From: Actinoallomurus bryophytorum
Lineage (GTDB): Bacteria; Actinomycetota; Actinomycetes; Streptosporangiales; Streptosporangiaceae
NCBI RefSeq assembly: GCF_006716425.1
Contig: NZ_VFOZ01000001.1
Span: forward strand, 5,766,001-5,830,000
DNA: 64,000 nucleotides
Reading direction: 5' to 3'
This document shows positions 1-64,000 of the stretch, one piece after another. The notes beneath the pieces were generated by a model. The model worked only from the letters and a program-made list of their open reading frames with translations. It searched no databases and was not told the origin of the DNA. The translations under genes and the position numbers were made by a program. The number at the start of each line of letters is the position of its first letter. Positions within the stretch are counted from its first letter, which is position 1.

Positions 1-750
1 CGCCTCGCCAACGAGGCGATGGACGCGGCGGCGAAGGGGCGTACGTGGGATCCGTCGTCCTCTTCTGCCTCTTCTGCCGCCTCGGCCGACGACGAGGAGC
101 CTGCCCCGGCGCCCTCCACAGGCTGGGCCGCGCCGACCGGCGTACCGACGACCACGCTGCTGCTGCGGCACGGCGAGACCCCGCTGTCCGCGGAGAAGCG
201 CTTCGCCGGCATCGGAGAGATCCCGCTGACCGACGTGGGCGTCATGCAGGCACGCGCGGCCGCCAAGGCCCTGACCGGCCGCTCCATCGACGCGATCGTG
301 ACCTCCCCGCTCAGCCGCACCCGGCAGACCGCCCAGGAGGTCGCGGACGTTCTCTCCCTGCCGGTCCGCACCGAGGACGGCCTGCGCGAGACGGACTTCG
401 GCGACTGGGAGGGCTACTCGTTCGCCGAGGTCCGCGACCGCTGGCCGGGCGAACTCGACGCCTGGCTGGCCGACCCGTCGGTCGCCCCACCCCACGGCGA
501 GAGCTTCACGGCCGTAGCCCGCCGCGTACAGACCGCACGCGACAAGCTCCTCGTACGCTTCCGGCAGCAGACGATCCTGGTCGTGTCACACGTGACCCCG
601 ATCAAGATGCTCGTACGCTCCGCGCTGGACGCCCCACCGTCCTCGCTGTACCGCATGTACCTCGAGGTGTCGTCCCTGTCGGAGATCGACTGGTACGCCG
701 ACGGCCCCGCGGTCCTGAAGCTCTTCAACGACACGCACCACCTCGCCTGA
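1..750 (+). CDS. Bifunctional RNase H / acid phosphatase (histidine phosphatase), 3' part
   Basis: The frame is open from base 1, so the gene begins outside the window; 249 C-terminal residues are visible. The first residues (RLANEAMDAA) match the end of an RNase H fold, followed by a Ser/Ala/Pro-rich linker of about 30 residues. A histidine-phosphatase domain follows with the catalytic LLRHGET motif near visible residue 54, the RTRQTA segment and the second histidine in VVSHVTP. This order is that of the actinobacterial fused RNase HI/phosphatase family (Mycobacterium Rv2228c type), in which the phosphatase half has been linked to alpha-ribazole phosphate or general acid phosphatase activity. 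The RNase H half is inferred from only a dozen residues. RNase P RNA follows 40 bp downstream. Confidence 0.88.
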   Translation, partial: RLANEAMDAAAKGRTWDPSSSSASSAASADDEEPAPAPSTGWAAPTGVPTTTLLLRHGETPLSAEKRFAGIGEIPLTDVGVMQARAAAKALTGRSIDAIVTSPLSRTRQTAQEVADVLSLPVRTEDGLRETDFGDWEGYSFAEVRDRWPGELDAWLADPSVAPPHGESFTAVARRVQTARDKLLVRFRQQTILVVSHVTPIKMLVRSALDAPPSSLYRMYLEVSSLSEIDWYADGPAVLKLFNDTHHLA

Positions 751-789
751 TCTTCGGTGGTCGCGCGGGGTGACCGCAGGGTAAAATGA

Positions 790-1197
790 TCGATTGGTGG
801 ACGAGTCGGCCGGGCGGCCGCGGCGGGGGTTCTTCGGAGCCCCCGACGAGGAAGGTCCGGGCTCCACAAGGCAGGGTGGTCGGTAATGCCGACCCGGAGT
901 GATCCGCGGGACAGTGCCACAGAAATCAGACCGCCCCTGCTCATCGCAGGGGTAAGGGTGAAACGGTGGTGTAAGAGACCACCAGCGCCCCAGGTGACTG
1001 GGGTGGCTAGGTAAACCCCACCCGGAGCAAGGTCAAGAAGGGCCCGCCCAGCGGACCCGCGCAGACGCTTGAGGGCAGCCTGCCCGAGCCTGCGGGTAGA
1101 CCGCTCGAGGCTGCCGGCAACGGTAGCCCTAGATGGATGGCCGCCCCTCCGCTTACGCGGAGCGACAAAACCCGGCCTACAGGCCGACTCGTCCACT
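790..1197 (+). ncRNA. rnpB: RNase P RNA (bacterial type A)
   Basis: The catalytic RNA subunit of RNase P, which removes tRNA 5' leaders. A 15-nt terminal helix pairs 797-811 with 1182-1196. The conserved core gaggaaggtccgggctcc lies at 848-865, and the universally conserved 3' core acaaaacccggcctacagg lies at 1165-1183. The length of about 400 nt is usual for high-GC Gram-positives. A TAAAAT-like -10 element at 782-787 places the 5' end near 790. It follows the RNase H/phosphatase gene on the same strand. Both ends are estimated to within a few bases. Confidence 0.95.
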
Positions 1198-1233
1198 GTG
1201 CCGGCCTGGGGGGTGACCCCCGGAACCCCCAAT

Positions 1234-1254
1234 GTGGGGGGCTCCGCCCCCCAC
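1234..1254 (+). terminator. GC hairpin downstream of rnpB
   Basis: An 8-bp perfect stem (1234-1241 with 1247-1254) has a 5-nt loop and lies 37 bp after the RNase P RNA. There is no U-tract, as is common for actinomycete terminators. Confidence 0.5.
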
Positions 1255-1310
1255 GCCCCCGCGGGCTGAGGTCCGTGGGGACTTTCCAGGGCATATCGAG
1301 GGCACATTGA

Positions 1311-1415
1311 GTGTGGCCTTGAACGCGTTGTCCAGGGCGTCACGGGCACGACCGGACGCTTCGGGGACCCGGTGGCCGTACAGGTCGACGCTCGTGGTGA
1401 TCGAGGCCGCCGCAA
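1311..1415 (-). pseudogene. Remnant of a tyrosine recombinase/integrase C-terminus
   Basis: The minus strand encodes a short stretch containing ASITTSVDLYGHRVPEA and ending in ARDALDNAF. This resembles the last catalytic segment of phage-type integrases, where the tyrosine sits in a 'T-x-D-x-Y-G-H' context. The Arg-His-x-x-Arg box and everything N-terminal are missing, and the frame runs into unrelated sequence on both sides. I read it as a decayed fragment of an integrated element next to rnpB. The remaining gene-free sequence from 1198 to 1846 shows no other recognisable coding frame. Confidence 0.5.
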
Positions 1416-1846
1416 CAAGGTGCCGCCTTATGTACGGCACAGCACGTCGTCGGGGACAGGCGTAGCCGCTCGACGTGATCGGTGATGGCCAGGACGAAGG
1501 TCGGCAACGACACATCACGGGCTGAGGACGAGGTCGAAGGCTCCATCCTGATGAATCGCTCGTCGAGTCCTCAATGCGCTACCTGACGGTCGCACTGCGG
1601 TGCGCCAGCACGACGGCGTCCACGTCCTCCTGGACGTCAGGAGCGCCACCGCTGTGCAATCTCAGATGATTGCTGATGTTTTGGCATCGGATGATGCTTG
1701 ACGCCGGTCCTAGCTCTCGTCGTCGAAGAGTCCTCGTGCCGGGGGCGCTCGATCTCTTTGATCGCGGTCTCAGGGGGCGTGGCCATCGACACCAGGTTCC
1801 GGGCGATGGCGGCAGATGATCTAGCACAGCCGAGGAGCTTCCGGGC

Positions 1847-2089
1847 GTGACCACCGAACAAGACCAGCCGGCCGACTCCAGGTACGAACTCCTGAAGCAA
1901 CTCGGTGAGCAGGAGCGGCAGATGACCCGGCAGCTCCATGACCTCCGCGCCGAGTTCGCGCACCTCGTCACCCGGCTGCTGCCGATGCACAGCCCGCGGA
2001 CCCGCATTGACGAGGTGGTCGCGGCCAGCGGCTACAGCCGGACTCTGATCGAGGCCCTTCGCGCCGGCAACCACCCATGGCTCCGCTGA
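1847..2089 (+). CDS. Small hypothetical protein with helix-turn-helix-like C-terminus
   Basis: An 80-residue protein starting at GTG, with a weak GGAG element 10 bp upstream. It is predicted almost entirely helical: a charged coiled-coil-like N-half (residues 10-42) rich in Glu, Gln and Arg, then RIDEVVAASGYSRTLIEAL, which has the spacing of a DNA-binding helix-turn-helix. Small proteins of this kind are frequent beside integrated elements, and the integrase remnant lies 430 bp upstream. No family is recognised. It could be a small element-encoded regulator (inference), or a chance frame. Confidence 0.5.
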   Translation: MTTEQDQPADSRYELLKQLGEQERQMTRQLHDLRAEFAHLVTRLLPMHSPRTRIDEVVAASGYSRTLIEALRAGNHPWLR

Positions 2090-2127
2090 ACGGACCACCG
2101 TAAAACATCAACCGAGTGCGCGGCCCT

Positions 2128-3117
2128 CTACGTCTGGTCGTCGTCCTGGGCGGCCGGCTGGGCTGTTGCGGTGAGTCTCGCGACCTGGTCGTCGGTCAAC
2201 CGCAGCGCGGCGGCCGCGGCGTTCTCCTCGAGGTGGGCGAGCGAGGAGGTGCCGGGGATCGGGCACATCACGTGCGCCCGGGCCAGCAACCAGGCCAGTG
2301 CGACCTGCGTCGGGGTCGATCCGGTCTCGGCGGCGACCTCGGCGGCGACACCGCCTGGCCGGGTCAGGGCGCCGTTCATGACCGGGAACCACGGGACGAA
2401 CGGGAGGTGCTCGCGTGTGCAGTAGTCCACGACGTCGTCCCAGGTGCGGGTGGTGAGGTTGTAGATGTTCTGCACGGCCGCGATCTCGATCACGCCGCGC
2501 GCCGCCGCGATCTGGTCGAGGCCGACCTCGGACAGCCCGATGTGGGCGATCTTTCCCTCGTCCTGCAGTTCCTTCAGTGCGCCCAGCTGGTCGAGGAAGG
2601 GCACGGCCGGGTCGATGCGGTGCAGGTAGAGCAGGTCGATGCGCTCCACGCCGAGTCGTCGCAGGCTCATCTCACACTGGTGGCGTAGGAACGCCGGGTG
2701 CCCGATGGGAACCCACTCGCCGGGCCGGGGCTGGACCTGGCCGATCTTGGTCGCGATGAGCAGGTGCTCAGGGTAGGGGTGCAGGGCCTCGCGCAGGATG
2801 TCCTCGGCGACACCGAGCCCGTAGGTGTCGGCGGTATCGATGTGCTGGACGCCGCACTCGATCGCCCGCCGGGCCAGCCGGACTGAGTGAGCTCGGTCCG
2901 TGGGCCGTCCCCAGATCCGGGGACCGGCCAACCGCATGGCCCCGAACCCCAAGCGCGTCACTGTCCTGCCGGCCACCTCGAGGGTGTCCCGAATGTTCGA
3001 GCCGGGTTGCCCGCGCCGCTCCTCGGCTCGCGGGGCCCCCAGGACCCTCGGCGCGTCGTACGGGGGGTGGTCGGCGAGGTCGCCCTGCCCTCGGCTGGTC
3101 GCGTCACGGTTCGGCAC
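2128..3117 (-). CDS. Aldo/keto reductase
   Basis: NADPH-dependent carbonyl reductase of the AKR superfamily (TIM barrel, cytosolic). The catalytic tetrad is visible: Asp and Tyr in HIDTADTYG, Lys in IATKIG, and His in DLLYLHRID. The family-typical N-terminus RLGFGAMRLAG and a C-terminal NADPH-binding region (PIPGTSS) are present. GTG at 3117 was chosen because AAGGAG lies 4 nt upstream. This gives a 329-residue protein with about 40 extra N-terminal residues compared with the family. An in-frame GTG at 2976 would remove conserved residues. A ruined TetR gene lies divergently upstream, so the natural regulator of this gene may be lost. Confidence 0.85.
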   Translation of the reverse strand: MPNRDATSRGQGDLADHPPYDAPRVLGAPRAEERRGQPGSNIRDTLEVAGRTVTRLGFGAMRLAGPRIWGRPTDRAHSVRLARRAIECGVQHIDTADTYGLGVAEDILREALHPYPEHLLIATKIGQVQPRPGEWVPIGHPAFLRHQCEMSLRRLGVERIDLLYLHRIDPAVPFLDQLGALKELQDEGKIAHIGLSEVGLDQIAAARGVIEIAAVQNIYNLTTRTWDDVVDYCTREHLPFVPWFPVMNGALTRPGGVAAEVAAETGSTPTQVALAWLLARAHVMCPIPGTSSLAHLEENAAAAALRLTDDQVARLTATAQPAAQDDDQT

Positions 3118-3211
3118 GATGCTCCTTGGAAAGACCGTTCTTGCGGCATAAAGCCTGGCATGGCTCCTCGTCGGATGCAATACCGATCGTTCTTTCTGCT
3201 ATCGTTGGATC

Positions 3212-3505
3212 ATGGCCACGTCGACCCGACCTGGCCACGCCCGGGTTCCGCGGGCGTGCTTTCCTCAAGGCCGCCGCCGAATATCCTGACCCCGGCGACC
3301 GGGTGCGGGCAGATGGTCCTCGACCACCGAACCTGGCACGTGACCACGCTCATCGAGGTGTTCGCCCAGGTCTTCGGGACCTCGCCGCGGCGCCCCGATC
3401 CACGGCATGCCGCACGGCACTTCGTCATGATGCGCGACGGGGCCATGTCCGGCGCCCACCTCGACGGCGTGGACGCGTCGGTGCCGCGTTTCGCCACCGT
3501 CGAGA
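3212..3505 (+). pseudogene. Degenerate TetR-family regulator
   Basis: Two frames carry pieces of the ligand-binding domain typical of TetR repressors. One reads TPGFRGRAFLKAAAEYPDPG (about 3241-3300). After a frameshift, another reads ARHFVMMRDGAMSGAHLDG (about 3412-3470). The start near 3212 (MATSTRPG) resembles a TetR N-terminus, but the DNA-binding domain that should follow has been deleted. It is divergent from the aldo/keto reductase, the common arrangement for a local repressor. No intact alternative frame covers the stretch. Confidence 0.6.
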
Positions 3506-3672
3506 AATCTCGGTTGTGTCGATCAACTTCCGCGATTCCCAAGGAACAGGTCTACAGGCGTAGTAAGTGGGTTACTGGCCCCTGCGTAAGATCGTGTCAG
3601 CGTGGGAAAGAGAACACGCGACGGGCCAGCCGCCCTCGCAGGCGAGCCAATGCGTCGTCGCCCGGCTCCGTC

Positions 3673-3717
3673 CCCGATCACGCAGGGGATCAACTTCTCT
3701 TCCCGATCACGCGGGGG
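3673..3717. repeat. Pair of 16-bp direct repeats upstream of the tautomerase
   Basis: cccgatcacgcrgggg occurs at 3673 and 3702, 15 of 16 bases identical and 29 bp apart, ending about 30 bp before the tautomerase start. It may be a regulator site or a small duplication. Confidence 0.4.
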
Positions 3718-3747
3718 ACTACTCTCACTAGAGAAAGGCCGTCTGTC

Positions 3748-4167
3748 ATGCCTCTCGCTCGCATTGATCTCATCGAGGGCAAGTCGGTGGAGTACCGCCA
3801 GACCATTGGCGACGTGGTGTACGACAAGATGATCGAGTGTCTGGGAGTGCCCGAGGACCGGTTCCAAGTCATCACCGAACACAAGGCTGAGAATTTCAGC
3901 TACGACCGCGACTACCTCGGCATCTACAGGTCCGAGAACTGCGTTTTCATTCAGCTGGTATTCCTCGACGTGGCGAGTCCCGAGCAAAAGGCCACGTTCT
4001 ACAAGGCTGTTGTAGACGATCTGCACGAGAAGTTGCAGATGCGGCGAGAGGACGTCTTCTTTAACCTGATGACCGTCACCCCGTCGGACTGGTCTATGGG
4101 CAACGGGATCGCTACGTACTTCAATGGGGTGCCGACTGACCGTCTTGACCCCACCTCGGTTCAATGA
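3748..4167 (+). CDS. Tautomerase family protein (4-oxalocrotonate tautomerase-like)
   Basis: A 139-residue cytosolic protein beginning Met-Pro-Leu-Ala. In this superfamily, removal of Met exposes the catalytic Pro1. The rest matches the long tautomerase type: SVEYRQTIGDVVYDKMIECL, a central FSYDRDYLGIYRSENCV strand pair, and the DVFFNLMTVTPSDWSMGNG tail. Such proteins catalyse keto-enol tautomerisation or promiscuous hydratase reactions, and the substrate cannot be read here. The ATG was chosen because Pro must be residue 2; a much longer upstream open frame has no support. Codon use is less GC-rich than that of its neighbours, which may suggest recent acquisition. Confidence 0.85.
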   Translation: MPLARIDLIEGKSVEYRQTIGDVVYDKMIECLGVPEDRFQVITEHKAENFSYDRDYLGIYRSENCVFIQLVFLDVASPEQKATFYKAVVDDLHEKLQMRREDVFFNLMTVTPSDWSMGNGIATYFNGVPTDRLDPTSVQ

Positions 4168-4413
4168 GCCTTTTCCGTGCGCGGAGCAGCGGTGATCACG
4201 TCATGATCGCGAGTTGCGCGTCTGCCTGCTGACGTAGAGAAGCTCCTGGTGGATGGGTTGATCACCACAATCGAACCCGTCACGACCAATAGATATAGAG
4301 CGGAGACTTGTTATTCATTAAGTAATGGGCATAGCGGAACGGCAGTGAACGGGGAGTCAGCACGGACATTGGCCTGGCCTTCAGCGGGCAGGTCGGCGGA
4401 TCGGACTTTCTCC

Positions 4414-4986
4414 TCAGAGCTCCTCGAGCTCAGGCTTCCAATCGGCTTTGATCAATGCGTACTCGACCACGCCGTGCTCGGAGCCTTCGACGGCGTCCAG
4501 CCCTTCGCGGTGGAAGGTGCGTACGAGGGTCAGGCCGGCCTTCTCCAGCACGCGCCGCGAGGCGGTGTTGGCCGTCATCGTCTCGGCGACCACGCGTTCC
4601 ACGCCCAGGTCGGTGAAACCTTTGTGGATCAGTGCACGCGACCCCTCGGTCGCGTAGCCCCTGCCCCACGCCGATCTGCGCAACCGATAGCCGAGTTCGA
4701 TGTCGCCGTCACGTGGCCCGTTCTTGTACGGCCGGAAGTGGAACCAGCCTAGGAACCGCCCGGTGGACTTCTCCTCCGCCGCCCAGAAGCCGAAGTCCGG
4801 GCCTTGCCCGTACTGGCGGAAGAGCGCCGGCAGGATCCGGCTACGGACCTCCTCGCGCGGAGTCGGCCTGCCGCCGCTGAGGAAGCGCATGACCTCAGGA
4901 TCACCGTCGAGCTCGACCAGGTTGTCCTCGTCGGCCTCGGTGAAGCGGCGAAGGGTCAGGCGGTCGGTCTCCAGGAAGATCAACAT
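4414..4986 (-). CDS. GNAT N-acetyltransferase (RimJ/RimL type)
   Basis: A 190-residue acetyl-CoA-dependent acetyltransferase. It starts LETDRLTLRRFTEADED, the classic RimJ/RimL opening. It contains WFHFRPYKN and ELGYRLRRSAWGRGYATEGSRAL, the acetyl-CoA pyrophosphate-binding loop (Arg-x-x-Gly-x-Gly/Ala). It ends with VAETMTANTASRRVLEKAGL, the conserved Asn-x-x-Ser segment. The acceptor could be an N-terminal amine, a small amine or an antibiotic. ATG at 4986 is where family homology begins. It stands alone, 113 bp from the hydrolase gene on the same strand. Confidence 0.88.
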   Translation of the reverse strand: MLIFLETDRLTLRRFTEADEDNLVELDGDPEVMRFLSGGRPTPREEVRSRILPALFRQYGQGPDFGFWAAEEKSTGRFLGWFHFRPYKNGPRDGDIELGYRLRRSAWGRGYATEGSRALIHKGFTDLGVERVVAETMTANTASRRVLEKAGLTLVRTFHREGLDAVEGSEHGVVEYALIKADWKPELEEL

Positions 4987-5099
4987 TTCGCGATTATCGC
5001 GCCTGCGAGAGACGGGATGAAGCCGCGGATCCGGAGAGGCGGCGAGCCTCCGTCCGGACGGCACAGGTTATGAGGTCCCTACGCGGGGACGGGACCGTT

Positions 5100-6086
5100 T
5101 CAGGCGGGCAGTGAGGCGAGCCAGTCCGTCAGGATTCGGCCGACCTCCTCGTGGCGTTCCTGCTGGATCCAGTGGCCGCAGCCGTCGAGGATGTGTGAGG
5201 AGACCAAGCCCGGCAGGGTTGCCGGGTATGCCTTGATGGCGTCGGCCATCCAGACGGTGGAGGCGTCCAGCGCACCGCCGGCGAACACGGACGGCTGGGT
5301 GATGGGGGAGCCGTCGAAGTCGGCCAGGTCCTCCCAGTCCCGGTCCATGTTCCGGTAGCGGGCCAGCGCCCCGCTCATGCCGGTCCGTTCGAACTCTGCC
5401 GCGTAGACGTCCAGGTCGTCCTCGGTGAGCCAGCCGGGTAGCCGGCCGGTGGGGAAGCGGTCGCGCAGTGTTCCGCCCTCGGAGGTGAAGTGCGGGTCAG
5501 GGGCACCGGCGGGGGGCATGGTGTCGGCGGACAGGGCGGCGTAGAAGCCGGCTAGCCAGCCGCGGACGTCCGGTTCGATCTCCGCCTCGGCACGGCCCGG
5601 CTCCTGGAAGTAGCTCACGTAGAACTCCTCCGCCCCGCCCATCCGCGCGAAGACCTCGCTGGGCCGTGGTCCGCCGCGCGGGGCGTACGGCACGCTCAGC
5701 AGCCCCACCGCGCGGAAGACATCTGGCCTGACCAGGGCGGAGTTGGCGGCGATGGTCGCACCCCAGTCATGGCCCACGATCACGGCCGTCCGCTCGCCAA
5801 GGGCATGCACCACGGCGACGTTGTCCTCGACCAGGTCCAGCATCCGGTACGCGGCTACGTCTTCGGGTCTGGAGGAACGGCCGTAGCCACGAACGTCCAC
5901 GGCGACGGCCCGGTGGCCGGCCGCGGCCAGTACCGGCATCTGATGGCGCCAGGAGTACCAGGACTCGGGGAATCCGTGCACGAGCAGCACCAGCGGTCCC
6001 GACCCCTGCTCGACCAGGTGGATGCGGCCGGCGGGAGAGGGGACCAGCCGGTGGGTGATCTCCGTGGCCGGAGCGAAAGGTGACAT
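5100..6086 (-). CDS. Alpha/beta hydrolase, epoxide hydrolase type
   Basis: A 328-residue soluble hydrolase. The oxyanion-hole motif HGFPESW lies near residue 43. The nucleophile Asp is in VGHDWGA, a helical cap domain follows, and the catalytic His is in GCGHWIQQE near the C-terminus. HGxP with an Asp nucleophile is the epoxide-hydrolase signature rather than the Ser-esterase one. The reaction is water addition to an epoxide through an alkyl-enzyme ester. GGAGG sits 6 nt upstream of the chosen ATG. A haloalkane or fluoroacetate dehalogenase is a less likely alternative in the same fold. Confidence 0.87.
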   Translation of the reverse strand: MSPFAPATEITHRLVPSPAGRIHLVEQGSGPLVLLVHGFPESWYSWRHQMPVLAAAGHRAVAVDVRGYGRSSRPEDVAAYRMLDLVEDNVAVVHALGERTAVIVGHDWGATIAANSALVRPDVFRAVGLLSVPYAPRGGPRPSEVFARMGGAEEFYVSYFQEPGRAEAEIEPDVRGWLAGFYAALSADTMPPAGAPDPHFTSEGGTLRDRFPTGRLPGWLTEDDLDVYAAEFERTGMSGALARYRNMDRDWEDLADFDGSPITQPSVFAGGALDASTVWMADAIKAYPATLPGLVSSHILDGCGHWIQQERHEEVGRILTDWLASLPA

Positions 6087-6308
6087 CGATCCTCCAGAGC
6101 TTAGAAGCCATGCGCCGGGTGCGGGGTCACGGGCCAGGTCGAGGCGTCGTCCAGCGGCTCTACCTGGATCATGCGGCAGGCGGCGCCGCGACCGTGAATC
6201 GCTTTGCCGTTCCGGCAAAGGCCGCACGACCACCCAAAAAGACTCGAAGTCCGGTCAGAGCACGCTCTGGTAACGTCGCGAGGCCGACGGGGAGAGGACG
6301 GACCAGCG

Positions 6309-6896
6309 ATGCCATCGACGCCTGACGGACCCGACCCAGATCTGGTCAGCGATGAAGAACTGCAAAGGTTGACGGTCGGTGAGGTCAGACCGCACAACGC
6401 ACCGATCGCTCTTCACGAGTACGACCCCGAATGGCCTCTGCTCTTCGATCGCGAGGCGGACCGCATTCGCGCGGTGCTCGGGGAAAAGGCGCTGCGGATC
6501 GAGCACGTCGGCTCGACCTCCGTACCCGGGCTGGTCGCCAAGCCCATCATCGACGTGCTGCTCGTCGTGCCGGACTCCGCCGACGAGCCTTCGTACGTGC
6601 CCGCGATGGAGGCGGCCGGGTACGTCCTGCGTATCCGGGAGCCGGATTGGTTCGACCATCGCCTCTTCAAGGGCCCGGACACCAGCATCAACCTGCACGT
6701 GTTCGGCGTCGGCGCCTCGGAGATCGACCGGATGCTGGTCTTCCGCGACCGGCTGCGTTCCAGCGACGCCGACCGGGAACTCTACGCGCGTACCAAGCGT
6801 GAGCTCTCTCAGCGCACGTGGCGGCACGTGCAGCACTACGCCGACGCCAAGACCCAGGTGGTCCAGGAGATCACGCGGCGCGGCGAGCGCGGGTAG
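6309..6896 (+). CDS. GrpB/UPF0157 family protein (nucleotidyltransferase fold)
   Basis: A 195-residue protein of the GrpB family, related to minimal nucleotidyltransferases. Diagnostic motifs are YDPEWPLLFDREADRI, the core IEHVGSTSVPGLVAKPIID carrying the Gly-Ser and Asp positions of the NTase fold, and the C-terminal YARTKRELSQR. Some family members act as CoA or dephospho-CoA-linked enzymes, but the role here is unknown. ATG at 6309 is preceded by GGGGAGAGG. It is divergent from the epoxide hydrolase. Confidence 0.85.
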   Translation: MPSTPDGPDPDLVSDEELQRLTVGEVRPHNAPIALHEYDPEWPLLFDREADRIRAVLGEKALRIEHVGSTSVPGLVAKPIIDVLLVVPDSADEPSYVPAMEAAGYVLRIREPDWFDHRLFKGPDTSINLHVFGVGASEIDRMLVFRDRLRSSDADRELYARTKRELSQRTWRHVQHYADAKTQVVQEITRRGERG

Positions 6897-6926
6897 CGGA
6901 GAGCCCGCGCGCAGGGCCGAGCACCC

Positions 6927-7166
6927 CTACGGGCACACCCGATGGCGGGGCACCCAGACCCGGTGGCCCCTCCGGCGCTCCCATCTCCAGTGACCTGGGA
7001 CGATGTGGCACCTCGCCCGGCCCTCCACGGCTCCGGTCCCACGCTCTGCGGCATGCCGGCCGCCGGTCGAAACGGCCGCCGTGGCCGTACCCATCGCCGG
7101 TACGGTTCCGAGGGTGAATACCAGGGCGGATAGAACGCCCGTGACGCGCATTCTCATTAAATTCAC
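6927..7166 (-). CDS. Small secreted protein (hypothetical)
   Basis: A 79-residue protein with a good signal peptide: basic MRMRV start, a hydrophobic stretch VLSALVFTLGTVPAM, and an Ala-x-Ala-like cut near ATAAVS. The mature part is about 50 residues, strongly basic, with two cysteines and paired aromatic motifs (VPGHWRWERRRGHRVWVP). GTG at 7166 follows GGAGG by 5 nt, and an internal ATG is also possible. No family is recognised. The signal peptide and ribosome site argue that it is real. Confidence 0.55.
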   Translation of the reverse strand: MNLMRMRVTGVLSALVFTLGTVPAMGTATAAVSTGGRHAAERGTGAVEGRARCHIVPGHWRWERRRGHRVWVPRHRVCP

Positions 7167-7295
7167 CGCCTCCGGACCCCAATGGCCCTGAAGAGATTAA
7201 AAAGCTCATTACCAATGGCGGGTTCGGCGTTGAATCGCGGCCCGCGGGCCGTCTTCACCAGTCTTTCCGCGTCCGATCACGTCAAAACCGCGACA

Positions 7296-7337
7296 CACGA
7301 AGCCCCGCTCACCCGAAAGGGCGAGCGGGGCTTCGTG
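7296..7337 (-). terminator. 15-bp stem terminator of the low-complexity protein gene
   Basis: A perfect 15-bp inverted repeat (7296-7310 with 7323-7337) has a 12-nt loop and sits 8 bp beyond the stop of the minus-strand gene. It has no U-tract. Confidence 0.75.
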
Positions 7338-7345
7338 GATGAACG

Positions 7346-9037
7346 TCAGCGACGGTAGTCGTTGTAGGAATTCCAGTCGTCCTGGCGTTCGTCCTTGTCG
7401 CGGTCGTTGTTGCTGCCGTACGAGTTGCCGTACGGGCTGGTCGGGTACGCCTGCGTGCTGTTGTCCGACGGGTGGGGCGGCGGCGTCGGCGGAGTGCCCG
7501 AGTCGTAGCCCTGCTGGCCGGGGTAGTAGTTGGAGTCCCCGTAGGACGACGGAGTGCCGTTGCCGTAGGAGCTCCCGCCGCCGAAGTCGGAGGAGGGATA
7601 ACCCCCACTCGACGAGCCGTAGGAGTCCGAGGAGGACGATCCGGAGTACCCACCGCCGAGCGGATCGTCCTGATGCGGCGACGAGCCGTACGGCGACGAC
7701 GACGTGTCCCCGCCGGAGTATCCCGAACCCGACGAGCCGTACCCGCTGTCGTAGGACGACGAGCCGTACCCGCCGCCACTGCCGCTTCCGCTCCCGCCGC
7801 CGGTGGAGGAGTACCCCCCGGACAGCGGGTCGGAGCCGTAAGAGGAGGACGAGGATGACGAGTCCGACCAGCCACTGCCCGCCGACGGCGCGCCCCCGGT
7901 GGACGGCGAGCCGTATGAGGGCGAGCCGTACGAGGACGAACCGGAGCCCGAGCCGTAGGACGGACGCTCGCCGGTGTTCAGCGGGTCGTTCAACGGATCG
8001 TTCAGCGGGTCATAGCTCGGCTGGGCGGGTTCGTCCGCGGCGGCCGCGCGCTTGCGGTCGGACTGGATCTTGGCGAGCAGCTCGTCCACGCTCGGCAGAC
8101 GGGGCTCGTCATCGCCGCCGGCGGGGGGATTCATCGACGCCGCCGGCTGTACGGCCGTGGCCGGTGCCGTCGACGGCGCGGGAGGCGCCGGCGGAGGCGG
8201 TGGCTGCTGGGGCTGCGGCTGGGGCGGCGCCGCCGGGGGACGGGCGCCGTGAGAGCCGTAGGACGGACGCTCGCCGGTGTTCAGCGGGTCGTCGCCGTAA
8301 CCGCTGTTCTGCTGCTGCTGTTGCTGTGGCTCGGAACCGTACGGGGCGAAGCCGCCGCTCTGTTCCGCCGAACCGTAGGACGGGACGGCGCCCGGGTCGG
8401 TCTCGCCGCCACGGCCCACAGGCGCGTCGAGGGGGTTCGCCGGGATGGCGGGCTGCGGTGCGGTCGGGGGAGCCGGTGGAGGCGCGTTGTCCATCGGGTG
8501 CGAATCCGGGGCCTGCGGTGGCGCCTGCCCCGTAGGCGCCAGCGGGTCGTTGCCCCGCGGCTCGGGCGGCTGCTCGCCGTTCTGCCGCCAGGGGAACTTG
8601 GGCTTGTCGAAGGTGATGGTCGACCAGTACTCGTCGTCGTCCATCTCGTCATTGGACCGGCCGGACGGCGCAGGTGCGGGGCCCGGCCCGTGGTTGGGAC
8701 CGGACACGGCCGGAAGCGGCGCGAGCTGTCCGGGCGGCGGACCGGGCATCGGGCCCGCCATCGGGGCAGCCGGAAGCTGCTGGGGAGCACCCATCGGAGC
8801 CCCCGCGACACGCATGTCGCCGTACGGCTCGTCCTCGTACTCCTCAGGCTCTCCGCGGCGGCCGCGAGATCGTCCTCCACGGCGGCCACGGGGCTGCTCG
8901 TCCTCGGCCATCCAGTCGTCATCGCCTCCGGCGCGGCTCGCTCTCATGCCGAGGGCAACGAGCACCCCGACGAGAACGACCACCGCGACGAGTCCGAGGA
9001 CAACGATCAGACCCCACATAGCACCACCCAACGCCAT
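7346..9037 (-). CDS. Membrane-anchored low-complexity (Pro/Gly/Ser/Tyr) protein
   Basis: A 563-residue protein with a single N-terminal membrane helix (about residues 7-31), then a short charged cytosolic or surface segment (DDDWMAEDEQPRGRRGG). About 480 residues of low complexity follow: a Pro/Gln-rich half, then a C-terminal half built of Tyr-Gly-Ser repeats. DPLNTGERPSYGS occurs twice. There is no enzymatic domain. Similar proteins beside divisome and cell-wall genes of actinomycetes are unassigned. The start could be either ATG at the N-terminus (7 residues apart). The Tyr/Ser/Gly content resembles prion-like phase-separating domains. Confidence 0.8.
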   Translation of the reverse strand: MALGGAMWGLIVVLGLVAVVVLVGVLVALGMRASRAGGDDDWMAEDEQPRGRRGGRSRGRRGEPEEYEDEPYGDMRVAGAPMGAPQQLPAAPMAGPMPGPPPGQLAPLPAVSGPNHGPGPAPAPSGRSNDEMDDDEYWSTITFDKPKFPWRQNGEQPPEPRGNDPLAPTGQAPPQAPDSHPMDNAPPPAPPTAPQPAIPANPLDAPVGRGGETDPGAVPSYGSAEQSGGFAPYGSEPQQQQQQNSGYGDDPLNTGERPSYGSHGARPPAAPPQPQPQQPPPPPAPPAPSTAPATAVQPAASMNPPAGGDDEPRLPSVDELLAKIQSDRKRAAAADEPAQPSYDPLNDPLNDPLNTGERPSYGSGSGSSSYGSPSYGSPSTGGAPSAGSGWSDSSSSSSSYGSDPLSGGYSSTGGGSGSGSGGGYGSSSYDSGYGSSGSGYSGGDTSSSPYGSSPHQDDPLGGGYSGSSSSDSYGSSSGGYPSSDFGGGSSYGNGTPSSYGDSNYYPGQQGYDSGTPPTPPPHPSDNSTQAYPTSPYGNSYGSNNDRDKDERQDDWNSYNDYRR

Positions 9038-9260
9038 GGTCTAGCGGTCGACGCCGACGCGGAGACCTTTTCCGTGATCACCGGCATCCGGGCCCCCAGG
9101 GACCTAGACCGATTGTTGCCGACCGCTATGACCCTTGTCACACGGTTCGCGGACATCTACTCTCACACTACTTGCCGCAAATGGCCACTCGGGTCAGTGG
9201 TCGTCATCTCATGCCCTCCGCCACTCGGCCGACGTCGTGTCACGTATGTGAACACGCCGC

Positions 9261-9827
9261 TCACTGCTCACCGAACCGCACCGTCATGCGCCCGCGGGCG
9301 ACCGTGCGCTCGGCGATCTCCGACAGCACCTGGTTGAGCTTCGCGCCGTTCGGCAGCGGCACCTTCTCGTGCAGGGCGTAGACCGTGAACCGGTAGCGGT
9401 GCAGCTCGCCTTTCGGCGGGCACGGCGGTGCGTACCCGGGTCCGCCCCCGGTGTTCAGCGCCTGCTCGGCATGGGGGGGTACGACGCCCTCGAGGATCTC
9501 GTTCGCCTTCGCGTCGATGTTGAACAGCACCCAGTGGACGTACGCGCCGCTGGGAGCATCCGGATCGTCGACGACCAGCGCCTGCGCCCCCACACCGGTC
9601 GAGGCGACCGACCAGTGAAGCGCGGGCGTCTTGCCCAGGCCGCCCTCCTGCTTGCAGGCGAACCGGACCGGAATCGGCGCACCTTCGCGGAAGGCCGGGC
9701 TGGTCACGGTGATCGAATCCGGCACGCTGCCGCGCACGATCTTGTTTCCCAGCAGGCTGCTACACCCGCTGAGCGACAGCAGTACGACGGCGGCCAGGCT
9801 GAACGGCCGCCACAACGTGGTCATCAT
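9261..9827 (-). CDS. YbhB/YbcL-type (PEBP, Raf-kinase-inhibitor-like) lipoprotein
   Basis: A 188-residue exported lipoprotein with signal peptide and lipobox LSLSGC, so the mature protein starts at a lipidated cysteine. The PEBP fold is recognised by ITVTSPAFREGAPIPVRFAC, the ligand-site segment ALVVDDPDAPSGAYVHWVLFNI, GPGYAPPCPPKGELHRYRF and the ALHEKVPLP tail. Bacterial members bind phospholipid-like or small ligands, and their function is poorly defined. Two adjacent ATGs (9827 and 9824) are equivalent starts. A 13-bp inverted repeat lies about 50 bp upstream. Confidence 0.88.
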   Translation of the reverse strand: MMTTLWRPFSLAAVVLLSLSGCSSLLGNKIVRGSVPDSITVTSPAFREGAPIPVRFACKQEGGLGKTPALHWSVASTGVGAQALVVDDPDAPSGAYVHWVLFNIDAKANEILEGVVPPHAEQALNTGGGPGYAPPCPPKGELHRYRFTVYALHEKVPLPNGAKLNQVLSEIAERTVARGRMTVRFGEQ

Positions 9828-9877
9828 CGATCCATAGCTCCCGGGGGACGATCGTACGCCGCGCCCGGCCGGTGGCC

Positions 9878-9917
9878 TCGCATTCGGCGTATCCGCGAAC
9901 ACGGACGCCGAATGCGA
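9878..9917. repeat. Perfect 13-bp inverted repeat upstream of the lipoprotein gene
   Basis: tcgcattcggcgt (9878-9890) pairs with acgccgaatgcga (9905-9917) across 14 nt. It lies in the promoter region of the lipoprotein gene, so it is either an operator or an RNA hairpin. Confidence 0.6.
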
Positions 9918-10084
9918 TTTGGTCACCACGAGTCGGCGACGGGCGTTCGGCTCACCTTAGAGGCGGCGGGGCCGAACAGCTGAGTCCAGGTGCCTTTGTC
10001 GTCGTCCGGACGGCAGGTCCGAACGGCCTCCACGCTAAGCCCTGGGCGCCGAAGATGGCGGCGAACAGGCGAACTCCGCCGAGA

Positions 10085-10501
10085 TCAGCGCAGCAGGTCG
10101 CCGATCGCCGCGCGCACCCGTGCGCGCTCGCCGTCGGTCAGCCCGCCCCAGAACGTCCGCTCGGATTCGTACCAGAGCCTGCTCACCGGCTTTCGCAGGG
10201 CGCGTCCGGCCTCGGTCAGCCAGACGCGTACGAGCCGGGCGTCGGAGGAGTCGCGCTCGCGGTGGACCAGGCCGGCGCGCTCGAGCCCGGTGACGACCTT
10301 GGTCACCGCGGGTGCCGAGACGCCGGTACGCGCCGCGAGGTCGGCGGAGGTGACACCGTCCTCGCACCAGAGCTGGGCGAGGTAGAACTCCTGCCCGAGG
10401 TGGAGGCCGTACCGGTCTAGCCCGCCGGCCACGAGCGCCTTGTAGCGCGCCAGCACCCGGATCAGCTGGTACGAGGAGCTGTCGAGCAGGGAACGTTCCA
10501 C
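10085..10501 (-). CDS. MarR-family transcriptional regulator
   Basis: A 138-residue winged-helix regulator. Helix-turn-helix TSADLAARTGVSAPAVTKVVTGLERAGLV is followed by the wing RERDSSDARLVRVWLTEAG and a dimerising C-terminal helix. MarR dimers usually repress neighbouring genes and are released by phenolic or oxidant ligands. The GTG start at 10501 opens MERSLLDSS. The gene is divergent from the SARP-type regulator across about 350 bp, so it may act on that promoter (inference). Confidence 0.9.
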   Translation of the reverse strand: MERSLLDSSSYQLIRVLARYKALVAGGLDRYGLHLGQEFYLAQLWCEDGVTSADLAARTGVSAPAVTKVVTGLERAGLVHRERDSSDARLVRVWLTEAGRALRKPVSRLWYESERTFWGGLTDGERARVRAAIGDLLR

Positions 10502-10854
10502 CTGATCAGCGTAGCCGCCGGTACGTTGCGTGACCGGCCGTCACCCGGAGTCCGGGCATTCCATGCCGGGCCGCGGTGCCAGGCCGGCGTACGCCACAGG
10601 GGCGATGGTTTATCCGCGTGACGGTCGTCCCGGCCTCCTGCAAGATGAGGGCGGCGGGAGAAACCGGGGCGGATCGTCGCGGCGGGCCGGATGAGGACGG
10701 CGAAGACAAAAGATCGGCGACCACGTTGTGCGACTTGATACGGGACACGGGACTCATCGAGATATATCGTGGTTCTCTCGTCAGGCATGGCACGCTCCTC
10801 GGGACCCCTTGACCGGGTGACCCCGAGGGCGGGACAGGCAAGGGAGGATGGCTC
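10502..10854. other. Intergenic region between marR-like and SARP genes
   Basis: A 353-bp divergent promoter region. Open frames here have shadow-like composition, and no gene is supported. An AT-rich near-palindrome around 10757-10772 (cgagatatatcg core) stands out and could be an operator. AGGGAGG at 10841 serves the SARP gene. Confidence 0.5.
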
Positions 10855-13800
10855 GTGCGGATCGGGCTCCTGGGGCCGCTCGAGGTGGCCGACGGCACCG
10901 GACGGGTGGTGGAGGTCGGCGGAGCACGCCTGCGCGCCCTGCTCATCCTGCTGGCCCTCGACGCCGGTCGCGTGGTCGGCGCGGAGAGGCTCGTCGACGG
11001 CGTGTGGGGCGACGAGCCGCCCTCCGGGGCTCCGAACGCCCTTCAGTCCCTGATCTCCCGGCTGCGCCGCACGCTGCCGGACCTCGTGATCGAGTCACAC
11101 CCATCCGGCTACCGGCTGGTCCTCGACGGCTCCGCGGACGCCGTCGACGTCATCGAGTTCGACCGGCTCGCCGCCCGTGGGCAGGCGCTGCTGGCCGATG
11201 AGCCCGCGCGGGCCGCCGACGCGCTCGCCGCGGCGCTGAGCCTGTGGCGCGGTCCGGCACTCGCCGACGTCGCCGAGGCCGGCTTCGCCCGCGGTCATGT
11301 CTCTCGCCTGACCGAACGCCATCTGGGCGCGGTCGAGGACCACGTCGAGGCGCGGCTGACGCTCGGCCGCGCCGACGTCGCCGAGCTCGAGGAGCTCGTC
11401 GCCGCGCACCCGCTGCGCGAGCGCCTGCGCGGGCAGTTCATGCGCGCGCTGTGCGCCGCCGGCCGGCAGGCCGACGCGCTGACCACCTTCGAGGACGCCC
11501 GCCGCACACTCGCCGAAGAGCTCGGCGTCGACCCGTCGCCGGAGCTGCGGGACGTCCACCTCGCGGTGCTGAGGGGCAGGTCGTCGCCGGCCGGCCCGGC
11601 GGTCCGCACCAACCTGCCCGCACGGCTGACCAGCTTCATCGGCCGGGAAGAAGAGATCGACCGGGTCGCCAAGCTCCTGGAGGAGAACCGCCTCGTCACG
11701 CTCACCGGACCGGGCGGCGCCGGCAAGACCCGGCTGGCCGTCGAGTCCGCCGAACGGCTGACGGAGCGCATGCCCGGCGGTGTGTGGCTGGTCGAGCTGG
11801 CCCCGGTCGGAGACCCGGCCGAGGTGCCACAGGCCCTGATGAGCGCCCTCGGCCTGCGCGAGAGGGCGCTGGTGGGCAACATGCGGGGTACGACGCCGCC
11901 CACCACCGACCCGGTCGGGCGCCTCGTCGCCGCGCTGGCCGGCGAGCGGCTGCTGATCGTGCTGGACAACTGCGAGCACCTGATCGACGCGTGCGCCCGG
12001 CTCGCCGACCGCGTCCTGGCCGACTGCCCAGGGGTGCGCGTCCTCGCCACCAGCCGGGAGGCGCTCGGCATCACCGGTGAGACGCTCTGGCCGGTGCCGC
12101 CGCTGGCTTTCCCCTGCGATGAGTCACTCGGGCCGGGGGAGGACGTCCTCGGCTATCCCGCCGTACGCCTGCTGGCCGAGCGCGGCGCCGCCGTACGGCC
12201 CGGCTTCACCGTCGGCGCCGACCTCGACGCGGTGCTGGCCATCTGCCGCCGCCTCGACGGCATGCCCCTTGCCATCGAGCTGGCCGCCGCCCGGCTGCGG
12301 ACGATGACCGCCGCGCAGATCGCCGGCCGCCTCGACGACCGGTTCCGGCTCCTCACCGGCGGCAGCCGTACGGCCCTGCCCCGCCACCAGACCCTGCGCG
12401 CGGTCGTCGACTGGAGCTGGGACCTGCTGGACGAGCCCGAGCACGAGCTGCTGCGCCGGATGTCGGTCTTCTCCGGCGGGGCCACGCTCGAAAGCGTCGA
12501 GGAGGTCTGCGGCGGCGACGTGTTCGACGCCCTCATCGGCCTGGTGGAAAAGTCGCTGGTCATCGCCGACGGGGCCGGGCGCTATCGCCTGCTGGAGACG
12601 ATCCGCGCCTACAGCGCCGGCCGTCTCTCACAGGCCGGCGAGGCCCGGCGGATCCGGCGCGCGCACGCCCACCACTTCCTCGATCTGGCCGAGACCGCCG
12701 AGCCCCTCCTGCGCACGCGGGACCAGATGCGGTGGATGCGACGGCTCGGCGCCGAGTACGACAACATGCATTCGGCGCTGCGCTGGGCCATCGACGTCAG
12801 CGACGCGGCCCTGGCGGTCCGCTACGTGGCCGCGCTCGGCTGGTACTGGTTCCTGCGCGGCCGCAGGGCCGAGGGGGAGCAGCTCGCCGGTGAGGCGGTC
12901 GCCGTCCCCGGCGAGGGGCCGGCGCGCGCCCGCGCCCTCGCGTACATGTACTGGCTGCTCGGGGCCTTCAGCAACAGCGATGGCGGGCCCCTGGACAAGG
13001 TCGCGCTGCGCGCGCGGCTCTCGACGGTCCTGGAGACCGCCGGGTCGGTCGACCGCGACGACCTGCATCCCATGCTCCACGTCGCGCCGCTGGGGATGCG
13101 CATCTTCGACGGGCAGATCGAGGAGGCCCTCGCCGACCTGGAGACGCTGCGCTCCGCGCGTGACCCCTGGCTGCGGGCGGTCGGCCACACGGTCCGCGGG
13201 CACGCGCTGATCAACCTGGGCCGGGTCGAGGGCATCGACGAGGTCTTCGCCACCGCGCTGGCGGCGTTCCGCGACCTCGGCGAGCGATGGGGCCTGTCGC
13301 TGACGCTGACCGGAATGGCCGAGGTCACGCTCTGGAAGGGGGAGCCGCTGGTCGCCAAGTCCTATCTCGAGGAGGCTCTCGGCTACTCCGTGGACTTCGG
13401 CAGCCACGACGAGGCCAGCTTCCTGCGGATCCGCCTCGCCCACGCCTACAGCGCGATCGGCGACGAGGCCAGGGCACGCGCCGAGCTGGACCTCGCCATG
13501 CGCGGGGCCCGGCGTCGCGGCGCTCCGGAGGACCTCGCCTATGTCGCGTTCACGCTGGGGGAGTTCGCCCGGCGCGACGGCGACCTGGTGGCCGCCCGAC
13601 GCCATCTGGAGGAGGCCGTCGCCCAGGTCGCGGTCAACGGGCCGCCGCAATTCGGCGCCATGATCAACTCTCAGCTCGGACTGGTGCACGCGCTGGAGGG
13701 TGACCTCTCCGCAGCGCTCACCCGGCACACCGAGGCGCTCCGGCTGGCCCTGTTCGTGCACGATGCCCCGATCATCGGGCAGACGCTGGTCGGCTTCGCC

Positions 13801-14028
13801 GACCTCGCCCTACGCACCGGCGACGCGGAAAAGGCGGCGACTCTGCTCGGCGCGGCCGTCGCCGTACGCGGCATCGAGGACCGGTCGCTGGTCGACCCGC
13901 CCCGTATCGAACGCGAGGCGCGCGCGGCGATCGATGACGCACGGTTCGAGGGAGCGTTCGCCGCCGGCCGGGCGATGAACGCCGAGAGCGCGGGCACCTA
14001 CCTCGGTATCGAGCCCCGAGACGACTGA
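10855..14028 (+). CDS. SARP/AfsR-type regulator with NB-ARC ATPase and TPR domains
   Basis: A 1057-residue transcription activator of the AfsR class. An OmpR-like winged helix (about 1-95, RIGLLGPLEV...VWGDEPP) is followed by a bacterial transcription-activation domain (95-245). Residues 265-540 form an STAND/NB-ARC ATPase with GPGGAGKTRLA as Walker A and LLIVLDNCEH as Walker B. A long TPR-like helical C-terminal half follows. Such proteins integrate ATP and ligand signals to switch on secondary metabolism or export genes. GTG at 10855 is preceded by AGGGAGG. It converges on a DrrAB-type exporter, a plausible target (inference). No biosynthetic cluster is visible in the window. Confidence 0.92.
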   Translation: MRIGLLGPLEVADGTGRVVEVGGARLRALLILLALDAGRVVGAERLVDGVWGDEPPSGAPNALQSLISRLRRTLPDLVIESHPSGYRLVLDGSADAVDVIEFDRLAARGQALLADEPARAADALAAALSLWRGPALADVAEAGFARGHVSRLTERHLGAVEDHVEARLTLGRADVAELEELVAAHPLRERLRGQFMRALCAAGRQADALTTFEDARRTLAEELGVDPSPELRDVHLAVLRGRSSPAGPAVRTNLPARLTSFIGREEEIDRVAKLLEENRLVTLTGPGGAGKTRLAVESAERLTERMPGGVWLVELAPVGDPAEVPQALMSALGLRERALVGNMRGTTPPTTDPVGRLVAALAGERLLIVLDNCEHLIDACARLADRVLADCPGVRVLATSREALGITGETLWPVPPLAFPCDESLGPGEDVLGYPAVRLLAERGAAVRPGFTVGADLDAVLAICRRLDGMPLAIELAAARLRTMTAAQIAGRLDDRFRLLTGGSRTALPRHQTLRAVVDWSWDLLDEPEHELLRRMSVFSGGATLESVEEVCGGDVFDALIGLVEKSLVIADGAGRYRLLETIRAYSAGRLSQAGEARRIRRAHAHHFLDLAETAEPLLRTRDQMRWMRRLGAEYDNMHSALRWAIDVSDAALAVRYVAALGWYWFLRGRRAEGEQLAGEAVAVPGEGPARARALAYMYWLLGAFSNSDGGPLDKVALRARLSTVLETAGSVDRDDLHPMLHVAPLGMRIFDGQIEEALADLETLRSARDPWLRAVGHTVRGHALINLGRVEGIDEVFATALAAFRDLGERWGLSLTLTGMAEVTLWKGEPLVAKSYLEEALGYSVDFGSHDEASFLRIRLAHAYSAIGDEARARAELDLAMRGARRRGAPEDLAYVAFTLGEFARRDGDLVAARRHLEEAVAQVAVNGPPQFGAMINSQLGLVHALEGDLSAALTRHTEALRLALFVHDAPIIGQTLVGFADLALRTGDAEKAATLLGAAVAVRGIEDRSLVDPPRIEREARAAIDDARFEGAFAAGRAMNAESAGTYLGIEPRDD

Positions 14029-14079
14029 CCGCGCCCGCCGGCGTCACCCGCCCTCGTGGGGCGACGCCGGCGGGCGCGG
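14029..14079. terminator. Bidirectional terminator, 17-bp stem
   Basis: A perfect 17-bp stem (14029-14045 with 14063-14079) with a 17-nt loop lies between the convergent SARP and ABC permease genes and begins at the SARP stop. Confidence 0.75.
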
Positions 14080-14100
14080 CCATCGGCCGGGCCCGCCCGC

Positions 14101-14913
14101 TCAGACACGCCGGCGCAGGGCGCGCACCGCCAGCGGGGCGAAGACGACCGCGATGACGACGGCCGAGATCAGCGTCTTGGCGACCGGCGTCGCGACCGGA
14201 CCGGTGCTGATCAGCCCGCGAGTAGCGTCGGCCAGGAAGGACACCGGGTTGACCTTGGCCCACGCCTGCATCCAGCCCGGCATCGTGTGGACGTTGACGA
14301 ACGCGCTGCTGGAGAAGCTCAGCGGGAAGATCGTGGTGAAGCCGAAGATCTGCACCTTGTCCGGCTCGCTCACCAGGACACCGATCAGTACCGACACCCA
14401 GGAGACCGCGAAGGACATCACGACCAGGACCAGCAGCGCGCCGACGACGCCGGCGGCGTCGGTCTTGACGCGGAACCCGATGAGGATGCCCATGGCGAGC
14501 AGGATGCCCATCGACCACGCCTGCTTGACCGTGTCCGCGAGGATCCGGCCCGCGAGGGGCGACATACGGGAGATGGGCAGCGCGCGCAGCCGGTCGAAGA
14601 CGCCCTTGGTGATGTCGGTGTTCAGCCCGACACCGGTGTTCAGCGTGGCGAACAGGGCGTTCTGCGCGATGATGCCCGGCAGTGCGTACTGCAGGTACTG
14701 CGTGGGGTGGCCGCCCGCCATCTGACCGCCGAAGACGTACGTGAACAGCAGCACGAACATGATCGGCTGGACGCTGAGGTCGAGCAGTTCCATCGGGTTG
14801 TGCTTGATCTGCACGAGCGTGCGCCAGGCGAGCGTCATCGTGTGCCGCACGGTGGCGAGCGGGCTGACGCGCCGGGACAACGTGCTCGGCGCCGGCAGAG
14901 TCGCCGCGGTCAT
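14101..14913 (-). CDS. ABC-2 type permease of drug/lipid exporter (DrrB family)
   Basis: A 270-residue polytopic membrane protein with about six helices. It contains the DrrB/ABC-2 landmark QPIMFVLLFTYVFGG near residue 50 and the amphipathic KGVFDRLRALPISR loop. Paired with the ATPase encoded just upstream, it forms an exporter. Daunorubicin-resistance-type pumps expel polyketides, glycolipids or peptides, and the substrate is unknown here. Its ATG overlaps the stop of a 24-codon micro-ORF (ATGA) and has GAAGGAGG upstream within that micro-ORF. Confidence 0.9.
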   Translation of the reverse strand: MTAATLPAPSTLSRRVSPLATVRHTMTLAWRTLVQIKHNPMELLDLSVQPIMFVLLFTYVFGGQMAGGHPTQYLQYALPGIIAQNALFATLNTGVGLNTDITKGVFDRLRALPISRMSPLAGRILADTVKQAWSMGILLAMGILIGFRVKTDAAGVVGALLVLVVMSFAVSWVSVLIGVLVSEPDKVQIFGFTTIFPLSFSSSAFVNVHTMPGWMQAWAKVNPVSFLADATRGLISTGPVATPVAKTLISAVVIAVVFAPLAVRALRRRV

Positions 14914-14981
14914 GCGTCCTCCTTCGTCGGAGAGGCGACCAGGGTGCTGTGCTTGCCGATGCCCTCGCTTCGCTCGGTCAT
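14910..14981 (-). CDS. 24-codon micro-ORF coupling the ABC ATPase and permease genes
   Basis: This reads MTERSEGIGKHSTLVASPTK plus three residues, then stop. Its ATG overlaps the ATPase stop (ATGA at 14978-14981), and its own stop overlaps the permease ATG (ATGA at 14910-14913). The double four-base overlap fills the gap between the two genes in a third frame, so ribosomes could pass from ATPase to permease by successive re-initiation. The peptide has no hydrophobic stretch and is probably only a coupling device. Confidence 0.5.
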   Translation of the reverse strand: MTERSEGIGKHSTLVASPTKEDA

Positions 14982-15949
14982 GCTGAGCTCCCTTCGAGTT
15001 CGAGGTGGGCCTTCTCGTCTTCGGCGCGGTGGCCGGTCAGGGACAGGAAGACCTCGTCGAGGCTGGACCTGCGCAGCGTCAGCTCGGCCACGAGCACGCC
15101 CGCGTCGTCGAGGTGACGGACCACCTTCGGCAGCACGCCGGGGTCGATGACCGGCGCGGTGACCAGATCGCCCTCGATCTGGATGCCGTCGCCGACCACC
15201 ATGCTGACCAGCCCGGCGACCGTCTCGCGGTCCCGCGCGTCGTTCGGGCGCACCTGGAGCACCTGACCGCCGACCTGGTTCTTCAGCTGGTCGGGGGTGC
15301 CGTGCGCGATGACCTTGCCGCGGTCGATGACCGCGATGTCGTCGGCGAGCTGGTCGGCCTCCTCCAGGTACTGCGTGGTGAGGAGTACGGTCACGCCGTC
15401 GCTCACCAGCCCGCGGACGGTCTCCCAAAGTCCACCCCGCGCGTGCGGGTCCAGACCGGTGGTGGGCTCGTCCAGAAACAGCACCGAGGGCCGCCCGACG
15501 AGGCTGGCGGCCAGGTCGAGCCGCCGCCGCATGCCGCCGGAGTACGTCTTGGCCGCACGGTCGCGGGCGTCCCACAGCTCGAACCGCTCCAGGAGTTCGG
15601 CGGCGCGCGCCTTCGCCTCACGGCGCGGCATGTCCAGCAGCCGGCCGATCATCACGAGGTTCTCGGTGCCGGTGAGCATCTCGTCGACGGACGCGTACTG
15701 TCCGGTCAGCCCGATGAGCTGACGGACCTGGTGCGCGTCGCGTACGACGTCGTGTCCGGCGACGGACGCCCGGCCGGTGTCGGGTCGCAGCAGGGTGGCG
15801 AGGATGCGTACGGCGGTGGTCTTACCGGCTCCGTTGGGGCCCAGGATCCCGAGCACGCTGCCGGTGCGCGCCTCGAGGTCCACACCGTCGAGGGCGACCG
15901 TGTCCCCGAAGTGTTTGACCAGGCCCTCCGCCTGGATGGCGTAAGTCAT
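14978..15949 (-). CDS. ABC transporter ATP-binding protein (DrrA family)
   Basis: A 323-residue cytosolic ATPase. Walker A is GPNGAGKTTAV, the Q-loop is in LIGLTGQYASVDEMLTG, the signature is YSGGMRRRLDLAASL, and Walker B is VLFLDEPTTGLDP. The H-loop position reads LLTTQYLEEAD, with Gln in place of His as in DrrA. The C-terminal DrrA-type domain ends LDEVFLSLTGH. It powers the adjacent ABC-2 permease. Q-for-H switch substitution is normal in this subfamily. The operon is ATPase, micro-ORF, permease. Confidence 0.93.
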   Translation of the reverse strand: MTYAIQAEGLVKHFGDTVALDGVDLEARTGSVLGILGPNGAGKTTAVRILATLLRPDTGRASVAGHDVVRDAHQVRQLIGLTGQYASVDEMLTGTENLVMIGRLLDMPRREAKARAAELLERFELWDARDRAAKTYSGGMRRRLDLAASLVGRPSVLFLDEPTTGLDPHARGGLWETVRGLVSDGVTVLLTTQYLEEADQLADDIAVIDRGKVIAHGTPDQLKNQVGGQVLQVRPNDARDRETVAGLVSMVVGDGIQIEGDLVTAPVIDPGVLPKVVRHLDDAGVLVAELTLRRSSLDEVFLSLTGHRAEDEKAHLELEGSSA

Positions 15950-16085
15950 TGGCTCTCCCCGTGAAATGTCATGCGTTGTCGGTCATTACTGTCCACGACG
16001 CCACTGTCATTTCACGCACATCTGCCTGACATCCGCTGATACGCCCCTGAGATGCCGCCATCGTCCCTGTCAGCGCGGGCCTGAC

Positions 16086-16131
16086 ATGCGAGAACGCCCA
16101 CGGGGGCCGTTCCCCGCGGGCGTTCTCGCAT
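16086..16131 (-). terminator. 20-bp stem terminator of the dps gene
   Basis: Arms 16086-16105 and 16112-16131 pair with one mismatch around a 6-nt loop. The hairpin starts 7 bp beyond the dps stop. Confidence 0.8.
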
Positions 16132-16137
16132 GAGCGG

Positions 16138-16608
16138 TCAGTGCCGCTGTACCTCGAACATCCAGTGCTGTTCCTCCAGATCGCGCGTTGCGGCGATCAG
16201 CAGATCCTGGCTGACCAGGTCGGCGTCGTCGGTCGCGTCGATGTGGGCGCGGAAGCGCCGGATGATCTCGGCGAGCAGGTCGGTCATCGCGGCGACGACC
16301 TTGTCGTCCTGCAGGTAGCCGGCCTCCAGCGGGCCGAGCCTGCTGGAGTCGGCCACCGTGTGGACCCTGCCGTCCGGGTTGACGCCGATCGCGACCGCGC
16401 GCTCGGCCACCAGGTCGGCGTGGTTCCTGGCGATCTCGACGACCTTGTCGAGCTCGAGGTGAACGGAGCGGAAGTTACGGCCGGTCAGGTTCCAGTGCGC
16501 CTGCTTGGCCACCAGGCCCAGGTCGATCAGGTCCACCAGGGCGTCCTGCAGCGCGTCGCCGGTCACCTTGCGGGCGTCGTCGGAGAGCGGGCTCTTCACC
16601 TTGTTCAT
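16138..16608 (-). CDS. dps: Dps-family DNA-binding ferritin
   Basis: A 156-residue four-helix ferritin-like protein that forms a 12-mer, oxidises Fe(II) with peroxide and stores the iron. Inter-subunit ferroxidase residues are seen in KQAHWNLTGRNFRSVHLELDK (His, and downstream Asp/Glu) and HADLVAERAVAIG. The basic N-terminus (MNKVK) may help DNA binding. It lies 24 bp downstream of catalase, in the same operon and under the same divergent Fur-type operators, so it acts together with catalase in peroxide defence. Confidence 0.92.
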   Translation of the reverse strand: MNKVKSPLSDDARKVTGDALQDALVDLIDLGLVAKQAHWNLTGRNFRSVHLELDKVVEIARNHADLVAERAVAIGVNPDGRVHTVADSSRLGPLEAGYLQDDKVVAAMTDLLAEIIRRFRAHIDATDDADLVSQDLLIAATRDLEEQHWMFEVQRH

Positions 16609-16632
16609 CGCTGGTCCTTTCTCGCGTCTCGG

Positions 16633-18270
16633 TCAGCTGACGGTGTTCTCGTTGGGCACGCAGTGGGTCATGACCAGGCCGGTCACGTCGCGTGGGCCGT
16701 TCTTGCCGAGGTCGGCGGCCCGGTCGAGCTCGTCCTGGGTGAGCGTCTGGCCGGGCAGGGGCGGCAGGTCGCGGACGTCGTCCGCGGTGATGCCGAGTCC
16801 TTCGCCGACGCGGCGGCCGTACTCGTCCTCGGCCATGAACAGGTGCCAGACCATGCGTTCGCGGATGGCGCGATCACACTGACCCAGGGCGCCGACGAGG
16901 TTCTTGACGAGATCGTCCTGTTCCCACGGCTCGGACAGGAGGAAGCGCTCACCGGCCTGCCTGTAATCGTTGGTGCGTTCGATGCGGGCGCGGGTGAGCC
17001 GGCCCACGATCTCGGGACCCTGTTCGTCCGGGGCCGGGTGGTCGGCCTCGCGCAGGCCGCCAGTGATGGAGGGCTCGTAGTTGACGTGCGGGTTCGTGCC
17101 CGCCTCGTCGACGTGGTATGTCATCGCACCGTCGCGCTGGTTCGTGCGTACCTCGGCGTTCTTCGCCTGGTTGACCGGAATCTGCAGGTAGTTCGGGCCG
17201 ACACGGTGTCGCTGGGTGTCGCTGTAGCTGAAGGTGCGCCCGACGAGCATCTTGTCGTCGCTGAAGTCCAGGCCGTCGACGAGGACCCCGGTGCCGAACG
17301 CGAGCTGCTCGCTCTCGGCGAAGAAGTTGCGCGGCGTACGGTCGAGGACGAGGCGGCCGACGGGCAGCAGCGGAAAGTCGTTCTCCGGCCAGACCTTGGT
17401 GTCATCCAGCGGATCGAAGTCCAGCTCGGGATGGTCGTGGTCGTCCATCAGCTGCACGCGCAGCTCCCACTCGGGGTGGTCGCCGCGCTCGATGGCGTCG
17501 TAGAGGTCCTTGGTGTGGTGGCCGAGGTCTTCTGCCTGGAGCTCCGCGGCCTGCTCGGCGGTCAGCGACCTGACCCCGAGCTTGGGGGACCAGTGGTACT
17601 TGACCAGCCTGGTCTCGCCGGCGGCGTTGACCCACTTGTAGGTGTTGACCCCGAAGCCCTGCTGGTGACGGTAGTCGGCGGGGATCCCGCGCGGGCTGAA
17701 GAGCAGGGTGATCATCAGCATCGACTCCGGCGTCTGGCTGATGAAGTCGAAGACCCGGTTGGCCGGCTGCCGTTCGAAGGTCACCGGGTCGGGCTTCTGA
17801 GAGTGGATGAGGTCGGGGAACTTGATCGCGTCACGGATGAAGAAGACGCCGAGGTTGTTGCCGACCAGATCCCAGTTGCCGTCCTCGGTGTAGAACTTGA
17901 CCGCGAAGCCGCGGGGGTCACGGGCCAGCTCGGAGGAGTCACGTCCGCCGGCGACGGTCGAGAAGCGCAGCGCGACGTCGGTGCGCTTGCCCTTCGTCTG
18001 GAACAGCTTGGCGCGCGTGTAGCGCGCGGCCGGCGTGCCACCCACCGTGCCGTACGCCTCGAAGTAACCGAACGCCGCCGCACCGCGAGCGTGCACGACC
18101 CGTTCCGGGACGCGCTCCCGGTCGAAGTGGGAGATCTTCTCGAGGAACTGGTAGTTCTCCAGTGTCGCCGGCCCACGCGAACCGACCGTGCGCTGGTTCT
18201 GGTTGTCGTGGACGGGATGTCCCTGGCGGTTCGTCAGTACGGGGCGGTCCTCGCCGTTCTTCTCGGTCAT
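16633..18270 (-). CDS. katA: Catalase (monofunctional, heme)
   Basis: A 545-residue typical catalase decomposing hydrogen peroxide. The distal His is in [19 protein letters not shown] (near residue 61). The distal Asn region is [19 protein letters not shown], and the proximal heme-ligand Tyr lies in [19 protein letters not shown]. Length fits the small-subunit class plus a short tail. Start ATG has AAGGAG 7 nt upstream. It is divergent from a Fur-family gene with two operator palindromes between them, the usual CatR/FurA-katA arrangement of actinomycetes. Confidence 0.95.
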
Positions 18271-18394
18271 GGCCGGCTCCTTGGTGTGAGCGCTCGTGTG
18301 CTGCCGCCGTGTGACGCCCCGTGATGGCGGGCCCGCTCATCTCGCCCCACCGCAGGTCACCCGGCGGATCCCGACGTCTTCGACGCTAGGCGCT

Positions 18395-18415
18395 AGATTG
18401 GACTGAGTCAAATCT
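18395..18415. promoter_or_regulatory. Fur/PerR-type operator 1
   Basis: A 10-1-10 inverted repeat (agattggact-g-agtcaaatct) with 9 of 10 arm bases matching. It lies between katA and the fur-like gene and resembles actinomycete FurA/CatR boxes. Confidence 0.75.
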
Positions 18416-18444
18416 AGCCCGGAGCGTACCCTGTCGTCGCAGGT

Positions 18445-18465
18445 AGAATTGACCAAGTCAACTCT
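18445..18465. promoter_or_regulatory. Fur/PerR-type operator 2
   Basis: A second 10-1-10 repeat (agaattgacc-a-agtcaactct), 8 of 10 arm bases matching, exactly 50 bp from the first and 24 bp before the regulator's start, suggesting autoregulation. Confidence 0.7.
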
Positions 18466-18488
18466 CAAGCCTCCGATGGGACCTCGGT

Positions 18489-18920
18489 GTGGAAGATCTC
18501 GCTGCTCTCCTGAGGCGCAAGGGCCTGCGCAACACGGCCCAGCGGCGGGCGGTCCTGGCCGCCCTGCGGGAGAATCCGCACGCCACCGCGCCCGACCTGG
18601 AGGACAGGATCGGCGTGGGGAAGGCGTCCTCCTCGGCCGCGGGCCTGTCGCGTCAGGGCCTCTACAACGTCCTGGAGGACCTGACCCGGGCCGACCTGGT
18701 CCGCTGCATCGAACCCGCGGGCTCCCCGGCGCGCTACGAACTCCGGGTGGGAGACAACCACCACCACGTGGTCTGCCGCGAGTGCGGACGGGTCGAGGAC
18801 ATCGACTGCGCCATCGGTACCGCGCCGTGCCTGGACCCGGTGGAGGACAAGGGGTTCACGATCGAGGAGGCGGAGATCACCTGGTGGGGGATCTGCGACC
18901 GCTGCAAGACCGCGACCTGA
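18489..18920 (+). CDS. Fur-family peroxide/iron regulator (FurA/CatR/PerR-like)
   Basis: A 143-residue metal-dependent repressor. The winged helix at residues 1-80 contains RNTAQRRAVLAALRENPH and SRQGLYNVLEDLTRADLV. The regulatory metal site is DNHHHVVCRECGRVED, and the second structural-zinc CxxC pair is GICDRCK. Adjacency to katA and dps and the two operators argues for a peroxide-sensing PerR/CatR role in which histidine oxidation releases DNA. The sequence alone does not separate PerR from FurA. Start is GTG at 18489. Confidence 0.88.
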   Translation: MEDLAALLRRKGLRNTAQRRAVLAALRENPHATAPDLEDRIGVGKASSSAAGLSRQGLYNVLEDLTRADLVRCIEPAGSPARYELRVGDNHHHVVCRECGRVEDIDCAIGTAPCLDPVEDKGFTIEEAEITWWGICDRCKTAT

Positions 18921-19203
18921 CCGGCGCCCGGCCCACCTGGTGATCGGATGCCGCCGACGCGGGCGCGACGGCGCGACGGCGACGGCGGTCACGGCCCGCC
19001 CGTCGGGGCCTGCGCCCTTCAGCTCGGCTGGTCGCCGCCTTGCGGCCACTTCGGCGCCTGCCGCTGCTCGAAGCTGTCGTTCGCCGTCCGGTGGACGGGC
19101 GCCGCCGGGCACTCGTGGCGGCGGGAGCGTCCGGGCTACCCCGGGTGGCAGGTGCCTACGGGTGGCGGGACCGTCCGGTTAAACCGGGCGGCGGAGCGTG
19201 CGG

Positions 19204-20565
19204 CTACTCCGGGCGGCGGGCGCCGAACATGATTTCGTCCCAGGACGGGACCGATGCGCGCTTGCCACGGGACTTCTTGCGGGCGGCGGGGCGCTTTTCC
19301 TGGGCCGGTGGTGTGGCCTTCGCGCCGGCGGCGGCAGCGGCCGGCTGTTCGACGACGGTCTCGGCCGCCGGGCGCTCCACGGGCTTCTGCTGGGCCGGCT
19401 TCGGCGGCGCCGGCTTGTGCGCGGCGGGCTTTTGCGGCGCGGGCTTCGGCTCGGCCTGCTTCGGCTGGGCGGGCTTGCGGCCTGCGGGTTCGCGCTTGGC
19501 GGCCGGGCGCGACGGCTCGGCCCGCGTCGGGCGTGGGGCCGGGGCGGGGCGTTCCGCCGGGGCCGGCTTCGGGGCGGCCGGCTGTTCGACCTGCGCCTCA
19601 CGGGCCGGTGCGGCCTCGCGGGACGGCTCGGGCTCTCGCGCGCTCTCGCGCGACAGGGCGGACTCGCGCGACGACGCGGCCTCACGGGACGCGGTCTCGC
19701 GGGACGCGGCGGCCTCGCGGGACGCCGCCGCCTCACGCGACGGCTCCGCCTCGTACTGTGCGGCCTGTGCCGCCGTCTCCCGTGGACGCGCGCTCTCGCG
19801 GGACGGCGCGGGCTCGCTCGGGGCCGGCCTGAGCATCTCCTGACGCGGGACCTCGCGGACGAACGCGGTCTCCTCGGCGGCCGGCGGCTCCTCGCGAGGC
19901 GCGGGCGGCTCTTCGCGCACGGGCTCGGTGACGACCTTCATCGCGCGCCGGGGCAGGAACGGGGTGACCGTGTCGTCGACCGGCTCGTCCAGGTCGAGCG
20001 AGGACAGCCGCGCGGCCTCCTCGTTCACGGCGGAGATGTGGCGGCGGCGCGGGTCGTAGGCCCACTCCGCGGCGTACGGGCGGCCGTCGTAGTTGAACGA
20101 CAGGCGGACGCGCCAGGTCGAGTCCTCACACTTGCGGGAGTCCCATTCGGCCTCCTCGAGGTCGACGCCGCGGCGGCCGAGCCGCTCCTCGACGATCTCA
20201 CCGAGCGCGGGGGCGGGCGCGGACTCGCCCTGACGGCGTATCGTCACGCGCTGTGCCTGCTGTGCCATGTACTCGCGCTCTTGGAGGACCGGTCCCTCGA
20301 ACCAGCGGACCCGTTCTACCGGGATGCCGGCCGTGTCGGCGATCTCCTCCGCGGTCTCTCCAGCGCGGATGCGAGCCTGGATCTCCTTGGGACGCAAGGG
20401 ACTCTCCACTTCGATCTCGTACTGGCCGAGGCGGGAGAAGTGCCCACGGACCGCGGCGCGAAGCCGATCGTCGACGGGCAGCGTGAACCGGGTGCCTCGG
20501 CCCGCGGTGGCCAGGACGAGGTACGAACCGTCCTCGCTGACCGCGACGAGGCGCAGCTCCTGCAT
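19204..20565 (-). CDS. sepH: Septation protein SepH (DUF3071)
   Basis: A 453-residue cell-division protein that in Streptomyces binds and stimulates FtsZ assembly. The N-terminal DUF3071 (1-185) contains the helix-turn-helix-like RAGETAEEIADTAGIPVERVRWFEGPVLQERE. Next comes a linker with repeated Ala-Ser-Arg-Glu units (about residues 270-330) and a Pro/Ala/Lys-rich stretch. The conserved C-terminal motif VPSWDEIMFG follows a basic KKSRGKR patch. ATG at 20565 is chosen because homologues start MQELRLVAVSEDG. The repeat-rich linker is expected to vary in length between strains. Confidence 0.93.
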   Translation of the reverse strand: MQELRLVAVSEDGSYLVLATAGRGTRFTLPVDDRLRAAVRGHFSRLGQYEIEVESPLRPKEIQARIRAGETAEEIADTAGIPVERVRWFEGPVLQEREYMAQQAQRVTIRRQGESAPAPALGEIVEERLGRRGVDLEEAEWDSRKCEDSTWRVRLSFNYDGRPYAAEWAYDPRRRHISAVNEEAARLSSLDLDEPVDDTVTPFLPRRAMKVVTEPVREEPPAPREEPPAAEETAFVREVPRQEMLRPAPSEPAPSRESARPRETAAQAAQYEAEPSREAAASREAAASRETASREAASSRESALSRESAREPEPSREAAPAREAQVEQPAAPKPAPAERPAPAPRPTRAEPSRPAAKREPAGRKPAQPKQAEPKPAPQKPAAHKPAPPKPAQQKPVERPAAETVVEQPAAAAAGAKATPPAQEKRPAARKKSRGKRASVPSWDEIMFGARRPE

Positions 20566-20837
20566 GCGTGTCCTTTCGTGCCCTGTCCATCGTGGCTCGG
20601 GGCGCATGCGTGCCCTTCCCCCGGTTCCATGAGTCTCTCGTCAGGACGCACCTGCCCGCCAGCACCGTACCCGGCATGTCCGAACATCGCCGTCCTCGTG
20701 ACGTGATCCTCACCAGTTCCCGCAGCGTCGTCCCAGCTTGCCTGTTCACCGGGGTGCGGGGTGGAGGGCTTAACGATTCTTGTGCATCCTTTTCCTGGCG
20801 ATGTCCTTCGATGCCTTTGCGGCGGTGCCCTGAGCGC

Positions 20838-22148
20838 TCACTTCCCGAAGATACGAGTCGTATATGCGTTGGCAAAGCGTCTGGAGGGGTCGATCCGGTC
20901 ACGCAGCGCCAGGAAGTCCCCGAAACGGGGGTACACACCCTCCAGATAGGACGCGTCGCGGGTGTGGAGCTTGCCCCAGTGCGGGCGCCCGCCGAGTGAC
21001 GTCAGCACCTCCTCGATCGCCTGGAAGTACTCCTCGTGCGCGGAGGAGTGGAAGACGTGGATCGCGATGAACGCGCTCTGCCGGCCGTACGCCATCGATA
21101 GCCACGCGTCCTCGGCCGGCAGCAGGCGTACCTCGATCGGGAAGCCGATGCGCAAGTCGCTCCGCTCGATGACCGACCGTACCTCGCGCAGCGCGCCCGC
21201 CAGCTCCTCGCGCGGAATCGCGTACTCCTGCTCCTTGAAGCGGACGCGCCGCGGGCTGGTGAAGACCCGGTCGGAACGGTCGCTGTACGTACGCGCGCCC
21301 AGGGCGCGCGCCGAGACGCCGTTGATCGGTTTGATCGTGACCGGCAGCAGCGAGCCGATCCGGTTCGTGAGCCCGAACACGGAGTTGGACAGGAACTCAT
21401 CGTCCAGCCAGTGCCGGAACGCCGGCAGCGGCTCGGCCGGGCCGGGCACCCGGTTGTTGCGCTTGGTCAGGCAGCCATCGGTGTGCGGCCACCAGTAGAA
21501 CTCGAAATGCTCGTTGCCGTCCGCCAGCTCGTCGAGGTGGGTCAGCACCTCCTCCCACCGCATCGGCTCCTCCCGCGCCTGGAGCACGAACGCGGGCACG
21601 GTGTGCCAGGTGACCGCGGTGACGACGCCGAGCGCCCCGAGGCCGGCGCGCGCGGCGTCGAAGAGCTCCGGGCGGTCCGCGCGTGAGCAGGTCACCGTGC
21701 TTCCGTCGGCCAGCACCATCTCCAGCCCGGCGACCTGCGAGACGAGCCCGGCCGCCTCACGCCCGGTGCCATGGGTGGCGGTCTGGATGGCGCCGGCCAG
21801 GGTCTGTTCCTGGATGTCGCCCATGTTGGCCAGCGCGAGTCCCTCGCGCGCCAGGTGCTCGTTGAACGTCTTGAGCGTCATGCCGGCCTCGGCGGTGACC
21901 AGGCCACGTTCGGCGTCGACCGCGCGCAGGCCGGTCAGCCCCTCCGGGCGCAGCAGCACGTCCTCGGTGAGGGCGGCGCCGGTGAAGGAGTGACCGGTAC
22001 CCGCCATGCGGACGGTCAGGTCGTCGCCGGCGGCGGCCGTCACGGCGGCGGCGACCTCGTCGGCGGAACGCGGGGTGACGACACGGCGGGGGGTGGCGCT
22101 CTGGTTGCCGGCCCAGTTCCGCCACACCGGGGGGCTCGATTGAGGCAT
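20838..22148 (-). CDS. FAD-linked sugar-1,4-lactone oxidase (D-arabinono/L-gulono-lactone oxidase family)
   Basis: A 436-residue flavoenzyme. An N-terminal FAD-binding PCMH domain (residues 15-185) carries MAGTGHSFTG, whose His is the site of covalent FAD in this family, and GAIQTATHGTG. A C-terminal ALO domain ends GGRPHWGKLHT, the family's diagnostic HWGK motif. It oxidises aldono-lactones; mycobacterial relatives use L-gulono-lactone with cytochrome c. A much longer upstream open frame is not supported; ATG at 22148 is where homology begins. Confidence 0.92.
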   Translation of the reverse strand: MPQSSPPVWRNWAGNQSATPRRVVTPRSADEVAAAVTAAAGDDLTVRMAGTGHSFTGAALTEDVLLRPEGLTGLRAVDAERGLVTAEAGMTLKTFNEHLAREGLALANMGDIQEQTLAGAIQTATHGTGREAAGLVSQVAGLEMVLADGSTVTCSRADRPELFDAARAGLGALGVVTAVTWHTVPAFVLQAREEPMRWEEVLTHLDELADGNEHFEFYWWPHTDGCLTKRNNRVPGPAEPLPAFRHWLDDEFLSNSVFGLTNRIGSLLPVTIKPINGVSARALGARTYSDRSDRVFTSPRRVRFKEQEYAIPREELAGALREVRSVIERSDLRIGFPIEVRLLPAEDAWLSMAYGRQSAFIAIHVFHSSAHEEYFQAIEEVLTSLGGRPHWGKLHTRDASYLEGVYPRFGDFLALRDRIDPSRRFANAYTTRIFGK

Positions 22149-22332
22149 AAGGCGAAATCTACTCACGTTTGTCGAGGTCTCGGCAAGCCTCGGTGGCTCA
22201 TCGGCCCGGTACGGGACCGGGGACGGGGCTCCGCGGCCTACCCTCGATCTTTGTCGTTCCTGACCCGGTTTGTGGCCGGGACCGGCCCGATTATGGGTAA
22301 CCAACGTGCGGGCAGATTCGTTGGGATGGTTG

Positions 22333-23466
22333 ATGAAACGCTTGATACGCAGAGGGATTCCGACGGCCGTGACCATCGCGGTGGCGGTCACGGCGACCGC
22401 CGCGAGCGGCGCGGCGTACGTCATGACCTCCGGTTCCAAGGCCGATCCCCAGGCTCGCGTGAGCGCGTCGGCCACCCCGCCCGCCACCTCCGTGGTGCCC
22501 GCCTCGGAGCAGCCGTCCGCGCTCAAGCGCGTGATACCGCCGGACTTCCTCGTCATCTCGGGGCGGCCGGTGAGCCAGAGACAGCTCACCCGGGTGTCCC
22601 GTCTCGAGCACGTACGTGACGTCATCACCGTGGACGCGGGCGCGGTGCGCCTGGAGGGCGGCAAGGCGAACATGTTCGCCGTCGACCCGGTCCGGTTCCG
22701 CTCCTGGACCCCGCCCGGCACCGCCACCGACAACGCGCTCTGGTCCGCGCTCGGCAAGAGCCAGTTCGTCGTCTCCGACGACGTGCAGAAACAGCTCGGC
22801 CTCCGCTCCGGCATGCAGTACCCCATCCAGGGCAAGGCGCAGATGATGGCCACGATGGGCGGCTCCGGCCCGCTCGGCCTGCCCGGCATCAACGTCCTCG
22901 TCGGCCGCGACATCGGCCGCCGGATCGGCCTGGTCCCCGACATCGGGCTCCTCGTCAACGCGCCCGGCGCCGACCTCAACTCCCTTCAGTCCAAGCTGCG
23001 GAGCACGGTCGGGGCGCAGAGCCAGATCATCAACCTGCACGACAAGGAGTACGTGCCGCAGGCCAAGAAGGGCGCGCCCACCGGCAAGGCCGGCAGCTAC
23101 CTGGAGCTGTACCAGCAGTCGGCGACCACCTGCCCCGGCCTCTCGTGGACCGTGCTCGCCGCCATCGGGCAGATCGAGAGCGGCCACGGACGCAACGTCG
23201 GGCCGTCCAGCGCGGGCGCGATGGGCCCGATGCAGTTCATGCCGGCCACCTGGAGGTCGTACGGCGTGGACGGCGACCGCGACGGCAAGGCCGACATCAT
23301 GGATCCCTTCGACGCCGTACCCACCGCGGCCCGATATCTGTGCGTCAACGGCGCCGGGCACGGCGGAAGCTCGCTGTCCAACGCGATCTGGCACTACAAC
23401 CACTCACAGTCCTACGTCGACGGTGTCCTGTCGCTCGCCCACGCGTACGCGCGCCGTTTCTCGTGA
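22333..23466 (+). CDS. Secreted lytic transglycosylase (SLT domain)
   Basis: A 377-residue peptidoglycan hydrolase. A signal or anchor helix lies near residues 9-35 (GIPTAVTIAVAVTATAASGAAY). An unassigned region of about 200 residues follows. The C-terminal SLT domain (about 255-375) has the catalytic Glu in LAAIGQIESGHGRN, plus SSAGAMGPMQFMPATWRSYG and the AARYLC segment. It cleaves MurNAc-GlcNAc bonds with anhydro-ring formation. GGGATGG precedes ATG at 22333. The middle region resembles no domain I recognise. Confidence 0.88.
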   Translation: MKRLIRRGIPTAVTIAVAVTATAASGAAYVMTSGSKADPQARVSASATPPATSVVPASEQPSALKRVIPPDFLVISGRPVSQRQLTRVSRLEHVRDVITVDAGAVRLEGGKANMFAVDPVRFRSWTPPGTATDNALWSALGKSQFVVSDDVQKQLGLRSGMQYPIQGKAQMMATMGGSGPLGLPGINVLVGRDIGRRIGLVPDIGLLVNAPGADLNSLQSKLRSTVGAQSQIINLHDKEYVPQAKKGAPTGKAGSYLELYQQSATTCPGLSWTVLAAIGQIESGHGRNVGPSSAGAMGPMQFMPATWRSYGVDGDRDGKADIMDPFDAVPTAARYLCVNGAGHGGSSLSNAIWHYNHSQSYVDGVLSLAHAYARRFS

Positions 23467-23508
23467 GGCCTGGAGCGGGCATGCTCGACCGGCTGGTTTG
23501 ATGGAGAC

Positions 23509-24492
23509 ATGCGGTACGACGCGCTTCTCCTGTTGTCCTTCGGCGGCCCGGAAGGGCCGGACGACGTGATGCCCTTCCTGGAGAACGTCACGCGTGGTCG
23601 TGGCGTGCCCAGGGCGCGGCTGGAGAGCGTCGCCGAGCACTATCACCACTTCGGCGGCGCCAGCCCGATCAACCGGCAGAACCGCGAGCTCAAGGCGGCG
23701 ATCGAGGCCGACTTCGCGGCGGGCGGCCTGGACCTGCCCGTCTACTGGGGCAACCGCAACTGGGATCCGTTCCTCGCCGACACGCTCAGGCAGATGAAGG
23801 CCGACGGCGTACGCCGGGCGGCGGCGTTCGTCACCTCCGCCTACAGCGGTTACTCCTGCTGCCGGCAGTACCTCGAGGACATCGACCGGGCGCGCGCCGA
23901 GGTCGAGGGCGCGCCGGAGATCGACAAGCTGCGGATCTACTTCAACCACCCGGGCTTCGTCGAGCCGATGATCGAGAACACCCGCGCCGCGTACGACCGG
24001 CTGCCGGCGGACCTCCGCGCCGGCGCACGCCTGGTCTTCACCGCGCACAGCGTCCCTTTCGCCCAGCCCGGCCGCGAGCTGTACGTCGCCGAGCTGAACG
24101 ACGTGGCCGAGGTCGTCGCCGAGGGCCGGCCGTGGGAGCTGGTGTACCAGAGCCGCAGCGGCCCGCCGAGCGTCCCCTGGCTCGATCCCGACGTCGGCGA
24201 CCACCTGGAGAAGATCCACACCGACGGCGCGAAAGCGGCGGTGATCGTGCCGATCGGGTTCGTGTCAGACCACATGGAGGTCAAGTACGACCTCGATGTC
24301 GAGGCGGCGGAGCTGGCCGGGCGGCTGGGACTGCGGATCGAGCGGGCGGCCACCCCGGGCACCCACCCGAAGTTCGTGGCCATGGTCCGCGACCTGCTCC
24401 TCGAACGCGACGGGACCGAACGCCCGGCGCTCGGCGCCCTGGGGCCACGCCCCGACACGTGCGCCCGCACCTGCTGCCGCGGGCCGAAGTGA
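23509..24492 (+). CDS. cpfC: Coproporphyrin ferrochelatase
   Basis: A 327-residue heme-synthesis enzyme inserting Fe(II) into coproporphyrin III (actinobacterial route). It opens [20 protein letters not shown]. The active-site His is in [10 protein letters not shown], with a second metal-face residue in [16 protein letters not shown]. The C-terminal Cys cluster CARTCC, with the Cys pair in [10 protein letters not shown], is typical of the [2Fe-2S] actinobacterial form. ATG at 23509 follows a weak GGAGA. Inositol monophosphatase follows. Confidence 0.94.
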
Positions 24493-24557
24493 CCTCACAC
24501 CTTCGTACGGGCGCGCAGGCCGGGCGCCCGGGCAAGCGACCGCCAACAGGGGGCGAC

Positions 24558-25358
24558 GTGCACGACCTGCTCGAACTCGCGATCAGCACGGCGGACGTCG
24601 CCGGCGTCATGCTCATCGACAAGCGCCCGGCCGACCTGCGCGTCGCCGCGACCAAGTCCAGCCCCACAGACGTGGTCACCGAGATGGACCAGGCGGCGGA
24701 GAAGCTCATCATCGAGCGGATCCGCGCCTCGCGGCCGGGCGACGCCTTCCTGGGCGAGGAGGGCGGCGAGGCCGCCGGGGTCAGCGGGGTGCGCTGGATC
24801 ATCGATCCGATCGACGGCACGGTCAACTACCTGTACGGCCTGCCGGACTGGGCGGTGAGCATCGCGGCCGAGGTCGACGGTGAGGTGGTCGCCGGAGTCG
24901 TGGCCGTGCCGACGCGCGGCGAGCTGTACACCGCCGCGCGGGGAGAGGGCGCCTACCTCGTGCACCGCGACGGCTCGACCGAAAAGCTCCGCTGCAACTC
25001 CGGGGTGCCGCTGGAGCGCGCCCTCATCGCCACCGGCTTCGGCTACTTCGCCCAGCGCCGCGCACGCCAGGCGGAGGTGCTGCTGGGCGTGCTTCCCCGG
25101 GTCCGCGACATCCGGCGGGCGGGGTCGGCCGCGGTCGACCTGTGCTCGGTGGCGTCGGGGCGCGTCGACGGCTACTTCGAGCGAGGACCACAGCTGTGGG
25201 ACATCGCCGCGGGCGGCCTGATCGTGCAGGAGGCCGGGGGGACCATCGGCGGCCTGCACGGCCGTCCCGCGAGCGTGGAACTGACGATCGCGGCAGGCCC
25301 GGGACTGTACGGCCCGCTGCACGACCTGCTCGCGCCCCTCGCCCCCGAACGCGACTAG
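24558..25358 (+). CDS. Inositol monophosphatase family protein
   Basis: A 266-residue Mg-dependent phosphatase. Metal-binding motifs are FLGEEGGE, WIIDPIDGTVNYLYGLP and, near the C-terminus, QLWDIAAGGLIVQEAGG. Substrates may be inositol-1-phosphate, histidinol phosphate or other sugar phosphates; the sequence does not decide. The GTG at 24558 is chosen as the start because homology begins at HDLLELA. An IS481 element is inserted exactly over its stop codon. The ACTAGG target duplication restores the TAG, so the protein is intact. Confidence 0.9.
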   Translation: MHDLLELAISTADVAGVMLIDKRPADLRVAATKSSPTDVVTEMDQAAEKLIIERIRASRPGDAFLGEEGGEAAGVSGVRWIIDPIDGTVNYLYGLPDWAVSIAAEVDGEVVAGVVAVPTRGELYTAARGEGAYLVHRDGSTEKLRCNSGVPLERALIATGFGYFAQRRARQAEVLLGVLPRVRDIRRAGSAAVDLCSVASGRVDGYFERGPQLWDIAAGGLIVQEAGGTIGGLHGRPASVELTIAAGPGLYGPLHDLLAPLAPERD

Positions 25359-25359
25359 G
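25354..25359. repeat. Target-site duplication of IS481, left copy (ACTAGG)
   Basis: A 6-bp direct repeat, identical to 26424-26429, that flanks the element. It contains the TAG stop of the inositol monophosphatase gene and, on the minus strand, the TAG stop of the transposase. Confidence 0.85.
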
Positions 25360-26308
25360 TGTTCTGTCCCGTGAGGTTGGGGATGCGGCTGGCGGGTGGT
25401 TGGCCTTTCAGTGCGGTGTGTCCGCGGTGGTGGTTGTAGGCGTGCAGCCAGTCGGGGAAGGCTTGGCGTCGTTCGGTCTCTGATCGGTAGGGGCGGGCGT
25501 AGGCCCATTCCTCCAGCAGGGTGCGGTTGAGGCGTTCGACCTTGCCGTTGGTCTGGGGCCGGTAGGGGCGGGTGCGTTTGTGGACGATGCCGGCGGTGGC
25601 CAGGACGTCGCGCCAGGGGTGGGATTTGTAGCAGGCGCCGTTGTCGGTCAGGACGCGTTGGACGGTGATGCCGCAGGAGGTGAAGAAGGCCTGGGCGCGG
25701 GTCCAGAACGCGGCGGCGGTGTGTTTCTTCTCGTCGGTGAGGATTTCGCTGTAGGCCAGGCGGGAGTGGTCATCGACGGCGGTATGGATGTAGCTGTACC
25801 CGGCGCCGGAGCGGGTCTTACGCCCCGCCTGGCGGCCTAGGGTCTTGTGTCCGCCGCCGTCGGGGATGTTGCCGAGTTTCTTGATGTCGACGTGGACCAG
25901 GTCGCCCGGTGCTTGGTGTTCGTAGCGGCGGATCACCCGGCCGGTCGCCCGGTCGGTCCAGGCCAGCCGGTTGAGCCGGTAGCGCACCAGGACCCGGTGC
26001 ACAGTGGCCGGGTTCAGATGCAGCAGGCCGGCGATCCGCGCCGGTCCCCACCGCCGCGCCACCCGGACCTTGATGATCCGCCGCTCGGTCCGGGTCGGGG
26101 TACGCCGTGGGCTGGTGTGTGGGCGGCTGGAACGGTCGGCCATCCCGGCCTCACCGTGGGTGCGGTAGCGGCTTGCCCACCGCTGGGCGGTCGTGACCGA
26201 GACCTGGAAGCGTTCAGCGGCCCGCCGTAGCGGCCAGCCGTCCTCCACGACACAGCGGGCCAGGCGAAGGCGTCCGGTCTCACTCAGGGGTGCGTTACGG
26301 TGCGGCAT
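25355..26308 (-). CDS. IS481-family transposase
   Basis: A 317-residue DDE transposase. The N-terminal helix-turn-helix region is CVVEDGWPLRRAAERFQVSVTTAQRWASRYR, followed by the rve integrase core. Likely catalytic acids are Asp in DLVHVDIKKLG, Asp in RVLTDNGACYKS, and Glu in TNGKVERLNRTLLEEW. It has no own stop inside the element: the last codon and the TAG come from the target duplication. The frame is intact, so it may still be active. ATG at 26308 opens MPHRNAPLSETGRLRLA. Confidence 0.93.
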   Translation of the reverse strand: MPHRNAPLSETGRLRLARCVVEDGWPLRRAAERFQVSVTTAQRWASRYRTHGEAGMADRSSRPHTSPRRTPTRTERRIIKVRVARRWGPARIAGLLHLNPATVHRVLVRYRLNRLAWTDRATGRVIRRYEHQAPGDLVHVDIKKLGNIPDGGGHKTLGRQAGRKTRSGAGYSYIHTAVDDHSRLAYSEILTDEKKHTAAAFWTRAQAFFTSCGITVQRVLTDNGACYKSHPWRDVLATAGIVHKRTRPYRPQTNGKVERLNRTLLEEWAYARPYRSETERRQAFPDWLHAYNHHRGHTALKGQPPASRIPNLTGQNT

Positions 26309-26423
26309 GAGGGCCTTTCTGGTCGCCGGTGCAGATGTCGCAATCCACACCGAGCCAGAAGGCCCTCACCTATTTCAAGATCATCGCACCGTGTCGCCGT
26401 CACCAACCTCCGTGGTCAGTACA
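25360..26423 (-). mobile_element. IS481-family insertion sequence, 1064 bp
   Basis: Imperfect 20-bp terminal inverted repeats (25360-25379 and 26404-26423, 15 of 20 identical, both starting TGT) are flanked by ACTAGG at 25354-25359 and 26424-26429. The target fits NCTAGN, known for IS481. A single intact transposase fills the element. The insertion point is the stop codon of the inositol monophosphatase gene. Confidence 0.92.
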
Positions 26424-26429
26424 ACTAGG
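26424..26429. repeat. Target-site duplication of IS481, right copy (ACTAGG)
   Basis: It matches 25354-25359 exactly, and composite repeat copy A starts a few bases beyond. Confidence 0.85.
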
Positions 26430-26433
26430 GCCT

Positions 26434-26628
26434 GTCTCAAGTCTTGCTGTTGCCGTGTGGCGCCGCTTGGGCGGGCGCCTGGGCGAGGTTATCCACAGAA
26501 CCCCGCTCTACTTTCGCCCGCTGCCGTCCTGGCTGGACAATGTGAGTGGGATGGCACCCCCGGGTGGGTGGGCTCCAGGTGGGCGGCGCCCAAGACGGGC
26601 GGCCCCCAAGACGGGGGGCTCCAGGCCG
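26434..26628. repeat. Composite dispersed repeat, copy A
   Basis: The core at 26488-26554 is 62 of 67 bases identical to 56041-56107. Weaker similarity extends about 55 bp to the left. To the right are about four degenerate copies of the 16-bp unit that forms a clean array at 57455-57644. The core begins with ttatccaca, a perfect DnaA-box sequence. No supported gene lies in 26430-26761. Confidence 0.75.
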
Positions 26629-26761
26629 AGGGCTTCGAGAGAGCCTTGAACGGCCCGAACGTATGAACGCGACGGCCCCGCACCGGTATCCGGTGCGGGG
26701 CCGCTCACAAGTCTGGCTCGGCCGTGATTCGCTTAACCGTCAGGTGTCCCGTGCGGCGCCC

Positions 26762-26932
26762 TCAGGCGCAGCGCGGAACGTCGATGCCGTGGCTCGCCGC
26801 CGTCCGGCGCAGATCATCGATCTCGGCACGCTGGGCCTCGACCAAAAGATCATCACCGGTGTCGTGGGCCACCCGAAGCGACTCGTACGCGTCGGTCAGA
26901 CGCTGGTGGATCGTCGTCGTCAACTCGCCCAC
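26762..26932 (-). CDS. Small conserved-looking hypothetical protein
   Basis: A 56-residue acidic, helical protein (MGELTTTIHQRLTDAYESLR, then VEAQRAEIDDLRRTAASHGI). GTG at 26932 is chosen because GAAGGAG lies 5-6 nt upstream; a TTG six codons earlier is an alternative but overlaps the ribosome site. Composition and a strong ribosome site support a real gene. Function unknown. It is divergent from the two-component system. Confidence 0.6.
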   Translation of the reverse strand: MGELTTTIHQRLTDAYESLRVAHDTGDDLLVEAQRAEIDDLRRTAASHGIDVPRCA

Positions 26933-27090
26933 ACGGTCTCCTTCCTCCAAGAGGTGAAGTGCGGTCTACCCATGGCATGGTCGCCGCTAAACCTGCGAAT
27001 ACCCTGGACAGGCTTATCGGACACTTACGTCCGGTGTGACATAACTGATAGCGCCGGTCCAGCGCGCGGCTTTCCAGGGGGTGGATACAG

Positions 27091-27744
27091 GTGAGGGTCC
27101 TGGTCGTCGAGGATGAGCGCGTGCTCGCGGACACCATCGCCACCGGGCTACGGCGCGAGGCGATGGCCGTCGACGTCGCGTACGACGGCGCCGCCGCGCT
27201 GGAGCGGACCAGCGTCAACGACTACGACGTGGTCGTGCTCGACCGTGACCTGCCGCGGGTGCACGGGGACGAGGTGTGCCGGCGGCTCGTCGCCGACGGC
27301 ACCGCCGCACGTGTCCTCATGCTCACCGCGGCGGGCGAGCTCGACGACAAGGTCGAGGGTCTGTCCATCGGGGCCGATGACTATCTCGCCAAGCCGTTCG
27401 CCTTCGCCGAGCTGATCGCCCGGATCCGTGCTCTCGGCCGCCGGTCCGCCCCGCCGCTGCCTCCCGTGCTCGAACGCTCGGGCGTGCGCCTCGATCCCGC
27501 TCGCCGGGTCGTCACCCGGGGTGGCACGCCGGTGGAGCTGACGCCGAAGGAGTTCGCCGTCCTGGAGGTGCTGATGCGCGGGCAGGGCACCGTGGTCAGC
27601 GCCGAGCACCTTCTGGAGAAGGCATGGGACGAGAACATCGACCCGTTCACCAACGTGGTACGGGTGACGATGATGACGCTTCGTAAGAAGCTCGGTGAGC
27701 CGCAGGTCATCGAGACCGTGCCCGGCGCGGGATACCGGCTTTGA
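27091..27744 (+). CDS. OmpR-family response regulator
   Basis: A 217-residue DNA-binding regulator. The receiver domain has acidic VEDE, a phospho-acceptor Asp in VVVLDRDLPRVHGDE, and Lys in YLAKPFAFAEL. The C-terminal winged helix contains VELTPKEFAVLEVLMRGQG and the recognition segment NVVRVTMMTLRKKLGEP. GTG start at 27091. The stop overlaps the TTG start of the kinase gene (TTGA), so the two are translationally coupled. Confidence 0.93.
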   Translation: MRVLVVEDERVLADTIATGLRREAMAVDVAYDGAAALERTSVNDYDVVVLDRDLPRVHGDEVCRRLVADGTAARVLMLTAAGELDDKVEGLSIGADDYLAKPFAFAELIARIRALGRRSAPPLPPVLERSGVRLDPARRVVTRGGTPVELTPKEFAVLEVLMRGQGTVVSAEHLLEKAWDENIDPFTNVVRVTMMTLRKKLGEPQVIETVPGAGYRL

Positions 27745-28871
27745 GCCCCTCGCCGGGCGACGTGACCCGCCGTATGACGGTGCGGCTGCGGCTGACGCTG
27801 CTCTACGGCGGGCTGTTCTTCGCCGCGGGGTTCCTGCTGCTGACGGTCGCGTACGTCCTGGTGACGAACATCCTGGAGGGCCTGCCGTTCGAGGTCCGCA
27901 CCAACGACCCGTTCGGCATCACCCAGCAGGAGCAGCAGGCGGTCCGTCAGGGCTTCATCGACAACGCGCAGCACCGGCTCATCACGCAGTCCGCGTTCGC
28001 GCTGGTCGGCGTCGGGCTGATCGCGCTCGCGCTCGGATGGTTCGTGGCCGACCGGGCGCTCGCCCCGCTGCAGAAGGTCACCGCGACGGCGCGCAAGCTG
28101 TCGGAGAGCACCCTGCACGAGCGCATCGCCCTGCAGGGACCCGAAGACGAGATCAAGGAGCTCGCCGACACCTTCGACGCGATGCTGGAGCGCCTCAACG
28201 AGGCGTTCGACGCCCAGCGGCGTTTCGTCGGCAACGCCTCCCATGAGCTGCGCACCCCGCTGGCGATCAACCGCACCCTGCTCGAGGTGGCGCTCACCGA
28301 TCCCGAGGCGTCCGACGACCTGCGTACGGTCGGGCGCACACTGCTCGCCAACAACGCACGGCACGAGCGGCTGATCGAGGGCCTGCTCCTGCTGGCGCGT
28401 AGCGAGCGGGAGCTGACCACGCGTACGCCGGTCGACCTGAGCGAGGTCGCCACGATCGTGCTCAAGACGGCCGTCCGCGAGGACCGGCCGGACATCGAGA
28501 TCACCACCGAGCTCACGTCCGGTCCCACGACGGGCGACCCGGTCCTGCTGGAGCACCTGGTCTCGAACCTCATCGACAACGCGGTCCGGTACAACGTCGA
28601 CGACGGCACGGTCGTCGTGCGCACCGGCGTCCTGGACGGATGGGCCACGTGCCAGGTGGAGAACACCGGCCCTGTGGTGCCCGCCTACGAGGTGCAGAAC
28701 CTCTTCGAGCCGTTCCGGCGGCTCAACACCGAACGCATCGACTCGGCCAAGGGCGCCGGTCTCGGATTGTCGATCGTGCGGTCGGTGGCCGCCGCGCACG
28801 GCGGGACAGTGGTGGCGACCCCGCGCGAGGGCGGTGGCCTGATCGTGACCGTACGCCTGCCGAAGTCCTGA
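27741..28871 (+). CDS. Sensor histidine kinase
   Basis: A 376-residue membrane kinase with two helices (about 18-38 and 80-100) enclosing a short extracytoplasmic loop of about 40 residues. It has HAMP, a HisKA domain with the phospho-acceptor His in FVGNASHELRTPLA, and an HATPase with N-box NLIDNAVRYN and G-boxes (AKGAGLGLSIV). The small sensor loop fits CutS/VanS-like kinases that sense envelope stress or drugs directly in the membrane. The TTG at 27741 overlaps the regulator stop; GTG or ATG codons 8-12 residues later are alternatives. Confidence 0.92.
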   Translation: MSPSPGDVTRRMTVRLRLTLLYGGLFFAAGFLLLTVAYVLVTNILEGLPFEVRTNDPFGITQQEQQAVRQGFIDNAQHRLITQSAFALVGVGLIALALGWFVADRALAPLQKVTATARKLSESTLHERIALQGPEDEIKELADTFDAMLERLNEAFDAQRRFVGNASHELRTPLAINRTLLEVALTDPEASDDLRTVGRTLLANNARHERLIEGLLLLARSERELTTRTPVDLSEVATIVLKTAVREDRPDIEITTELTSGPTTGDPVLLEHLVSNLIDNAVRYNVDDGTVVVRTGVLDGWATCQVENTGPVVPAYEVQNLFEPFRRLNTERIDSAKGAGLGLSIVRSVAAAHGGTVVATPREGGGLIVTVRLPKS

Positions 28872-28877
28872 GACCGC

Positions 28878-28917
28878 GTGACCGCGTGACGCCCCCCGAG
28901 TGGCGCCACGCGGTCAC
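28878..28917. terminator. Bidirectional terminator between kinase and chitinase genes
   Basis: 11-bp perfect arms (28878-28888 with 28907-28917), extended inward by a further four pairs after a mismatch, lie between convergent genes. Confidence 0.7.
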
Positions 28918-28934
28918 GGCTTTCCCGGCGTCGG

Positions 28935-29927
28935 TCAGCCGGTGTACGGGGCGAAGATCTTCGAGAACTCGTACGGCTGCTGGGGGATGTTGGTGCACTG
29001 ATAGAGCGCGCCGTTGCAGGCGTTGCGGTCCCGGGTCGTCTCCCAGAAGCCCAGCCCGCCGACGTGGTGCTGCTTGGCGAAGGCGACGAGCTGGCGCGCG
29101 TCGTCCTGGTTGTAGGTGCTGCCGTCGTCGTTCTTGCCGAGCATCGGGGTGACCCCGACCATCGACCAGAGCTGCGCGTCGGACAGGCCGGTGTAGATCG
29201 CCTTGAGCTGGTCGTGGGTGGCCTGTGCGGCCTTCGTCGCCGCGTCGCCGTCGTCGGTGCCGCTGCGGTAGTAGTCCATGGCCATGACGTTGACGGCGTC
29301 GAGGGCGGCGCCGGCGTTCTTGGCCGCCTTCACGACGTTCAGGCCGTTGGCGTCCAGTCCTTCGGGCAGGACCGGCAGGGTGAGGGAGATCTTGAGGTTG
29401 GGGTGCGTCTGCTTCAGGTGCGCAAGTGCCTGGGAGCGCCGGTTGATCGAGGCGGTGTCGGCCACCGCGGCGCCCTCGATGTCGAAGTCGGCGTAGTTGG
29501 CGCCGTAGGCGTCCACGACCGCGGCGTACTCGGTGTAGAGCTGGTTCACGTCGGTGCACGCCTGGGCGAGGTCGATGCCGGACGCGCCGCCGAAGGAGAT
29601 CTTCACGTCGCCTCCGGCCGCGCGGAGCTTGGTGATCTCATCCTTCTGCCAGGCCGTACGCGGGTCGTAGGCGTTGAACCAGCTGGCCTTGCAGCCGACG
29701 CTCGTGACGAACCCCAGGGTGAACCCCTTGATCCCCGAGGCCTGGGACAGCTGGCTGAGGACCGGCGTCGGCCAGGCGCCCATGTCGACGTACGGCGAGA
29801 CATGCGGCCAGTTGGCGGCGGCCGCGGGCTGGGCGATCTCAGCGGTGGCGGGGGAGGTCAGCGCCGAGCCGAGCAGCAGACCGGCCGGCAGTGCCATCGC
29901 GGCGAACTTGGTGAACAGGCGTCTCAC
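28935..29927 (-). CDS. Secreted GH18 chitinase
   Basis: A 330-residue extracellular glycosidase with signal peptide (MRRLFTKFAAMALPAGLLLG, cut near SPATAEI). The TIM barrel carries the GH18 catalytic DxxDxDxE-type motif as ANYADFDIEGAAV, with the substrate-side VMAMDYYRSG and MVGVTPMLGKND. There is no carbohydrate-binding module. It resembles actinomycete chitinases of the compact, possibly chitooligosaccharide-releasing type. GTG at 29927 follows AGGAG. A palindromic operator lies 50 bp upstream. Confidence 0.92.
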   Translation of the reverse strand: MRRLFTKFAAMALPAGLLLGSALTSPATAEIAQPAAAANWPHVSPYVDMGAWPTPVLSQLSQASGIKGFTLGFVTSVGCKASWFNAYDPRTAWQKDEITKLRAAGGDVKISFGGASGIDLAQACTDVNQLYTEYAAVVDAYGANYADFDIEGAAVADTASINRRSQALAHLKQTHPNLKISLTLPVLPEGLDANGLNVVKAAKNAGAALDAVNVMAMDYYRSGTDDGDAATKAAQATHDQLKAIYTGLSDAQLWSMVGVTPMLGKNDDGSTYNQDDARQLVAFAKQHHVGGLGFWETTRDRNACNGALYQCTNIPQQPYEFSKIFAPYTG

Positions 29928-29977
29928 GTCACGCTCCTGGCGGGGAGAGGAAGGACGGATTGGCCCCCGAGTAAAGC

Positions 29978-29998
29978 TAATAGGAAGCTTTCCTATTA
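29978..29998. promoter_or_regulatory. Palindromic operator upstream of the chitinase gene
   Basis: taataggaa-gct-ttcctatta is a perfect 9-bp inverted repeat in an otherwise GC-rich promoter, 50 bp before the chitinase start, and a likely repressor site for polysaccharide induction. Confidence 0.65.
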
Positions 29999-30076
29999 AT
30001 TTCTATCGCGTCCTGACGGCGTGAGTCAAGACCCGTTGCCGCCGTGGCGTCACGGGCCGGTCACCAGGAGGTACGG

Positions 30077-32866
30077 CTACTTTCTCGCCGTCGTCGTCAG
30101 CACCGGGTAGCCGATGTAGTCCATCCCGACGCCGACGAACTTCTTCAGGTCCGCGACCCGGTACTGCGTGTGGGAGTACAGGGGGATGAGCGCCATGTCA
30201 TCGAGCGCGATCTTCTCCGCGCCCTGGAGCTGCTTGGTGCGCTGCGCCGGGTCGGTGGTCGAACGCGCGGCCTTCAGCGCGTTGTCGAAGGCCGGGCTGC
30301 TGTAACGCGCGTAGTTGCTGCCGCCCACCGACCCGTCGTTCTGGCGCTGGATCGAGTCGCTGCTCAGCAGCGAGTCCATGAAGTTCTCCGGAGACGGGTA
30401 GTCGGCGATCCAGGAGAACGGGTAGAGGCCCTCGGCCTTGGCGCCCGCCTCGTCCTGGTAGAACTTGTCCAGCGGCAGCTTCCTGAGCTCGACGCTCCAG
30501 CCGAGCACCGACTGGAGCTGCTGCTGGACCACGTTGGCGAGCTGGGTGTAGGAGCTGGAGTCGCCCAGCGACAGCGTCACCTTCGACCCCGGGCCGAGGC
30601 CCGCCTGCTGCGCCATGGACTTCGCCTTGGCCACGTCCTGGGTGCACGCGGCGCAGCCACCCACCAGCGCCCCCGGGATGGCCGGGGGCACCAGGGAACT
30701 GGCCGGGGAGTACACCCCCTGGTAGGCCGACGTGATGATGGCCTTGCGGTCCAGCGCGTACGACACCGCCAGACGCGCCTCCTTGGTCTTCATCACGCCC
30801 TTGTCGTCGATCGGCAGCAGGAAGGTCATGCCGCCGATGGGGCCCTTGATCAGATCACCGTCACCGGAGTGCTGGGCGAGGGCGGCCGGGATGGAGCCCG
30901 ACTGCAGCTCCGCCCAGTCGTACTGGCCCGCGTCGAAGCCGGACAGCGCGGAGCTCAGGTCCGTGACGAACGACGCCTCGACCGTGTCGAGCTTGGGCTT
31001 GGCGAAGGCGTAGGAGTCGTTGCGGACCAGGGTGAGATGCGTTCCCTTGCTGTACCCGCTGACCTTGAACGGGCCGTTGCCGATCGGCAGCTTGTCGTAG
31101 GAGGCGTTCGAGGCGTCTCCGGCCGTCGTGGGCATCGGGACGAACACCGGTGCGCCCACGCGGTTGCGGAAGTCACAGTCGGGCCGGGTGAGCGTCACCT
31201 GGAGCACGTCGCCGTTCGCCGTGACGCCCGACATCGTCTGCGCCGAGCCCGAGACCACGTCGCCGTAGCCCTTGATGTCGTTCATCAGGTAGCCCTCGCC
31301 ACCCGTCTTGTTCTTCACGGTGCGGTTCCAGCTCCGCGCGAACGCGGCGGCGTCGACCGGCTCGCCGTTGCTGAACTTCGTGCCCGCCCGGATGGTGAAC
31401 CGCCACTGCGTACACGCCGGGTCCGAGGTCGCCTGGGTGGCGAGGGCGGGCGTGACCGAGCCGTCCGGCTTGACCTGGCTCAGCCCGGTGAAGAGGTTCT
31501 CGACGACGAAGAAGTCGGCCACGGTCAGGGCGTTGGACGGGTCGATGGACTCCGGCGCCGTCATCGCCATGCGGAACGTGCCACCCGCCACGCCGACCGG
31601 CGGCTTGGGGGTCGGCTTGTCCGTGTGCCCGCCGGCCAGCTTCACGGCGGCGACCGCCCCGGCCGCGATGAGCAGCACCATCGCCGCGGTGGTGGTGATC
31701 AGCACGCCCGGACGGACCCCGCGGCGCGGGCGGTACGGGCCCGCGGTGTAGTTCTTCGTCATCAGGCCGGGGGGCGGCGTGTCGGACCCGGGTGGATGGT
31801 GACCCGGAGCCGGGGTGTCCGCGCCCTGGCGGTACGAGCCGGGCGGGGGCGTGTCGTGGCCGCTCTGGTACGGAGGCGGTGTGTCGTGGCCGGTGGGATA
31901 CGCGCCTTGGGGATAGGGGTCGCCGGAGCCCCACGGGCCGCTCGGCGGCGTCCACACCGGCGGGCCCGTGTCCTGCCCGGCCGCCTGCGCGCCCTGGTTC
32001 AGCACCTCGGTGGACGGTGCGGGCCGCGCGCCCGGCCGTACGCCCGGCAGCGCGACGCCCTCGTTGGTGAGCAGCCGGAGGAGGACCTGCTGGGCGGTCG
32101 GCCGCTGCCGCGGGTCCTTGGCCAGGCAGGCCAGGACGATCTCGCGCAGGGGACCCATGAGCATGCCGAGCGACGGCTGGTGGTTCACGATGCGGTTCAT
32201 CACGGCCGGGATGGAGTCCTGGCCGAACGGCGGGCTGGCCGTCGCCGCGTACACGATCGTGCAGGCCCAGGCGAAGACGTCGGCGGGTGGGCCGGCGACC
32301 TGCCCGGAGATCTGCTCGGGCGACATGTACGACGGCGTGCCCACCGTCGTGCTCGTTATCGTCCCGCTGGTGTCGAGGGCGCGCGCGATGCCGAAGTCGA
32401 TCACACGCGGGCCGTCGGCGGCGAGCAGGACGTTCGTGGGCTTGAAGTCGCGGTGGACGATGCCGGCCTCGTGGATCGCGGTGAGCGCGGTCACGGTGCC
32501 GATGGCCAGGCGCTGCAGCACGCCGCCCGTACGCGGGCCCTGCGTGTCCACGACCTCGCGCAGCGAGGGACCCTCGATGTACTCGCTCACCAGGTAGGGC
32601 GTGTCGCCCTCCACGTCGGCGTCGAGGATCCGGGCCGTACAGAACGGCGCGACCCGTTTGGCGCTCGCGAGCTCCCCGGCGAACCGGGCGCGTGCCTTGG
32701 TGTCACCGCTGAACTGCGCGTGCAGGAGCTTGACGGCCACCGGCTCGCCGTCCGGGTCCTCGCCGAGGTAGACGACTCCCTGGCCGCCCTCCCCGAGACG
32801 CCCGGTCAGGCGGTAGGAGCCGAGCCGCTCAGGGTCGTTGGCCCGGAGAGGAGTGGTCTCCGGCAT
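30077..32866 (-). CDS. Receptor Ser/Thr protein kinase fused to an oligopeptide-binding (SBP family 5) domain
   Basis: 929 residues. The kinase domain (about 18-275) has glycine loop GRLGEGGQGVVYLG, Lys46, catalytic HRDFKPTN (Asp140) and DFG Asp157. A Pro/Gly/His-rich linker of about 100 residues follows, then one membrane helix (ITTTAAMVLLIAAGAVAAVK). A complete extracellular solute-binding domain of about 500 residues starts GGTFRMAMTAPESIDPSNAL and has FTIRAGTKFSNGEPVDAAAF, the SBP_bac_5 hallmark. The layout suggests a receptor that senses a peptide or similar ligand and signals by phosphorylation. It lies 18 bp downstream of a second kinase gene. Confidence 0.92.
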   Translation of the reverse strand: MPETTPLRANDPERLGSYRLTGRLGEGGQGVVYLGEDPDGEPVAVKLLHAQFSGDTKARARFAGELASAKRVAPFCTARILDADVEGDTPYLVSEYIEGPSLREVVDTQGPRTGGVLQRLAIGTVTALTAIHEAGIVHRDFKPTNVLLAADGPRVIDFGIARALDTSGTITSTTVGTPSYMSPEQISGQVAGPPADVFAWACTIVYAATASPPFGQDSIPAVMNRIVNHQPSLGMLMGPLREIVLACLAKDPRQRPTAQQVLLRLLTNEGVALPGVRPGARPAPSTEVLNQGAQAAGQDTGPPVWTPPSGPWGSGDPYPQGAYPTGHDTPPPYQSGHDTPPPGSYRQGADTPAPGHHPPGSDTPPPGLMTKNYTAGPYRPRRGVRPGVLITTTAAMVLLIAAGAVAAVKLAGGHTDKPTPKPPVGVAGGTFRMAMTAPESIDPSNALTVADFFVVENLFTGLSQVKPDGSVTPALATQATSDPACTQWRFTIRAGTKFSNGEPVDAAAFARSWNRTVKNKTGGEGYLMNDIKGYGDVVSGSAQTMSGVTANGDVLQVTLTRPDCDFRNRVGAPVFVPMPTTAGDASNASYDKLPIGNGPFKVSGYSKGTHLTLVRNDSYAFAKPKLDTVEASFVTDLSSALSGFDAGQYDWAELQSGSIPAALAQHSGDGDLIKGPIGGMTFLLPIDDKGVMKTKEARLAVSYALDRKAIITSAYQGVYSPASSLVPPAIPGALVGGCAACTQDVAKAKSMAQQAGLGPGSKVTLSLGDSSSYTQLANVVQQQLQSVLGWSVELRKLPLDKFYQDEAGAKAEGLYPFSWIADYPSPENFMDSLLSSDSIQRQNDGSVGGSNYARYSSPAFDNALKAARSTTDPAQRTKQLQGAEKIALDDMALIPLYSHTQYRVADLKKFVGVGMDYIGYPVLTTTARK

Positions 32867-32884
32867 GGGTGTGCCTCCCAGCGG

Positions 32885-34447
32885 TCACGGCTTGGTGAGC
32901 GTCGCGTTCGCGAACGAGGCGCCGTACGAGGTCCTGCTGATCTGCCAGTCCATGGAGGAACCGCTCAGCGTCATCGTCACGTACGAGGACGTCGGGCACT
33001 TGCCGCCGGTCTGGTTGACCAGCGTCTGGCTGAACACCACCTTGGACTCGCTCGAGCTGTTCGGATCCATGGTCATCGAGCCGGAGCAGTTGCCGTAGTC
33101 GGCGGTGCCGAACCGGGAGTCGGACGTGAGGGTGATGGTGACGTTGAACGCGCCCTGGTCCGCGCCCGGGTCCGTGTTGTGCCCGGAGCCCTTCCAGATG
33201 CCGACATAGGAGTCCGGAACGCCGTAGTGCGACGGAGTGTAGGTCGGGATGTTGTCCACGTCGTCTTTGGTCTTGTGCAGGAACCCGGCGGCAATGGCGA
33301 CCGGCACGCCGACGACGAGCAGCACGAAGACCACGCAGCCGATGAGGACGAAGATCGGAGCGTTGGACTTGCGCCGCGGCGGCGGTGGCGTGAAGCGAGG
33401 AGGCGGCGGTGCCTGGCGCTGCTGCTGCCAGGGCGGTGGCGTCTGCTGACCGCCCATCATCATCGGCGGGTTGGGCGTCGACGGGCCCGGCATCATCGGC
33501 GGCGGCGTGTTGATCAGAGGCGGGGGCGGCGGCGTGTGGACGATCGGCGGTGGGGGCGGCAGCTCGGCGGCGATCTGGGTGCCCCGGTCGAGCAGGTCCT
33601 CACGGTCGGCCGAGGGGCCGGGCGTCGCGCCGACCTGGCCGAGCAGGCGCAGCAGCAGCTGGTGCGCGGCCGGTCGCCGGCGAGGATTTTTGTCCAGCGC
33701 GGCGCCGACCAGCTCGCGCATGGTGCCGGTGAGGCGGGAGAGGTCCGGTTCCTCGTTCAGGATCCGGTTGATGATCACGGGGAGGGTCTCGGCCTCGAAG
33801 GGGGAGTGACCCGTCGCCGCGAAGACCATCGTCGCGCCCCACGCGAAGATGTCGACCGCGGCCGTCAGGGGCTCGCCGGTGAGCTGCTCGGGCGCGAGGT
33901 AGCCGGGAGTGCCGACCACCATGCCGGTGGCGGTGACGGAGCTCTGCTGGGAGTTGATCGAGCGCGCGATGCCGAAGTCCACGACCCGTGGCCCGTCGGC
34001 CGCGAGCAGCACGTTGTTGGGCTTGAAGTCACGGTGGACGATGCCGGCCTCGTGGATCGCGGCGAGCGCGGTCGCGGTGCCGATCGCCAGGCGTTCGAGC
34101 GAGGCGCCGCGGAACGAGCCCTCCTGGAGGACCACGTCGTACAGCGGAGGCCCGTCGATGAACTCGCTGATGATGTAGGGCGGGCGACCGTGGAGGTCAT
34201 AGTCCAGGACCTGGGCGGTACAGAAAGGTGACACCTTCTGTGCCGCTTCGACCTCACGCGCGAACCGCGTACGTGCCGACGAGTCGGTGTTCATCTGCGC
34301 GTGCAGAAGTTTGATCGCCACGTGGTCACCCGACGGCGACCGGCCGAGATAGACGGCCCCCTGGCCACCTTCCCCGAGCTTCCCCACTACTTGGTACTGC
34401 CCCAGCGAGCCCGGATCGCCCGGCTCCAGGGGAGCGGCATCCGGCAT
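32885..34447 (-). CDS. Receptor Ser/Thr protein kinase with small extracellular domain
   Basis: 520 residues. The kinase domain is clearly paralogous to its neighbour (VVGKLGEGGQGAVYLG, HRDFKPNNVLL, VVDFGIARS). A Pro-rich linker and a membrane helix (APIFVLIGCVVFVLLVVGVPVAI) follow. An extracellular domain of about 120 residues has two cysteines (YVGIWKGSGHNTDPG, later NCSGSMTM and GGKCPTS), resembling a small beta-barrel sensor. It is the first gene of a two-kinase operon. ATG at 34447 is chosen because the conserved N-terminus begins MPDAAPLEPGDPGSLGQY. Tandem duplication with exchange of the sensor domain is the simplest origin. Confidence 0.9.
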   Translation of the reverse strand: MPDAAPLEPGDPGSLGQYQVVGKLGEGGQGAVYLGRSPSGDHVAIKLLHAQMNTDSSARTRFAREVEAAQKVSPFCTAQVLDYDLHGRPPYIISEFIDGPPLYDVVLQEGSFRGASLERLAIGTATALAAIHEAGIVHRDFKPNNVLLAADGPRVVDFGIARSINSQQSSVTATGMVVGTPGYLAPEQLTGEPLTAAVDIFAWGATMVFAATGHSPFEAETLPVIINRILNEEPDLSRLTGTMRELVGAALDKNPRRRPAAHQLLLRLLGQVGATPGPSADREDLLDRGTQIAAELPPPPPIVHTPPPPPLINTPPPMMPGPSTPNPPMMMGGQQTPPPWQQQRQAPPPPRFTPPPPRRKSNAPIFVLIGCVVFVLLVVGVPVAIAAGFLHKTKDDVDNIPTYTPSHYGVPDSYVGIWKGSGHNTDPGADQGAFNVTITLTSDSRFGTADYGNCSGSMTMDPNSSSESKVVFSQTLVNQTGGKCPTSSYVTMTLSGSSMDWQISRTSYGASFANATLTKP

Positions 34448-34778
34448 GTGGCCCCCTCCAACAACCCTTATTCTTTGCACCCGCCAGGTCTATCCCGGCG
34501 GGAACGATATCGCGTTACCTGAGACGCTCGTCGTGCTTATCCGGTTCATGGTTGTGAGGAGGGGACTTGACGTCCGCCTGCTGCTGTGATGTCTGACACA
34601 TCGGACATCCCCGGCGCGGGCAAGGGAAGAGGCCGTGTGACGCGACGTGGCTTGCGTGTTCTGGGGCAAATCCCGTGACAGAATTTCCCGCCCGGATCGG
34701 GCACAAGATGGGCTTCCCGAGCGTTAGACCCGCGCGACGGGGCGCATAACTATGGACCGAGGGGGATGGAGATAGAAG
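34448..34778. other. Intergenic region between kinase and DUF4193 genes
   Basis: A 331-bp divergent promoter region. No supported gene. TTGACG at about 34567 may be a -35 element for the rightward gene, and a short inverted pair gatgt/acatc lies near 34589-34603. Confidence 0.4.
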
Positions 34779-35075
34779 ATGGCCACCGACTACGACAGTC
34801 CACGCAAGACCGATGACGACCTCAGTGAGGACAGCCTGCAGGAGCTGCAGGCGCGCCGCGCTGACAAGAGCACCGGCGTCATCGATGAGGACCTTGATGC
34901 AGGTGAGGTCACCGAACTGCCTGGTGCGGATCTTTCGAACGAGGAGCTGAGCCTCCGAGTTCTGCCACGGCAGGCCGATGAGTTCACCTGTGCACGCTGC
35001 TTCCTTGTGCATCACCGGAGCCAGCTGGCCGAAGAAAGGAACGGCCAGCTGATCTGCCGCGAGTGCGCGGCCTGA
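34779..35075 (+). CDS. DUF4193 family protein
   Basis: A 98-residue acidic protein (MATDYDSPRKTDDDLSEDSL) with a C-terminal zinc-ribbon-like pair, CARC and CREC. It matches the highly conserved actinobacterial DUF4193 family of unknown function. Starts at ATG with GGAGA upstream. The four cysteines suggest a metal site. Confidence 0.93.
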   Translation: MATDYDSPRKTDDDLSEDSLQELQARRADKSTGVIDEDLDAGEVTELPGADLSNEELSLRVLPRQADEFTCARCFLVHHRSQLAEERNGQLICRECAA

Positions 35076-35089
35076 GGCCGGGAGCAGCG

Positions 35090-35890
35090 GTGCCGGAGAG
35101 AGAGGTCGAACGCTGGGAAGACGGCGACGACCGGCTCGGCCACGAAATGGCAGAGCTGGTCGGCCGGCTGTCCGTCGAGGAGGACATGGACCGCGAGACC
35201 CGCGGTCGCCTGCTGGGCCGTATCGCGCGCCTGATGGCCGCGAGCGCGCGCCGAGCCGGGGCCGCGGGCGTCGGACGGGGCCGCTGGCTCACCGACACCG
35301 TCATGGAGATCGCACCGCACGTCCCGGTACGCGATCTTGAAACACTACGCAACCACCACGATGGCCTCACGGGCGAGGCGCTGGCCGAGTCGGTCGTACG
35401 CGCCGCCCAGCGGGCCACCACCGGGGTCGGCGCGGCAGGCGGAGCGCTCGCCGCGATCGAGTTCGCCGCGCCACCGCTCCTGCTGACCGCGCCGGCGCAG
35501 ATCATCGCGGAGACCGTGGTCGTCGCGACCATCGAGGTCAAGATGATCGCGGAGCTACACGAGATCTACGGCGTCCAGGTGCCGGGGACCGGCCGGACCC
35601 GCGGCGCGATCTTCCTGCAGTCATGGGCACAGCAGCGCGGATTCGACCCGATGCAGCCCGGCACCGTGACCGCCGCACTCGGCGTCGCGGCAAAGGCCGG
35701 CCTGCGCAAGCGCCTGCTGCGCACGTTCGGCCGCCACTTCACGACGCTGGGCCCGTTCCTGACCGGCGCCGTCGCGGGTGGTGCGCTCAACCGCGCGGCC
35801 ACCAGAAGGCTCGCGGACAACATCCGCAACGACCTACGCGGCCAGCACGTCGAGCGTGGCCCGCAGCCGCCTTCCATCGAGGGGCAATAG
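35090..35890 (+). CDS. Conserved hypothetical protein, membrane-associated (EcsC-like)
   Basis: 266 residues. An acidic N-terminus is followed by helical segments and hydrophobic stretches, notably GGALAAIEFAAPPLLLTAPAQ and a Gly/Ala-rich LGPFLTGAVAGGALN near the end. The arrangement resembles EcsC-type proteins of unknown function. GTG at 35090 is selected because GGGAG lies 7 nt upstream; the longer open frame would overlap the preceding gene. It follows DUF4193 by 14 nt and is likely co-transcribed. A gene-free repeat island follows. Confidence 0.75.
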   Translation: MPEREVERWEDGDDRLGHEMAELVGRLSVEEDMDRETRGRLLGRIARLMAASARRAGAAGVGRGRWLTDTVMEIAPHVPVRDLETLRNHHDGLTGEALAESVVRAAQRATTGVGAAGGALAAIEFAAPPLLLTAPAQIIAETVVVATIEVKMIAELHEIYGVQVPGTGRTRGAIFLQSWAQQRGFDPMQPGTVTAALGVAAKAGLRKRLLRTFGRHFTTLGPFLTGAVAGGALNRAATRRLADNIRNDLRGQHVERGPQPPSIEGQ

Positions 35891-36051
35891 AGGCACCGAC
35901 GGACACGGGAGACCGCACCCTGCCCGGTAGGGCCTCGAGGCGCAGGACGGTAGCCGCACCGATTTCGGGACGCACAGACGGTCGCCACCCCGCCCTGGCC
36001 GGAGCGAGGCGCTCCGATGTTGATCCCCAAAGAGCTCAGCCGCCCTGCGCC

Positions 36052-36451
36052 GCAGGCATTCACCGGTCGGCACCGCGCTGAGCGAATGCCCGTGGGCATG
36101 TGATCTCCGAGAGTTCTTTTGAAGGCAGCCGCACGCCCGCGAGGCGGGGCCATCCGGGGTGGGACGGTTCTGTGCGCCCGCGTTCCTCGGGCGCAAGCGG
36201 CCATCGATCGTCCCGATCCGGAGCGAGCGCTCCGACCATCCGATGGATCCCCCAGGGGCTCAGCCCCCTGCGTCGCAGGCATTCACCGGTCGGCACCGCG
36301 CTGAGCGAATGCCCGTGGGCATGTGATCTCCGAGAGTTCTTTTGAAGGCAGCCGCACGCCCGCGAGGCGGGGCCATCCGGGGTGGGACGGTTCTGTGCGC
36401 CCGCGTTCCTCGGGCGCGAGCGGCCATCGGCCGCCCCGATCCGGAGCGAGG
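36052..36451. repeat. Duplicated 177-bp segment with 223-bp period
   Basis: 36052-36228 recurs at 36275-36451 with about four differences clustered near the end. The intervening 46 bp differ. Confidence 0.85.
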
Positions 36452-36552
36452 CGGGGCGATCCGGAATGGGACGGTTCCGTGCGCCCGCGTTCCTCGGGCG
36501 CGAGCGGCCATCGGCCGCCCCGATCCGGAGCGAGGCGGGGCGATCCCGATCA
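36362..36552. repeat. 84-bp tandem repeat, 2.3 copies
   Basis: Units start at 36362, 36446 and 36530 (partial). Each begins gcgaggcgggg and ends ccccgatccgga. A further copy of the unit is inside the upstream duplicate at 36139. Confidence 0.85.
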
Positions 36553-36671
36553 CCGGCGGGTGGATTCTCTGGGGGACCCGGCGGATGGTCCCCATCCTCC
36601 GTCCTGGGCGAATGCCAACGGGCATGTGACCTGGGACCTCCAGGTCTCTGGAAGCAGCTGTCTGTAGGGCA

Positions 36672-36761
36672 GCCCGGACGAGGATCAGGATTCCCGGGAG
36701 GTACCGGACGGGGATCAGGGTTCCCGGGAGGTACCGGACGGGGATCAGGGTTCCCGGGAGG
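36672..36761. repeat. 30-bp tandem repeat, three copies
   Basis: Units are 36672-36701, 36702-36731 and 36732-36761. The last two are identical and the first has two changes. A multiple of three, but no start codon or gene context supports translation. Confidence 0.9.
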
Positions 36762-37043
36762 TATCTGACGACAGGGACGGTGTCGAGCCTCTGCGTACGG
36801 CGGAACTGGACGGCCTGGCGGACGGCCCGCCCACCGGCATTCGGGTTGCCCAGCCTGCCGACACCTTCACGCGGTCGCGGGTCGGCCGGCCGGTCGCCTG
36901 CGAGACGCGCTATTGGAGGGAGACGGTTTCGAAAGCCTGGTCCCCTCGGCGCTCAGGCATCCACCGAATGGGCCTGTCCCTAGTGAATGCCAACGGGCAT
37001 GGGCCCAAGGTCAGTCCCGGAAGCCCGACGGACCCCATCATGA

Positions 37044-37240
37044 GCGGTCATTCCGGGCGTCGACTCCTCATCCGCGAAGCTCCCAGGCCCCTCGGCCGGC
37101 GGGCACCATGGCGGTCGTCCCGGGCGTTGACTCCTGATCCGCGAAGGTCCCGGCCCTTCGGCCCGCGGGCGCCATGGGCGGTCATCCCGGGTGTCGACCC
37201 CTCATCCGCGAACCCGGCCCCTCGGCCTGCCGGATGCCCG
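37044..37240. repeat. 67-bp tandem repeat, three diverged copies
   Basis: Units begin gcggtcrt at 37044, 37111 and 37178, with core ccgggcgt-gactcctcatccgcgaa. A partial similar string (tcgggcgttgactcct) recurs near 57878 upstream of kdp. Confidence 0.8.
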
Positions 37241-37244
37241 GGGA

Positions 37245-37556
37245 TCAGGAAGCGACGTTTTTGATCTTGTCGGTGGCGGTGCGCAGGGCGGCCGGGAGTT
37301 CGCCCGTGCTGTTGTGCCAGCGGTTGGCCGCGGCGCGGGTGGCCAGGAGGCGGGCGACCTCTATTCCGACGCCGGTGACGACGGCCCAGCCGATGGCCTC
37401 GGCGAGCTCCACCTCGGGCGACTCGGGGTTGGTCGGCGGCTCCTTGCCGGTGATCTGCTTCCAGCCGACCGTGATCGCCTTACGGGCCACGAAGCCCGCC
37501 CCGAAAGCCGCCGCGCCGGCCAGCAGCCGCCAGCCCAGATCGCCCTTGTCCGCCAT
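37245..37556 (-). CDS. DUF4235 family membrane protein
   Basis: A 103-residue small integral membrane protein of actinobacterial family DUF4235. LLAGAAAFGAGFVARKAITVGWKQITGKEPP, the family hallmark, is followed by a second helix AEAIGWAVVTGVGIEVARLLA. Function unknown. ATG at 37556 has GAGAGGGA upstream. It is divergent from valS. Confidence 0.9.
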   Translation of the reverse strand: MADKGDLGWRLLAGAAAFGAGFVARKAITVGWKQITGKEPPTNPESPEVELAEAIGWAVVTGVGIEVARLLATRAAANRWHNSTGELPAALRTATDKIKNVAS

Positions 37557-37654
37557 GCCGATCCCTCTCAGTCCATTAGGTTTGCACCGAGCCTCTCACA
37601 GGCGATCACTTAATGACGACGGACCTGCCGTGGTTGCCCAATACCATTGGCGAC

Positions 37655-40189
37655 ATGACAGAAAAGCCGCCTGCCCCGGAGAAACCCACCCTCGACGGGC
37701 TCGAGGCGAAGTGGGCCGACCTCTGGGACAAGAGCGGCACCTACCGCTTCGATCGGTCGAAGCCGCGGGAGCAGATCTACTCGATCGACACTCCGCCGCC
37801 GACCGTCAGCGGATCGTTGCACGTCGGGCACGTGTTCTCCTACACCCACACCGACGCGATAGCGCGCTACCAGCGGATGCGCGGCCGTGAGGTCTTCTAT
37901 CCGATCGGCTGGGACGACAACGGGCTGCCGACCGAACGCCGGGTGCAAAACTACTTCGGCGTGCGCTGCGACCCCTCACTGCCCTACGACGCGTCCTTCG
38001 AGCCACCCGACAAGCCCGGAAAGCCCGGCAAGCAGATTCCGGTCTCGCGCCGTAACTTCGTGGAGCTGTGCAACCGGCTCACCGAGATCGACGAAAAGGC
38101 GTTCGAGGACGTCTGGCGGCGCGTCGGGCTCTCGGTGGACTGGTCGCTGCTCTACACCACGATCGGCGAGGAGTCCCGCGCCACGGCGCAGCGCGCGTTC
38201 CTGCGCAATCTCGCGCGCGGCGAGGCCTACATCTCGGAGGCTCCGACCCTGTGGGACGTCACGTTCCGTACGGCGGTGGCCCAGGCCGAGCTGGAGGACC
38301 GCGAGCAGCCCGGAGCCTTCCACCGGATCCGCTTCCACGACGACCAGGGCGGACGGCCGGTCTACATCGAGACCACCCGCCCCGAGCTGCTGCCCGCCTG
38401 TGTCGCGCTGGTGGCCCACCCCGACGACGAGCGTTACCGCGAGCTCGTCGGCACGATCGTGCGCACTCCGCTCTTCGGCGTCGAGGTGCCGGTCGTGGCC
38501 CATCACCTCGCCGAGCCCGGCAAGGGTTCGGGCATCGCCATGATCTGTACCTTCGGCGACCTCACCGACGTGACCTGGTGGCGTGAGCTGGACCTGCCGA
38601 CGCGCGCGATCCTCGACTGGAACGGCCGGATCCTGCCCGAGCCGCCGGACGGCGTCGCGCCCGGCCCGTACGCCGAGCTGGCCGGCAAGACCGTGCACTC
38701 GGCGCGCGAGCGCGTGGTCGAGTTGCTGCGCGAGTCCGGCGACCTGGACGGCGAGCCACGGCCCGTCACCCGGCCGGTGAAGTTCTACGAAAAGGGCACC
38801 AAGCCGCTCGAGATCGTCACCACGCGCCAGTGGTACATCCGCAACGGCGGGCGGGACGCGGAGCTGCGCGACCGGCTCCTGGCGCGCGGCGCCGAGCTGA
38901 CCTGGTACCCCCCGTACATGAAGGCCCGCTACGACAACTGGGTGGAGGGCCTGGCCGGCGACTGGCTGATCTCACGGCAGCGGTTCTTCGGCGTGCCGAT
39001 CCCGGTCTGGTACCCCGTCGACCGCGACGGCGAGCCGGTGTACGAAGCGCCGATCACGCCGCCGGAGGAGACGCTGCCGGTGGACCCGTCCTCCGACGCC
39101 CCTCCCGGCTACGGCGAGGACCAGCGCGGCAAGCCCGACGGTTTCATCGGGGACCCGGACGTCATGGACACCTGGGCGACCTCGTCGCTGACCCCGCAGG
39201 TCGCCGGCGGATGGGAGCGCGACCCCGCCCTGTTCGAGGCGGTCTTCCCGTACGACCTGCGCCCGCAGGCGCACGACATCATCCGTACCTGGCTGTTCTC
39301 GACGGTCGTACGTGCGCATCTGGAGCACGGGTCGCTGCCCTGGGCCGGAGCCGCGCTCTCGGGATGGATCCTCGACCCGGACCGCAAGAAGATGTCCAAG
39401 TCCAAGGGCAACGTCGTCACGCCCATGGACCTGCTGGTCCAGCACGGTTCCGACGCCGTGCGCTACTGGGCGGCCAGCGGACGGCTCGGCACCGATACCG
39501 CCTTCGACACCGGCCAGATCAAGGTCGGCCGCCGTCTCGCCATCAAGATCCTCAACGCGTCCAAGTTCGTGCTGGGCCTGGGCGACGTGCCGGCCGGCAC
39601 GGCGGTCACCGAGCCCCTGGACCTGGCGATGCTCGCCACGCTCGCCGACGTCGTACGCGAGGCCACGGCGGCGTTCGACGCGAACGACTACACCCGCTCA
39701 CTGGAGCGCACCGAGCGGTTCTTCTGGAACCTCTGCGACGACTACCTCGAGCTCGTCAAGACGCGCGCGTACGGGGAGGACGGTGCCGGCGAGGGGGCGG
39801 CGGCGTCCGCGCGGGCGGCGCTGAACACGGCGCTTTCGGTCGTGCTCCGGCTGTTCGCGCCGATCCTGCCCTACGTCACCGAGGAGGTCTGGTCGTGGTG
39901 GCAGGACGGCTCCGTGCACCGGGCCGCCTGGCCGGCCGCCGACGAGCTCCCGGCGGGCGGTGACCCGGCGGTGCTCGCCGCGACCTCCGACGTCCTCCGG
40001 CAGGTGCGCCGCGCCAAGTCCGGCGCGAAGGTCTCGATGCGGGCCGAGGTCGAACGCGCCGTGGTCCGCGGTGCCGGCGTACGGCACGTCGCCGAGACGG
40101 ACCTGCGGGCCGCCGGGCGCATCACCGACCTGGAGCTGGAGACGCTGCCGGAGGAGGGCTTCACCGTCGACGTCACCCTGGCCCCCTGA
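37655..40189 (+). CDS. valS: Valyl-tRNA synthetase
   Basis: An 844-residue class Ia aminoacyl-tRNA synthetase charging tRNA-Val. The HIGH motif appears as GSLHVGHVFSYT, preceded by TPPPTVSG, and KMSKS is in DRKKMSKSKGNVV. Between them lies the CP1 editing domain (including the TTRPELLPACVALVAHPDD segment). The C-terminal anticodon-binding domain includes ILPYVTEEVWSWW. ATG at 37655 (MTEKPPAPEK) is preferred; an in-frame ATG 14 codons earlier (37613) is possible. It converges with the SDR gene 10 bp away. Confidence 0.96.
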   Translation: MTEKPPAPEKPTLDGLEAKWADLWDKSGTYRFDRSKPREQIYSIDTPPPTVSGSLHVGHVFSYTHTDAIARYQRMRGREVFYPIGWDDNGLPTERRVQNYFGVRCDPSLPYDASFEPPDKPGKPGKQIPVSRRNFVELCNRLTEIDEKAFEDVWRRVGLSVDWSLLYTTIGEESRATAQRAFLRNLARGEAYISEAPTLWDVTFRTAVAQAELEDREQPGAFHRIRFHDDQGGRPVYIETTRPELLPACVALVAHPDDERYRELVGTIVRTPLFGVEVPVVAHHLAEPGKGSGIAMICTFGDLTDVTWWRELDLPTRAILDWNGRILPEPPDGVAPGPYAELAGKTVHSARERVVELLRESGDLDGEPRPVTRPVKFYEKGTKPLEIVTTRQWYIRNGGRDAELRDRLLARGAELTWYPPYMKARYDNWVEGLAGDWLISRQRFFGVPIPVWYPVDRDGEPVYEAPITPPEETLPVDPSSDAPPGYGEDQRGKPDGFIGDPDVMDTWATSSLTPQVAGGWERDPALFEAVFPYDLRPQAHDIIRTWLFSTVVRAHLEHGSLPWAGAALSGWILDPDRKKMSKSKGNVVTPMDLLVQHGSDAVRYWAASGRLGTDTAFDTGQIKVGRRLAIKILNASKFVLGLGDVPAGTAVTEPLDLAMLATLADVVREATAAFDANDYTRSLERTERFFWNLCDDYLELVKTRAYGEDGAGEGAAASARAALNTALSVVLRLFAPILPYVTEEVWSWWQDGSVHRAAWPAADELPAGGDPAVLAATSDVLRQVRRAKSGAKVSMRAEVERAVVRGAGVRHVAETDLRAAGRITDLELETLPEEGFTVDVTLAP

Positions 40190-40199
40190 GAGAGGCCGG

Positions 40200-40937
40200 T
40201 CACGCCTGCGCGGTGGGGCGGACGATGACCTCGCCCACGTCGATGCCGGCCGGCTGCTCGATCGCGAACGCGATGGCGCGGGCGACCGCGTCCGGCGGCA
40301 TCCCGATCCGGTCGCGTGTCTCGGCGAGCCGTGCCCGCGTCTCCGGGTGCGTCATGGACGCGGCGAAGTCCGTCCGCGTCATGCCGGGCGAGACGATCGT
40401 CACGCGGAGGCTGTCGCCGGCCTCCTGTCGCAGGCCCTCGGAGATGGCGCGTACGGCGAACTTCGTCCCGGCATAGACCGACTGGTTCGGTACGACGCGG
40501 TGCGCCGCCGTGGACGCGATGTTGACGAAGTGCCCGGAACTCTGCGTGCGGAAGACGGGAAGCGCCGCGGCGATGCCGTACAGAACGCCCTTGATGTTGA
40601 CGTCGACCATCTGCTCCCAATCCTCGACGCGCAGCTCGTCGAGGGGGGAGACCGGCATGGCGCCGGCGTTGCTCACGAGGACGTCGAGTCTTCCGTACCG
40701 CTCACACGCCAGCGCGACGAGGCCGGACAGGTCGTCGCGCCGGGTCACGTCCGTGCGCGCGCAGGCGACCTCGCCGCCCTTGTCCGCGATGCGTGCAGCC
40801 ACGGCCTCCAGGCGGTCCGCTCCGCGCGCCCCGAGGACGACCTTCGCGCCGCGCTCGGCGAGGAGAAGCGCGGTCGCCTCGCCGATACCGCTGCTCGCGC
40901 CCGTTATCGCGACGACCTTGTCTTCGATTCCCTGCAT
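40200..40937 (-). CDS. Short-chain dehydrogenase/reductase
   Basis: A 245-residue classical SDR. NAD(P) motif is TGASSGIGEA, the NAG motif is VLVSNAGAMP, and the catalytic Ser, Tyr and Lys are in NIASTAAHRVVPNQSVYAGTK. ARTDV and the Arg-rich dinucleotide pocket (VVLGARGADRL) suggest NADP preference. Substrate unknown. It is divergent from a TetR gene with a direct-repeat operator between them, so likely repressed by that regulator. Confidence 0.92.
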   Translation of the reverse strand: MQGIEDKVVAITGASSGIGEATALLLAERGAKVVLGARGADRLEAVAARIADKGGEVACARTDVTRRDDLSGLVALACERYGRLDVLVSNAGAMPVSPLDELRVEDWEQMVDVNIKGVLYGIAAALPVFRTQSSGHFVNIASTAAHRVVPNQSVYAGTKFAVRAISEGLRQEAGDSLRVTIVSPGMTRTDFAASMTHPETRARLAETRDRIGMPPDAVARAIAFAIEQPAGIDVGEVIVRPTAQA

Positions 40938-40962
40938 GAGTTGTCCCTTCGGTGACGCCCGC

Positions 40963-41006
40963 AATGTAAGTGGGCTATCACTAAGCTAATGTAAGAGGGC
41001 TATCAC
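40963..41006. promoter_or_regulatory. Paired 19-bp direct repeats, likely TetR operators
   Basis: aatgtaagtgggctatcac (40963-40981) recurs at 40988-41006 with one change, 25 bp apart, in the only intergenic space between the divergent SDR and TetR genes. The AT-rich halves probably overlap both promoters. Confidence 0.7.
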
Positions 41007-41029
41007 GTCCAGTCGAGCGGGAGGCCGTC

Positions 41030-41674
41030 GTGCCCCAGGGCGCAGGGAGCGGTCCGCGCGGCCGCTATCACCACGGCGAGCTGCGCGCCGCGCTGATCGA
41101 GGCAAGCTTCGACCTGCTGGCGGAGTCGGGACTGGCGGCCTTCTCGGTCGCGCGGGTGGCACGCAGGCTCGGGGTGAGCACGGCGGCGCCCTACCGGCAC
41201 TTTCCCGACCGCGACCACCTGGTCGCCGCCGTCGCCGCGCAGGCGGCCGTGGAGCTGCGGGAGCGGTTCGTGGAGGCGGCGGAGGAGGCGGGGGAGGACC
41301 CCGCCGAACGCTTCGCGGCGACCGCCGGGGCCTACGTACGCTTCGCGGGTACGCGCGGCGCGGGGTTCGACGTCATCTTCGCCGCCGAACTGGACCGGTT
41401 GCACGACGACGCTCTGGCCGGCGCGGGACGCCCGCTGATGGACCTGCTGCTGGACCTCGCGCAGCAGGCCCTCGGCCAGGGGCCGGAGGCATCCCTGACC
41501 TTGGTGGAACACCACGTGGTGGCCGCGCACGGCTACGTGGCCCTCCACCGCGAGGGATTCTTCGCCCGCCGCTACGAGGGCGTCGCCGCCCTCGCGGACC
41601 GCGCCGTGGCCGGGAGCCGCACTCTCCTACGCGGCATGCGCGAACCCCCGCCGCGGCCTCCCGGCAGCCCCTGA
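41030..41674 (+). CDS. TetR-family repressor
   Basis: 214 residues. The N-terminal HTH includes YHHGELRAALIEASFDLLAE and VARRLGVSTAAPYRHFPDRDHLVAAV, followed by the helical ligand domain (TetR_C WHG-type). It probably represses the divergent SDR gene and itself through the paired repeats upstream. GTG start at 41030. It is convergent with the last gene of the mau-like operon, 12 bp apart. Confidence 0.92.
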   Translation: MPQGAGSGPRGRYHHGELRAALIEASFDLLAESGLAAFSVARVARRLGVSTAAPYRHFPDRDHLVAAVAAQAAVELRERFVEAAEEAGEDPAERFAATAGAYVRFAGTRGAGFDVIFAAELDRLHDDALAGAGRPLMDLLLDLAQQALGQGPEASLTLVEHHVVAAHGYVALHREGFFARRYEGVAALADRAVAGSRTLLRGMREPPPRPPGSP

Positions 41675-41686
41675 GCCGGCAGCCCA

Positions 41687-42247
41687 TCAGCCCAGGAGCA
41701 GCAGGACGGCGAGGGCGGTCAGCACCGTGATGCCGATCGCGTTCGTCAGCAGCGGCATCCGGGTCACGCGGCGGTCGTCCCACTCGTCGTGCCGGCTGGC
41801 GTAGCGGACCGCCGCCGTCACGGCCCGGCCCGCTCCGAAGCCGGTACCCGTCAGGATCGTCGTGACCGGCCCCTGGTGCGCGAGCAGCAGCCCGAGCGCG
41901 ACCACGTACGGAGCGCCGGCCGAGACGAACGTGCGTACCCCGGTTCCGAGCTCGAACCCGAACTGCAGAGCCCCGCGCCGTATCCGGCGTTGGAGTACCT
42001 CCTGCGGGATCTGCCGTGCGTTCTGCGGCAACGGGACGCGCACCCAGCCGGCCTCGCGCGCCACGCCGAGAACCGCCACGGCGAGGATCGCGCCGGTGCG
42101 TACGGCGCCCGGCAGCGGGGCGGCCAGCCCGGACAGCAGCCACAGGACGCCCGCGGTGAGGGTGCCTCCGAGGAGGAGGCCGAGGGTGAAGACGGCGAGG
42201 ACCTGGCCCTGCCGTACGGGAGCCCGCCAACCTGGCGAGAACAGCAC
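41687..42247 (-). CDS. Polytopic membrane protein of the mau-like operon
   Basis: A 186-residue membrane protein with about five helices (for example VLAVFTLGLLLGGTLTAGVLWLL near residue 20 and ITVLTALAVLLLLG at the end). A basic cytoplasmic loop lies in the middle (NARQIPQEVLQRRIRRGAL). No family recognised. It is the last gene of a six-gene operon, 18 nt after the microprotein gene. GTG at 42247 lacks a clear ribosome site, so coupling to upstream translation is likely. Export or redox transfer for the MauA-like protein is an inference from position only. Confidence 0.75.
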   Translation of the reverse strand: MLFSPGWRAPVRQGQVLAVFTLGLLLGGTLTAGVLWLLSGLAAPLPGAVRTGAILAVAVLGVAREAGWVRVPLPQNARQIPQEVLQRRIRRGALQFGFELGTGVRTFVSAGAPYVVALGLLLAHQGPVTTILTGTGFGAGRAVTAAVRYASRHDEWDDRRVTRMPLLTNAIGITVLTALAVLLLLG

Positions 42248-42265
42248 GAAGTCGCTGTTACGCGT

Positions 42266-42442
42266 TCAAACCGAGCCGGACAGGGAGTAGCCCGCCAGCG
42301 CGCCGACCGAGGCCCAGCACAGCACCGCCTGGTCCGCGGCCGACGCCGCGACGGCCAGCAGGGCCAGCGCGGCGAACGGCAGCAGCGGCTCGGTCAGGCC
42401 CCGGCGCAGGCGTCCCGCCGGCCGGGTCTCAACTGCAGGCAT
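42266..42442 (-). CDS. 58-residue membrane microprotein in the mau-like operon
   Basis: Starts MPAVETRPAGRLRRGLTEPL, a basic, likely cytosolic head. Two hydrophobic segments follow (LLPFAALALLAVAAS and AVLCWASVGALAGYS) separated by an Asp-Gln turn. The ATG lies inside the end of the MauA-like gene (14-nt overlap) and the stop is 18 nt before the next start, so the frame exactly fills the gap. Amphipathic composition with a positively charged head and two helices is not expected by chance. It carries one cysteine. No homologue recognised. Confidence 0.65.
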   Translation of the reverse strand: MPAVETRPAGRLRRGLTEPLLPFAALALLAVAASAADQAVLCWASVGALAGYSLSGSV

Positions 42443-42998
42443 ACTGCCACCGGCAGATCGACTTGTACCAGGTGCCGGCCGTGCTCTTCGTCCAGCCGTC
42501 GTGGCAGCGCCAGGTCACCGAGTTCGCGCAGTTCCCGCAGGGGTTCGTGTAGTGCCAGATCCAGCCGTCGTACTTGCTGCCGTAGCACTCGTTCGGCCGG
42601 AGCTTGTACTTGCCGGGGTCCGAGACGCCGGACTTGTGGTAGCCCTTGTACGTCCCGCTCGTACGGCAGGCGGTGGACACGACGGTGCTGGGCCCGCAGC
42701 CGGGCGAGCAGTTGTGGTCCGACGCGTACGACGGGCACGTGGTGTAGATGTCGTAGTAGCCCGGGGTCAGACCCTTCGTGTAGGGGCCCGGGACCCAGCC
42801 CGTGGCCAGGGCCTTGCGCGCCGGGGCGAAGATCCCGACGGCGGCCAGCCCGGCCGTGGTGCCGGCGGCGATCGCCCCGCCGAGCATGGACCGGCGGCCG
42901 ACGCCTTCGGCGGTCGCCGCGGGCGCGTGGCGGCGTACGCGCCCCGCACCTTCCGGGCGGGGGCCGCGCAGCGGGGGAATGCTGTCGAGTTCGAGCAT
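42429..42998 (-). CDS. Tat-exported cysteine-rich protein resembling methylamine dehydrogenase light chain (MauA-like)
   Basis: 189 residues. A long leader carries twin arginines at 35-36 (GRRSMLGG) and a hydrophobic stretch to about residue 65, like the atypical Tat leaders of MauA. The mature part has ten cysteines (88, 97, 101, 111, 138, 154, 157, 165, 182, 188) and seven tryptophans. It starts GWVPGPY, comparable to the MADH light-chain opening KWVPQD. A hand alignment pairs C138-Y139 with the CY after the first TTQ Trp and W169 with the second, but the first Trp position seems to be Arg134. Quinone formation is therefore doubtful. ATG at 42998 has GAGGAG upstream; an ATG at 43043 overlaps the previous stop. 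Confidence 0.75.
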   Translation of the reverse strand: MLELDSIPPLRGPRPEGAGRVRRHAPAATAEGVGRRSMLGGAIAAGTTAGLAAVGIFAPARKALATGWVPGPYTKGLTPGYYDIYTTCPSYASDHNCSPGCGPSTVVSTACRTSGTYKGYHKSGVSDPGKYKLRPNECYGSKYDGWIWHYTNPCGNCANSVTWRCHDGWTKSTAGTWYKSICRWQYACS

Positions 42999-43039
42999 GG
43001 CCACTCCTCGTTCCGGCGGCCGGTCGGCCGCATCAGGTC

Positions 43040-43558
43040 TCATCGCGTGCTGCGGTCCAGCTCCGCGTCGTCGTTCAGTCGTCCACCGGCGTCGGTGACC
43101 AGCGTGTGAAGGGCGCGTACCGACCCGACCGGCTCCGCCGTGCGCACCCGTCCGTCCGCCCCGATGACCACCCCGTACGGCGTGGCCGGGACCTGGTACG
43201 CCGTGAAGAGCTCCGACTGGCGTGCCAGGATCGTCAGGTTCGGCGGCGGGTCCGCCTCGATCGCCTCCTCGGCGAAGATCGCCCTGGTCGCCGGGGCGCC
43301 GTCGAGGCCGAGCGCCTCCTGGAAGATGTCGCGGCAGGCCGGGCAGTCCTCGCTGAGGAACAGCAGGAGAGTCGGCTGCCCGGGCTCGGCACGTACGAGG
43401 TCCGGCGCGGGCGCGGGCGTGCCGGCCCGCAGGCCCAGGTCGCGGGTGCGCGGTCCCTGGGTGAGGTGGTGCACCTGGCGCACCAGCCCGGCCACGACCA
43501 GCGCGAGCAGCACGAGGGCCGCCCAGGTCAGCAGCAGTGCGGTGGTATCGAAGCTCAT
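43040..43558 (-). CDS. MauD-like membrane-tethered thioredoxin-fold protein
   Basis: 172 residues. An N-terminal membrane helix (ALLLTWAALVLLALVVAGLV) is followed by a thioredoxin-like domain outside the cell. The redox motif Cys-Pro-Ala-Cys is in FLSEDCPACRDIF, and the cis-Pro loop is in QVPATPYGVVIG. In mau operons MauD supports disulfide formation in the light chain. Its position between MauE and the ten-cysteine MauA-like gene supports the same job here. Its ATG overlaps the MauE stop by one base (TGATG). Confidence 0.88.
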   Translation of the reverse strand: MSFDTTALLLTWAALVLLALVVAGLVRQVHHLTQGPRTRDLGLRAGTPAPAPDLVRAEPGQPTLLLFLSEDCPACRDIFQEALGLDGAPATRAIFAEEAIEADPPPNLTILARQSELFTAYQVPATPYGVVIGADGRVRTAEPVGSVRALHTLVTDAGGRLNDDAELDRSTR

Positions 43559-44091
43559 CAGGCGGCCTGCCTTTCGGGATCGAACATGGCCTGCGGCAGC
43601 AGGGAGAGCAGCACCGCGAACACGACGGAGGCCAGGACGGCGAGCGCGGTATGCGTGCCGTGCGCGGGCGCCGCTCCCGTGGCCGCCACGAGGGAGGCGA
43701 GGGCGAGCACGGCGGCGCGTCCGGCCACCCAGCCGCTCATCGGCGTGTCCCCGCCCGGCCCGGTCGCGCAGCCGCACGGCACGCTCGGCCGGGTGCGCAG
43801 GACGTACAGGCCATAGCCCGCGTAGACGGCGAACAGGACCGCGGCGCCGGCCGCGGCGAGTGCGAGTGTGTGCGGGCGCCCGGCCGGTACGGCGTAGCAC
43901 GTGGCCGCCCCGAGTGTCCCTTCGAGCGCGATGACGGCGGCCGCGACCGGCCACCGCAGCGGGCTCGGCACGACGCGCTGGGCGGCCAGCGCGGCCGGCA
44001 ACGCGCGCGGGGCACGCAGGTGCCCGGCGAACGCCAGCAGGAGGACGAGTGCGACGGTGCCGCCGCAGACGCCCGTGAGCATCTCCGCCAT
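43558..44091 (-). CDS. MauE-family membrane protein
   Basis: A 177-residue integral membrane protein with about four helices, of the MauE/DoxX-like redox-associated family. It starts MAEMLTGVCGGTVALVLLLAFAGHLRAP and has a Cys-Gly-Cys motif (VPCGCATG) in a loop near residue 110, suited to dithiol exchange with the adjacent MauD-like protein. MauE is needed for light-chain maturation in methylotrophs. Coupled on both sides by TGATG overlaps. Confidence 0.88.
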   Translation of the reverse strand: MAEMLTGVCGGTVALVLLLAFAGHLRAPRALPAALAAQRVVPSPLRWPVAAAVIALEGTLGAATCYAVPAGRPHTLALAAAGAAVLFAVYAGYGLYVLRTRPSVPCGCATGPGGDTPMSGWVAGRAAVLALASLVAATGAAPAHGTHTALAVLASVVFAVLLSLLPQAMFDPERQAA

Positions 44092-44786
44092 CAGGCGACG
44101 GTCTCGACCTTGAGCGCGCCGATCCGCGCCGGGACCTTGGCCGTCTCGCCGTCGTGCGGCAGCACGGTGACCACCGCGGACGGCGTGGCGAGCAGGAAGT
44201 AGGTGCTGTCGTCATCGAGTGTGTCGCGGAACAGCTCACCGTGGGGCAGCCGGGCGCCGCGCCACGAGGGGAGCCGCCGCGCGGTCGTCTTGTTCAGGGC
44301 GGTCATCTCCAGCAGGCCGAGATTCGGGACCTCCTTGGCCAGCTGGGAGGGCTCGGCGATGCCGGCGCGTTTGGGGTTGCGCGAGGCGACGGTGAGCCCG
44401 TCGTCGTGCTCGGTCACGCCGAGGAGCTGGAAGACGTGCACGGCGTCGGCGGGTTTGGCGTTGTACATCGGGATGAACATCGAGAACCGGCGGCCCTGCC
44501 AGACGACGGCGAGCAGCTGGTCCTCCAGCCCGGACCGCTTGTCGTAGTCGGTGACCCGCGCCGTCCGCAGCCGCCCGCCCTGGATCGAGAACTCATCGTC
44601 GAACCCGCGGATGCCCAGGTCGCCGGTCCAGCCCGTGGCGGCGCCGTGCCCGCCCGAGGTCAGCTCGTAGAGCCGGCTGTCGACCGCGTAGCGGGCCACG
44701 GAGGTGAACGGCTGGGTGAGGTCGAGATCCCCGGAGAGGTGGAAGCGGTACCCGTCGAGGGCTCGGTGAACGACGCTCTTGGCCAT
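44091..44786 (-). CDS. Unknown 231-residue cytosolic protein, first gene of the mau-like operon
   Basis: No signal peptide or membrane helix. It starts MAKSVVHRALDGYRFHLSGD and is rich in beta-type segments (for example LAVVWQGRRFSMFIPMYNAK and FLLATPSAVVTVLPHDG), with no cysteines apparent. GGGAGG lies 7 nt before the ATG. The stop overlaps the MauE start (TGATG). The gene occupies the place of mauB in classical mauB-E-D-A order, but it is much shorter than a heavy chain and shows no propeller repeats I can see. Function not assignable. Confidence 0.75.
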   Translation of the reverse strand: MAKSVVHRALDGYRFHLSGDLDLTQPFTSVARYAVDSRLYELTSGGHGAATGWTGDLGIRGFDDEFSIQGGRLRTARVTDYDKRSGLEDQLLAVVWQGRRFSMFIPMYNAKPADAVHVFQLLGVTEHDDGLTVASRNPKRAGIAEPSQLAKEVPNLGLLEMTALNKTTARRLPSWRGARLPHGELFRDTLDDDSTYFLLATPSAVVTVLPHDGETAKVPARIGALKVETVA

Positions 44787-44892
44787 GAATGTGCCTCCCG
44801 TGTACGGCCGTCCGATAAATGCCAGAGATCGGGCGTATGTCCGTGTACGTCACTGTTCCCCGGTGGCGTTCTCGCCGAATCGCCGGTGCCCG

Positions 44893-44936
44893 TTTGTGGC
44901 CAACTCCGTCGCGAGGTCAACACATGGGGCCACAAA
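44893..44936. repeat. 9-bp inverted repeat in the mau-like/AI-2E divergent promoter region
   Basis: tttgtggcc (44893-44901) and ggccacaaa (44928-44936), 26 nt apart, lie between the divergent starts at 44786 and 45022. A possible operator. Confidence 0.4.
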
Positions 44937-45021
44937 GACGTCGTTCACCAGCCACGACCCGTGACACGATGAGCGGCCGAATGGACACGCGGAGTTCGGG
45001 TAGGCCGGTTGCGGAGGAAAC

Positions 45022-46251
45022 GTGACAGAACGGGATCAGCGAGTACCCCCCGTGTTGGCCGCGGCGGCGGCATGGTGCTGGCGGCTGATCGTGATCGGCA
45101 TCGTGCTCTACGCGGTCGCCCAGATCATCGGCATGCTTCGCCTCGTCGTCCTGCCGTGCGCCGTCGCCCTCCTGCTCTGCGCCCTGCTGCATCCGATCAC
45201 CGAGCGGCTGCGCCGCTGGATGCCGTCGCTGGCCGCGACCTGGCTGACGATGCTCCTGGCGCTGGGGGTGCTCGGTGGCGTCGGCACCTTCGTCGGCATC
45301 CAGGCCAACGACCAGGTGCCCGACCTCGTGGACCGGATCCAGCACACCGTCAAACAGTTGCAGAACTGGCTGGTCACCGGGCCGCTCCACCTGAAGAACT
45401 CCCAGTTGCAGTCGGCCATCGACGAGCTGCTCAAGCAACTGCAGGCACAGCGCGGCAAGGTGGTCGGCACGGTCTTCACCGGAGCCACGGTGGCGGGTGA
45501 GGTGATCGCGTCCATCGTCTTCCTGTTCTTCGTGACGTTCTTCCTGCTCAAGGACGGGCGCGGCATCTGGAACTGGCTCATCAGCGGCTTCGGGCGCTAC
45601 CGCGAGCGCTTCGACCGGGCCGGCCGTGCCTCGTGGGAGACCCTCTCCCAGTACGTCCACGGCACCGTGATCGTCGCGGCCATCCACTCGGTCGTCATCG
45701 CGGTCGTGCTGATCATCATGGGCGTGCCGCTGGTCGCCCCGCTCGCCGTCATCGTGTTCTTCGGCAGCTTCATCCCCATCGTCGGAATCCTGGTGGCGGG
45801 AGCGGTGGCCGTCATCGTCGTCTTCAGCGTCAAGGGGGGCATCGCCGCCCTGGTCTTCCTCGGCATCCTGGTGCTCGAACAGCAGCTGGAGGGGCACGTC
45901 CTGCAGCCCCTCGTCGTCGGCCGGTGGGTGCGGTTCCACCCGCTCGCGATCATTCTCGCGATCACGGTCGGCGGCGTGGTCGCGGGCATTCCGGGCGCCG
46001 CCGTCGCCGTGCCGACGGCCGCGGTCATCTACCGCGCGATACCGGCACTGCGCGGCTCTCCCGAGCCGACGCCCGCGGAGGCGCCGGCCAAACCGCCCTC
46101 ACTCGCCGTGGGCCGTACGTCCGAGTCGTCCGAGTCGTCCGATACGGAGGACGAGCCGTCCGTGCCGGAGGAGGAGCCGCCGGCGCCCGGGGAGGAGCAC
46201 GGGACGCCGCGCTCCGGCGAGCCGGGACCGGACGAACCGCGAGAGTCATGA
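45022..46251 (+). CDS. AI-2E family transporter (PerM/TqsA type)
   Basis: A 409-residue polytopic protein. An N-terminal helix pair precedes a long amphipathic extracytoplasmic segment (DQVPDLVDRIQHTVKQLQNWL). The conserved core has FFVTFFLLKDGR and GVPLVAPLAVIVFFGSFIPIVG, then LEQQLEGHVLQPLVVG near the end. The tail is acidic and disordered (Glu/Pro/Ser). Members export small molecules or ions, and the substrate is not predictable. GTG at 45022 has GGAGGAA upstream. Confidence 0.92.
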   Translation: MTERDQRVPPVLAAAAAWCWRLIVIGIVLYAVAQIIGMLRLVVLPCAVALLLCALLHPITERLRRWMPSLAATWLTMLLALGVLGGVGTFVGIQANDQVPDLVDRIQHTVKQLQNWLVTGPLHLKNSQLQSAIDELLKQLQAQRGKVVGTVFTGATVAGEVIASIVFLFFVTFFLLKDGRGIWNWLISGFGRYRERFDRAGRASWETLSQYVHGTVIVAAIHSVVIAVVLIIMGVPLVAPLAVIVFFGSFIPIVGILVAGAVAVIVVFSVKGGIAALVFLGILVLEQQLEGHVLQPLVVGRWVRFHPLAIILAITVGGVVAGIPGAAVAVPTAAVIYRAIPALRGSPEPTPAEAPAKPPSLAVGRTSESSESSDTEDEPSVPEEEPPAPGEEHGTPRSGEPGPDEPRES

Positions 46252-46393
46252 GCGGGGGGCACGGTGCCGTACGTGACGTCGCTCGCCGGGTTCCCCTTTG
46301 CCCGCCGGGCCGCAGGTCACCGGAAAGAGGCCGTTCAGGCGGTAGTGTCACGCCCTGTGACGTGCCCAGGGCCCATGACCACGAGGTGAACCC

Positions 46394-46906
46394 GTGACAG
46401 TAGACATACTCATCCAGCGGCTGGACCCGGGCCTGCCCGCGCCGACGTACGCGCACCCTGGTGACGCCGGGGCCGACCTGGTCGCCGCCGAGGACGTGGA
46501 GCTGGCGCCCGGCGAGCGCGTGATGGTGCCGACCGGCATCGCGCTCGCGCTGCCCGACGGCTACGCGGCCTTCGTGCACCCGCGGTCCGGACTGGCGGCT
46601 AGATTGGGAGTGACGATCGTCAATGCCCCGGGCACGGTCGACGCCGGCTACCGGGGAGAGATCAAGGTCACCCTGCTGAACACCGACATCCGCTCCACCG
46701 TCCGCCTCCAGCGCGGCGACCGCATCGCGCAGCTGGTCATCCAGCGTGTCGAGCGGGCGGTCTTCCATGAGGTCGAGACCCTGCCGGGCTCGGCACGCGG
46801 AGACGGCGGGTTCGGATCCACCGGAGGGTACGCGGGGAACGTCCAAGCCGAAAGGAAGGGTCGCGTCGCGGGCGCGTCCGTTCAGCACAGCAGTGAAGGA
46901 GCGTGA
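46394..46906 (+). CDS. dut: dUTP diphosphatase
   Basis: A 170-residue trimeric dUTPase, hydrolysing dUTP to dUMP. All five motifs are present: [36 protein letters not shown] and [10 protein letters not shown] (the P-loop-like closing motif). About 20 extra C-terminal residues follow motif 5. GTG start at 46394. The DUF3710 gene follows after 3 nt, a conserved actinobacterial pair. Confidence 0.96.
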
Positions 46907-46909
46907 GTC

Positions 46910-47722
46910 GTGTTTCGACGCCGTCGTCGGGACGATGAGCCCGAGAACGACCTCGAGCCGACCGACGAGGAGACCGTCGCGGACGAGGAGATCGAGGACG
47001 ATGAGCCTGCGGTCGTGACGCATGGCGGCCCGTGGGACTCCGAGGCCGACTCCGTGCCCGAGATGGAGCGGGTCGACTTCGGCGCGATCCAGGTCCCCAT
47101 CGGAGAGGGCCTCGAGATCCAGGTGAACGTCGAGGCCGTCGAACAGGACGCCGAGGGCAACCCCGTCGGTGGCCGCATCGTCGCGATCACGATCGTGCAC
47201 GGGGAGAGCGGTCTTCAGGTGCAGCCCTTCGCCGCGCCGAAGAAGAACGGCATCTGGGAAGAGGTCCGCAAGGAGACCGCCGACGAGATCAAGCAGGCCG
47301 AGGGGGAGACCCAGGAGGCCGAGGGGCCGTTCGGCACCGAGCTCCACGGCATGGTCCCGGTGGCCATCCCGGACGAGATGCGCGACCAGGTGCCCGCGGA
47401 CATCGCCGAGCAGGGCTTCGGCTGGCAGCCGGTCCGCTTCATCGGCGTCGACGGCCCGCGGTGGTTCCTGCGCGGCGTGCTGAGCGGCGCCGCCCTTGAG
47501 GACCCGGAGCAGGCCGCCACCATGGAGCAGGTCTTCCAGCAGATCGTCGTGGCACGCGGGGACGCCCCGATGCCGCCGCGGGAGCTGCTCGAACTCACTC
47601 TGCCGGCCGAGGCCCAGCAGGCCATGGCCGCCGAGCAGGCCGAGCAGGGCGAAGAAGACGAGGGCGAACGGGCTCCGCTGAACCCTTTTGAGCGAGGCCC
47701 GGAGATCACCGAGGTCCGCTGA
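46910..47722 (+). CDS. DUF3710 family protein
   Basis: 270 residues: a basic tip (MFRRRRRDD), then an acidic stretch rich in Glu/Asp to residue 45, then the conserved DUF3710 domain (MERVDFGAIQVPIGEGLEIQ and FGWQPVRFIGVDGPRWFLRG). Function unknown, but universally next to dut in actinobacteria. Translated from GTG, 3 nt after the dut stop, with an intrinsic terminator just beyond. Confidence 0.93.
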   Translation: MFRRRRRDDEPENDLEPTDEETVADEEIEDDEPAVVTHGGPWDSEADSVPEMERVDFGAIQVPIGEGLEIQVNVEAVEQDAEGNPVGGRIVAITIVHGESGLQVQPFAAPKKNGIWEEVRKETADEIKQAEGETQEAEGPFGTELHGMVPVAIPDEMRDQVPADIAEQGFGWQPVRFIGVDGPRWFLRGVLSGAALEDPEQAATMEQVFQQIVVARGDAPMPPRELLELTLPAEAQQAMAAEQAEQGEEDEGERAPLNPFERGPEITEVR

Positions 47723-47734
47723 GTCTCAACGAAG

Positions 47735-47771
47735 ATCCCGTCACCGATGAGCGATCGGTGGCGGGATTTTT
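47735..47771 (+). terminator. Intrinsic terminator of the dut-DUF3710 operon
   Basis: A 14-bp stem with one G-U-type mismatch (47735-47748 with 47754-47767), a 5-nt loop, followed by five T residues, a rare canonical terminator for this genome. Confidence 0.9.
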
Positions 47772-47861
47772 CGAATTCCTGTTCGTGTAACCGCCTGGAC
47801 ACATAGAGTTATCGGTGTTCGGTATGTGACACTAGGCAACGTGCACGGAGGTGACCCACCG

Positions 47862-48437
47862 ATGACCGAGGCGCTCGCCATGCCACCGAACTACCGCGTA
47901 GGGCCCTGGACGATCGACGAGGTGGCCGTGATGCCGGAGGACGGCATGCGGCACGAACTCGTCGAGGGAAAATTGGTGACATCCCCCGTGCCTCCCCCGC
48001 CTCACCAGAATGCAGGTCACCGGCTGATACGGATCCTCGAAGCGGCCGCTCCGATTGAGTTCGAGGGCAGCCCGGAGACGAACATCCGGATCGGCCCTGA
48101 CATGTTCATCCCGGATGTCATGGTGGCAAGGTCGGCGAGCCTGTGCGAGCCGGGCAGTCTTTACGTCTATCCCAAGGACGTCATCCTCGTCGGGGAGACC
48201 CTCAGTCCCGGAAACTCCAAGTACGAGCGCGTCTGGAAATCCCAGCGGTATGCGGAAGGCGGCATCCCCTTCTACATGGAGATCGAGCTGCCCACGATGC
48301 CGCGGGTCACGGTGTACGAGCTTCGCGGCACGGAGTACGTGCGGATCGCCGACGCTCGAGCGGGAGAGATCCTGAAGCTCAGTGAACCCTTCGAGGTGAG
48401 CTTCGATCCAAGCGACCTTGTGGGACCGAGGCGTTAG
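47862..48437 (+). CDS. Uma2-family (DUF820) putative restriction-endonuclease-fold protein
   Basis: 191 residues. Features of the PD-(D/E)xK Uma2 family are visible: MTEALAMPPN start, ELVEGKLVTSPVPPPPHQ, the acidic-site FIPDVMVAR, the VGETLSPGNSKYERVWKSQRYAEGGIPFYMEIE segment holding the E...K pair, and a C-terminal VTVYEL. These proteins are abundant in actinomycetes and unassigned, probably nuclease-like. ATG at 47862 follows GGAGG. It overlaps the convergent YeiH gene by 4 bp. Confidence 0.9.
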   Translation: MTEALAMPPNYRVGPWTIDEVAVMPEDGMRHELVEGKLVTSPVPPPPHQNAGHRLIRILEAAAPIEFEGSPETNIRIGPDMFIPDVMVARSASLCEPGSLYVYPKDVILVGETLSPGNSKYERVWKSQRYAEGGIPFYMEIELPTMPRVTVYELRGTEYVRIADARAGEILKLSEPFEVSFDPSDLVGPRR

Positions 48438-49513
48438 CGGGTCAGGAGGACGCCGCCGTAGGAGATGCCGGCGATCATCACCCATGAGGTGAGGCCGAGG
48501 AGCAGCGCGCGGCGGCCGGTGCGGATCAGTGGTCCGAGGCGTACGGCGCTGCCCAGGCCGAACAGCGCGGCGGCGAACAGCAGGTCCTTCACCGTGCTCG
48601 CCGTGTCCAGCACGCCCTGGGGCACCGCTCCCGTCGAGCGGAGCGCCACCATGGCCAGGAAGGCGATCAAGAAGACCGGCAGCACCGGCGGCCGCTTCGC
48701 GCCTGCGGCCGGGCCTGCGGCCGGGCCCGCGTGCCGTACGCGCAGGGCGATCGCGGTGGTGACCGGGGCGAGCATGGCGACGCGGATCAGCTTGACCGCC
48801 ACCGCCGGCAGGAGGGCGGCCGGGCCCGCGACCGTCGCGGTGGCGACGACCTGGCCGACGTCGTGGACGCTCGCGCCGATCCAGCGGCCCTGGTCGTAGG
48901 CCGACAGGCCGAGCAGGTGGCCGGCGGCCGGCATCACCACGATCGCGAGCGTGCCGCAGAGCGTGACCAGGGCGACCGCGGTGGCGGCGTCGCGCTCCCG
49001 GTCGTCGTCGCGGTCGTGACCGAGGACGCCGTCGACCGCGGCCACCGCGGACGCGCCGCAGATCGCGAAGCCGGAGGCGACCAGCAGTGACGTCCGCGCG
49101 GACAAGCCCATCCGGCTACCGAGCCAGCGGGTGCCGAACAACGTCGCCAGCAGCACGAGCACCGTCATGACGATGGTCTGCCAGCCCAGACCGGCGATGT
49201 CGGTCAGCGCGACCTGAAGTCCGAGGAGGACGACGCCGGCCCGCATGACCGTGCTGGCGGCGAACCGGGAACCCGCACGCGTGGCCGACGGCAGGACTCC
49301 GGTGTTGACCGCGACGATGCCGAGCAGCAGTGCGGCGGTGAGCATGGGGACCGCGCCCACCAGGCGGTGCACGCTCCAGGCCACGAGGAGACCGGCCGCG
49401 CACGCCGCCAGTCCCGGCACGAGCGCCGGCCGGGTCCGTGGCTCACGACGACCGGCACGCGACGGCACGACATGGTCGGGACGTACGCGAGGCCGGGCCG
49501 TCGAGGTGGTCAT
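48434..49513 (-). CDS. YeiH-family (UPF0324) putative sulfate/anion exporter
   Basis: A 359-residue membrane protein with about ten helices. The UPF0324 pattern is seen in AALLLGIVAVNTGVLP, the GFAICGASAVAAVDGVLG segment (family-diagnostic), SVHDVGQVVATATVAGP, and the final VKDLLFAAALFGLGSAVRL. Divergence from a LysR gene mirrors YeiE-YeiH in enterobacteria. The substrate is a guess (sulfite or sulfate-type anions). ATG near 49513. Confidence 0.9.
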   Translation of the reverse strand: MTTSTARPRVRPDHVVPSRAGRREPRTRPALVPGLAACAAGLLVAWSVHRLVGAVPMLTAALLLGIVAVNTGVLPSATRAGSRFAASTVMRAGVVLLGLQVALTDIAGLGWQTIVMTVLVLLATLFGTRWLGSRMGLSARTSLLVASGFAICGASAVAAVDGVLGHDRDDDRERDAATAVALVTLCGTLAIVVMPAAGHLLGLSAYDQGRWIGASVHDVGQVVATATVAGPAALLPAVAVKLIRVAMLAPVTTAIALRVRHAGPAAGPAAGAKRPPVLPVFLIAFLAMVALRSTGAVPQGVLDTASTVKDLLFAAALFGLGSAVRLGPLIRTGRRALLLGLTSWVMIAGISYGGVLLTR

Positions 49514-49584
49514 GATCTCCAGGATCGGGGCGGCGGGGAGGCGCGACTAGCAGGTGTTGCACTGGCAGGTCATAGGGTTTCTCT

Positions 49585-50475
49585 ATGACTCAACGTCTGC
49601 CGGACCTGGAGGCACTGGAGCTGCTCGTCGCGGTCGCCGAGACCGGCAGCCTCGGTCAGGCGGCGGCACGGCAGGGCATCAGCCAGCCGTCGGCGAGTGC
49701 CCGGATCGACACTCTGGAGCGGCGGCTGGGCGTCCGGCTGCTCGTCCGCTCACCCAGCGGTTCCCGGCTCACCGCGGCCGGGCTCGTCGTGACGGACCGG
49801 GCGCGGACGCTGCTGGGACAGGCGTACGCGCTGGTCGAGGGGGCGGCGGCGCTCCGTGCGCGTCAGCACGGCCGGCTGCGCGTCACCGCGAGCCTGACCA
49901 TCGCCGAACACCTTATGCCGGGCTGGCTCGTCACGCTGAGAGAGATCGACCCGGCCGTCCACGTCGAGCTCAACGTCGCCAACAGCACACTCGTGGTCGA
50001 ACGCCTCCGTGCCGGCGAGGCCGACCTCGGCTTCATCGAGGGTGAGGGCGCACCACGCGACCTGCACAGCCGGGCCGTCGCACGGGACCGCCTCGTCGTG
50101 GTGGTCTCCCCGGACCACGCCTGGGCACGTAAGCGCCGCCCGCTGCGTCCGGTGGAGCTGGCGACGACACCGTTGCTGCTGCGCGAGGCGGGCTCGGGCA
50201 CGCGCGAGACCCTGGAGGCGGCGCTGGCCCCGTACGGAGGAGTGGCCGAGCCCGTACTCGAGCTCGGCGCCACCGCGCCGCTGCGCGTCGCCGCCACCTC
50301 GGGTACGGCCCCGGCCGTACTCAGCGCGCTCGCCGCGGCGGACGAGATCGCGGCGGGCCGTCTGGTCGAGGTTCCGTCCGAGCTGCCCCTGGACCGCGTC
50401 CTGCGCGCGGTCTGGCCCCGCGGCAGCGAACTCCCGGACACCGCGCTCCACCTGCTCCGGGTGGCCCGCGCCTGA
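49585..50475 (+). CDS. LysR-family regulator (YeiE-like)
   Basis: 296 residues. The N-terminal HTH is ALELLVAVAETGSLGQAAARQGISQPSASARI, followed by the substrate-binding periplasmic-type domain (LRVTASLTIAEHLMPGWL) and the conserved TTPLLLREAGSGTRETLEA. It probably controls the divergent YeiH gene across the 71-bp gap. Start ATG at 49585. Confidence 0.92.
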   Translation: MTQRLPDLEALELLVAVAETGSLGQAAARQGISQPSASARIDTLERRLGVRLLVRSPSGSRLTAAGLVVTDRARTLLGQAYALVEGAAALRARQHGRLRVTASLTIAEHLMPGWLVTLREIDPAVHVELNVANSTLVVERLRAGEADLGFIEGEGAPRDLHSRAVARDRLVVVVSPDHAWARKRRPLRPVELATTPLLLREAGSGTRETLEAALAPYGGVAEPVLELGATAPLRVAATSGTAPAVLSALAAADEIAAGRLVEVPSELPLDRVLRAVWPRGSELPDTALHLLRVARA

Positions 50476-50581
50476 CGCGTGAGCGTGCGCTCTCGCCGGG
50501 CCGCGTCGTCACCGCGCATCGGCCGACTCTGCCCCCGCTCTCCGCCTCCACGCGGAGAAGGGCGCTTCCCGCTGCCGGAGG

Positions 50582-51259
50582 TCAGCCGGTGACCGGCAGG
50601 TCGCTGTTCACCGGGGTCGGGGCGGGGGCCTCACCCGGCGACGTCGAGGTGCTCGGCGTCGGGGAGGGCGTGCCGGTGTCCGTCGGGGTGGGGGTGGGCT
50701 TCGGGTGGTGCTTCGGCCGGCACGTCAGCCGGTAGACGTGCCCGCCGAATGACACCGCCGCCACCAACGCCTTGTTTCCCGTGTCGTTGCCGTACCCCAC
50801 ACCGAAACTCGCGACCGTCGTGGCCTCGGTGTAGGTGAACTTGCCGATCAGGTCCGCCGGGGAGTCGACCGGGTCGGACTGCCCACCGGGCTCGCTCGCC
50901 GCGATCTTGCTCGACCACCACTTGCCGGTCGCCGACTTGTTGATCGTCGAGTACGGGTTCGACGTCTCCATCTTGAACAGCGGCCGGGCACCCGCATAGA
51001 CGTGCGCGGCGAAGGCGCCGTTGGTCGGGACGTTCTTCAGCGTGTAGGCGCCGCTCTTGTGGTGGATCAGCGACGGGCCGTCGAAGAGCAGACCCTGCGG
51101 GAGCTGCTTCGGCTTCAGCGCGGCCTCGTCGGGGTTGACGTACCAGTCCGCGTTGCATGTGGCGGAACCACCGCCGGCCGTGTGCGTGTTCGCGTAGGCG
51201 ACCGGCGCCACGGCCATGACCGCGCCAACGGTGACCGATATCGCGATGATCTTGCGCAT
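50582..51259 (-). CDS. Secreted protein ending in LPVTG
   Basis: 225 residues. A signal peptide (MRKIIAISVTVGAVMAVAPVAYA) precedes a globular region of about 150 residues with two cysteines (SATCNADWYVNP and RLTCRPKH). A Pro/Thr/Ser spacer (PKPTPTPTDTGTPSPTPSTS) leads to SDLPVTG, immediately followed by the stop. The spacer plus LPxTG is a sortase-style wall anchor, but the obligatory hydrophobic helix and basic tail are missing, so classical sortase anchoring should not work. No enzymatic domain recognised. It converges with the LysR gene. Confidence 0.85.
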   Translation of the reverse strand: MRKIIAISVTVGAVMAVAPVAYANTHTAGGGSATCNADWYVNPDEAALKPKQLPQGLLFDGPSLIHHKSGAYTLKNVPTNGAFAAHVYAGARPLFKMETSNPYSTINKSATGKWWSSKIAASEPGGQSDPVDSPADLIGKFTYTEATTVASFGVGYGNDTGNKALVAAVSFGGHVYRLTCRPKHHPKPTPTPTDTGTPSPTPSTSTSPGEAPAPTPVNSDLPVTG

Positions 51260-51404
51260 GGGGTTGCTCGATTCTGCGGGGGAAGAATGAGACGCCTGAT
51301 GCACGTGGAAGGTTGGCCGGTGGCGCATTCAGGACAACCATGACAGCCGGTCAGGTGAGCGCGGCCCTCTCTGGAAGGCCAGAGGGCAGCAGGTTCACGG
51401 ACGC

Positions 51405-51443
51405 GTGAGCGCGCGGACCGGGGATCCCGGCCCGCGCGTTCAC
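51405..51443 (-). terminator. 18-bp stem terminator of the sedolisin gene
   Basis: Arms 51405-51422 and 51426-51443 pair with one mismatch and one G-U around a 3-nt loop, 9 bp past the stop of the minus-strand protease gene. Confidence 0.75.
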
Positions 51444-51451
51444 GTGGTGGG

Positions 51452-54400
51452 TCAGCTACAGGTGTGGTCGGGTTTGAGGCCGAAGTCGGCCGCGGTCGAG
51501 GTCAGCTTGGTGATCTTGACGACTCTGGTCTGTGGCGCCCAGCCGTCCTTCGCCACGATCATCGTGAGCGGGTTGTTGCGAGTGTCGAGCCAGAACCCGT
51601 ACTGGCCGTTCTTGTCGGTCTTGAGCGTGTACGACGCCGCCCAGGAGTCGATCTGCACGGTCGCTCCCGTCAGCGGCACGGGTGCGCCGGTACAGCCGGC
51701 GCCGGTCAGCGTTCCGGCGATCTTGCCCCAGGTGTTCGGCGGGCCGACCGTCATCGTGACGGTCACCGGCGCGATCGCGTACGGCGTCTTCGCGCCGACC
51801 GTGAGTTGCGCCGTGTACGTCCCGGGCTGAGTGATCGCCGGGGTGTTCGCGTCGAGGGTCACGTTGACCTTGACGCTCTTGCCGGGCTGGATCGTCACCT
51901 CGGTCTTGTCCTCCGACAGCCAGGGGACGTCGGGGGCCGCGTCGCACTGGTCGTAGCCGGGGAGCGTCTCGGCGCTCTTGACCGCGTTGAAGTTCCCCAG
52001 CGATCCTCCGATCTTGTAGAAGCCGCACGCCGATCCGCCGCGGTACAGGGCGTTGTTGGAGTTGGGCAGGGCCGTCCACGCGTTGGAGTCCGGGTTGTAG
52101 GCGAAGCCCTGGTTGGTGAGGGTGCTGTTGCCGTTGGTGACGCCGCCGGACACGATCAGCTGTCCGTTCGCCGCGGAGTAGCCCATCGCCCACAGGTCGA
52201 TCGGCAGGTCGGCGATCGGCGTCCAGGTGCCGCCCGCCGGGTTCAGCGCGTACGCGTGCTTGGTGCTCGCGGTCGCCGAACCGCCCGCGCAGTAGAGCGT
52301 GCCCTCGATGCTCCCGCAGCCCAGCCAGGCGGCCGGCTCGGGATAGGCCGGGCCCGCGCTCCACGAGTCGGCCGACGGGTCGTAGACCTGTACGTCCGTG
52401 GTGCCGCACTCCTCGGTGCAGCCACCGACGACGTAGATCTTGCCGCCGAGCACGGCCGCACCGGAGCCGGCGTACGGTCTGGGGTTGTCGGCGCCCGCGG
52501 ACCACGTGCCCGAGGACGGATCGAAGATCTCCGTCTTGGCCACCGTGTCACCCTCGGTGCTCCAGCCGCCGGTGACGTAGAGCCTTCCTCCGGTGGCCGT
52601 CGCCTGGGGAGCCTCGCGCGCCGTGCTCACGCCCGCGATGGCGGACCACGCCTGCGTTTCCGGATCGTAGACGTAGGCGTTGTCCAGGGTGTCCACGCCG
52701 TCGGTGCCCGCCACCGAGTAGATCTTGCCGTCCAGCGCCGCCACGCCGTTGTCCATGATCGTCGAGGCGTAGTCGGCGACGGTCGTCCATGGTGCCGCCG
52801 ACGGTGCCGCGGCGGCCTTCGCGCGCGAGACCGCTCCGTGCCGCAGCCGCCCGCTGGCGAAGTCGCCCTTGACCCGCTGTGCCGGTGCGCCGGTCGCGGC
52901 GGGCTGTGTCGCGCCGGGCCGTTCGCCGATCTTGGCGGTCACCGGCGACGTGCCGGTGTTCTTCAGGGTCAGCGCGCCGGTGGCCGACTTCTGCCAGCCC
53001 ACCGCCTTGCTGATCGTGGTGGGAGTGACCGTGATCCGGGGTGCGGACAGCGTGAAGTCGGCCGCGGTCGCCCAGTCGGCCGCGATGTTCGCGGTGACCT
53101 CACGTGAGCCGTAGTTGCCCGCCGTCGCGGTGAACTTGTGGCTGCCCGTGAGCGAGGAGAACGTCCAGTAGAACCCGTCGCCCAGGCCCGGGTCGTCCGG
53201 CGTCGCCGCCGAGGTCGCCCGCTCCGCCGGCCGGTCCGCCGAGGTGACCGTGGCGCCGTTGACGCCGGCGCCGGTGTTCGCGTCCGTCACCTGCCCGACG
53301 ACCAGGCCGCCGTGGGCGGGAGTGCACGTACGCTCGCCGAGGAAGACGTCGTCGACCTGCCAGTAGTAGCCGAACGAGCCGGTGAAGTGGAACCGCACCC
53401 GTGCGTCGCTCTTGCCGGCCGCCGCGGACAGGTCCACGGTCTCGGTACGCGGCCCGCGTGCGCTGGCGGTGAAGTGCCGCACGCTGGTCCACGTCGTGCC
53501 GCCGTCGACGCTCAGCTCGACGTCGCCGGCCTGGCCGGTGTAGCCGAACCAGTCGCTGTCGAACGTCAGGATCGGGTGGGTACGCGCGCTGAGGTCGGTG
53601 ACCGGGCCGATCAGCGAGCTGTCCTGCGCGTTGCCCGTGCCGTAGTGGTCACTGTCGATGATCGCGAAACCGCCCGTACCTCCAGTGTGGTTGCCGCGGC
53701 CGCCCGGGTCGTCGAACACCCAGGTCTGACCCTTGCCGACCTTGTCGTCGACGGTCCAGCCGTCCGGCGCGGTCGCCGCGTCGAAGGACTGCGTGGCTCC
53801 CGTGTACTGGTAGCCGTAGCCGGCCGCGGTGCAGGTCGTCTGGTCCACGGCGACGTCGACGTCGTGCACCGTGTCGGCCGCGTCGACCGTCACGTCGTGG
53901 GAGTCCTGCGTGTACCCGGGGTACAGCGGGTCCACCTGCAGCGTGTAGGTGTCGTCGGCGGGCACGCTCAGCGTGTACCGCCCCGTCTTCGGATCGGTGT
54001 AGGCCACCGCGGTGGGCTCGTCCTTGACCCGTACGGTCGCGTAGAGCGGCCAGCCGTGGCCGGACCCGTCACGGACGAGCCCGGAGACGTCGACGCGCGC
54101 CCTGGCGGTCAGCGCGAGGTCCTCGGTGACCGTCTGGCCGTCGGCGACCTGCACGTCCGCGACCGTCTTTCCGGTGTAGCCGAACTTGCTCGCGGACACG
54201 TCGTAGGTCCCCGGCGGGAGGTCGAGGGTGTAGTGCCCCTGCCCGTCCGTCGTGGTGGTGACGTCGCCCGCCTTCACCTTGGCGGAGGCCAGCGGCTCGG
54301 TGCCGTCCGTCACGGTGCCGGCGATGACGCCGTGCGGCCCGGAGCGGAACGCCACGACACCGTCAGGGGTGCCGAGCCCGGTGGGTCCGTCGTAGCCGTC

Positions 54401-55618
54401 CCCCGCCGTACACAGGTACGCCGGGTCGCAGCTTCCGTTGCCGCCACCGGTGACGTCGTTGAGGTCGGACGGGTGCCCGTACGGGTAGGAGGTGGGTTCC
54501 GAGCCCGCCGCCGGCGCGCCGCCGAGGGCGTACACGGACGCGATGATCGGGGCGGACACGCTCGTGCCGCCGTAGACGTGCCATCCACCGTTGTAGACGG
54601 CGACGCCGGTGTCCGGGTCGGCCACCGCCGAGACGTCGGCGACGGTACGGTGCGCGCAGCCGGTGTCCTGCTGGAACGAGGGTTTGGGCTCGAACGCGGA
54701 GCAGCCGCTGCCCGCGCCGTCCCAGGCGCTCTCACTCCACCCGCGCGCGGAGTCGTCCTTCACGAGCGAGGTGCCGCCGACGCCGGTGACGTACGGCGAG
54801 GCCGCCGGGTAGCCCACCCCGTAACCGTCGTCGCCGGAGCTCGCGACCACGGCGACGCCGGGGTGGTGGAAGTAGGCGTCGTCGCCCTGGCCCTCGTCGG
54901 AGCCCTCGTCACCGCTGTAGCTGTTGGAGACGTACTTGGCGCCCTGGGCGACGGCCTGGTTCACGGCCGTGCCGAGGTTGTCGGTGAAGTTGTCGTCGGC
55001 CTCCACCAGGAGGATGTCGCAGCTCGGGCAGATGGCACTCACCATGTCGGTGTCGAGCGCGATCTCCCCGGCCCAGCCGCTGTCCGGTGGCGGATAGTCG
55101 GTGCCGCCGCGCTGGTCGATCTTCCGGAAGCAGCCGTTCGCCGTCGTACAGGGCGGCAGGCCGTACTGCTGGCGGTAGAGGGCCAGGTCCGCCTCGGCGT
55201 TCGGGTTGTCGAAAGCGTCGACGATCGCGACCGTCTGGCCCGACCCCGCCGAGGGGAGGTTGTACGCGTCCACCAGGTCGGCGGGCCCGAACCCGGCGGG
55301 CGCGTCCTGCCGCTGGAGCCCCTTCGGCCCGGCGACGTCGTCACGTGCCATGGCGAGGCAGGCCATCTCACCGGCGCGCCGGGGCGCCCGGCAGACGGGG
55401 CTGGTCGGGTGGCGGCCGGGTGAGGCGGGACCGGTGGCCTTGGTCCGCGGGACGAGGTGTTTCGAGGCGCCGGAGGCCGAGGCCGCAGGCGCCGCGACCA
55501 GGGTGAGCGCGGCGACCGCGAGCGCGACGAACACCGCGCACGCTCGTACGCCCGCGAGCCTGGTAAGCAGCGCACGCGGCACGCGCCGGGCATGCCGCCG
55601 TTTGGGGAGTTGGAGCAT
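51452..55618 (-). CDS. Large secreted sedolisin-like (S53) protease with Kelch and carboxypeptidase-regulatory-like domains
   Basis: 1388 residues. A signal peptide (helix about 25-48) precedes an S53 catalytic domain with the Glu-x3-Asp pair E185/D189 (GEIALDTD), the oxyanion Asp263 in SSGDD and Ser353 in GGTSVSAP. Two or more carboxypeptidase-regulatory-like beta domains follow (GTVTDGTEPLASAKV near 435). A jelly-roll or MAM-like segment of about 200 residues and a Kelch-type beta-propeller (repeats like GKIYVVGGCTEECGTTDVQVYDP) come next. The C-terminal Ig/regulatory domains end at residue 1388. A mature extracellular acid-type protease with glycan or protein-binding propeller is likely. 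ATG at 55618. Confidence 0.88.
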   Translation of the reverse strand: MLQLPKRRHARRVPRALLTRLAGVRACAVFVALAVAALTLVAAPAASASGASKHLVPRTKATGPASPGRHPTSPVCRAPRRAGEMACLAMARDDVAGPKGLQRQDAPAGFGPADLVDAYNLPSAGSGQTVAIVDAFDNPNAEADLALYRQQYGLPPCTTANGCFRKIDQRGGTDYPPPDSGWAGEIALDTDMVSAICPSCDILLVEADDNFTDNLGTAVNQAVAQGAKYVSNSYSGDEGSDEGQGDDAYFHHPGVAVVASSGDDGYGVGYPAASPYVTGVGGTSLVKDDSARGWSESAWDGAGSGCSAFEPKPSFQQDTGCAHRTVADVSAVADPDTGVAVYNGGWHVYGGTSVSAPIIASVYALGGAPAAGSEPTSYPYGHPSDLNDVTGGGNGSCDPAYLCTAGDGYDGPTGLGTPDGVVAFRSGPHGVIAGTVTDGTEPLASAKVKAGDVTTTTDGQGHYTLDLPPGTYDVSASKFGYTGKTVADVQVADGQTVTEDLALTARARVDVSGLVRDGSGHGWPLYATVRVKDEPTAVAYTDPKTGRYTLSVPADDTYTLQVDPLYPGYTQDSHDVTVDAADTVHDVDVAVDQTTCTAAGYGYQYTGATQSFDAATAPDGWTVDDKVGKGQTWVFDDPGGRGNHTGGTGGFAIIDSDHYGTGNAQDSSLIGPVTDLSARTHPILTFDSDWFGYTGQAGDVELSVDGGTTWTSVRHFTASARGPRTETVDLSAAAGKSDARVRFHFTGSFGYYWQVDDVFLGERTCTPAHGGLVVGQVTDANTGAGVNGATVTSADRPAERATSAATPDDPGLGDGFYWTFSSLTGSHKFTATAGNYGSREVTANIAADWATAADFTLSAPRITVTPTTISKAVGWQKSATGALTLKNTGTSPVTAKIGERPGATQPAATGAPAQRVKGDFASGRLRHGAVSRAKAAAAPSAAPWTTVADYASTIMDNGVAALDGKIYSVAGTDGVDTLDNAYVYDPETQAWSAIAGVSTAREAPQATATGGRLYVTGGWSTEGDTVAKTEIFDPSSGTWSAGADNPRPYAGSGAAVLGGKIYVVGGCTEECGTTDVQVYDPSADSWSAGPAYPEPAAWLGCGSIEGTLYCAGGSATASTKHAYALNPAGGTWTPIADLPIDLWAMGYSAANGQLIVSGGVTNGNSTLTNQGFAYNPDSNAWTALPNSNNALYRGGSACGFYKIGGSLGNFNAVKSAETLPGYDQCDAAPDVPWLSEDKTEVTIQPGKSVKVNVTLDANTPAITQPGTYTAQLTVGAKTPYAIAPVTVTMTVGPPNTWGKIAGTLTGAGCTGAPVPLTGATVQIDSWAASYTLKTDKNGQYGFWLDTRNNPLTMIVAKDGWAPQTRVVKITKLTSTAADFGLKPDHTCS

Positions 55619-55996
55619 GTACGTCTTCTCCTAGCGGAGCAGGACGGAACCCTGGGGTGCGGGTTCCCGACACGCTGATCTTGACCCAGAACTTGACCAA
55701 GATCGCGTCCGGTTACGGCCTCGCCCAATTTCGGACATCACCTTGAAAAACGACCTGCCTGGCCCATATGTAATGACGGCATCGCAAGGAGTAATTGTTA
55801 TTTCGTGAAGACATCTGCTGGACGCGGTCTCGTGCCGATCTCACCAGGGAAGATGGTCGGGCCGGGTTCTCTCTGCGGCACATATCCCGGGCCGACGTTG
55901 CAAATGTGTTAACGGGAAAAGGCTCGTCCGCCGACGAGAGTCAATGGCCGAACGGCCAAATGATGGGGTTGTTGACTCCCGGCGTGACCTGTGGCA
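55619..55996. other. Intergenic region upstream of sedolisin gene
   Basis: About 380 bp without a gene. It is somewhat AT-richer near 55740-55800 (ttgaaaaacg, taattgttatttcg), a plausible promoter area for the leftward protease gene. Nothing else recognised. Confidence 0.4.
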
Positions 55997-56117
55997 TGCC
56001 TCGAAGTCCCGCTGTCCTACTGCGCGGCGCCCTGGGCGGCGTTATCCACAGAACCCCGCTCTACTTTCGCCCGTCGTTGTTCTGGCTGGACAATGTGAGT
56101 GGGATGGTTCCCCCTGG
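55997..56117. repeat. Composite dispersed repeat, copy B, left part
   Basis: The core at 56041-56107 is 62 of 67 bases identical to copy A. Copy B also opens with the ttatccaca DnaA-box sequence. It is cut by the IS110 insertion after ccccctgg; the other half resumes at 57453. Confidence 0.75.
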
Positions 56118-56133
56118 ATGCTCTTATGTGGTG

Positions 56134-57216
56134 TCAAGCGGCGGCTGGTAGGTCGCTGGGTGTGGTGTTTGTGCTGGTGAGGGCTTTGTAGAGTTCGCGT
56201 GCGAGGTAGCGTTTGAGGCAGCGGATGATCTCGGGTTTGGGTTTGCCTTGGCTGGTGCGGCGTTGGATGTAGGTTCGGGTTCGGGCGCAGTGGCTCATGC
56301 GGGTGATGGTGATCAGGTAGAGGGCGCGGTTGGCTTGGCGGTCTCCGCCGCGTGAGAGCCGGTGCCGGGTGGTCTTGCCACTGGAAGCAGGGATCGGGGC
56401 CACCCCGCACAGAGCGGCGAAGGCGGCTGGGGTGGTGAGGCGGTCGGGGTTGTCGCCGCAGGTGATCAGCAGCTGTGCGGCGGTCTCGACCCCGACGCCG
56501 TAAATGGCGAGCAGGTCGGGGCGGGTCTGGGTGATCAAGGCTTTCAGGTGCAGGTTGAGACCATCGATTTCGGTGGTCAGGTGCTGGTGGCGGTGGGCCA
56601 GCGCGCGGAGGGCGTGTTTGGTGGCGTGGAGCGGGTCGGTCAGGTCGGTGCCTGGGCGCAGCCGTGCGCATGCGCTGATCAGTGCCGGGGTGGGTTTGCC
56701 GGTGAGGTGTTCGCGAAGTTGTGCCGGTGCGGTGACCAGCACGGCTCGTAGTTCGTTGATGGCTGCGGTGCGGGCCTTGATGGCTCCGGTCCGGGTCAGG
56801 TGCAGCACCCGGATCGATTCGGCGATCCCGTCGTTGCCTTTGGGCAGTGCGCGGGCGCGGCCGGCCAGCACCGCATCAGCGGCGGCATAAGCATCCAACG
56901 GATCGGACTTACCGACACTGCGGCGCTGACGGCGGTCGGGCCGGTTCACCTCCACCACGGTGACACCTTGACCGCGCAGGTACCGGGTCAGGCCCGCTCC
57001 GTAGGAGCCGGTGCCCTCCACCCCGACCGCGTGGATCCGGCCGAAGCCTTCCATCCAGGCCAGCAACCGCGCATAGCCCTCAACCGTGGCGGGGAAGTCC
57101 GCGTCCGCGATCCGGCCGCCGTTCATCAACTCCACCGCGGCGTGATGGGTGTCGTGGTGGGTGTCGACCCCACCCACGACCCGCCGCTTGTCCGGTCGCC
57201 TGCTCCTGCGTGCCAT
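56134..57216 (-). CDS. IS110-family transposase/recombinase (DEDD)
   Basis: 360 residues. The N-terminal DEDD RuvC-like domain opens VVGGVDTHHDTHHAAV, with further acids in VGVEGTGSYGAG and SDPLDAYAAADAV. The C-terminal Transposase_20 domain has YGVGVETAAQLLITCGD and the catalytic-Ser region PIPASSGKTTRHRLSRGGDRQANRALY. ATG at 57216 starts MARRSRRPDKRRVVGG. The frame is intact. Such enzymes use an RNA guide encoded in the non-coding end. Confidence 0.93.
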   Translation of the reverse strand: MARRSRRPDKRRVVGGVDTHHDTHHAAVELMNGGRIADADFPATVEGYARLLAWMEGFGRIHAVGVEGTGSYGAGLTRYLRGQGVTVVEVNRPDRRQRRSVGKSDPLDAYAAADAVLAGRARALPKGNDGIAESIRVLHLTRTGAIKARTAAINELRAVLVTAPAQLREHLTGKPTPALISACARLRPGTDLTDPLHATKHALRALAHRHQHLTTEIDGLNLHLKALITQTRPDLLAIYGVGVETAAQLLITCGDNPDRLTTPAAFAALCGVAPIPASSGKTTRHRLSRGGDRQANRALYLITITRMSHCARTRTYIQRRTSQGKPKPEIIRCLKRYLARELYKALTSTNTTPSDLPAAA

Positions 57217-57454
57217 CCTGAACCTGCCAATCCTCGTGAGGGAAACGAGACGTGGCACGCGCTGGGCCGGTGCATCGGACAGACCAGTGATGAGGCTCCT
57301 AGGCCGAGCTCTTATCAAGTCACGGCACCGGCCCAGCGCACACCCCGCAGACGAGGCGGTGTACTCGACAGATCCGGGGAAAGACACTCACTCACGAGGT
57401 CGGGCGGGCAAAGAGCCAAACCACACCAGCATCGCCTGCCCCACCATTCTCACT
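57217..57454 (-). ncRNA. Candidate IS110 bridge-RNA region
   Basis: 238 bp between the transposase start and the element end. It contains a perfect 15-bp inverted repeat, gcgctgggccggtgc (57259-57273) with gcaccggcccagcgc (57325-57339), enclosing 51 nt that can fold further. In IS110-group elements the long end upstream of the recombinase encodes the bridge RNA, and this has the right place and size. No sequence homology to a known bridge RNA is claimed. Confidence 0.4.
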
Positions 57455-57644
57455 GGCGGGTGGGCTCCAAGGCGGGTGGGCTCCAAGGCGGGTGGGCTCC
57501 AAGGCGGGTGGGCTCCAAGGCGGGTGGGCTCCAAGGCGGGTGGGCTCCAGGCGGGTGGGCTCCAAGGCGGGTGGGCTCCAAGGCGGGTGGGCTCCAGGCG
57601 GGTGGGCTCCAAGACAGGTGGGCTCCAAGACAGGTGGGCTCCAA
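57455..57644. repeat. 16-bp tandem array, 12 units (composite repeat copy B, right part)
   Basis: Ten units of ggcgggtgggctccaa (two lacking the last A) are followed by two of gacaggtgggctccaa. Degenerate units of the same type follow the core of copy A at about 26563-26628. The array abuts the IS110 end. Confidence 0.92.
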
Positions 57645-57953
57645 GACAGGGCGCGGCCCGGACGGAGGACTTCGGGACAGGCCCTGGGTGCGAGCGGTGG
57701 AGGGTATCTCCGCTCCCGGGCCGCCTCCGGCGGTCCGATCGACCGGCCGGCGGGCTCGTGCCGGGCGGAGAACGGGGCCTCCTCGGGCCTCCGGCGGCCG
57801 GCGGCGTTAAAGACGCGTTAAGGGCGTACTGCCGGGCGCTAAGAGGGTGTCAACGGCCGTCCAACCGGCTCATTTCGGGCGTTGACTCCTGCCGTGACCC
57901 CTGCTGAGGGGTCGATGGGCGGTATGCCCATCGTCGCGCTCGAGGAGGATGCG
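57645..57953. other. Intergenic region upstream of the kdp operon
   Basis: About 309 bp with no supported gene. It contains three GCGYTAA boxes near 57804-57842 (listed separately) and an echo of the 67-bp island unit near 57878. The kdp promoter must lie here. Confidence 0.5.
57804..57842 (+). promoter_or_regulatory. Candidate KdpE-type direct-repeat sites
   Basis: gcgttaa at 57804 and 57815 (11 bp apart, one helical turn) and gcgctaa at 57836 (21 bp further, two turns) upstream of the kdp genes. OmpR/PhoB-class regulators bind such phased repeats, and kdpD (and presumably kdpE) follow the operon. Confidence 0.45.
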
Positions 57954-58499
57954 ATGACGCGCCTTGAATCGTCCGCATGGTCGCTGGCAGGTGGCAGCGC
58001 ATGCGTCTTCGCGCTCGCCGTCGTCTTGGGACGGCAGCCGTGGCAGGTGGGGTTCGTCGTCGTCGTTCTGGCCGTACTGGGCTGGGCATGGCTGAGCCCG
58101 GTCGTCGCGGGGGCGGCCATCGGCGGCGTCGCCTGGTTGTGCGTCACCGGCTTCGACGTGCACCGGTTCGGGGACGTAAGGGTCACAGGGCGTGACGACG
58201 TCCTGCGCATCGCGGTGCTGGTCCTCGCCGGGGTCCTCGCGGCCGCGGCGCACGCCCTGGCCGAGGCATGGAGCGTTCGCAGGTCCGTGGATCCGCTCTG
58301 GGCGGAGTTCCACGGGACCGGCTCGCGTACCGACCTCGAGACCGGCACATCAGGCCTCACGACCGGGCTCCGTTCCGGCCTTGAGTTCAACCGAACAGGG
58401 GGAGATCCCATCGAGCTCCGGGTGCCGCGTCAGCGTGACCTGGCCTCGGCCGAGGGGCCTCTCCCCGCATATCCGACAGAGGAACCGAGTGATGGCTGA
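57954..58499 (+). CDS. Membrane protein preceding kdpF (DUF4118-like)
   Basis: 181 residues with about four helices (LAGGSACVFALAVVLG, VGFVVVVLAVLGWAWLSPVVAGAAIGGVAWLC, VLRIAVLVLAGVLAAAAHALAEAW) and a soluble tail. It resembles the four-helix DUF4118 sensor segment of KdpD, so it may sense turgor or potassium, or be a fragment duplicated from it. ATG at 57954 has GAGGAGG upstream; earlier starts lack this. It overlaps the next start by 8 nt. Confidence 0.65.
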   Translation: MTRLESSAWSLAGGSACVFALAVVLGRQPWQVGFVVVVLAVLGWAWLSPVVAGAAIGGVAWLCVTGFDVHRFGDVRVTGRDDVLRIAVLVLAGVLAAAAHALAEAWSVRRSVDPLWAEFHGTGSRTDLETGTSGLTTGLRSGLEFNRTGGDPIELRVPRQRDLASAEGPLPAYPTEEPSDG

Positions 58500-58575
58500 C
58501 CTGGCGTACATCCTGCTGACAGTGGCGATCTTCGCGCTGTTCGGCCTGGTCGTGAAGGCGGTGGAACGGCTTTGA
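58492..58575 (+). CDS. 27-residue KdpF-like single-helix membrane peptide
   Basis: Starts MADLAYILLTVAIFALFGLV and ends with a basic KAVERL tail, a single membrane helix. It overlaps the previous stop by 8 nt and lies 39 bp before kdpF. Similar tiny ORFs precede kdpF in actinomycetes. It may be a second KdpF-like lipid-mimic subunit. Confidence 0.65.
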   Translation: MADLAYILLTVAIFALFGLVVKAVERL

Positions 58576-58614
58576 GCCGCGACCGAACCCCACGTGACGA
58601 GCGATGAGGGCGCG

Positions 58615-58704
58615 ATGAGTGCAGAGAACCTGATCGGGCTGATCCTCTCCGTCGTCCTCTTCGTCTTCCTGATCGCCGCCCTACTGTTCCCGGAGCGCTT
58701 CTAG
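58615..58704 (+). CDS. kdpF: Potassium-transporting ATPase subunit KdpF
   Basis: 29 residues, a single helix beginning MSAENLIGLILSVVLFVFLI and ending with the family LFPERF tail. KdpF stabilises the KdpA-KdpB interface like a lipid. The stop is followed directly by the kdpA ATG. Confidence 0.9.
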   Translation: MSAENLIGLILSVVLFVFLIAALLFPERF

Positions 58705-60366
58705 ATGAGTACAACGACCGCGGGGATCCTGTTCGCCGGATCCCTCGTGCTCGCTCTGGCCCTGGCCTACCGGCCGCTGGGCGACTACATGTACCGGGTC
58801 TTCACCGGCGTGCGGCACTCGCGCCCGGAGAGACTGATCTACCGGCTGATCGGCGTGAGGCCGGACGCCGAGCAGACCTGGAGTGTCTACGCCCGCAGCG
58901 TGCTCGCCTTCTCGGCGATCTCGATCCTGTTCCTGTACGGCCTGCAGCGCCTGCAGAACCACCTGCTGCTCAGCCTCGGCTTCAAGCCGGTCATGACGCA
59001 CCAGGCATGGAACACCGCCATCAGCTTCACCACCAACACCAACTGGCAGTCCTACTCCGGCGAGTCGACCATGGGCCATCTGGTGCAGATGGCCGGGCTC
59101 GCCGTGCAGAACTTCGTGTCCGCCTCCGTTGGTATCGCCGTCGCGATCGTCTTGATCCGGGGGTTCGCCCGCAAGCGGACCGACCACCTCGGCAACTTCT
59201 GGGTGGACCTGATCCGTGCCAACCTGCGGATCCTGCTGCCGCTCGCCGTCGTCAGCGCGATCGTCTTGATCGCGGGCGGCGCGGTGCAGAACTTCCACGA
59301 CCCGCACACCGTCCAGACCCTGGCCGGCGCCAAGCAGTCGATCACCGGCGGCCCGGTGGCCTCCCAGGAGGCGATCAAGGAGCTCGGCACCAACGGCGGT
59401 GGCTTCTACAACGCCAACTCCGCGCACCCGTTCGAGAACCCGACGACCTGGACGAACTGGATCGAGATCTTCCTGCTGGCCGTCGTCAGCTTCAGCCTGC
59501 CCCGGACGTTCGGCCGGATGGTCGGCAGCAACAAGCAGGGCTACGCGATCGTCTCGGTGATGGCGACCCTCGCGGTCCTCAGCATGACGCTGATCATGTC
59601 GTTCCAGCTCATGCACCACGGGACCGTCCCGACCGCCATCGGCTCGTCCATGGAGGGCGTCGAGACGAGGTTCGGCGTGGCCAACTCGGCGACCTTTGCG
59701 GACCTCACCACTCTTACTTCTACTGGCGCCGTCAACTCCTTCCACGACTCGTACACGAGCCTCGGCGGCATGATGACGATGTTCAACATGATGCTCGGCG
59801 AGGTCGCGCCGGGCGGTACCGGCTCGGGCCTGTACGGGTTGCTCATCCTCGCGGTGATCACGGTGTTCGTCGCCGGTCTGATGGTCGGCCGTACGCCGGA
59901 GTACCTCGGCAAGAAGATCAGCAGCCGTGAGATCAAGTTCGCCGCGACCTACTTCCTGATCACCCCGATCTGCGTCCTCGTCGGCACCGCCTTCGCGATG
60001 GGGCTCCCGGGTGAGCGCGCGAGCATGCTGAACACCGGCCCGCACGGGCTCTCGGAGGTGCTGTACGCCTTCACGTCGGCGTCCAACAACAACGGCTCGG
60101 CGTTCGCCGGCATCACCGTCAACACGACCTGGTACGACACGGCCCTCGGCCTGGCGATGGTGTTCGGGCGGTTCCTGCCGATCATCTTCGTCCTCGCCCT
60201 GGCCGGGTCCCTGGCACGTCAGGGGCTGACCCCGGCGTCGGAGGGCACCCTGCCCACCCATCGTCCCCAGTTCGTCGCGATGGTCGCGGGCGTCACGGTC
60301 ATCCTCGTCGCTCTCACCTTCCTCCCGGCGCTCGCGCTCGGGCCGTTGGCCGAAGGAATCCACTAA
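58705..60366 (+). CDS. kdpA: Potassium-transporting ATPase subunit KdpA
   Basis: 553 residues. The K-channel-like subunit of the KdpFABC pump, with ten helices and four selectivity-filter loops: [12 protein letters not shown], the [16 protein letters not shown] loop, [12 protein letters not shown] and [13 protein letters not shown]. It shows normal length and no disruption. The operon continues with kdpB directly abutting (60366/60367). Confidence 0.97.
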
Positions 60367-62541
60367 ATGTCCACGCAAGTCATGGAAGCGCAGAGCGCCG
60401 CTCCGGAGGCCCCGAGCTCGTCGGGTGGCCGGGTGCAGGGCGGTCTGCTCGACCCCAAGCAGCTCTTCAGATCGCTGCCCGGCGCGGTGAGGAAGCTCGA
60501 TCCGCGCACGATGTGGCGCAACCCGGTGATGTTCATCGTCGAGATCGGCGCGGTCTGGAGCACGGTCCTGGCCGTCGCCGAACCCAGCTGGTTCGCCTGG
60601 CTGATCGTGGCCTGGCTCTGGCTGACGGTGATCTTCGCCAACCTGGCCGAGGCCGTCGCCGAGGGGCGCGGCAAGGCACAGGCCGACGCCCTGCGAAGGG
60701 CCAAGACCGACACGATGGCGCGCCGGCTGACCGGCTGGAAGCCGGGCAGCGCCGCGGAAGAGGAGGCGGTGCCGGCGCCGCGGCTCCGGCAGGGCGACCA
60801 TGTCGTCGTCGAGGCGGGCCAGATCATCCCCGGCGACGGTGACGTCGTCGAGGGCATCGCCAGCGTCGACGAGTCGGCCATCACCGGCGAGTCGGCCCCG
60901 GTCATCCGGGAGTCCGGCGGTGACCGCAGCGCGGTCACCGGCGGCACCAAGGTGCTGTCCGACCGGATCGTCGTGAAGATCACCCAGAAGCCGGGTGAGA
61001 GCTTCATCGACAAGATGATCGCGCTGGTGGAGGGCGCGAACCGGCAGAAGACGCCCAACGAGATCGCCCTCAACATCCTGCTCGCCTCACTGACGATCAT
61101 CTTCGTGATGGCGGTCGCCACGCTGCAGCCGCTGGCGATCTTCTCCAAGGCGAACCAGCCGGGCGTGCCGGACTCCCTGTCCCTGAACGCGCACGGCGTC
61201 ACCGGCATCGTGATGGTCTCGCTGCTGGTCTGCCTGATCCCGACGACGATCGGGGCGCTGCTGAGCGCGATCGGCATCGCCGGCATGGACCGGCTCGTCC
61301 AGCGGAACGTGCTGGCGATGAGCGGCCGCGCCGTGGAGGCGGCCGGGGACGTGGACACCCTGCTGCTGGACAAGACGGGCACGATCACGCTCGGCAACCG
61401 GCAGGCGGCGGAGTTCACCCCCGTCGACGGGGTCACCGAGCAGCGGCTCGCGGACGCGGCGCAGCTGTCCAGCCTCGCGGACGAGACGCCCGAGGGGCGC
61501 TCGATCGTGGTGTTCGCCAAGACCGAGTACGGGCTGCGGGAGCGTACGCCGGGGGAGCTCGCCCACGCGACGTGGATCGAGTTCACCGCCCAGACCCGCA
61601 TGTCCGGGGTCGACCTGGCCGAGGGGAGCGAGGGCCGGTCACTGCGCAAGGGCGCGGCGACCGCGGTGATGAAGTGGGTCCGCGACAACGGCGGCCACCC
61701 GACCGACGAGGTCGGCCACATCGTGGACGGCATCTCGGCCGGCGGCGGCACGCCTCTCGTGGTCGGCGAGGTCGTCTACGAGGAGCAGGGCACCACCGCG
61801 CACGTGCTCGGGGTGATCCACCTCAAGGACGTCGTCAAGGCCGGCATGCGCGAGCGCTTCGACGAGATGCGCGCCATGGGCATCCGTACCGTGATGATCA
61901 CGGGCGACAACCCGCTGACGGCCAAGGCCATCGCGGACGAGGCCGGGGTGGACGACTTCCTGGCCGAGGCCAAGCCCGAGGACAAGATGGCCCTGATCAA
62001 GAAGGAGCAGGAGGGCGGCAAGCTCGTCGCCATGACCGGGGACGGCACCAACGACGCGCCCGCGCTCGCGCAGGCCGACGTCGGGGTGGCGATGAACACC
62101 GGAACGTCGGCCGCCAAGGAGGCCGGCAACATGGTCGACCTCGACTCCAACCCGACGAAGCTCATCGAGATCGTGGAGATCGGCAAGCAGCTGCTGATCA
62201 CCCGGGGCGCGCTGACGACGTTCTCGATCGCCAACGACATCGCCAAGTACTTCGCGATCATCCCGGCGATGTTCGCGGTGGTCTACCCGGGCCTGGACAG
62301 GCTCAACGTCATGCGGCTCCACAGCCCGCAGTCGGCGATCCTGTCCGCGGTCATCTTCAACGCGATCGTCATCGTCGCGCTGATCCCGCTCGCTCTGCGC
62401 GGGGTGAAGTACCGCCCCTCCAGCGCGTCCAAGCTCCTGTCCCGCAACCTCTACCTGTACGGCGTGGGCGGCATCGTCGCGCCCTTCGTCGGCATCAAGA
62501 TCATCGACCTGCTCATCCAGTTCCTTCCGGGGATGTCCTGA
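60367..62541 (+). CDS. kdpB: Potassium-transporting ATPase subunit KdpB
   Basis: A 724-residue P-type ATPase. It contains the phosphorylation motif [13 protein letters not shown], the TGES-type [11 protein letters not shown] actuator, [15 protein letters not shown], and a cytoplasmic N-domain. It energises K+ uptake through KdpA. It has a longer, soluble N-terminal 25-residue lead ([20 protein letters not shown]) than the E. coli protein. Confidence 0.97.
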
Positions 62542-62542
62542 C

Positions 62543-63463
62543 ATGCGTCTGCCAAGTTGGCTCCGCCAGCACCTAGCCGCCCTGCGCGCCCTCCTGGTCC
62601 TGACCGTGATCCTGGGGATCGTCTACCCGGTCGCGATCTGGGTCGTGGCCTTCATCCCGGGCCTGCACGGCAACGCCGAGGGATCGATGATCAAGGCCGC
62701 CGACGGCAAGGTCGTCGGCAGCCGGATCATCGGCCAGGCCTTCACGGACTCGGACGGGAACGCGCTCAAGCAGTACTTCCAGAGCCGGCCTTCGGACGCC
62801 GGTGACGGCTATGACCCGACCGCCACGGCCGCGGGCAACCTCGGCCCGGAGAGCATCGTCGACACGCTGCCCGACCCGAAGCTCGTCGCGGCCGGCAAGG
62901 AGGACGAGAACGCCAAGACGAGCCTGCTCACCCAGGTCTGCACGCGCAGTGCCGACGTCGCCAAGCTGGAGGGCGTGGACGGATCCCGTCCGTTCTGCAC
63001 CCCCGGTGGCGTGGGCGCGGTACTGGCGCTCATCGGTCCCCGCGACCGGCAGGGGCACGTGACGCACCCGACCCAGGTGATCAGTCTCAACGAGGAGTGC
63101 GGTGTGGTGAACACGCCGTTCGTAGCGGCCTACAAGGGCGTCGCCGTCCAGTGCGCGAAGTACGGTGAGGACTACACCAAGGGTGAGGTCGTGCCGATCC
63201 GGGGCGGCGCCCCGGCCCACCCGACGGTGCCCGCCGACGCCGTGACGGCCAGCGGCAGCGGCCTGGACCCGCACATCTCACCGGCGTACGCACGGCTCCA
63301 GGCACCGCGGATCGCCAAGACGCGCGGCGTCCCCGAGACGCAGGTGCTCCAGGCGATCAAGGACAACGAGGACGGGCGGGTGCTCGGCTTCATCGGCGAC
63401 CCACGCGTCAACGTCCTGAAGCTCAACATCGAACTGGACAAGAAATATCCGTTCCGCGGATGA
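62543..63463 (+). CDS. kdpC: Potassium-transporting ATPase subunit KdpC (extended form)
   Basis: 306 residues, about 100 more than the usual 190-200. N-terminal helix (LRALLVLTVILGIVYPVAIWVV) and core FQSRPSDAGDGYDPTATAAGNLGPES are standard. Standard C-terminal segments (GLDPHISPAYARLQAPRIAKTR and LNIELDKKYP) are preserved. The extra portion in the middle (about residues 130-220) contains four cysteines (TQVCTRSADV, PFCTPGG, EECGVVN, VQCAKYG) and is likely an actinobacterial insertion. ATG 2 nt after kdpB. Confidence 0.93.
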   Translation: MRLPSWLRQHLAALRALLVLTVILGIVYPVAIWVVAFIPGLHGNAEGSMIKAADGKVVGSRIIGQAFTDSDGNALKQYFQSRPSDAGDGYDPTATAAGNLGPESIVDTLPDPKLVAAGKEDENAKTSLLTQVCTRSADVAKLEGVDGSRPFCTPGGVGAVLALIGPRDRQGHVTHPTQVISLNEECGVVNTPFVAAYKGVAVQCAKYGEDYTKGEVVPIRGGAPAHPTVPADAVTASGSGLDPHISPAYARLQAPRIAKTRGVPETQVLQAIKDNEDGRVLGFIGDPRVNVLKLNIELDKKYPFRG

Positions 63464-63520
63464 GGACCGGGACGCGGCGCGTCTTCACCGGAGCGCGCCG
63501 CGTCTCACCGGAGGAGTGAT

Positions 63521-64000
63521 GTGGCCATGACGCGCGGGCGGCTTCGCGTCTACCTGGGGGCCGCCCCCGGCGTGGGCAAGACCTACGCCATGCTCGGCGA
63601 GGGTCAGCGGCGGTACGGCCGCGGCACCGACGTGGTCGTCGGGTTCGTGGAGTGCCACGGCCGTCCCCGCACCCTCGAGCTCCTCGAAGGGCTGGAGACG
63701 GTCCACCGCAAGACGATGGAGTACCGCGGCGCGACCTTCACCGAGCTGGACGCCGGCGCCGTCATCGCGCGCGCCCCCCAGGTCGCGCTGATCGACGAGC
63801 TGGCGCACACCAACGTGCCGGGGTCGCGCCACGACAAGCGCTGGCAGGACATCGAGGACATCCTCGAGGCCGGCATCGACGTGATCACCACGCTGAACAT
63901 CCAGCACCTGGACTCGCTCAACGACGTCGTCGAGCAGATCACCGGAGTGCCGCAGCGCGAGACCGTGCCGGATGAGGTCGTACGCCGCGCCGACCAGGTC
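63521..64000 (+). CDS. kdpD: Sensor kinase KdpD, 5' part
   Basis: The gene runs off the window; 160 codons are visible, the N-terminal KdpD ATP-binding domain. Visible are Walker-A-like LGAAPGVGKTYAML, VVGFVECHGRPRTLELL, Walker-B-like VALIDELAHTNVPGSRHDKRW and TLNIQHLDSLNDVVEQITG. GTG at 63521 is chosen because GGAGG lies 6 nt upstream; an in-frame ATG two codons later is possible. KdpD senses low K+ or turgor and phosphorylates KdpE to activate kdpFABC. Confidence 0.93.
   Translation, partial: MAMTRGRLRVYLGAAPGVGKTYAMLGEGQRRYGRGTDVVVGFVECHGRPRTLELLEGLETVHRKTMEYRGATFTELDAGAVIARAPQVALIDELAHTNVPGSRHDKRWQDIEDILEAGIDVITTLNIQHLDSLNDVVEQITGVPQRETVPDEVVRRADQV

Follow-up and report, generated by a model that had tools for sequence, protein, structure and literature searches.

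Predicted MauF-type selenoprotein gene with an in-frame TGA in a MauE/MauD operon of Actinoallomurus bryophytorum

The minus-strand operon at 41687..44786 of the window (the whole stretch of 64,000 nucleotides of Actinoallomurus bryophytorum DNA analysed here) raises the question of what a MauE- and MauD-type pair does beside a cysteine-rich exported protein, and what the last two reading frames of the operon encode. The first-pass annotation had described six genes. The reading frames are present as it had described, in the stated order, with the TGATG overlaps, a 40-nt gap and a ten-cysteine protein that has a Tat leader, and the operon has five genes, since only one TGA interrupts the common frame of its last two ORFs. 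The first gene, X (44091..44786), encodes an unknown 231-aa protein for which Pfam, NCBIfam and PHROG returned no family at a meaningful E-value. It is followed by a membrane protein of 177 aa with a CGC motif (43558..44091), whose assignment to the MauE family is borne out by PF07291 (63.3 bits, cut-off 27), and by a membrane-anchored thioredoxin of 172 aa with Cys-Pro-Ala-Cys (43040..43558, an ORF from the ATG at 43558), whose proposed likeness to MauD holds as a relationship but a distant one (TIGR02661 25 bits, cut-off 188.6; PF13098 24.7 bits, cut-off 27). The fourth gene (42429..42998) encodes A, an exported cysteine-rich protein of 189 aa with a Tat leader and 10 Cys, which is the presumed folding client, and the last is a predicted MauF-type selenoprotein gene (41687..42442; one frame and a profile match), which yields 251 aa with TGA read as selenocysteine (Sec).

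A tblastn survey of 48 related loci recovered X in 44, MauE in 44, the MauD-like gene in 46 and both parts of the last gene (the "microprotein" and the membrane protein) in 48 each; MauE fell below the threshold in loci L008 and L014, and a contig end lies close to the operon in four loci (L004, L028, L044 and L047). The order X-E-D-A-microprotein-membrane protein is hence conserved well beyond the source strain, which argues that the arrangement is more than chance. The same gene order including X, and the same TGA, were also found in a distantly related genome of this phylum, G308, whose locus L073 was the sole match when the X profile was compared with 69 distant loci.

The 58-residue "microprotein" (42266-42442, minus strand) and the "polytopic membrane protein" (41687-42247, minus strand), previously taken for separate genes, lie in the same frame at a distance of whole codons (21 nt from stop to start) and most likely make up a single MauF-type gene whose internal stop is read as selenocysteine. 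The predicted Sec codon (TGA, 42266..42268, minus strand, residue 59) is the single internal TGA in the window's gene and is kept in 48/48 related loci, in which the residues right after it (TRNS) are invariant. Synonymous conservation is raised at codons 60-74, a result that bears on the hairpin described below; locus L024 was excluded from this test and from two family alignments because its frame ends early. Were the TGA a true stop, the two halves would be translationally coupled genes of a split MauF, re-started at the GTG 18 nt downstream. A same-frame GTG does come after the stop, and a start codon follows the TGA in related clades too (such as ATG in GLSM), but the stop is never TAA or TAG in the 48 loci, conserved residues lie between TGA and GTG, and the GTG itself is replaced by GCG in two of the 48 (L037 and L046). 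Orthologues with TGC at the exact site and an uninterrupted frame, together with the co-occurrence of TGA and tRNA-Sec, also count against two coupled genes, which we consider highly improbable.

Across the phylum, MauF-type genes turned up in 75 of the 396 genomes searched, representing 61 of 237 genera. Six of the 75 genomes (G071, G115, G126, G189, G384 and G397) were left out, and 70 loci were examined, 69 of which matched at 35 bits or more (G105 scored below this) and 67 of which cover the TGA/Cys column, absent in G267 (masked as N) and G287 (contig end). The codon at this column was TGA in 58 copies, TGC in eight and TGT in one, with nothing else among the 67, a tally to be read with the search profiles in mind, as these read U as C and so favour hits that have either TGA or a Cys codon there. 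A tRNA-Sec was detected in 51/57 genomes with TGA as against 1/8 genomes with Cys only (Fisher p 1.8e-5, uncorrected for kinship). The six TGA genomes in which it was not seen (G017, G149, G157, G200, G245 and G256) are mostly fragmented, and part of the tRNA-Sec search used stricter filters.

The source genome holds SelA (409.8 bits, cut-off 267.9), SelB (above the cut-off), SelD (384.6 bits, cut-off 125) and two tRNA-Sec genes with the anticodon UCA. The formate dehydrogenase adjoining tRNA-Sec in this genome carries Cys, formate dehydrogenase being usually a typical bacterial selenoprotein. Ordinary read-through of the UGA, or its decoding as a common amino acid (Trp or Cys, for instance), would involve no selenium, and the constrained bases around the TGA would fit any recoding signal, this one included. 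Yet the full Sec set of the source genome, the lack of tRNA-Sec in 7/8 Cys-only genomes and the interchange of Sec and Cys, which the part of PMC12013277 covered here gives as the usual selenoprotein signature, all speak for selenium, and decoding of the codon by any of these other routes appears very unlikely indeed. Taken over the sequences compared, the gene almost certainly encodes Sec at its TGA.

The UGA would be decoded with the aid of a SECIS hairpin just 3' of it, and a SECIS-like hairpin was found there in the minimum-free-energy fold (42223..42239, minus strand). Counted from the U of UGA, its stem comprises nt 30-36 paired with nt 40-46 and its loop is GGU (nt 37-39); in the 29-47 register, 7-8 of 8 pairs are formed in 49/49 core sequences. 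In the phylum set, a hairpin in this fixed register was present in 33/58 TGA copies and in 0/9 Cys copies. The loop starts with G in 34/34 in-register sequences, and the stem pairs swap G-C for C-G. The fixed-register hairpin is missing in 25/58 TGA copies; in 13 of these 25 a hairpin of 7-8 bp with a GGTC loop sits at about nt 25-26 instead, and the remaining ones vary, L194 and L213 having only 5 bp. A folding-energy test between TGA and Cys genes gave no separation (p 0.20), although within the genes folding is more favourable in the hairpin region than in a segment farther 3' (p 0.002).

The 251-residue product of read-through is related to MauF, one of the membrane proteins encoded in the methylamine (mau) operon. 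A profile-profile comparison with MauF, in which the U column was masked, gave an E-value of 1.2e-6 and a score of 49.8, as against scores of at most 24.2 in 30 column shuffles. In the phylum copies, motifs such as RSTWSP(TGA)GES and GAWSP(TGC)GFA align opposite STWSPCGYS of Paracoccus MauF, and Cys occupies the TGA column in 5/5 proteobacterial MauF. The motif in the window's protein is a degenerate one (SV-U-T as against SP-C-G), and a direct alignment of its protein to proteobacterial MauF with the U column masked did not place U on Cys, so that this placement derives from the intermediate sequences in the family alignment. An AlphaFold model of the read-through MauF reached a pLDDT of 58.8, and a fold search with it came back empty at an E-value limit of 0.001. 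The product would be a MauF-type membrane protein with only one conserved redox residue, and this residue, which in MauF is the SPCG-motif Cys, is predicted to be selenocysteine. As the microprotein and the membrane protein are halves of a MauF-type gene, the "new partners" that the first-pass annotation had assigned to the operon correspond for the most part to the mau set's third membrane protein, in a putative selenocysteine form. The annotation's idea of a retained folding half of the mau system is supported as regards a MauE/MauD-type module devoted to an exported Cys-rich protein that cannot be recognised as a methylamine dehydrogenase (MADH) light chain.

The exported protein, with 10 Cys in the window and 12 Cys in 41/48 relatives, shows no detectable kinship with methylamine dehydrogenase light chains. 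It had been thought to resemble that chain, a likeness that proved not to be significant: the 189-residue protein had no match to the light-chain profile PF02975 at E up to 1, nor to any PDB or NCBIfam entry, and when the whole A and MauA families were compared with hhalign, the Tat leader alone aligned. With the leader removed, A as a light chain was rejected (hhalign E 0.24, no significant similarity to MauA), and so were two other client types as MauA relatives (E 0.01 and 0.18); the best leader-free score of a client against MauA was 23.6, the shuffled maximum being 23.9. The observation in the first-pass annotation, by hand alignment, that the first tryptophan of the TTQ cofactor is not preserved would require mature A to align with MauA, and the two mature proteins do not align. 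An earlier comparison with leaders kept had given strong E-values and was set aside because one client set also included the A protein of G308. The source genome gave no match to PF02975 or to the heavy-chain profile PF06433, control genomes being likewise silent for both, and PF02975 produced one weak sub-threshold match in 296 genomes of the phylum. The AlphaFold model of A was unusable (mean pLDDT 36.2). These comparisons bear on the reading of the locus as a reduced mau operon, in which A, as a MADH light chain in degenerate form, would have been retained by MauE/MauD alongside unrelated new partners. The E-D-A order matching that of Paracoccus, the homology of MauE and MauD and the alignable Tat leaders would all suit it, but mature A and the other client types lack significant similarity to MauA and the membrane partner is MauF itself, which leaves a reduced operon improbable.

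A MauD-like neighbor of the MauF-type gene was found in 59/69 phylum loci, by an iterated profile that ended up including E-D fusions, and MauE in 49/69. MauF(U) and MauE are fused as a single ORF in seven loci and MauE and MauD in three, fusions that link these parts. A Tat cysteine-rich gene was not found beside the module in many phylum loci, in a search of one strand with a loose pattern that gives false hits, and other MauE genes of the source genome also adjoin ABC-transporter, signal-peptidase or ATP-grasp genes. We propose that MauE, the MauD-like thioredoxin and Sec-MauF form a membrane redox relay that would make or correct disulfide bonds in the Tat-exported protein A encoded next to them. 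In our view, the advantage of Sec would be that it speeds up thiol-disulfide exchange and resists over-oxidation. A Sec-containing MauF in a redox relay for A is, with high probability, the best overall explanation of the locus; that MauD, MauE and MauF(U) work as one disulfide relay on A seems reasonably likely. Sec insertion, the action of the relay on A and the oxidation or isomerisation of its disulfides are what we infer from these data, and electrons could flow in either direction. In a reductant role, Sec-MauF would resemble DsbD/CcdA in passing electrons from cytosolic thioredoxin to MauD for disulfide isomerisation or repair and not for oxidation. The SPC motif is reminiscent of the one in CcdA/DsbD and one member, L101, comes near DsbD_2 (20.9 bits, cut-off 24.9) and DsbD_TM below threshold, but 5/6 of the scanned members have no DsbD match, and DsbD has two membrane cysteines where the MauF type has a single redox residue; we regard the reductant role as a tentative possibility, somewhat less likely than not. 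The MauF-type selenoprotein would probably supply the selenium-dependent component of a disulfide machine built from MauD, MauE and MauF.

The MauF-type gene with TGA apparently constitutes a selenoprotein family absent from the literature covered here. None of the 119 families in the covered part of the 2026 selenoprotein inventory (PMC13188914, Table 1) is of MauF or methylamine type, and a comparison of seven family members with NCBIfam release 20 brought up nothing relevant. If the prediction is true, it adds a selenoprotein family that occurs commonly in a phylum ranking among the largest of bacteria, and the TGA inside one MauF-type gene accounts for the split, unnamed gene pair of the annotation; it would also link selenium to the oxidative folding of exported proteins and open the poorly understood role of MauF to testing. 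That some Sec-using bacteria have no known selenoprotein is noted as unexplained in the covered parts of PMC5029168 and PMC5330540, and a Sec-form MauF, if true, would offer an answer for them. The broadest version of the proposal, for and against which we see the balance as even, is that MauD-MauE-SecMauF is a dedicated selenium-dependent disulfide machine widespread in Actinomycetota, that it folds exported proteins with 10 to 26 cysteines and that it is a main reason for the upkeep of the costly Sec machinery in many of these soil bacteria.

Among known systems, TsoB, the rhodanese/DsbD fusion-like selenoprotein and other families in the covered part of Table 1 of PMC13188914 are also predicted Sec thiol-redox proteins. 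The DsbD/CcdA family is approached by a single member, L101, below the curated cut-offs of DsbD_2/DsbD_TM, and the MauF type has a single Cys/Sec position. MauE/MauD genes occur outside methylamine metabolism in candidate RiPP clusters of Streptomyces, which differ in having peptide clients and, in the covered part of PMC7794033, come without mention of MauF or Sec. The methylamine operons differ in their client, and the window's gene is accompanied by neither a MADH heavy chain nor amicyanin nor MauG. The closest counterpart is MauF of Paracoccus and Methylobacterium, a homologous membrane protein that is likewise encoded with MauE and MauD, and that has an invariant Cys where the window's gene has its TGA, the predicted selenocysteine.

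The open reading frames (ORFs) placed by the first-pass annotation on the minus strand at 41687–44786, encoding a protein X, MauE, a MauD-like protein, the Tat-leader cysteine-rich protein A, a 58-residue product and a membrane protein, were present in the window sequence at those coordinates. The MauE assignment was borne out by PF07291 (63.3 bits, cut-off 27), and the MauD claim held only in the sense of a remote relationship (TIGR02661, 25 bits, cut-off 188.6). X, A and the 58-residue and membrane ORFs matched no Pfam or NCBIfam family at a meaningful E-value, and all four were negative in a PHROGs search. Using A as the query, we recovered 48 related loci, all of which, apart from two MAGs (L015, L023), bear the name Actinomadura, Actinoallomurus or Spirillospora in their titles. 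The proposed gene order was preserved in these loci, with X and MauE each detected by tblastn in 44/48, the MauD-like gene in 46/48 and both terminal ORFs in 48/48. A PerM-like membrane protein gene (45022–46251, plus strand), divergent from the operon, has been retained next to it in six loci of the Actinoallomurus type (L001–L003, L005–L007), and a TetR-like gene (41030–41674, plus strand) that converges on the opposite end of the operon has not been retained at that position.

The count of six genes had to be revised, as the last two ORFs form one gene in a single shared frame with one TGA between them, the stop of the 58-residue ORF lying 21 nt ahead of the membrane ORF start. This separating codon is TGA in 48/48 loci, the read-through frame contains exactly one internal stop, and the TRNS directly after it is invariant across 48 aligned sequences (the window and 47 loci). 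The putative GTG start of the second ORF is GCG in 2/48 loci (L037, L046), so a separate second gene would there be without that start. The same TGA was found in a distant genome of the phylum (G308), which has X, MauE, MauD and an A protein in the same order and whose MauF-type gene is broken by a contig end, the remainder lying at the end of another contig. At L024 (about 9154) the frame stops early, at 204 residues compared with about 246, through either misassembly or damage to the gene.

Read through at this predicted selenocysteine (Sec, U) codon, the protein is, by sequence, a relative of MauF. Profile–profile comparison with Paracoccus and Methylobacterium MauF gave an E-value of 8.6e-7 with U read as C, and masking the U column gave 1.2e-6 with a score of 49.8, where 30 column shuffles reached at most 24.2. 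With U read as C, the alignment begins with U opposite the Cys that is invariant in the MauF motif STWSPCGYSS. Masking U leaves a local alignment restricted to the later part and a global one that misplaces the U column. We placed U on the motif Cys because three intermediate sequences settle the column, namely L098 (RSTWSP[TGA]GES), L101 (RSHWSP[TGA]GES) and L103 (GAWSP[TGC]GFA).

Across the phylum, the window family profile alone matched 11/346 genomes, and the widened family profile matched 75/396 genomes and 61/237 genera. We examined 70 survey loci, 69 of them at no less than 35 bits and 67 spanning the codon column, where 58 copies had TGA, eight TGC, one TGT (L214, a weak match) and none any other codon, in a survey whose profile treats U as C and is biased toward TGA or Cys matches. 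Per genome, 57 had TGA and eight Cys only, the window genome being counted additionally, and one genome (G100) combined a TGA copy with a TGC copy. Nine of the 75 genomes fell outside the codon count: G071, G115, G126, G189, G384, G397, G105 (below 35 bits), G267 (column masked as N) and G287 (cut by a contig end). The profile match of two copies, L177 and L207, holds a second TGA 36 and 25 codons upstream of the Sec codon, respectively, which is probably the stop ahead of the true start or, possibly, a further Sec.

All seven tested genomes with the six-ORF operon carried tRNA-Sec, the window genome having two copies, and the anticodon was UCA in 8/8 tRNA-Sec loci (ARAGORN). The window genome also encodes SelA (409.8 bits, cut-off 267.9), SelB and SelD (384.6 bits, cut-off 125, no internal stop). 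In the survey, tRNA-Sec was found in 51/57 TGA genomes versus 1/8 Cys-only genomes (Fisher p 1.8e-5, kinship ignored). It was not found in six TGA genomes (G017, G149, G157, G200, G245, G256), of which G157, the one examined for SelB, scored over the cut-off; a Cys-form genome that is 99% complete (G014) lacked tRNA-Sec as well as any SelB match above the cut-off. In the window genome, a formate dehydrogenase ORF (L218:5572-8417, C1) situated about 2 kb away from one of the tRNA-Sec genes has Cys at the usual Sec place, in a CHAP motif, the site at which Table 1 of PMC13188914 gives UHxP for Sec forms; a second ORF after it matches part (177–384) of the same profile, as if partially duplicated.

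Downstream of the codon we observed a SECIS-like hairpin in which nt 29–36, numbered from the U of UGA, pair with nt 40–47 across a three-base loop. Among the 49 core sequences, 44 formed 7/8 pairs and five 8/8; in the phylum, at least 6/8 pairs occurred in 33/58 TGA copies versus 0/9 Cys copies, and five proteobacterial MauF genes formed two to four. The loop starts with G in 34/34 in-register sequences, the window included, and among these 34 the bases interchange at pair 33–43 (GC 11, CG 22, TG 1) and pair 34–42 (GC 18, CG 11, AT 2, TG 2, unpaired 1). Thirteen of the 25 out-of-register TGA copies have the hairpin shifted to about nt 25–26 with the loop GGTC, and the others vary. Codons 60–74 use the commonest synonymous codon at 0.897 versus 0.702 elsewhere (p 7.9e-4). 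Counting against this signal, folding energy relative to synonymous shuffles gave no separation of TGA from Cys genes (p 0.20); within TGA genes, folding energy separated the hairpin region from a stretch further down (p 0.002).

No MauF-like family is listed in the whole of Table 1 of the 2026 prokaryotic selenoprotein inventory (PMC13188914), and the new selenoprotein family of PMC5330540 is a thioredoxin. Seven members of the MauF-type family had no relevant NCBIfam match, and searches of the open-access literature listed no paper describing a MauF selenoprotein, a report elsewhere being possible.

Same-strand neighbours in 69 loci included a MauD-like gene in 59 and MauE in 49. The ORF after the UGA runs on to include a MauE domain in seven loci (E 1e-29 to 6e-45); in three loci of the Cys form, a single ORF comprises a MauE region and, after it, a thioredoxin-like part. 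By inspection, Tat-leader proteins are often encoded directly upstream of MauF, with 9 to 12 cysteines in 21 loci (filter-based, L213 being of another kind) and 14 or more in eight. At L060 (own genome, C1:7266500-7277000, about 4395–7167), inspection showed MauE and a thioredoxin-like gene adjoining an ATP-grasp-like gene, an ABC-transporter-like gene and two small ORFs, of which one contains cysteine; the group looks like a RiPP cluster using MauE. Also by inspection, MauE genes at L057 and L059 (own genome, C2) lie near S26-type signal peptidase-like ORFs, L057 with an ABC-transporter-like ORF as well; these are perhaps further MauE-dependent export clusters.

Protein A has 12 cysteines in 41/48 core loci and ten in the window and seven Actinoallomurus-type loci (L001–L007), where the same two are missing together, as if one disulfide had been lost. 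The suggested resemblance of A to the light chain (MauA) of methylamine dehydrogenase (MADH) did not hold up; mature A does not align with MauA and is thus not filed as a MADH light chain, and the other client types gave no alignment with MauA beyond chance. We infer that MauE, MauD and Sec-MauF would act as a relay making or correcting disulfides of the Tat-leader clients. A kinship of Sec-MauF with DsbD is hinted at, not established. In the literature view cited in PMC7794033, MauE and MauD serve the disulfides of a MADH subunit. A may still be folded in the way that the MADH light chain is.
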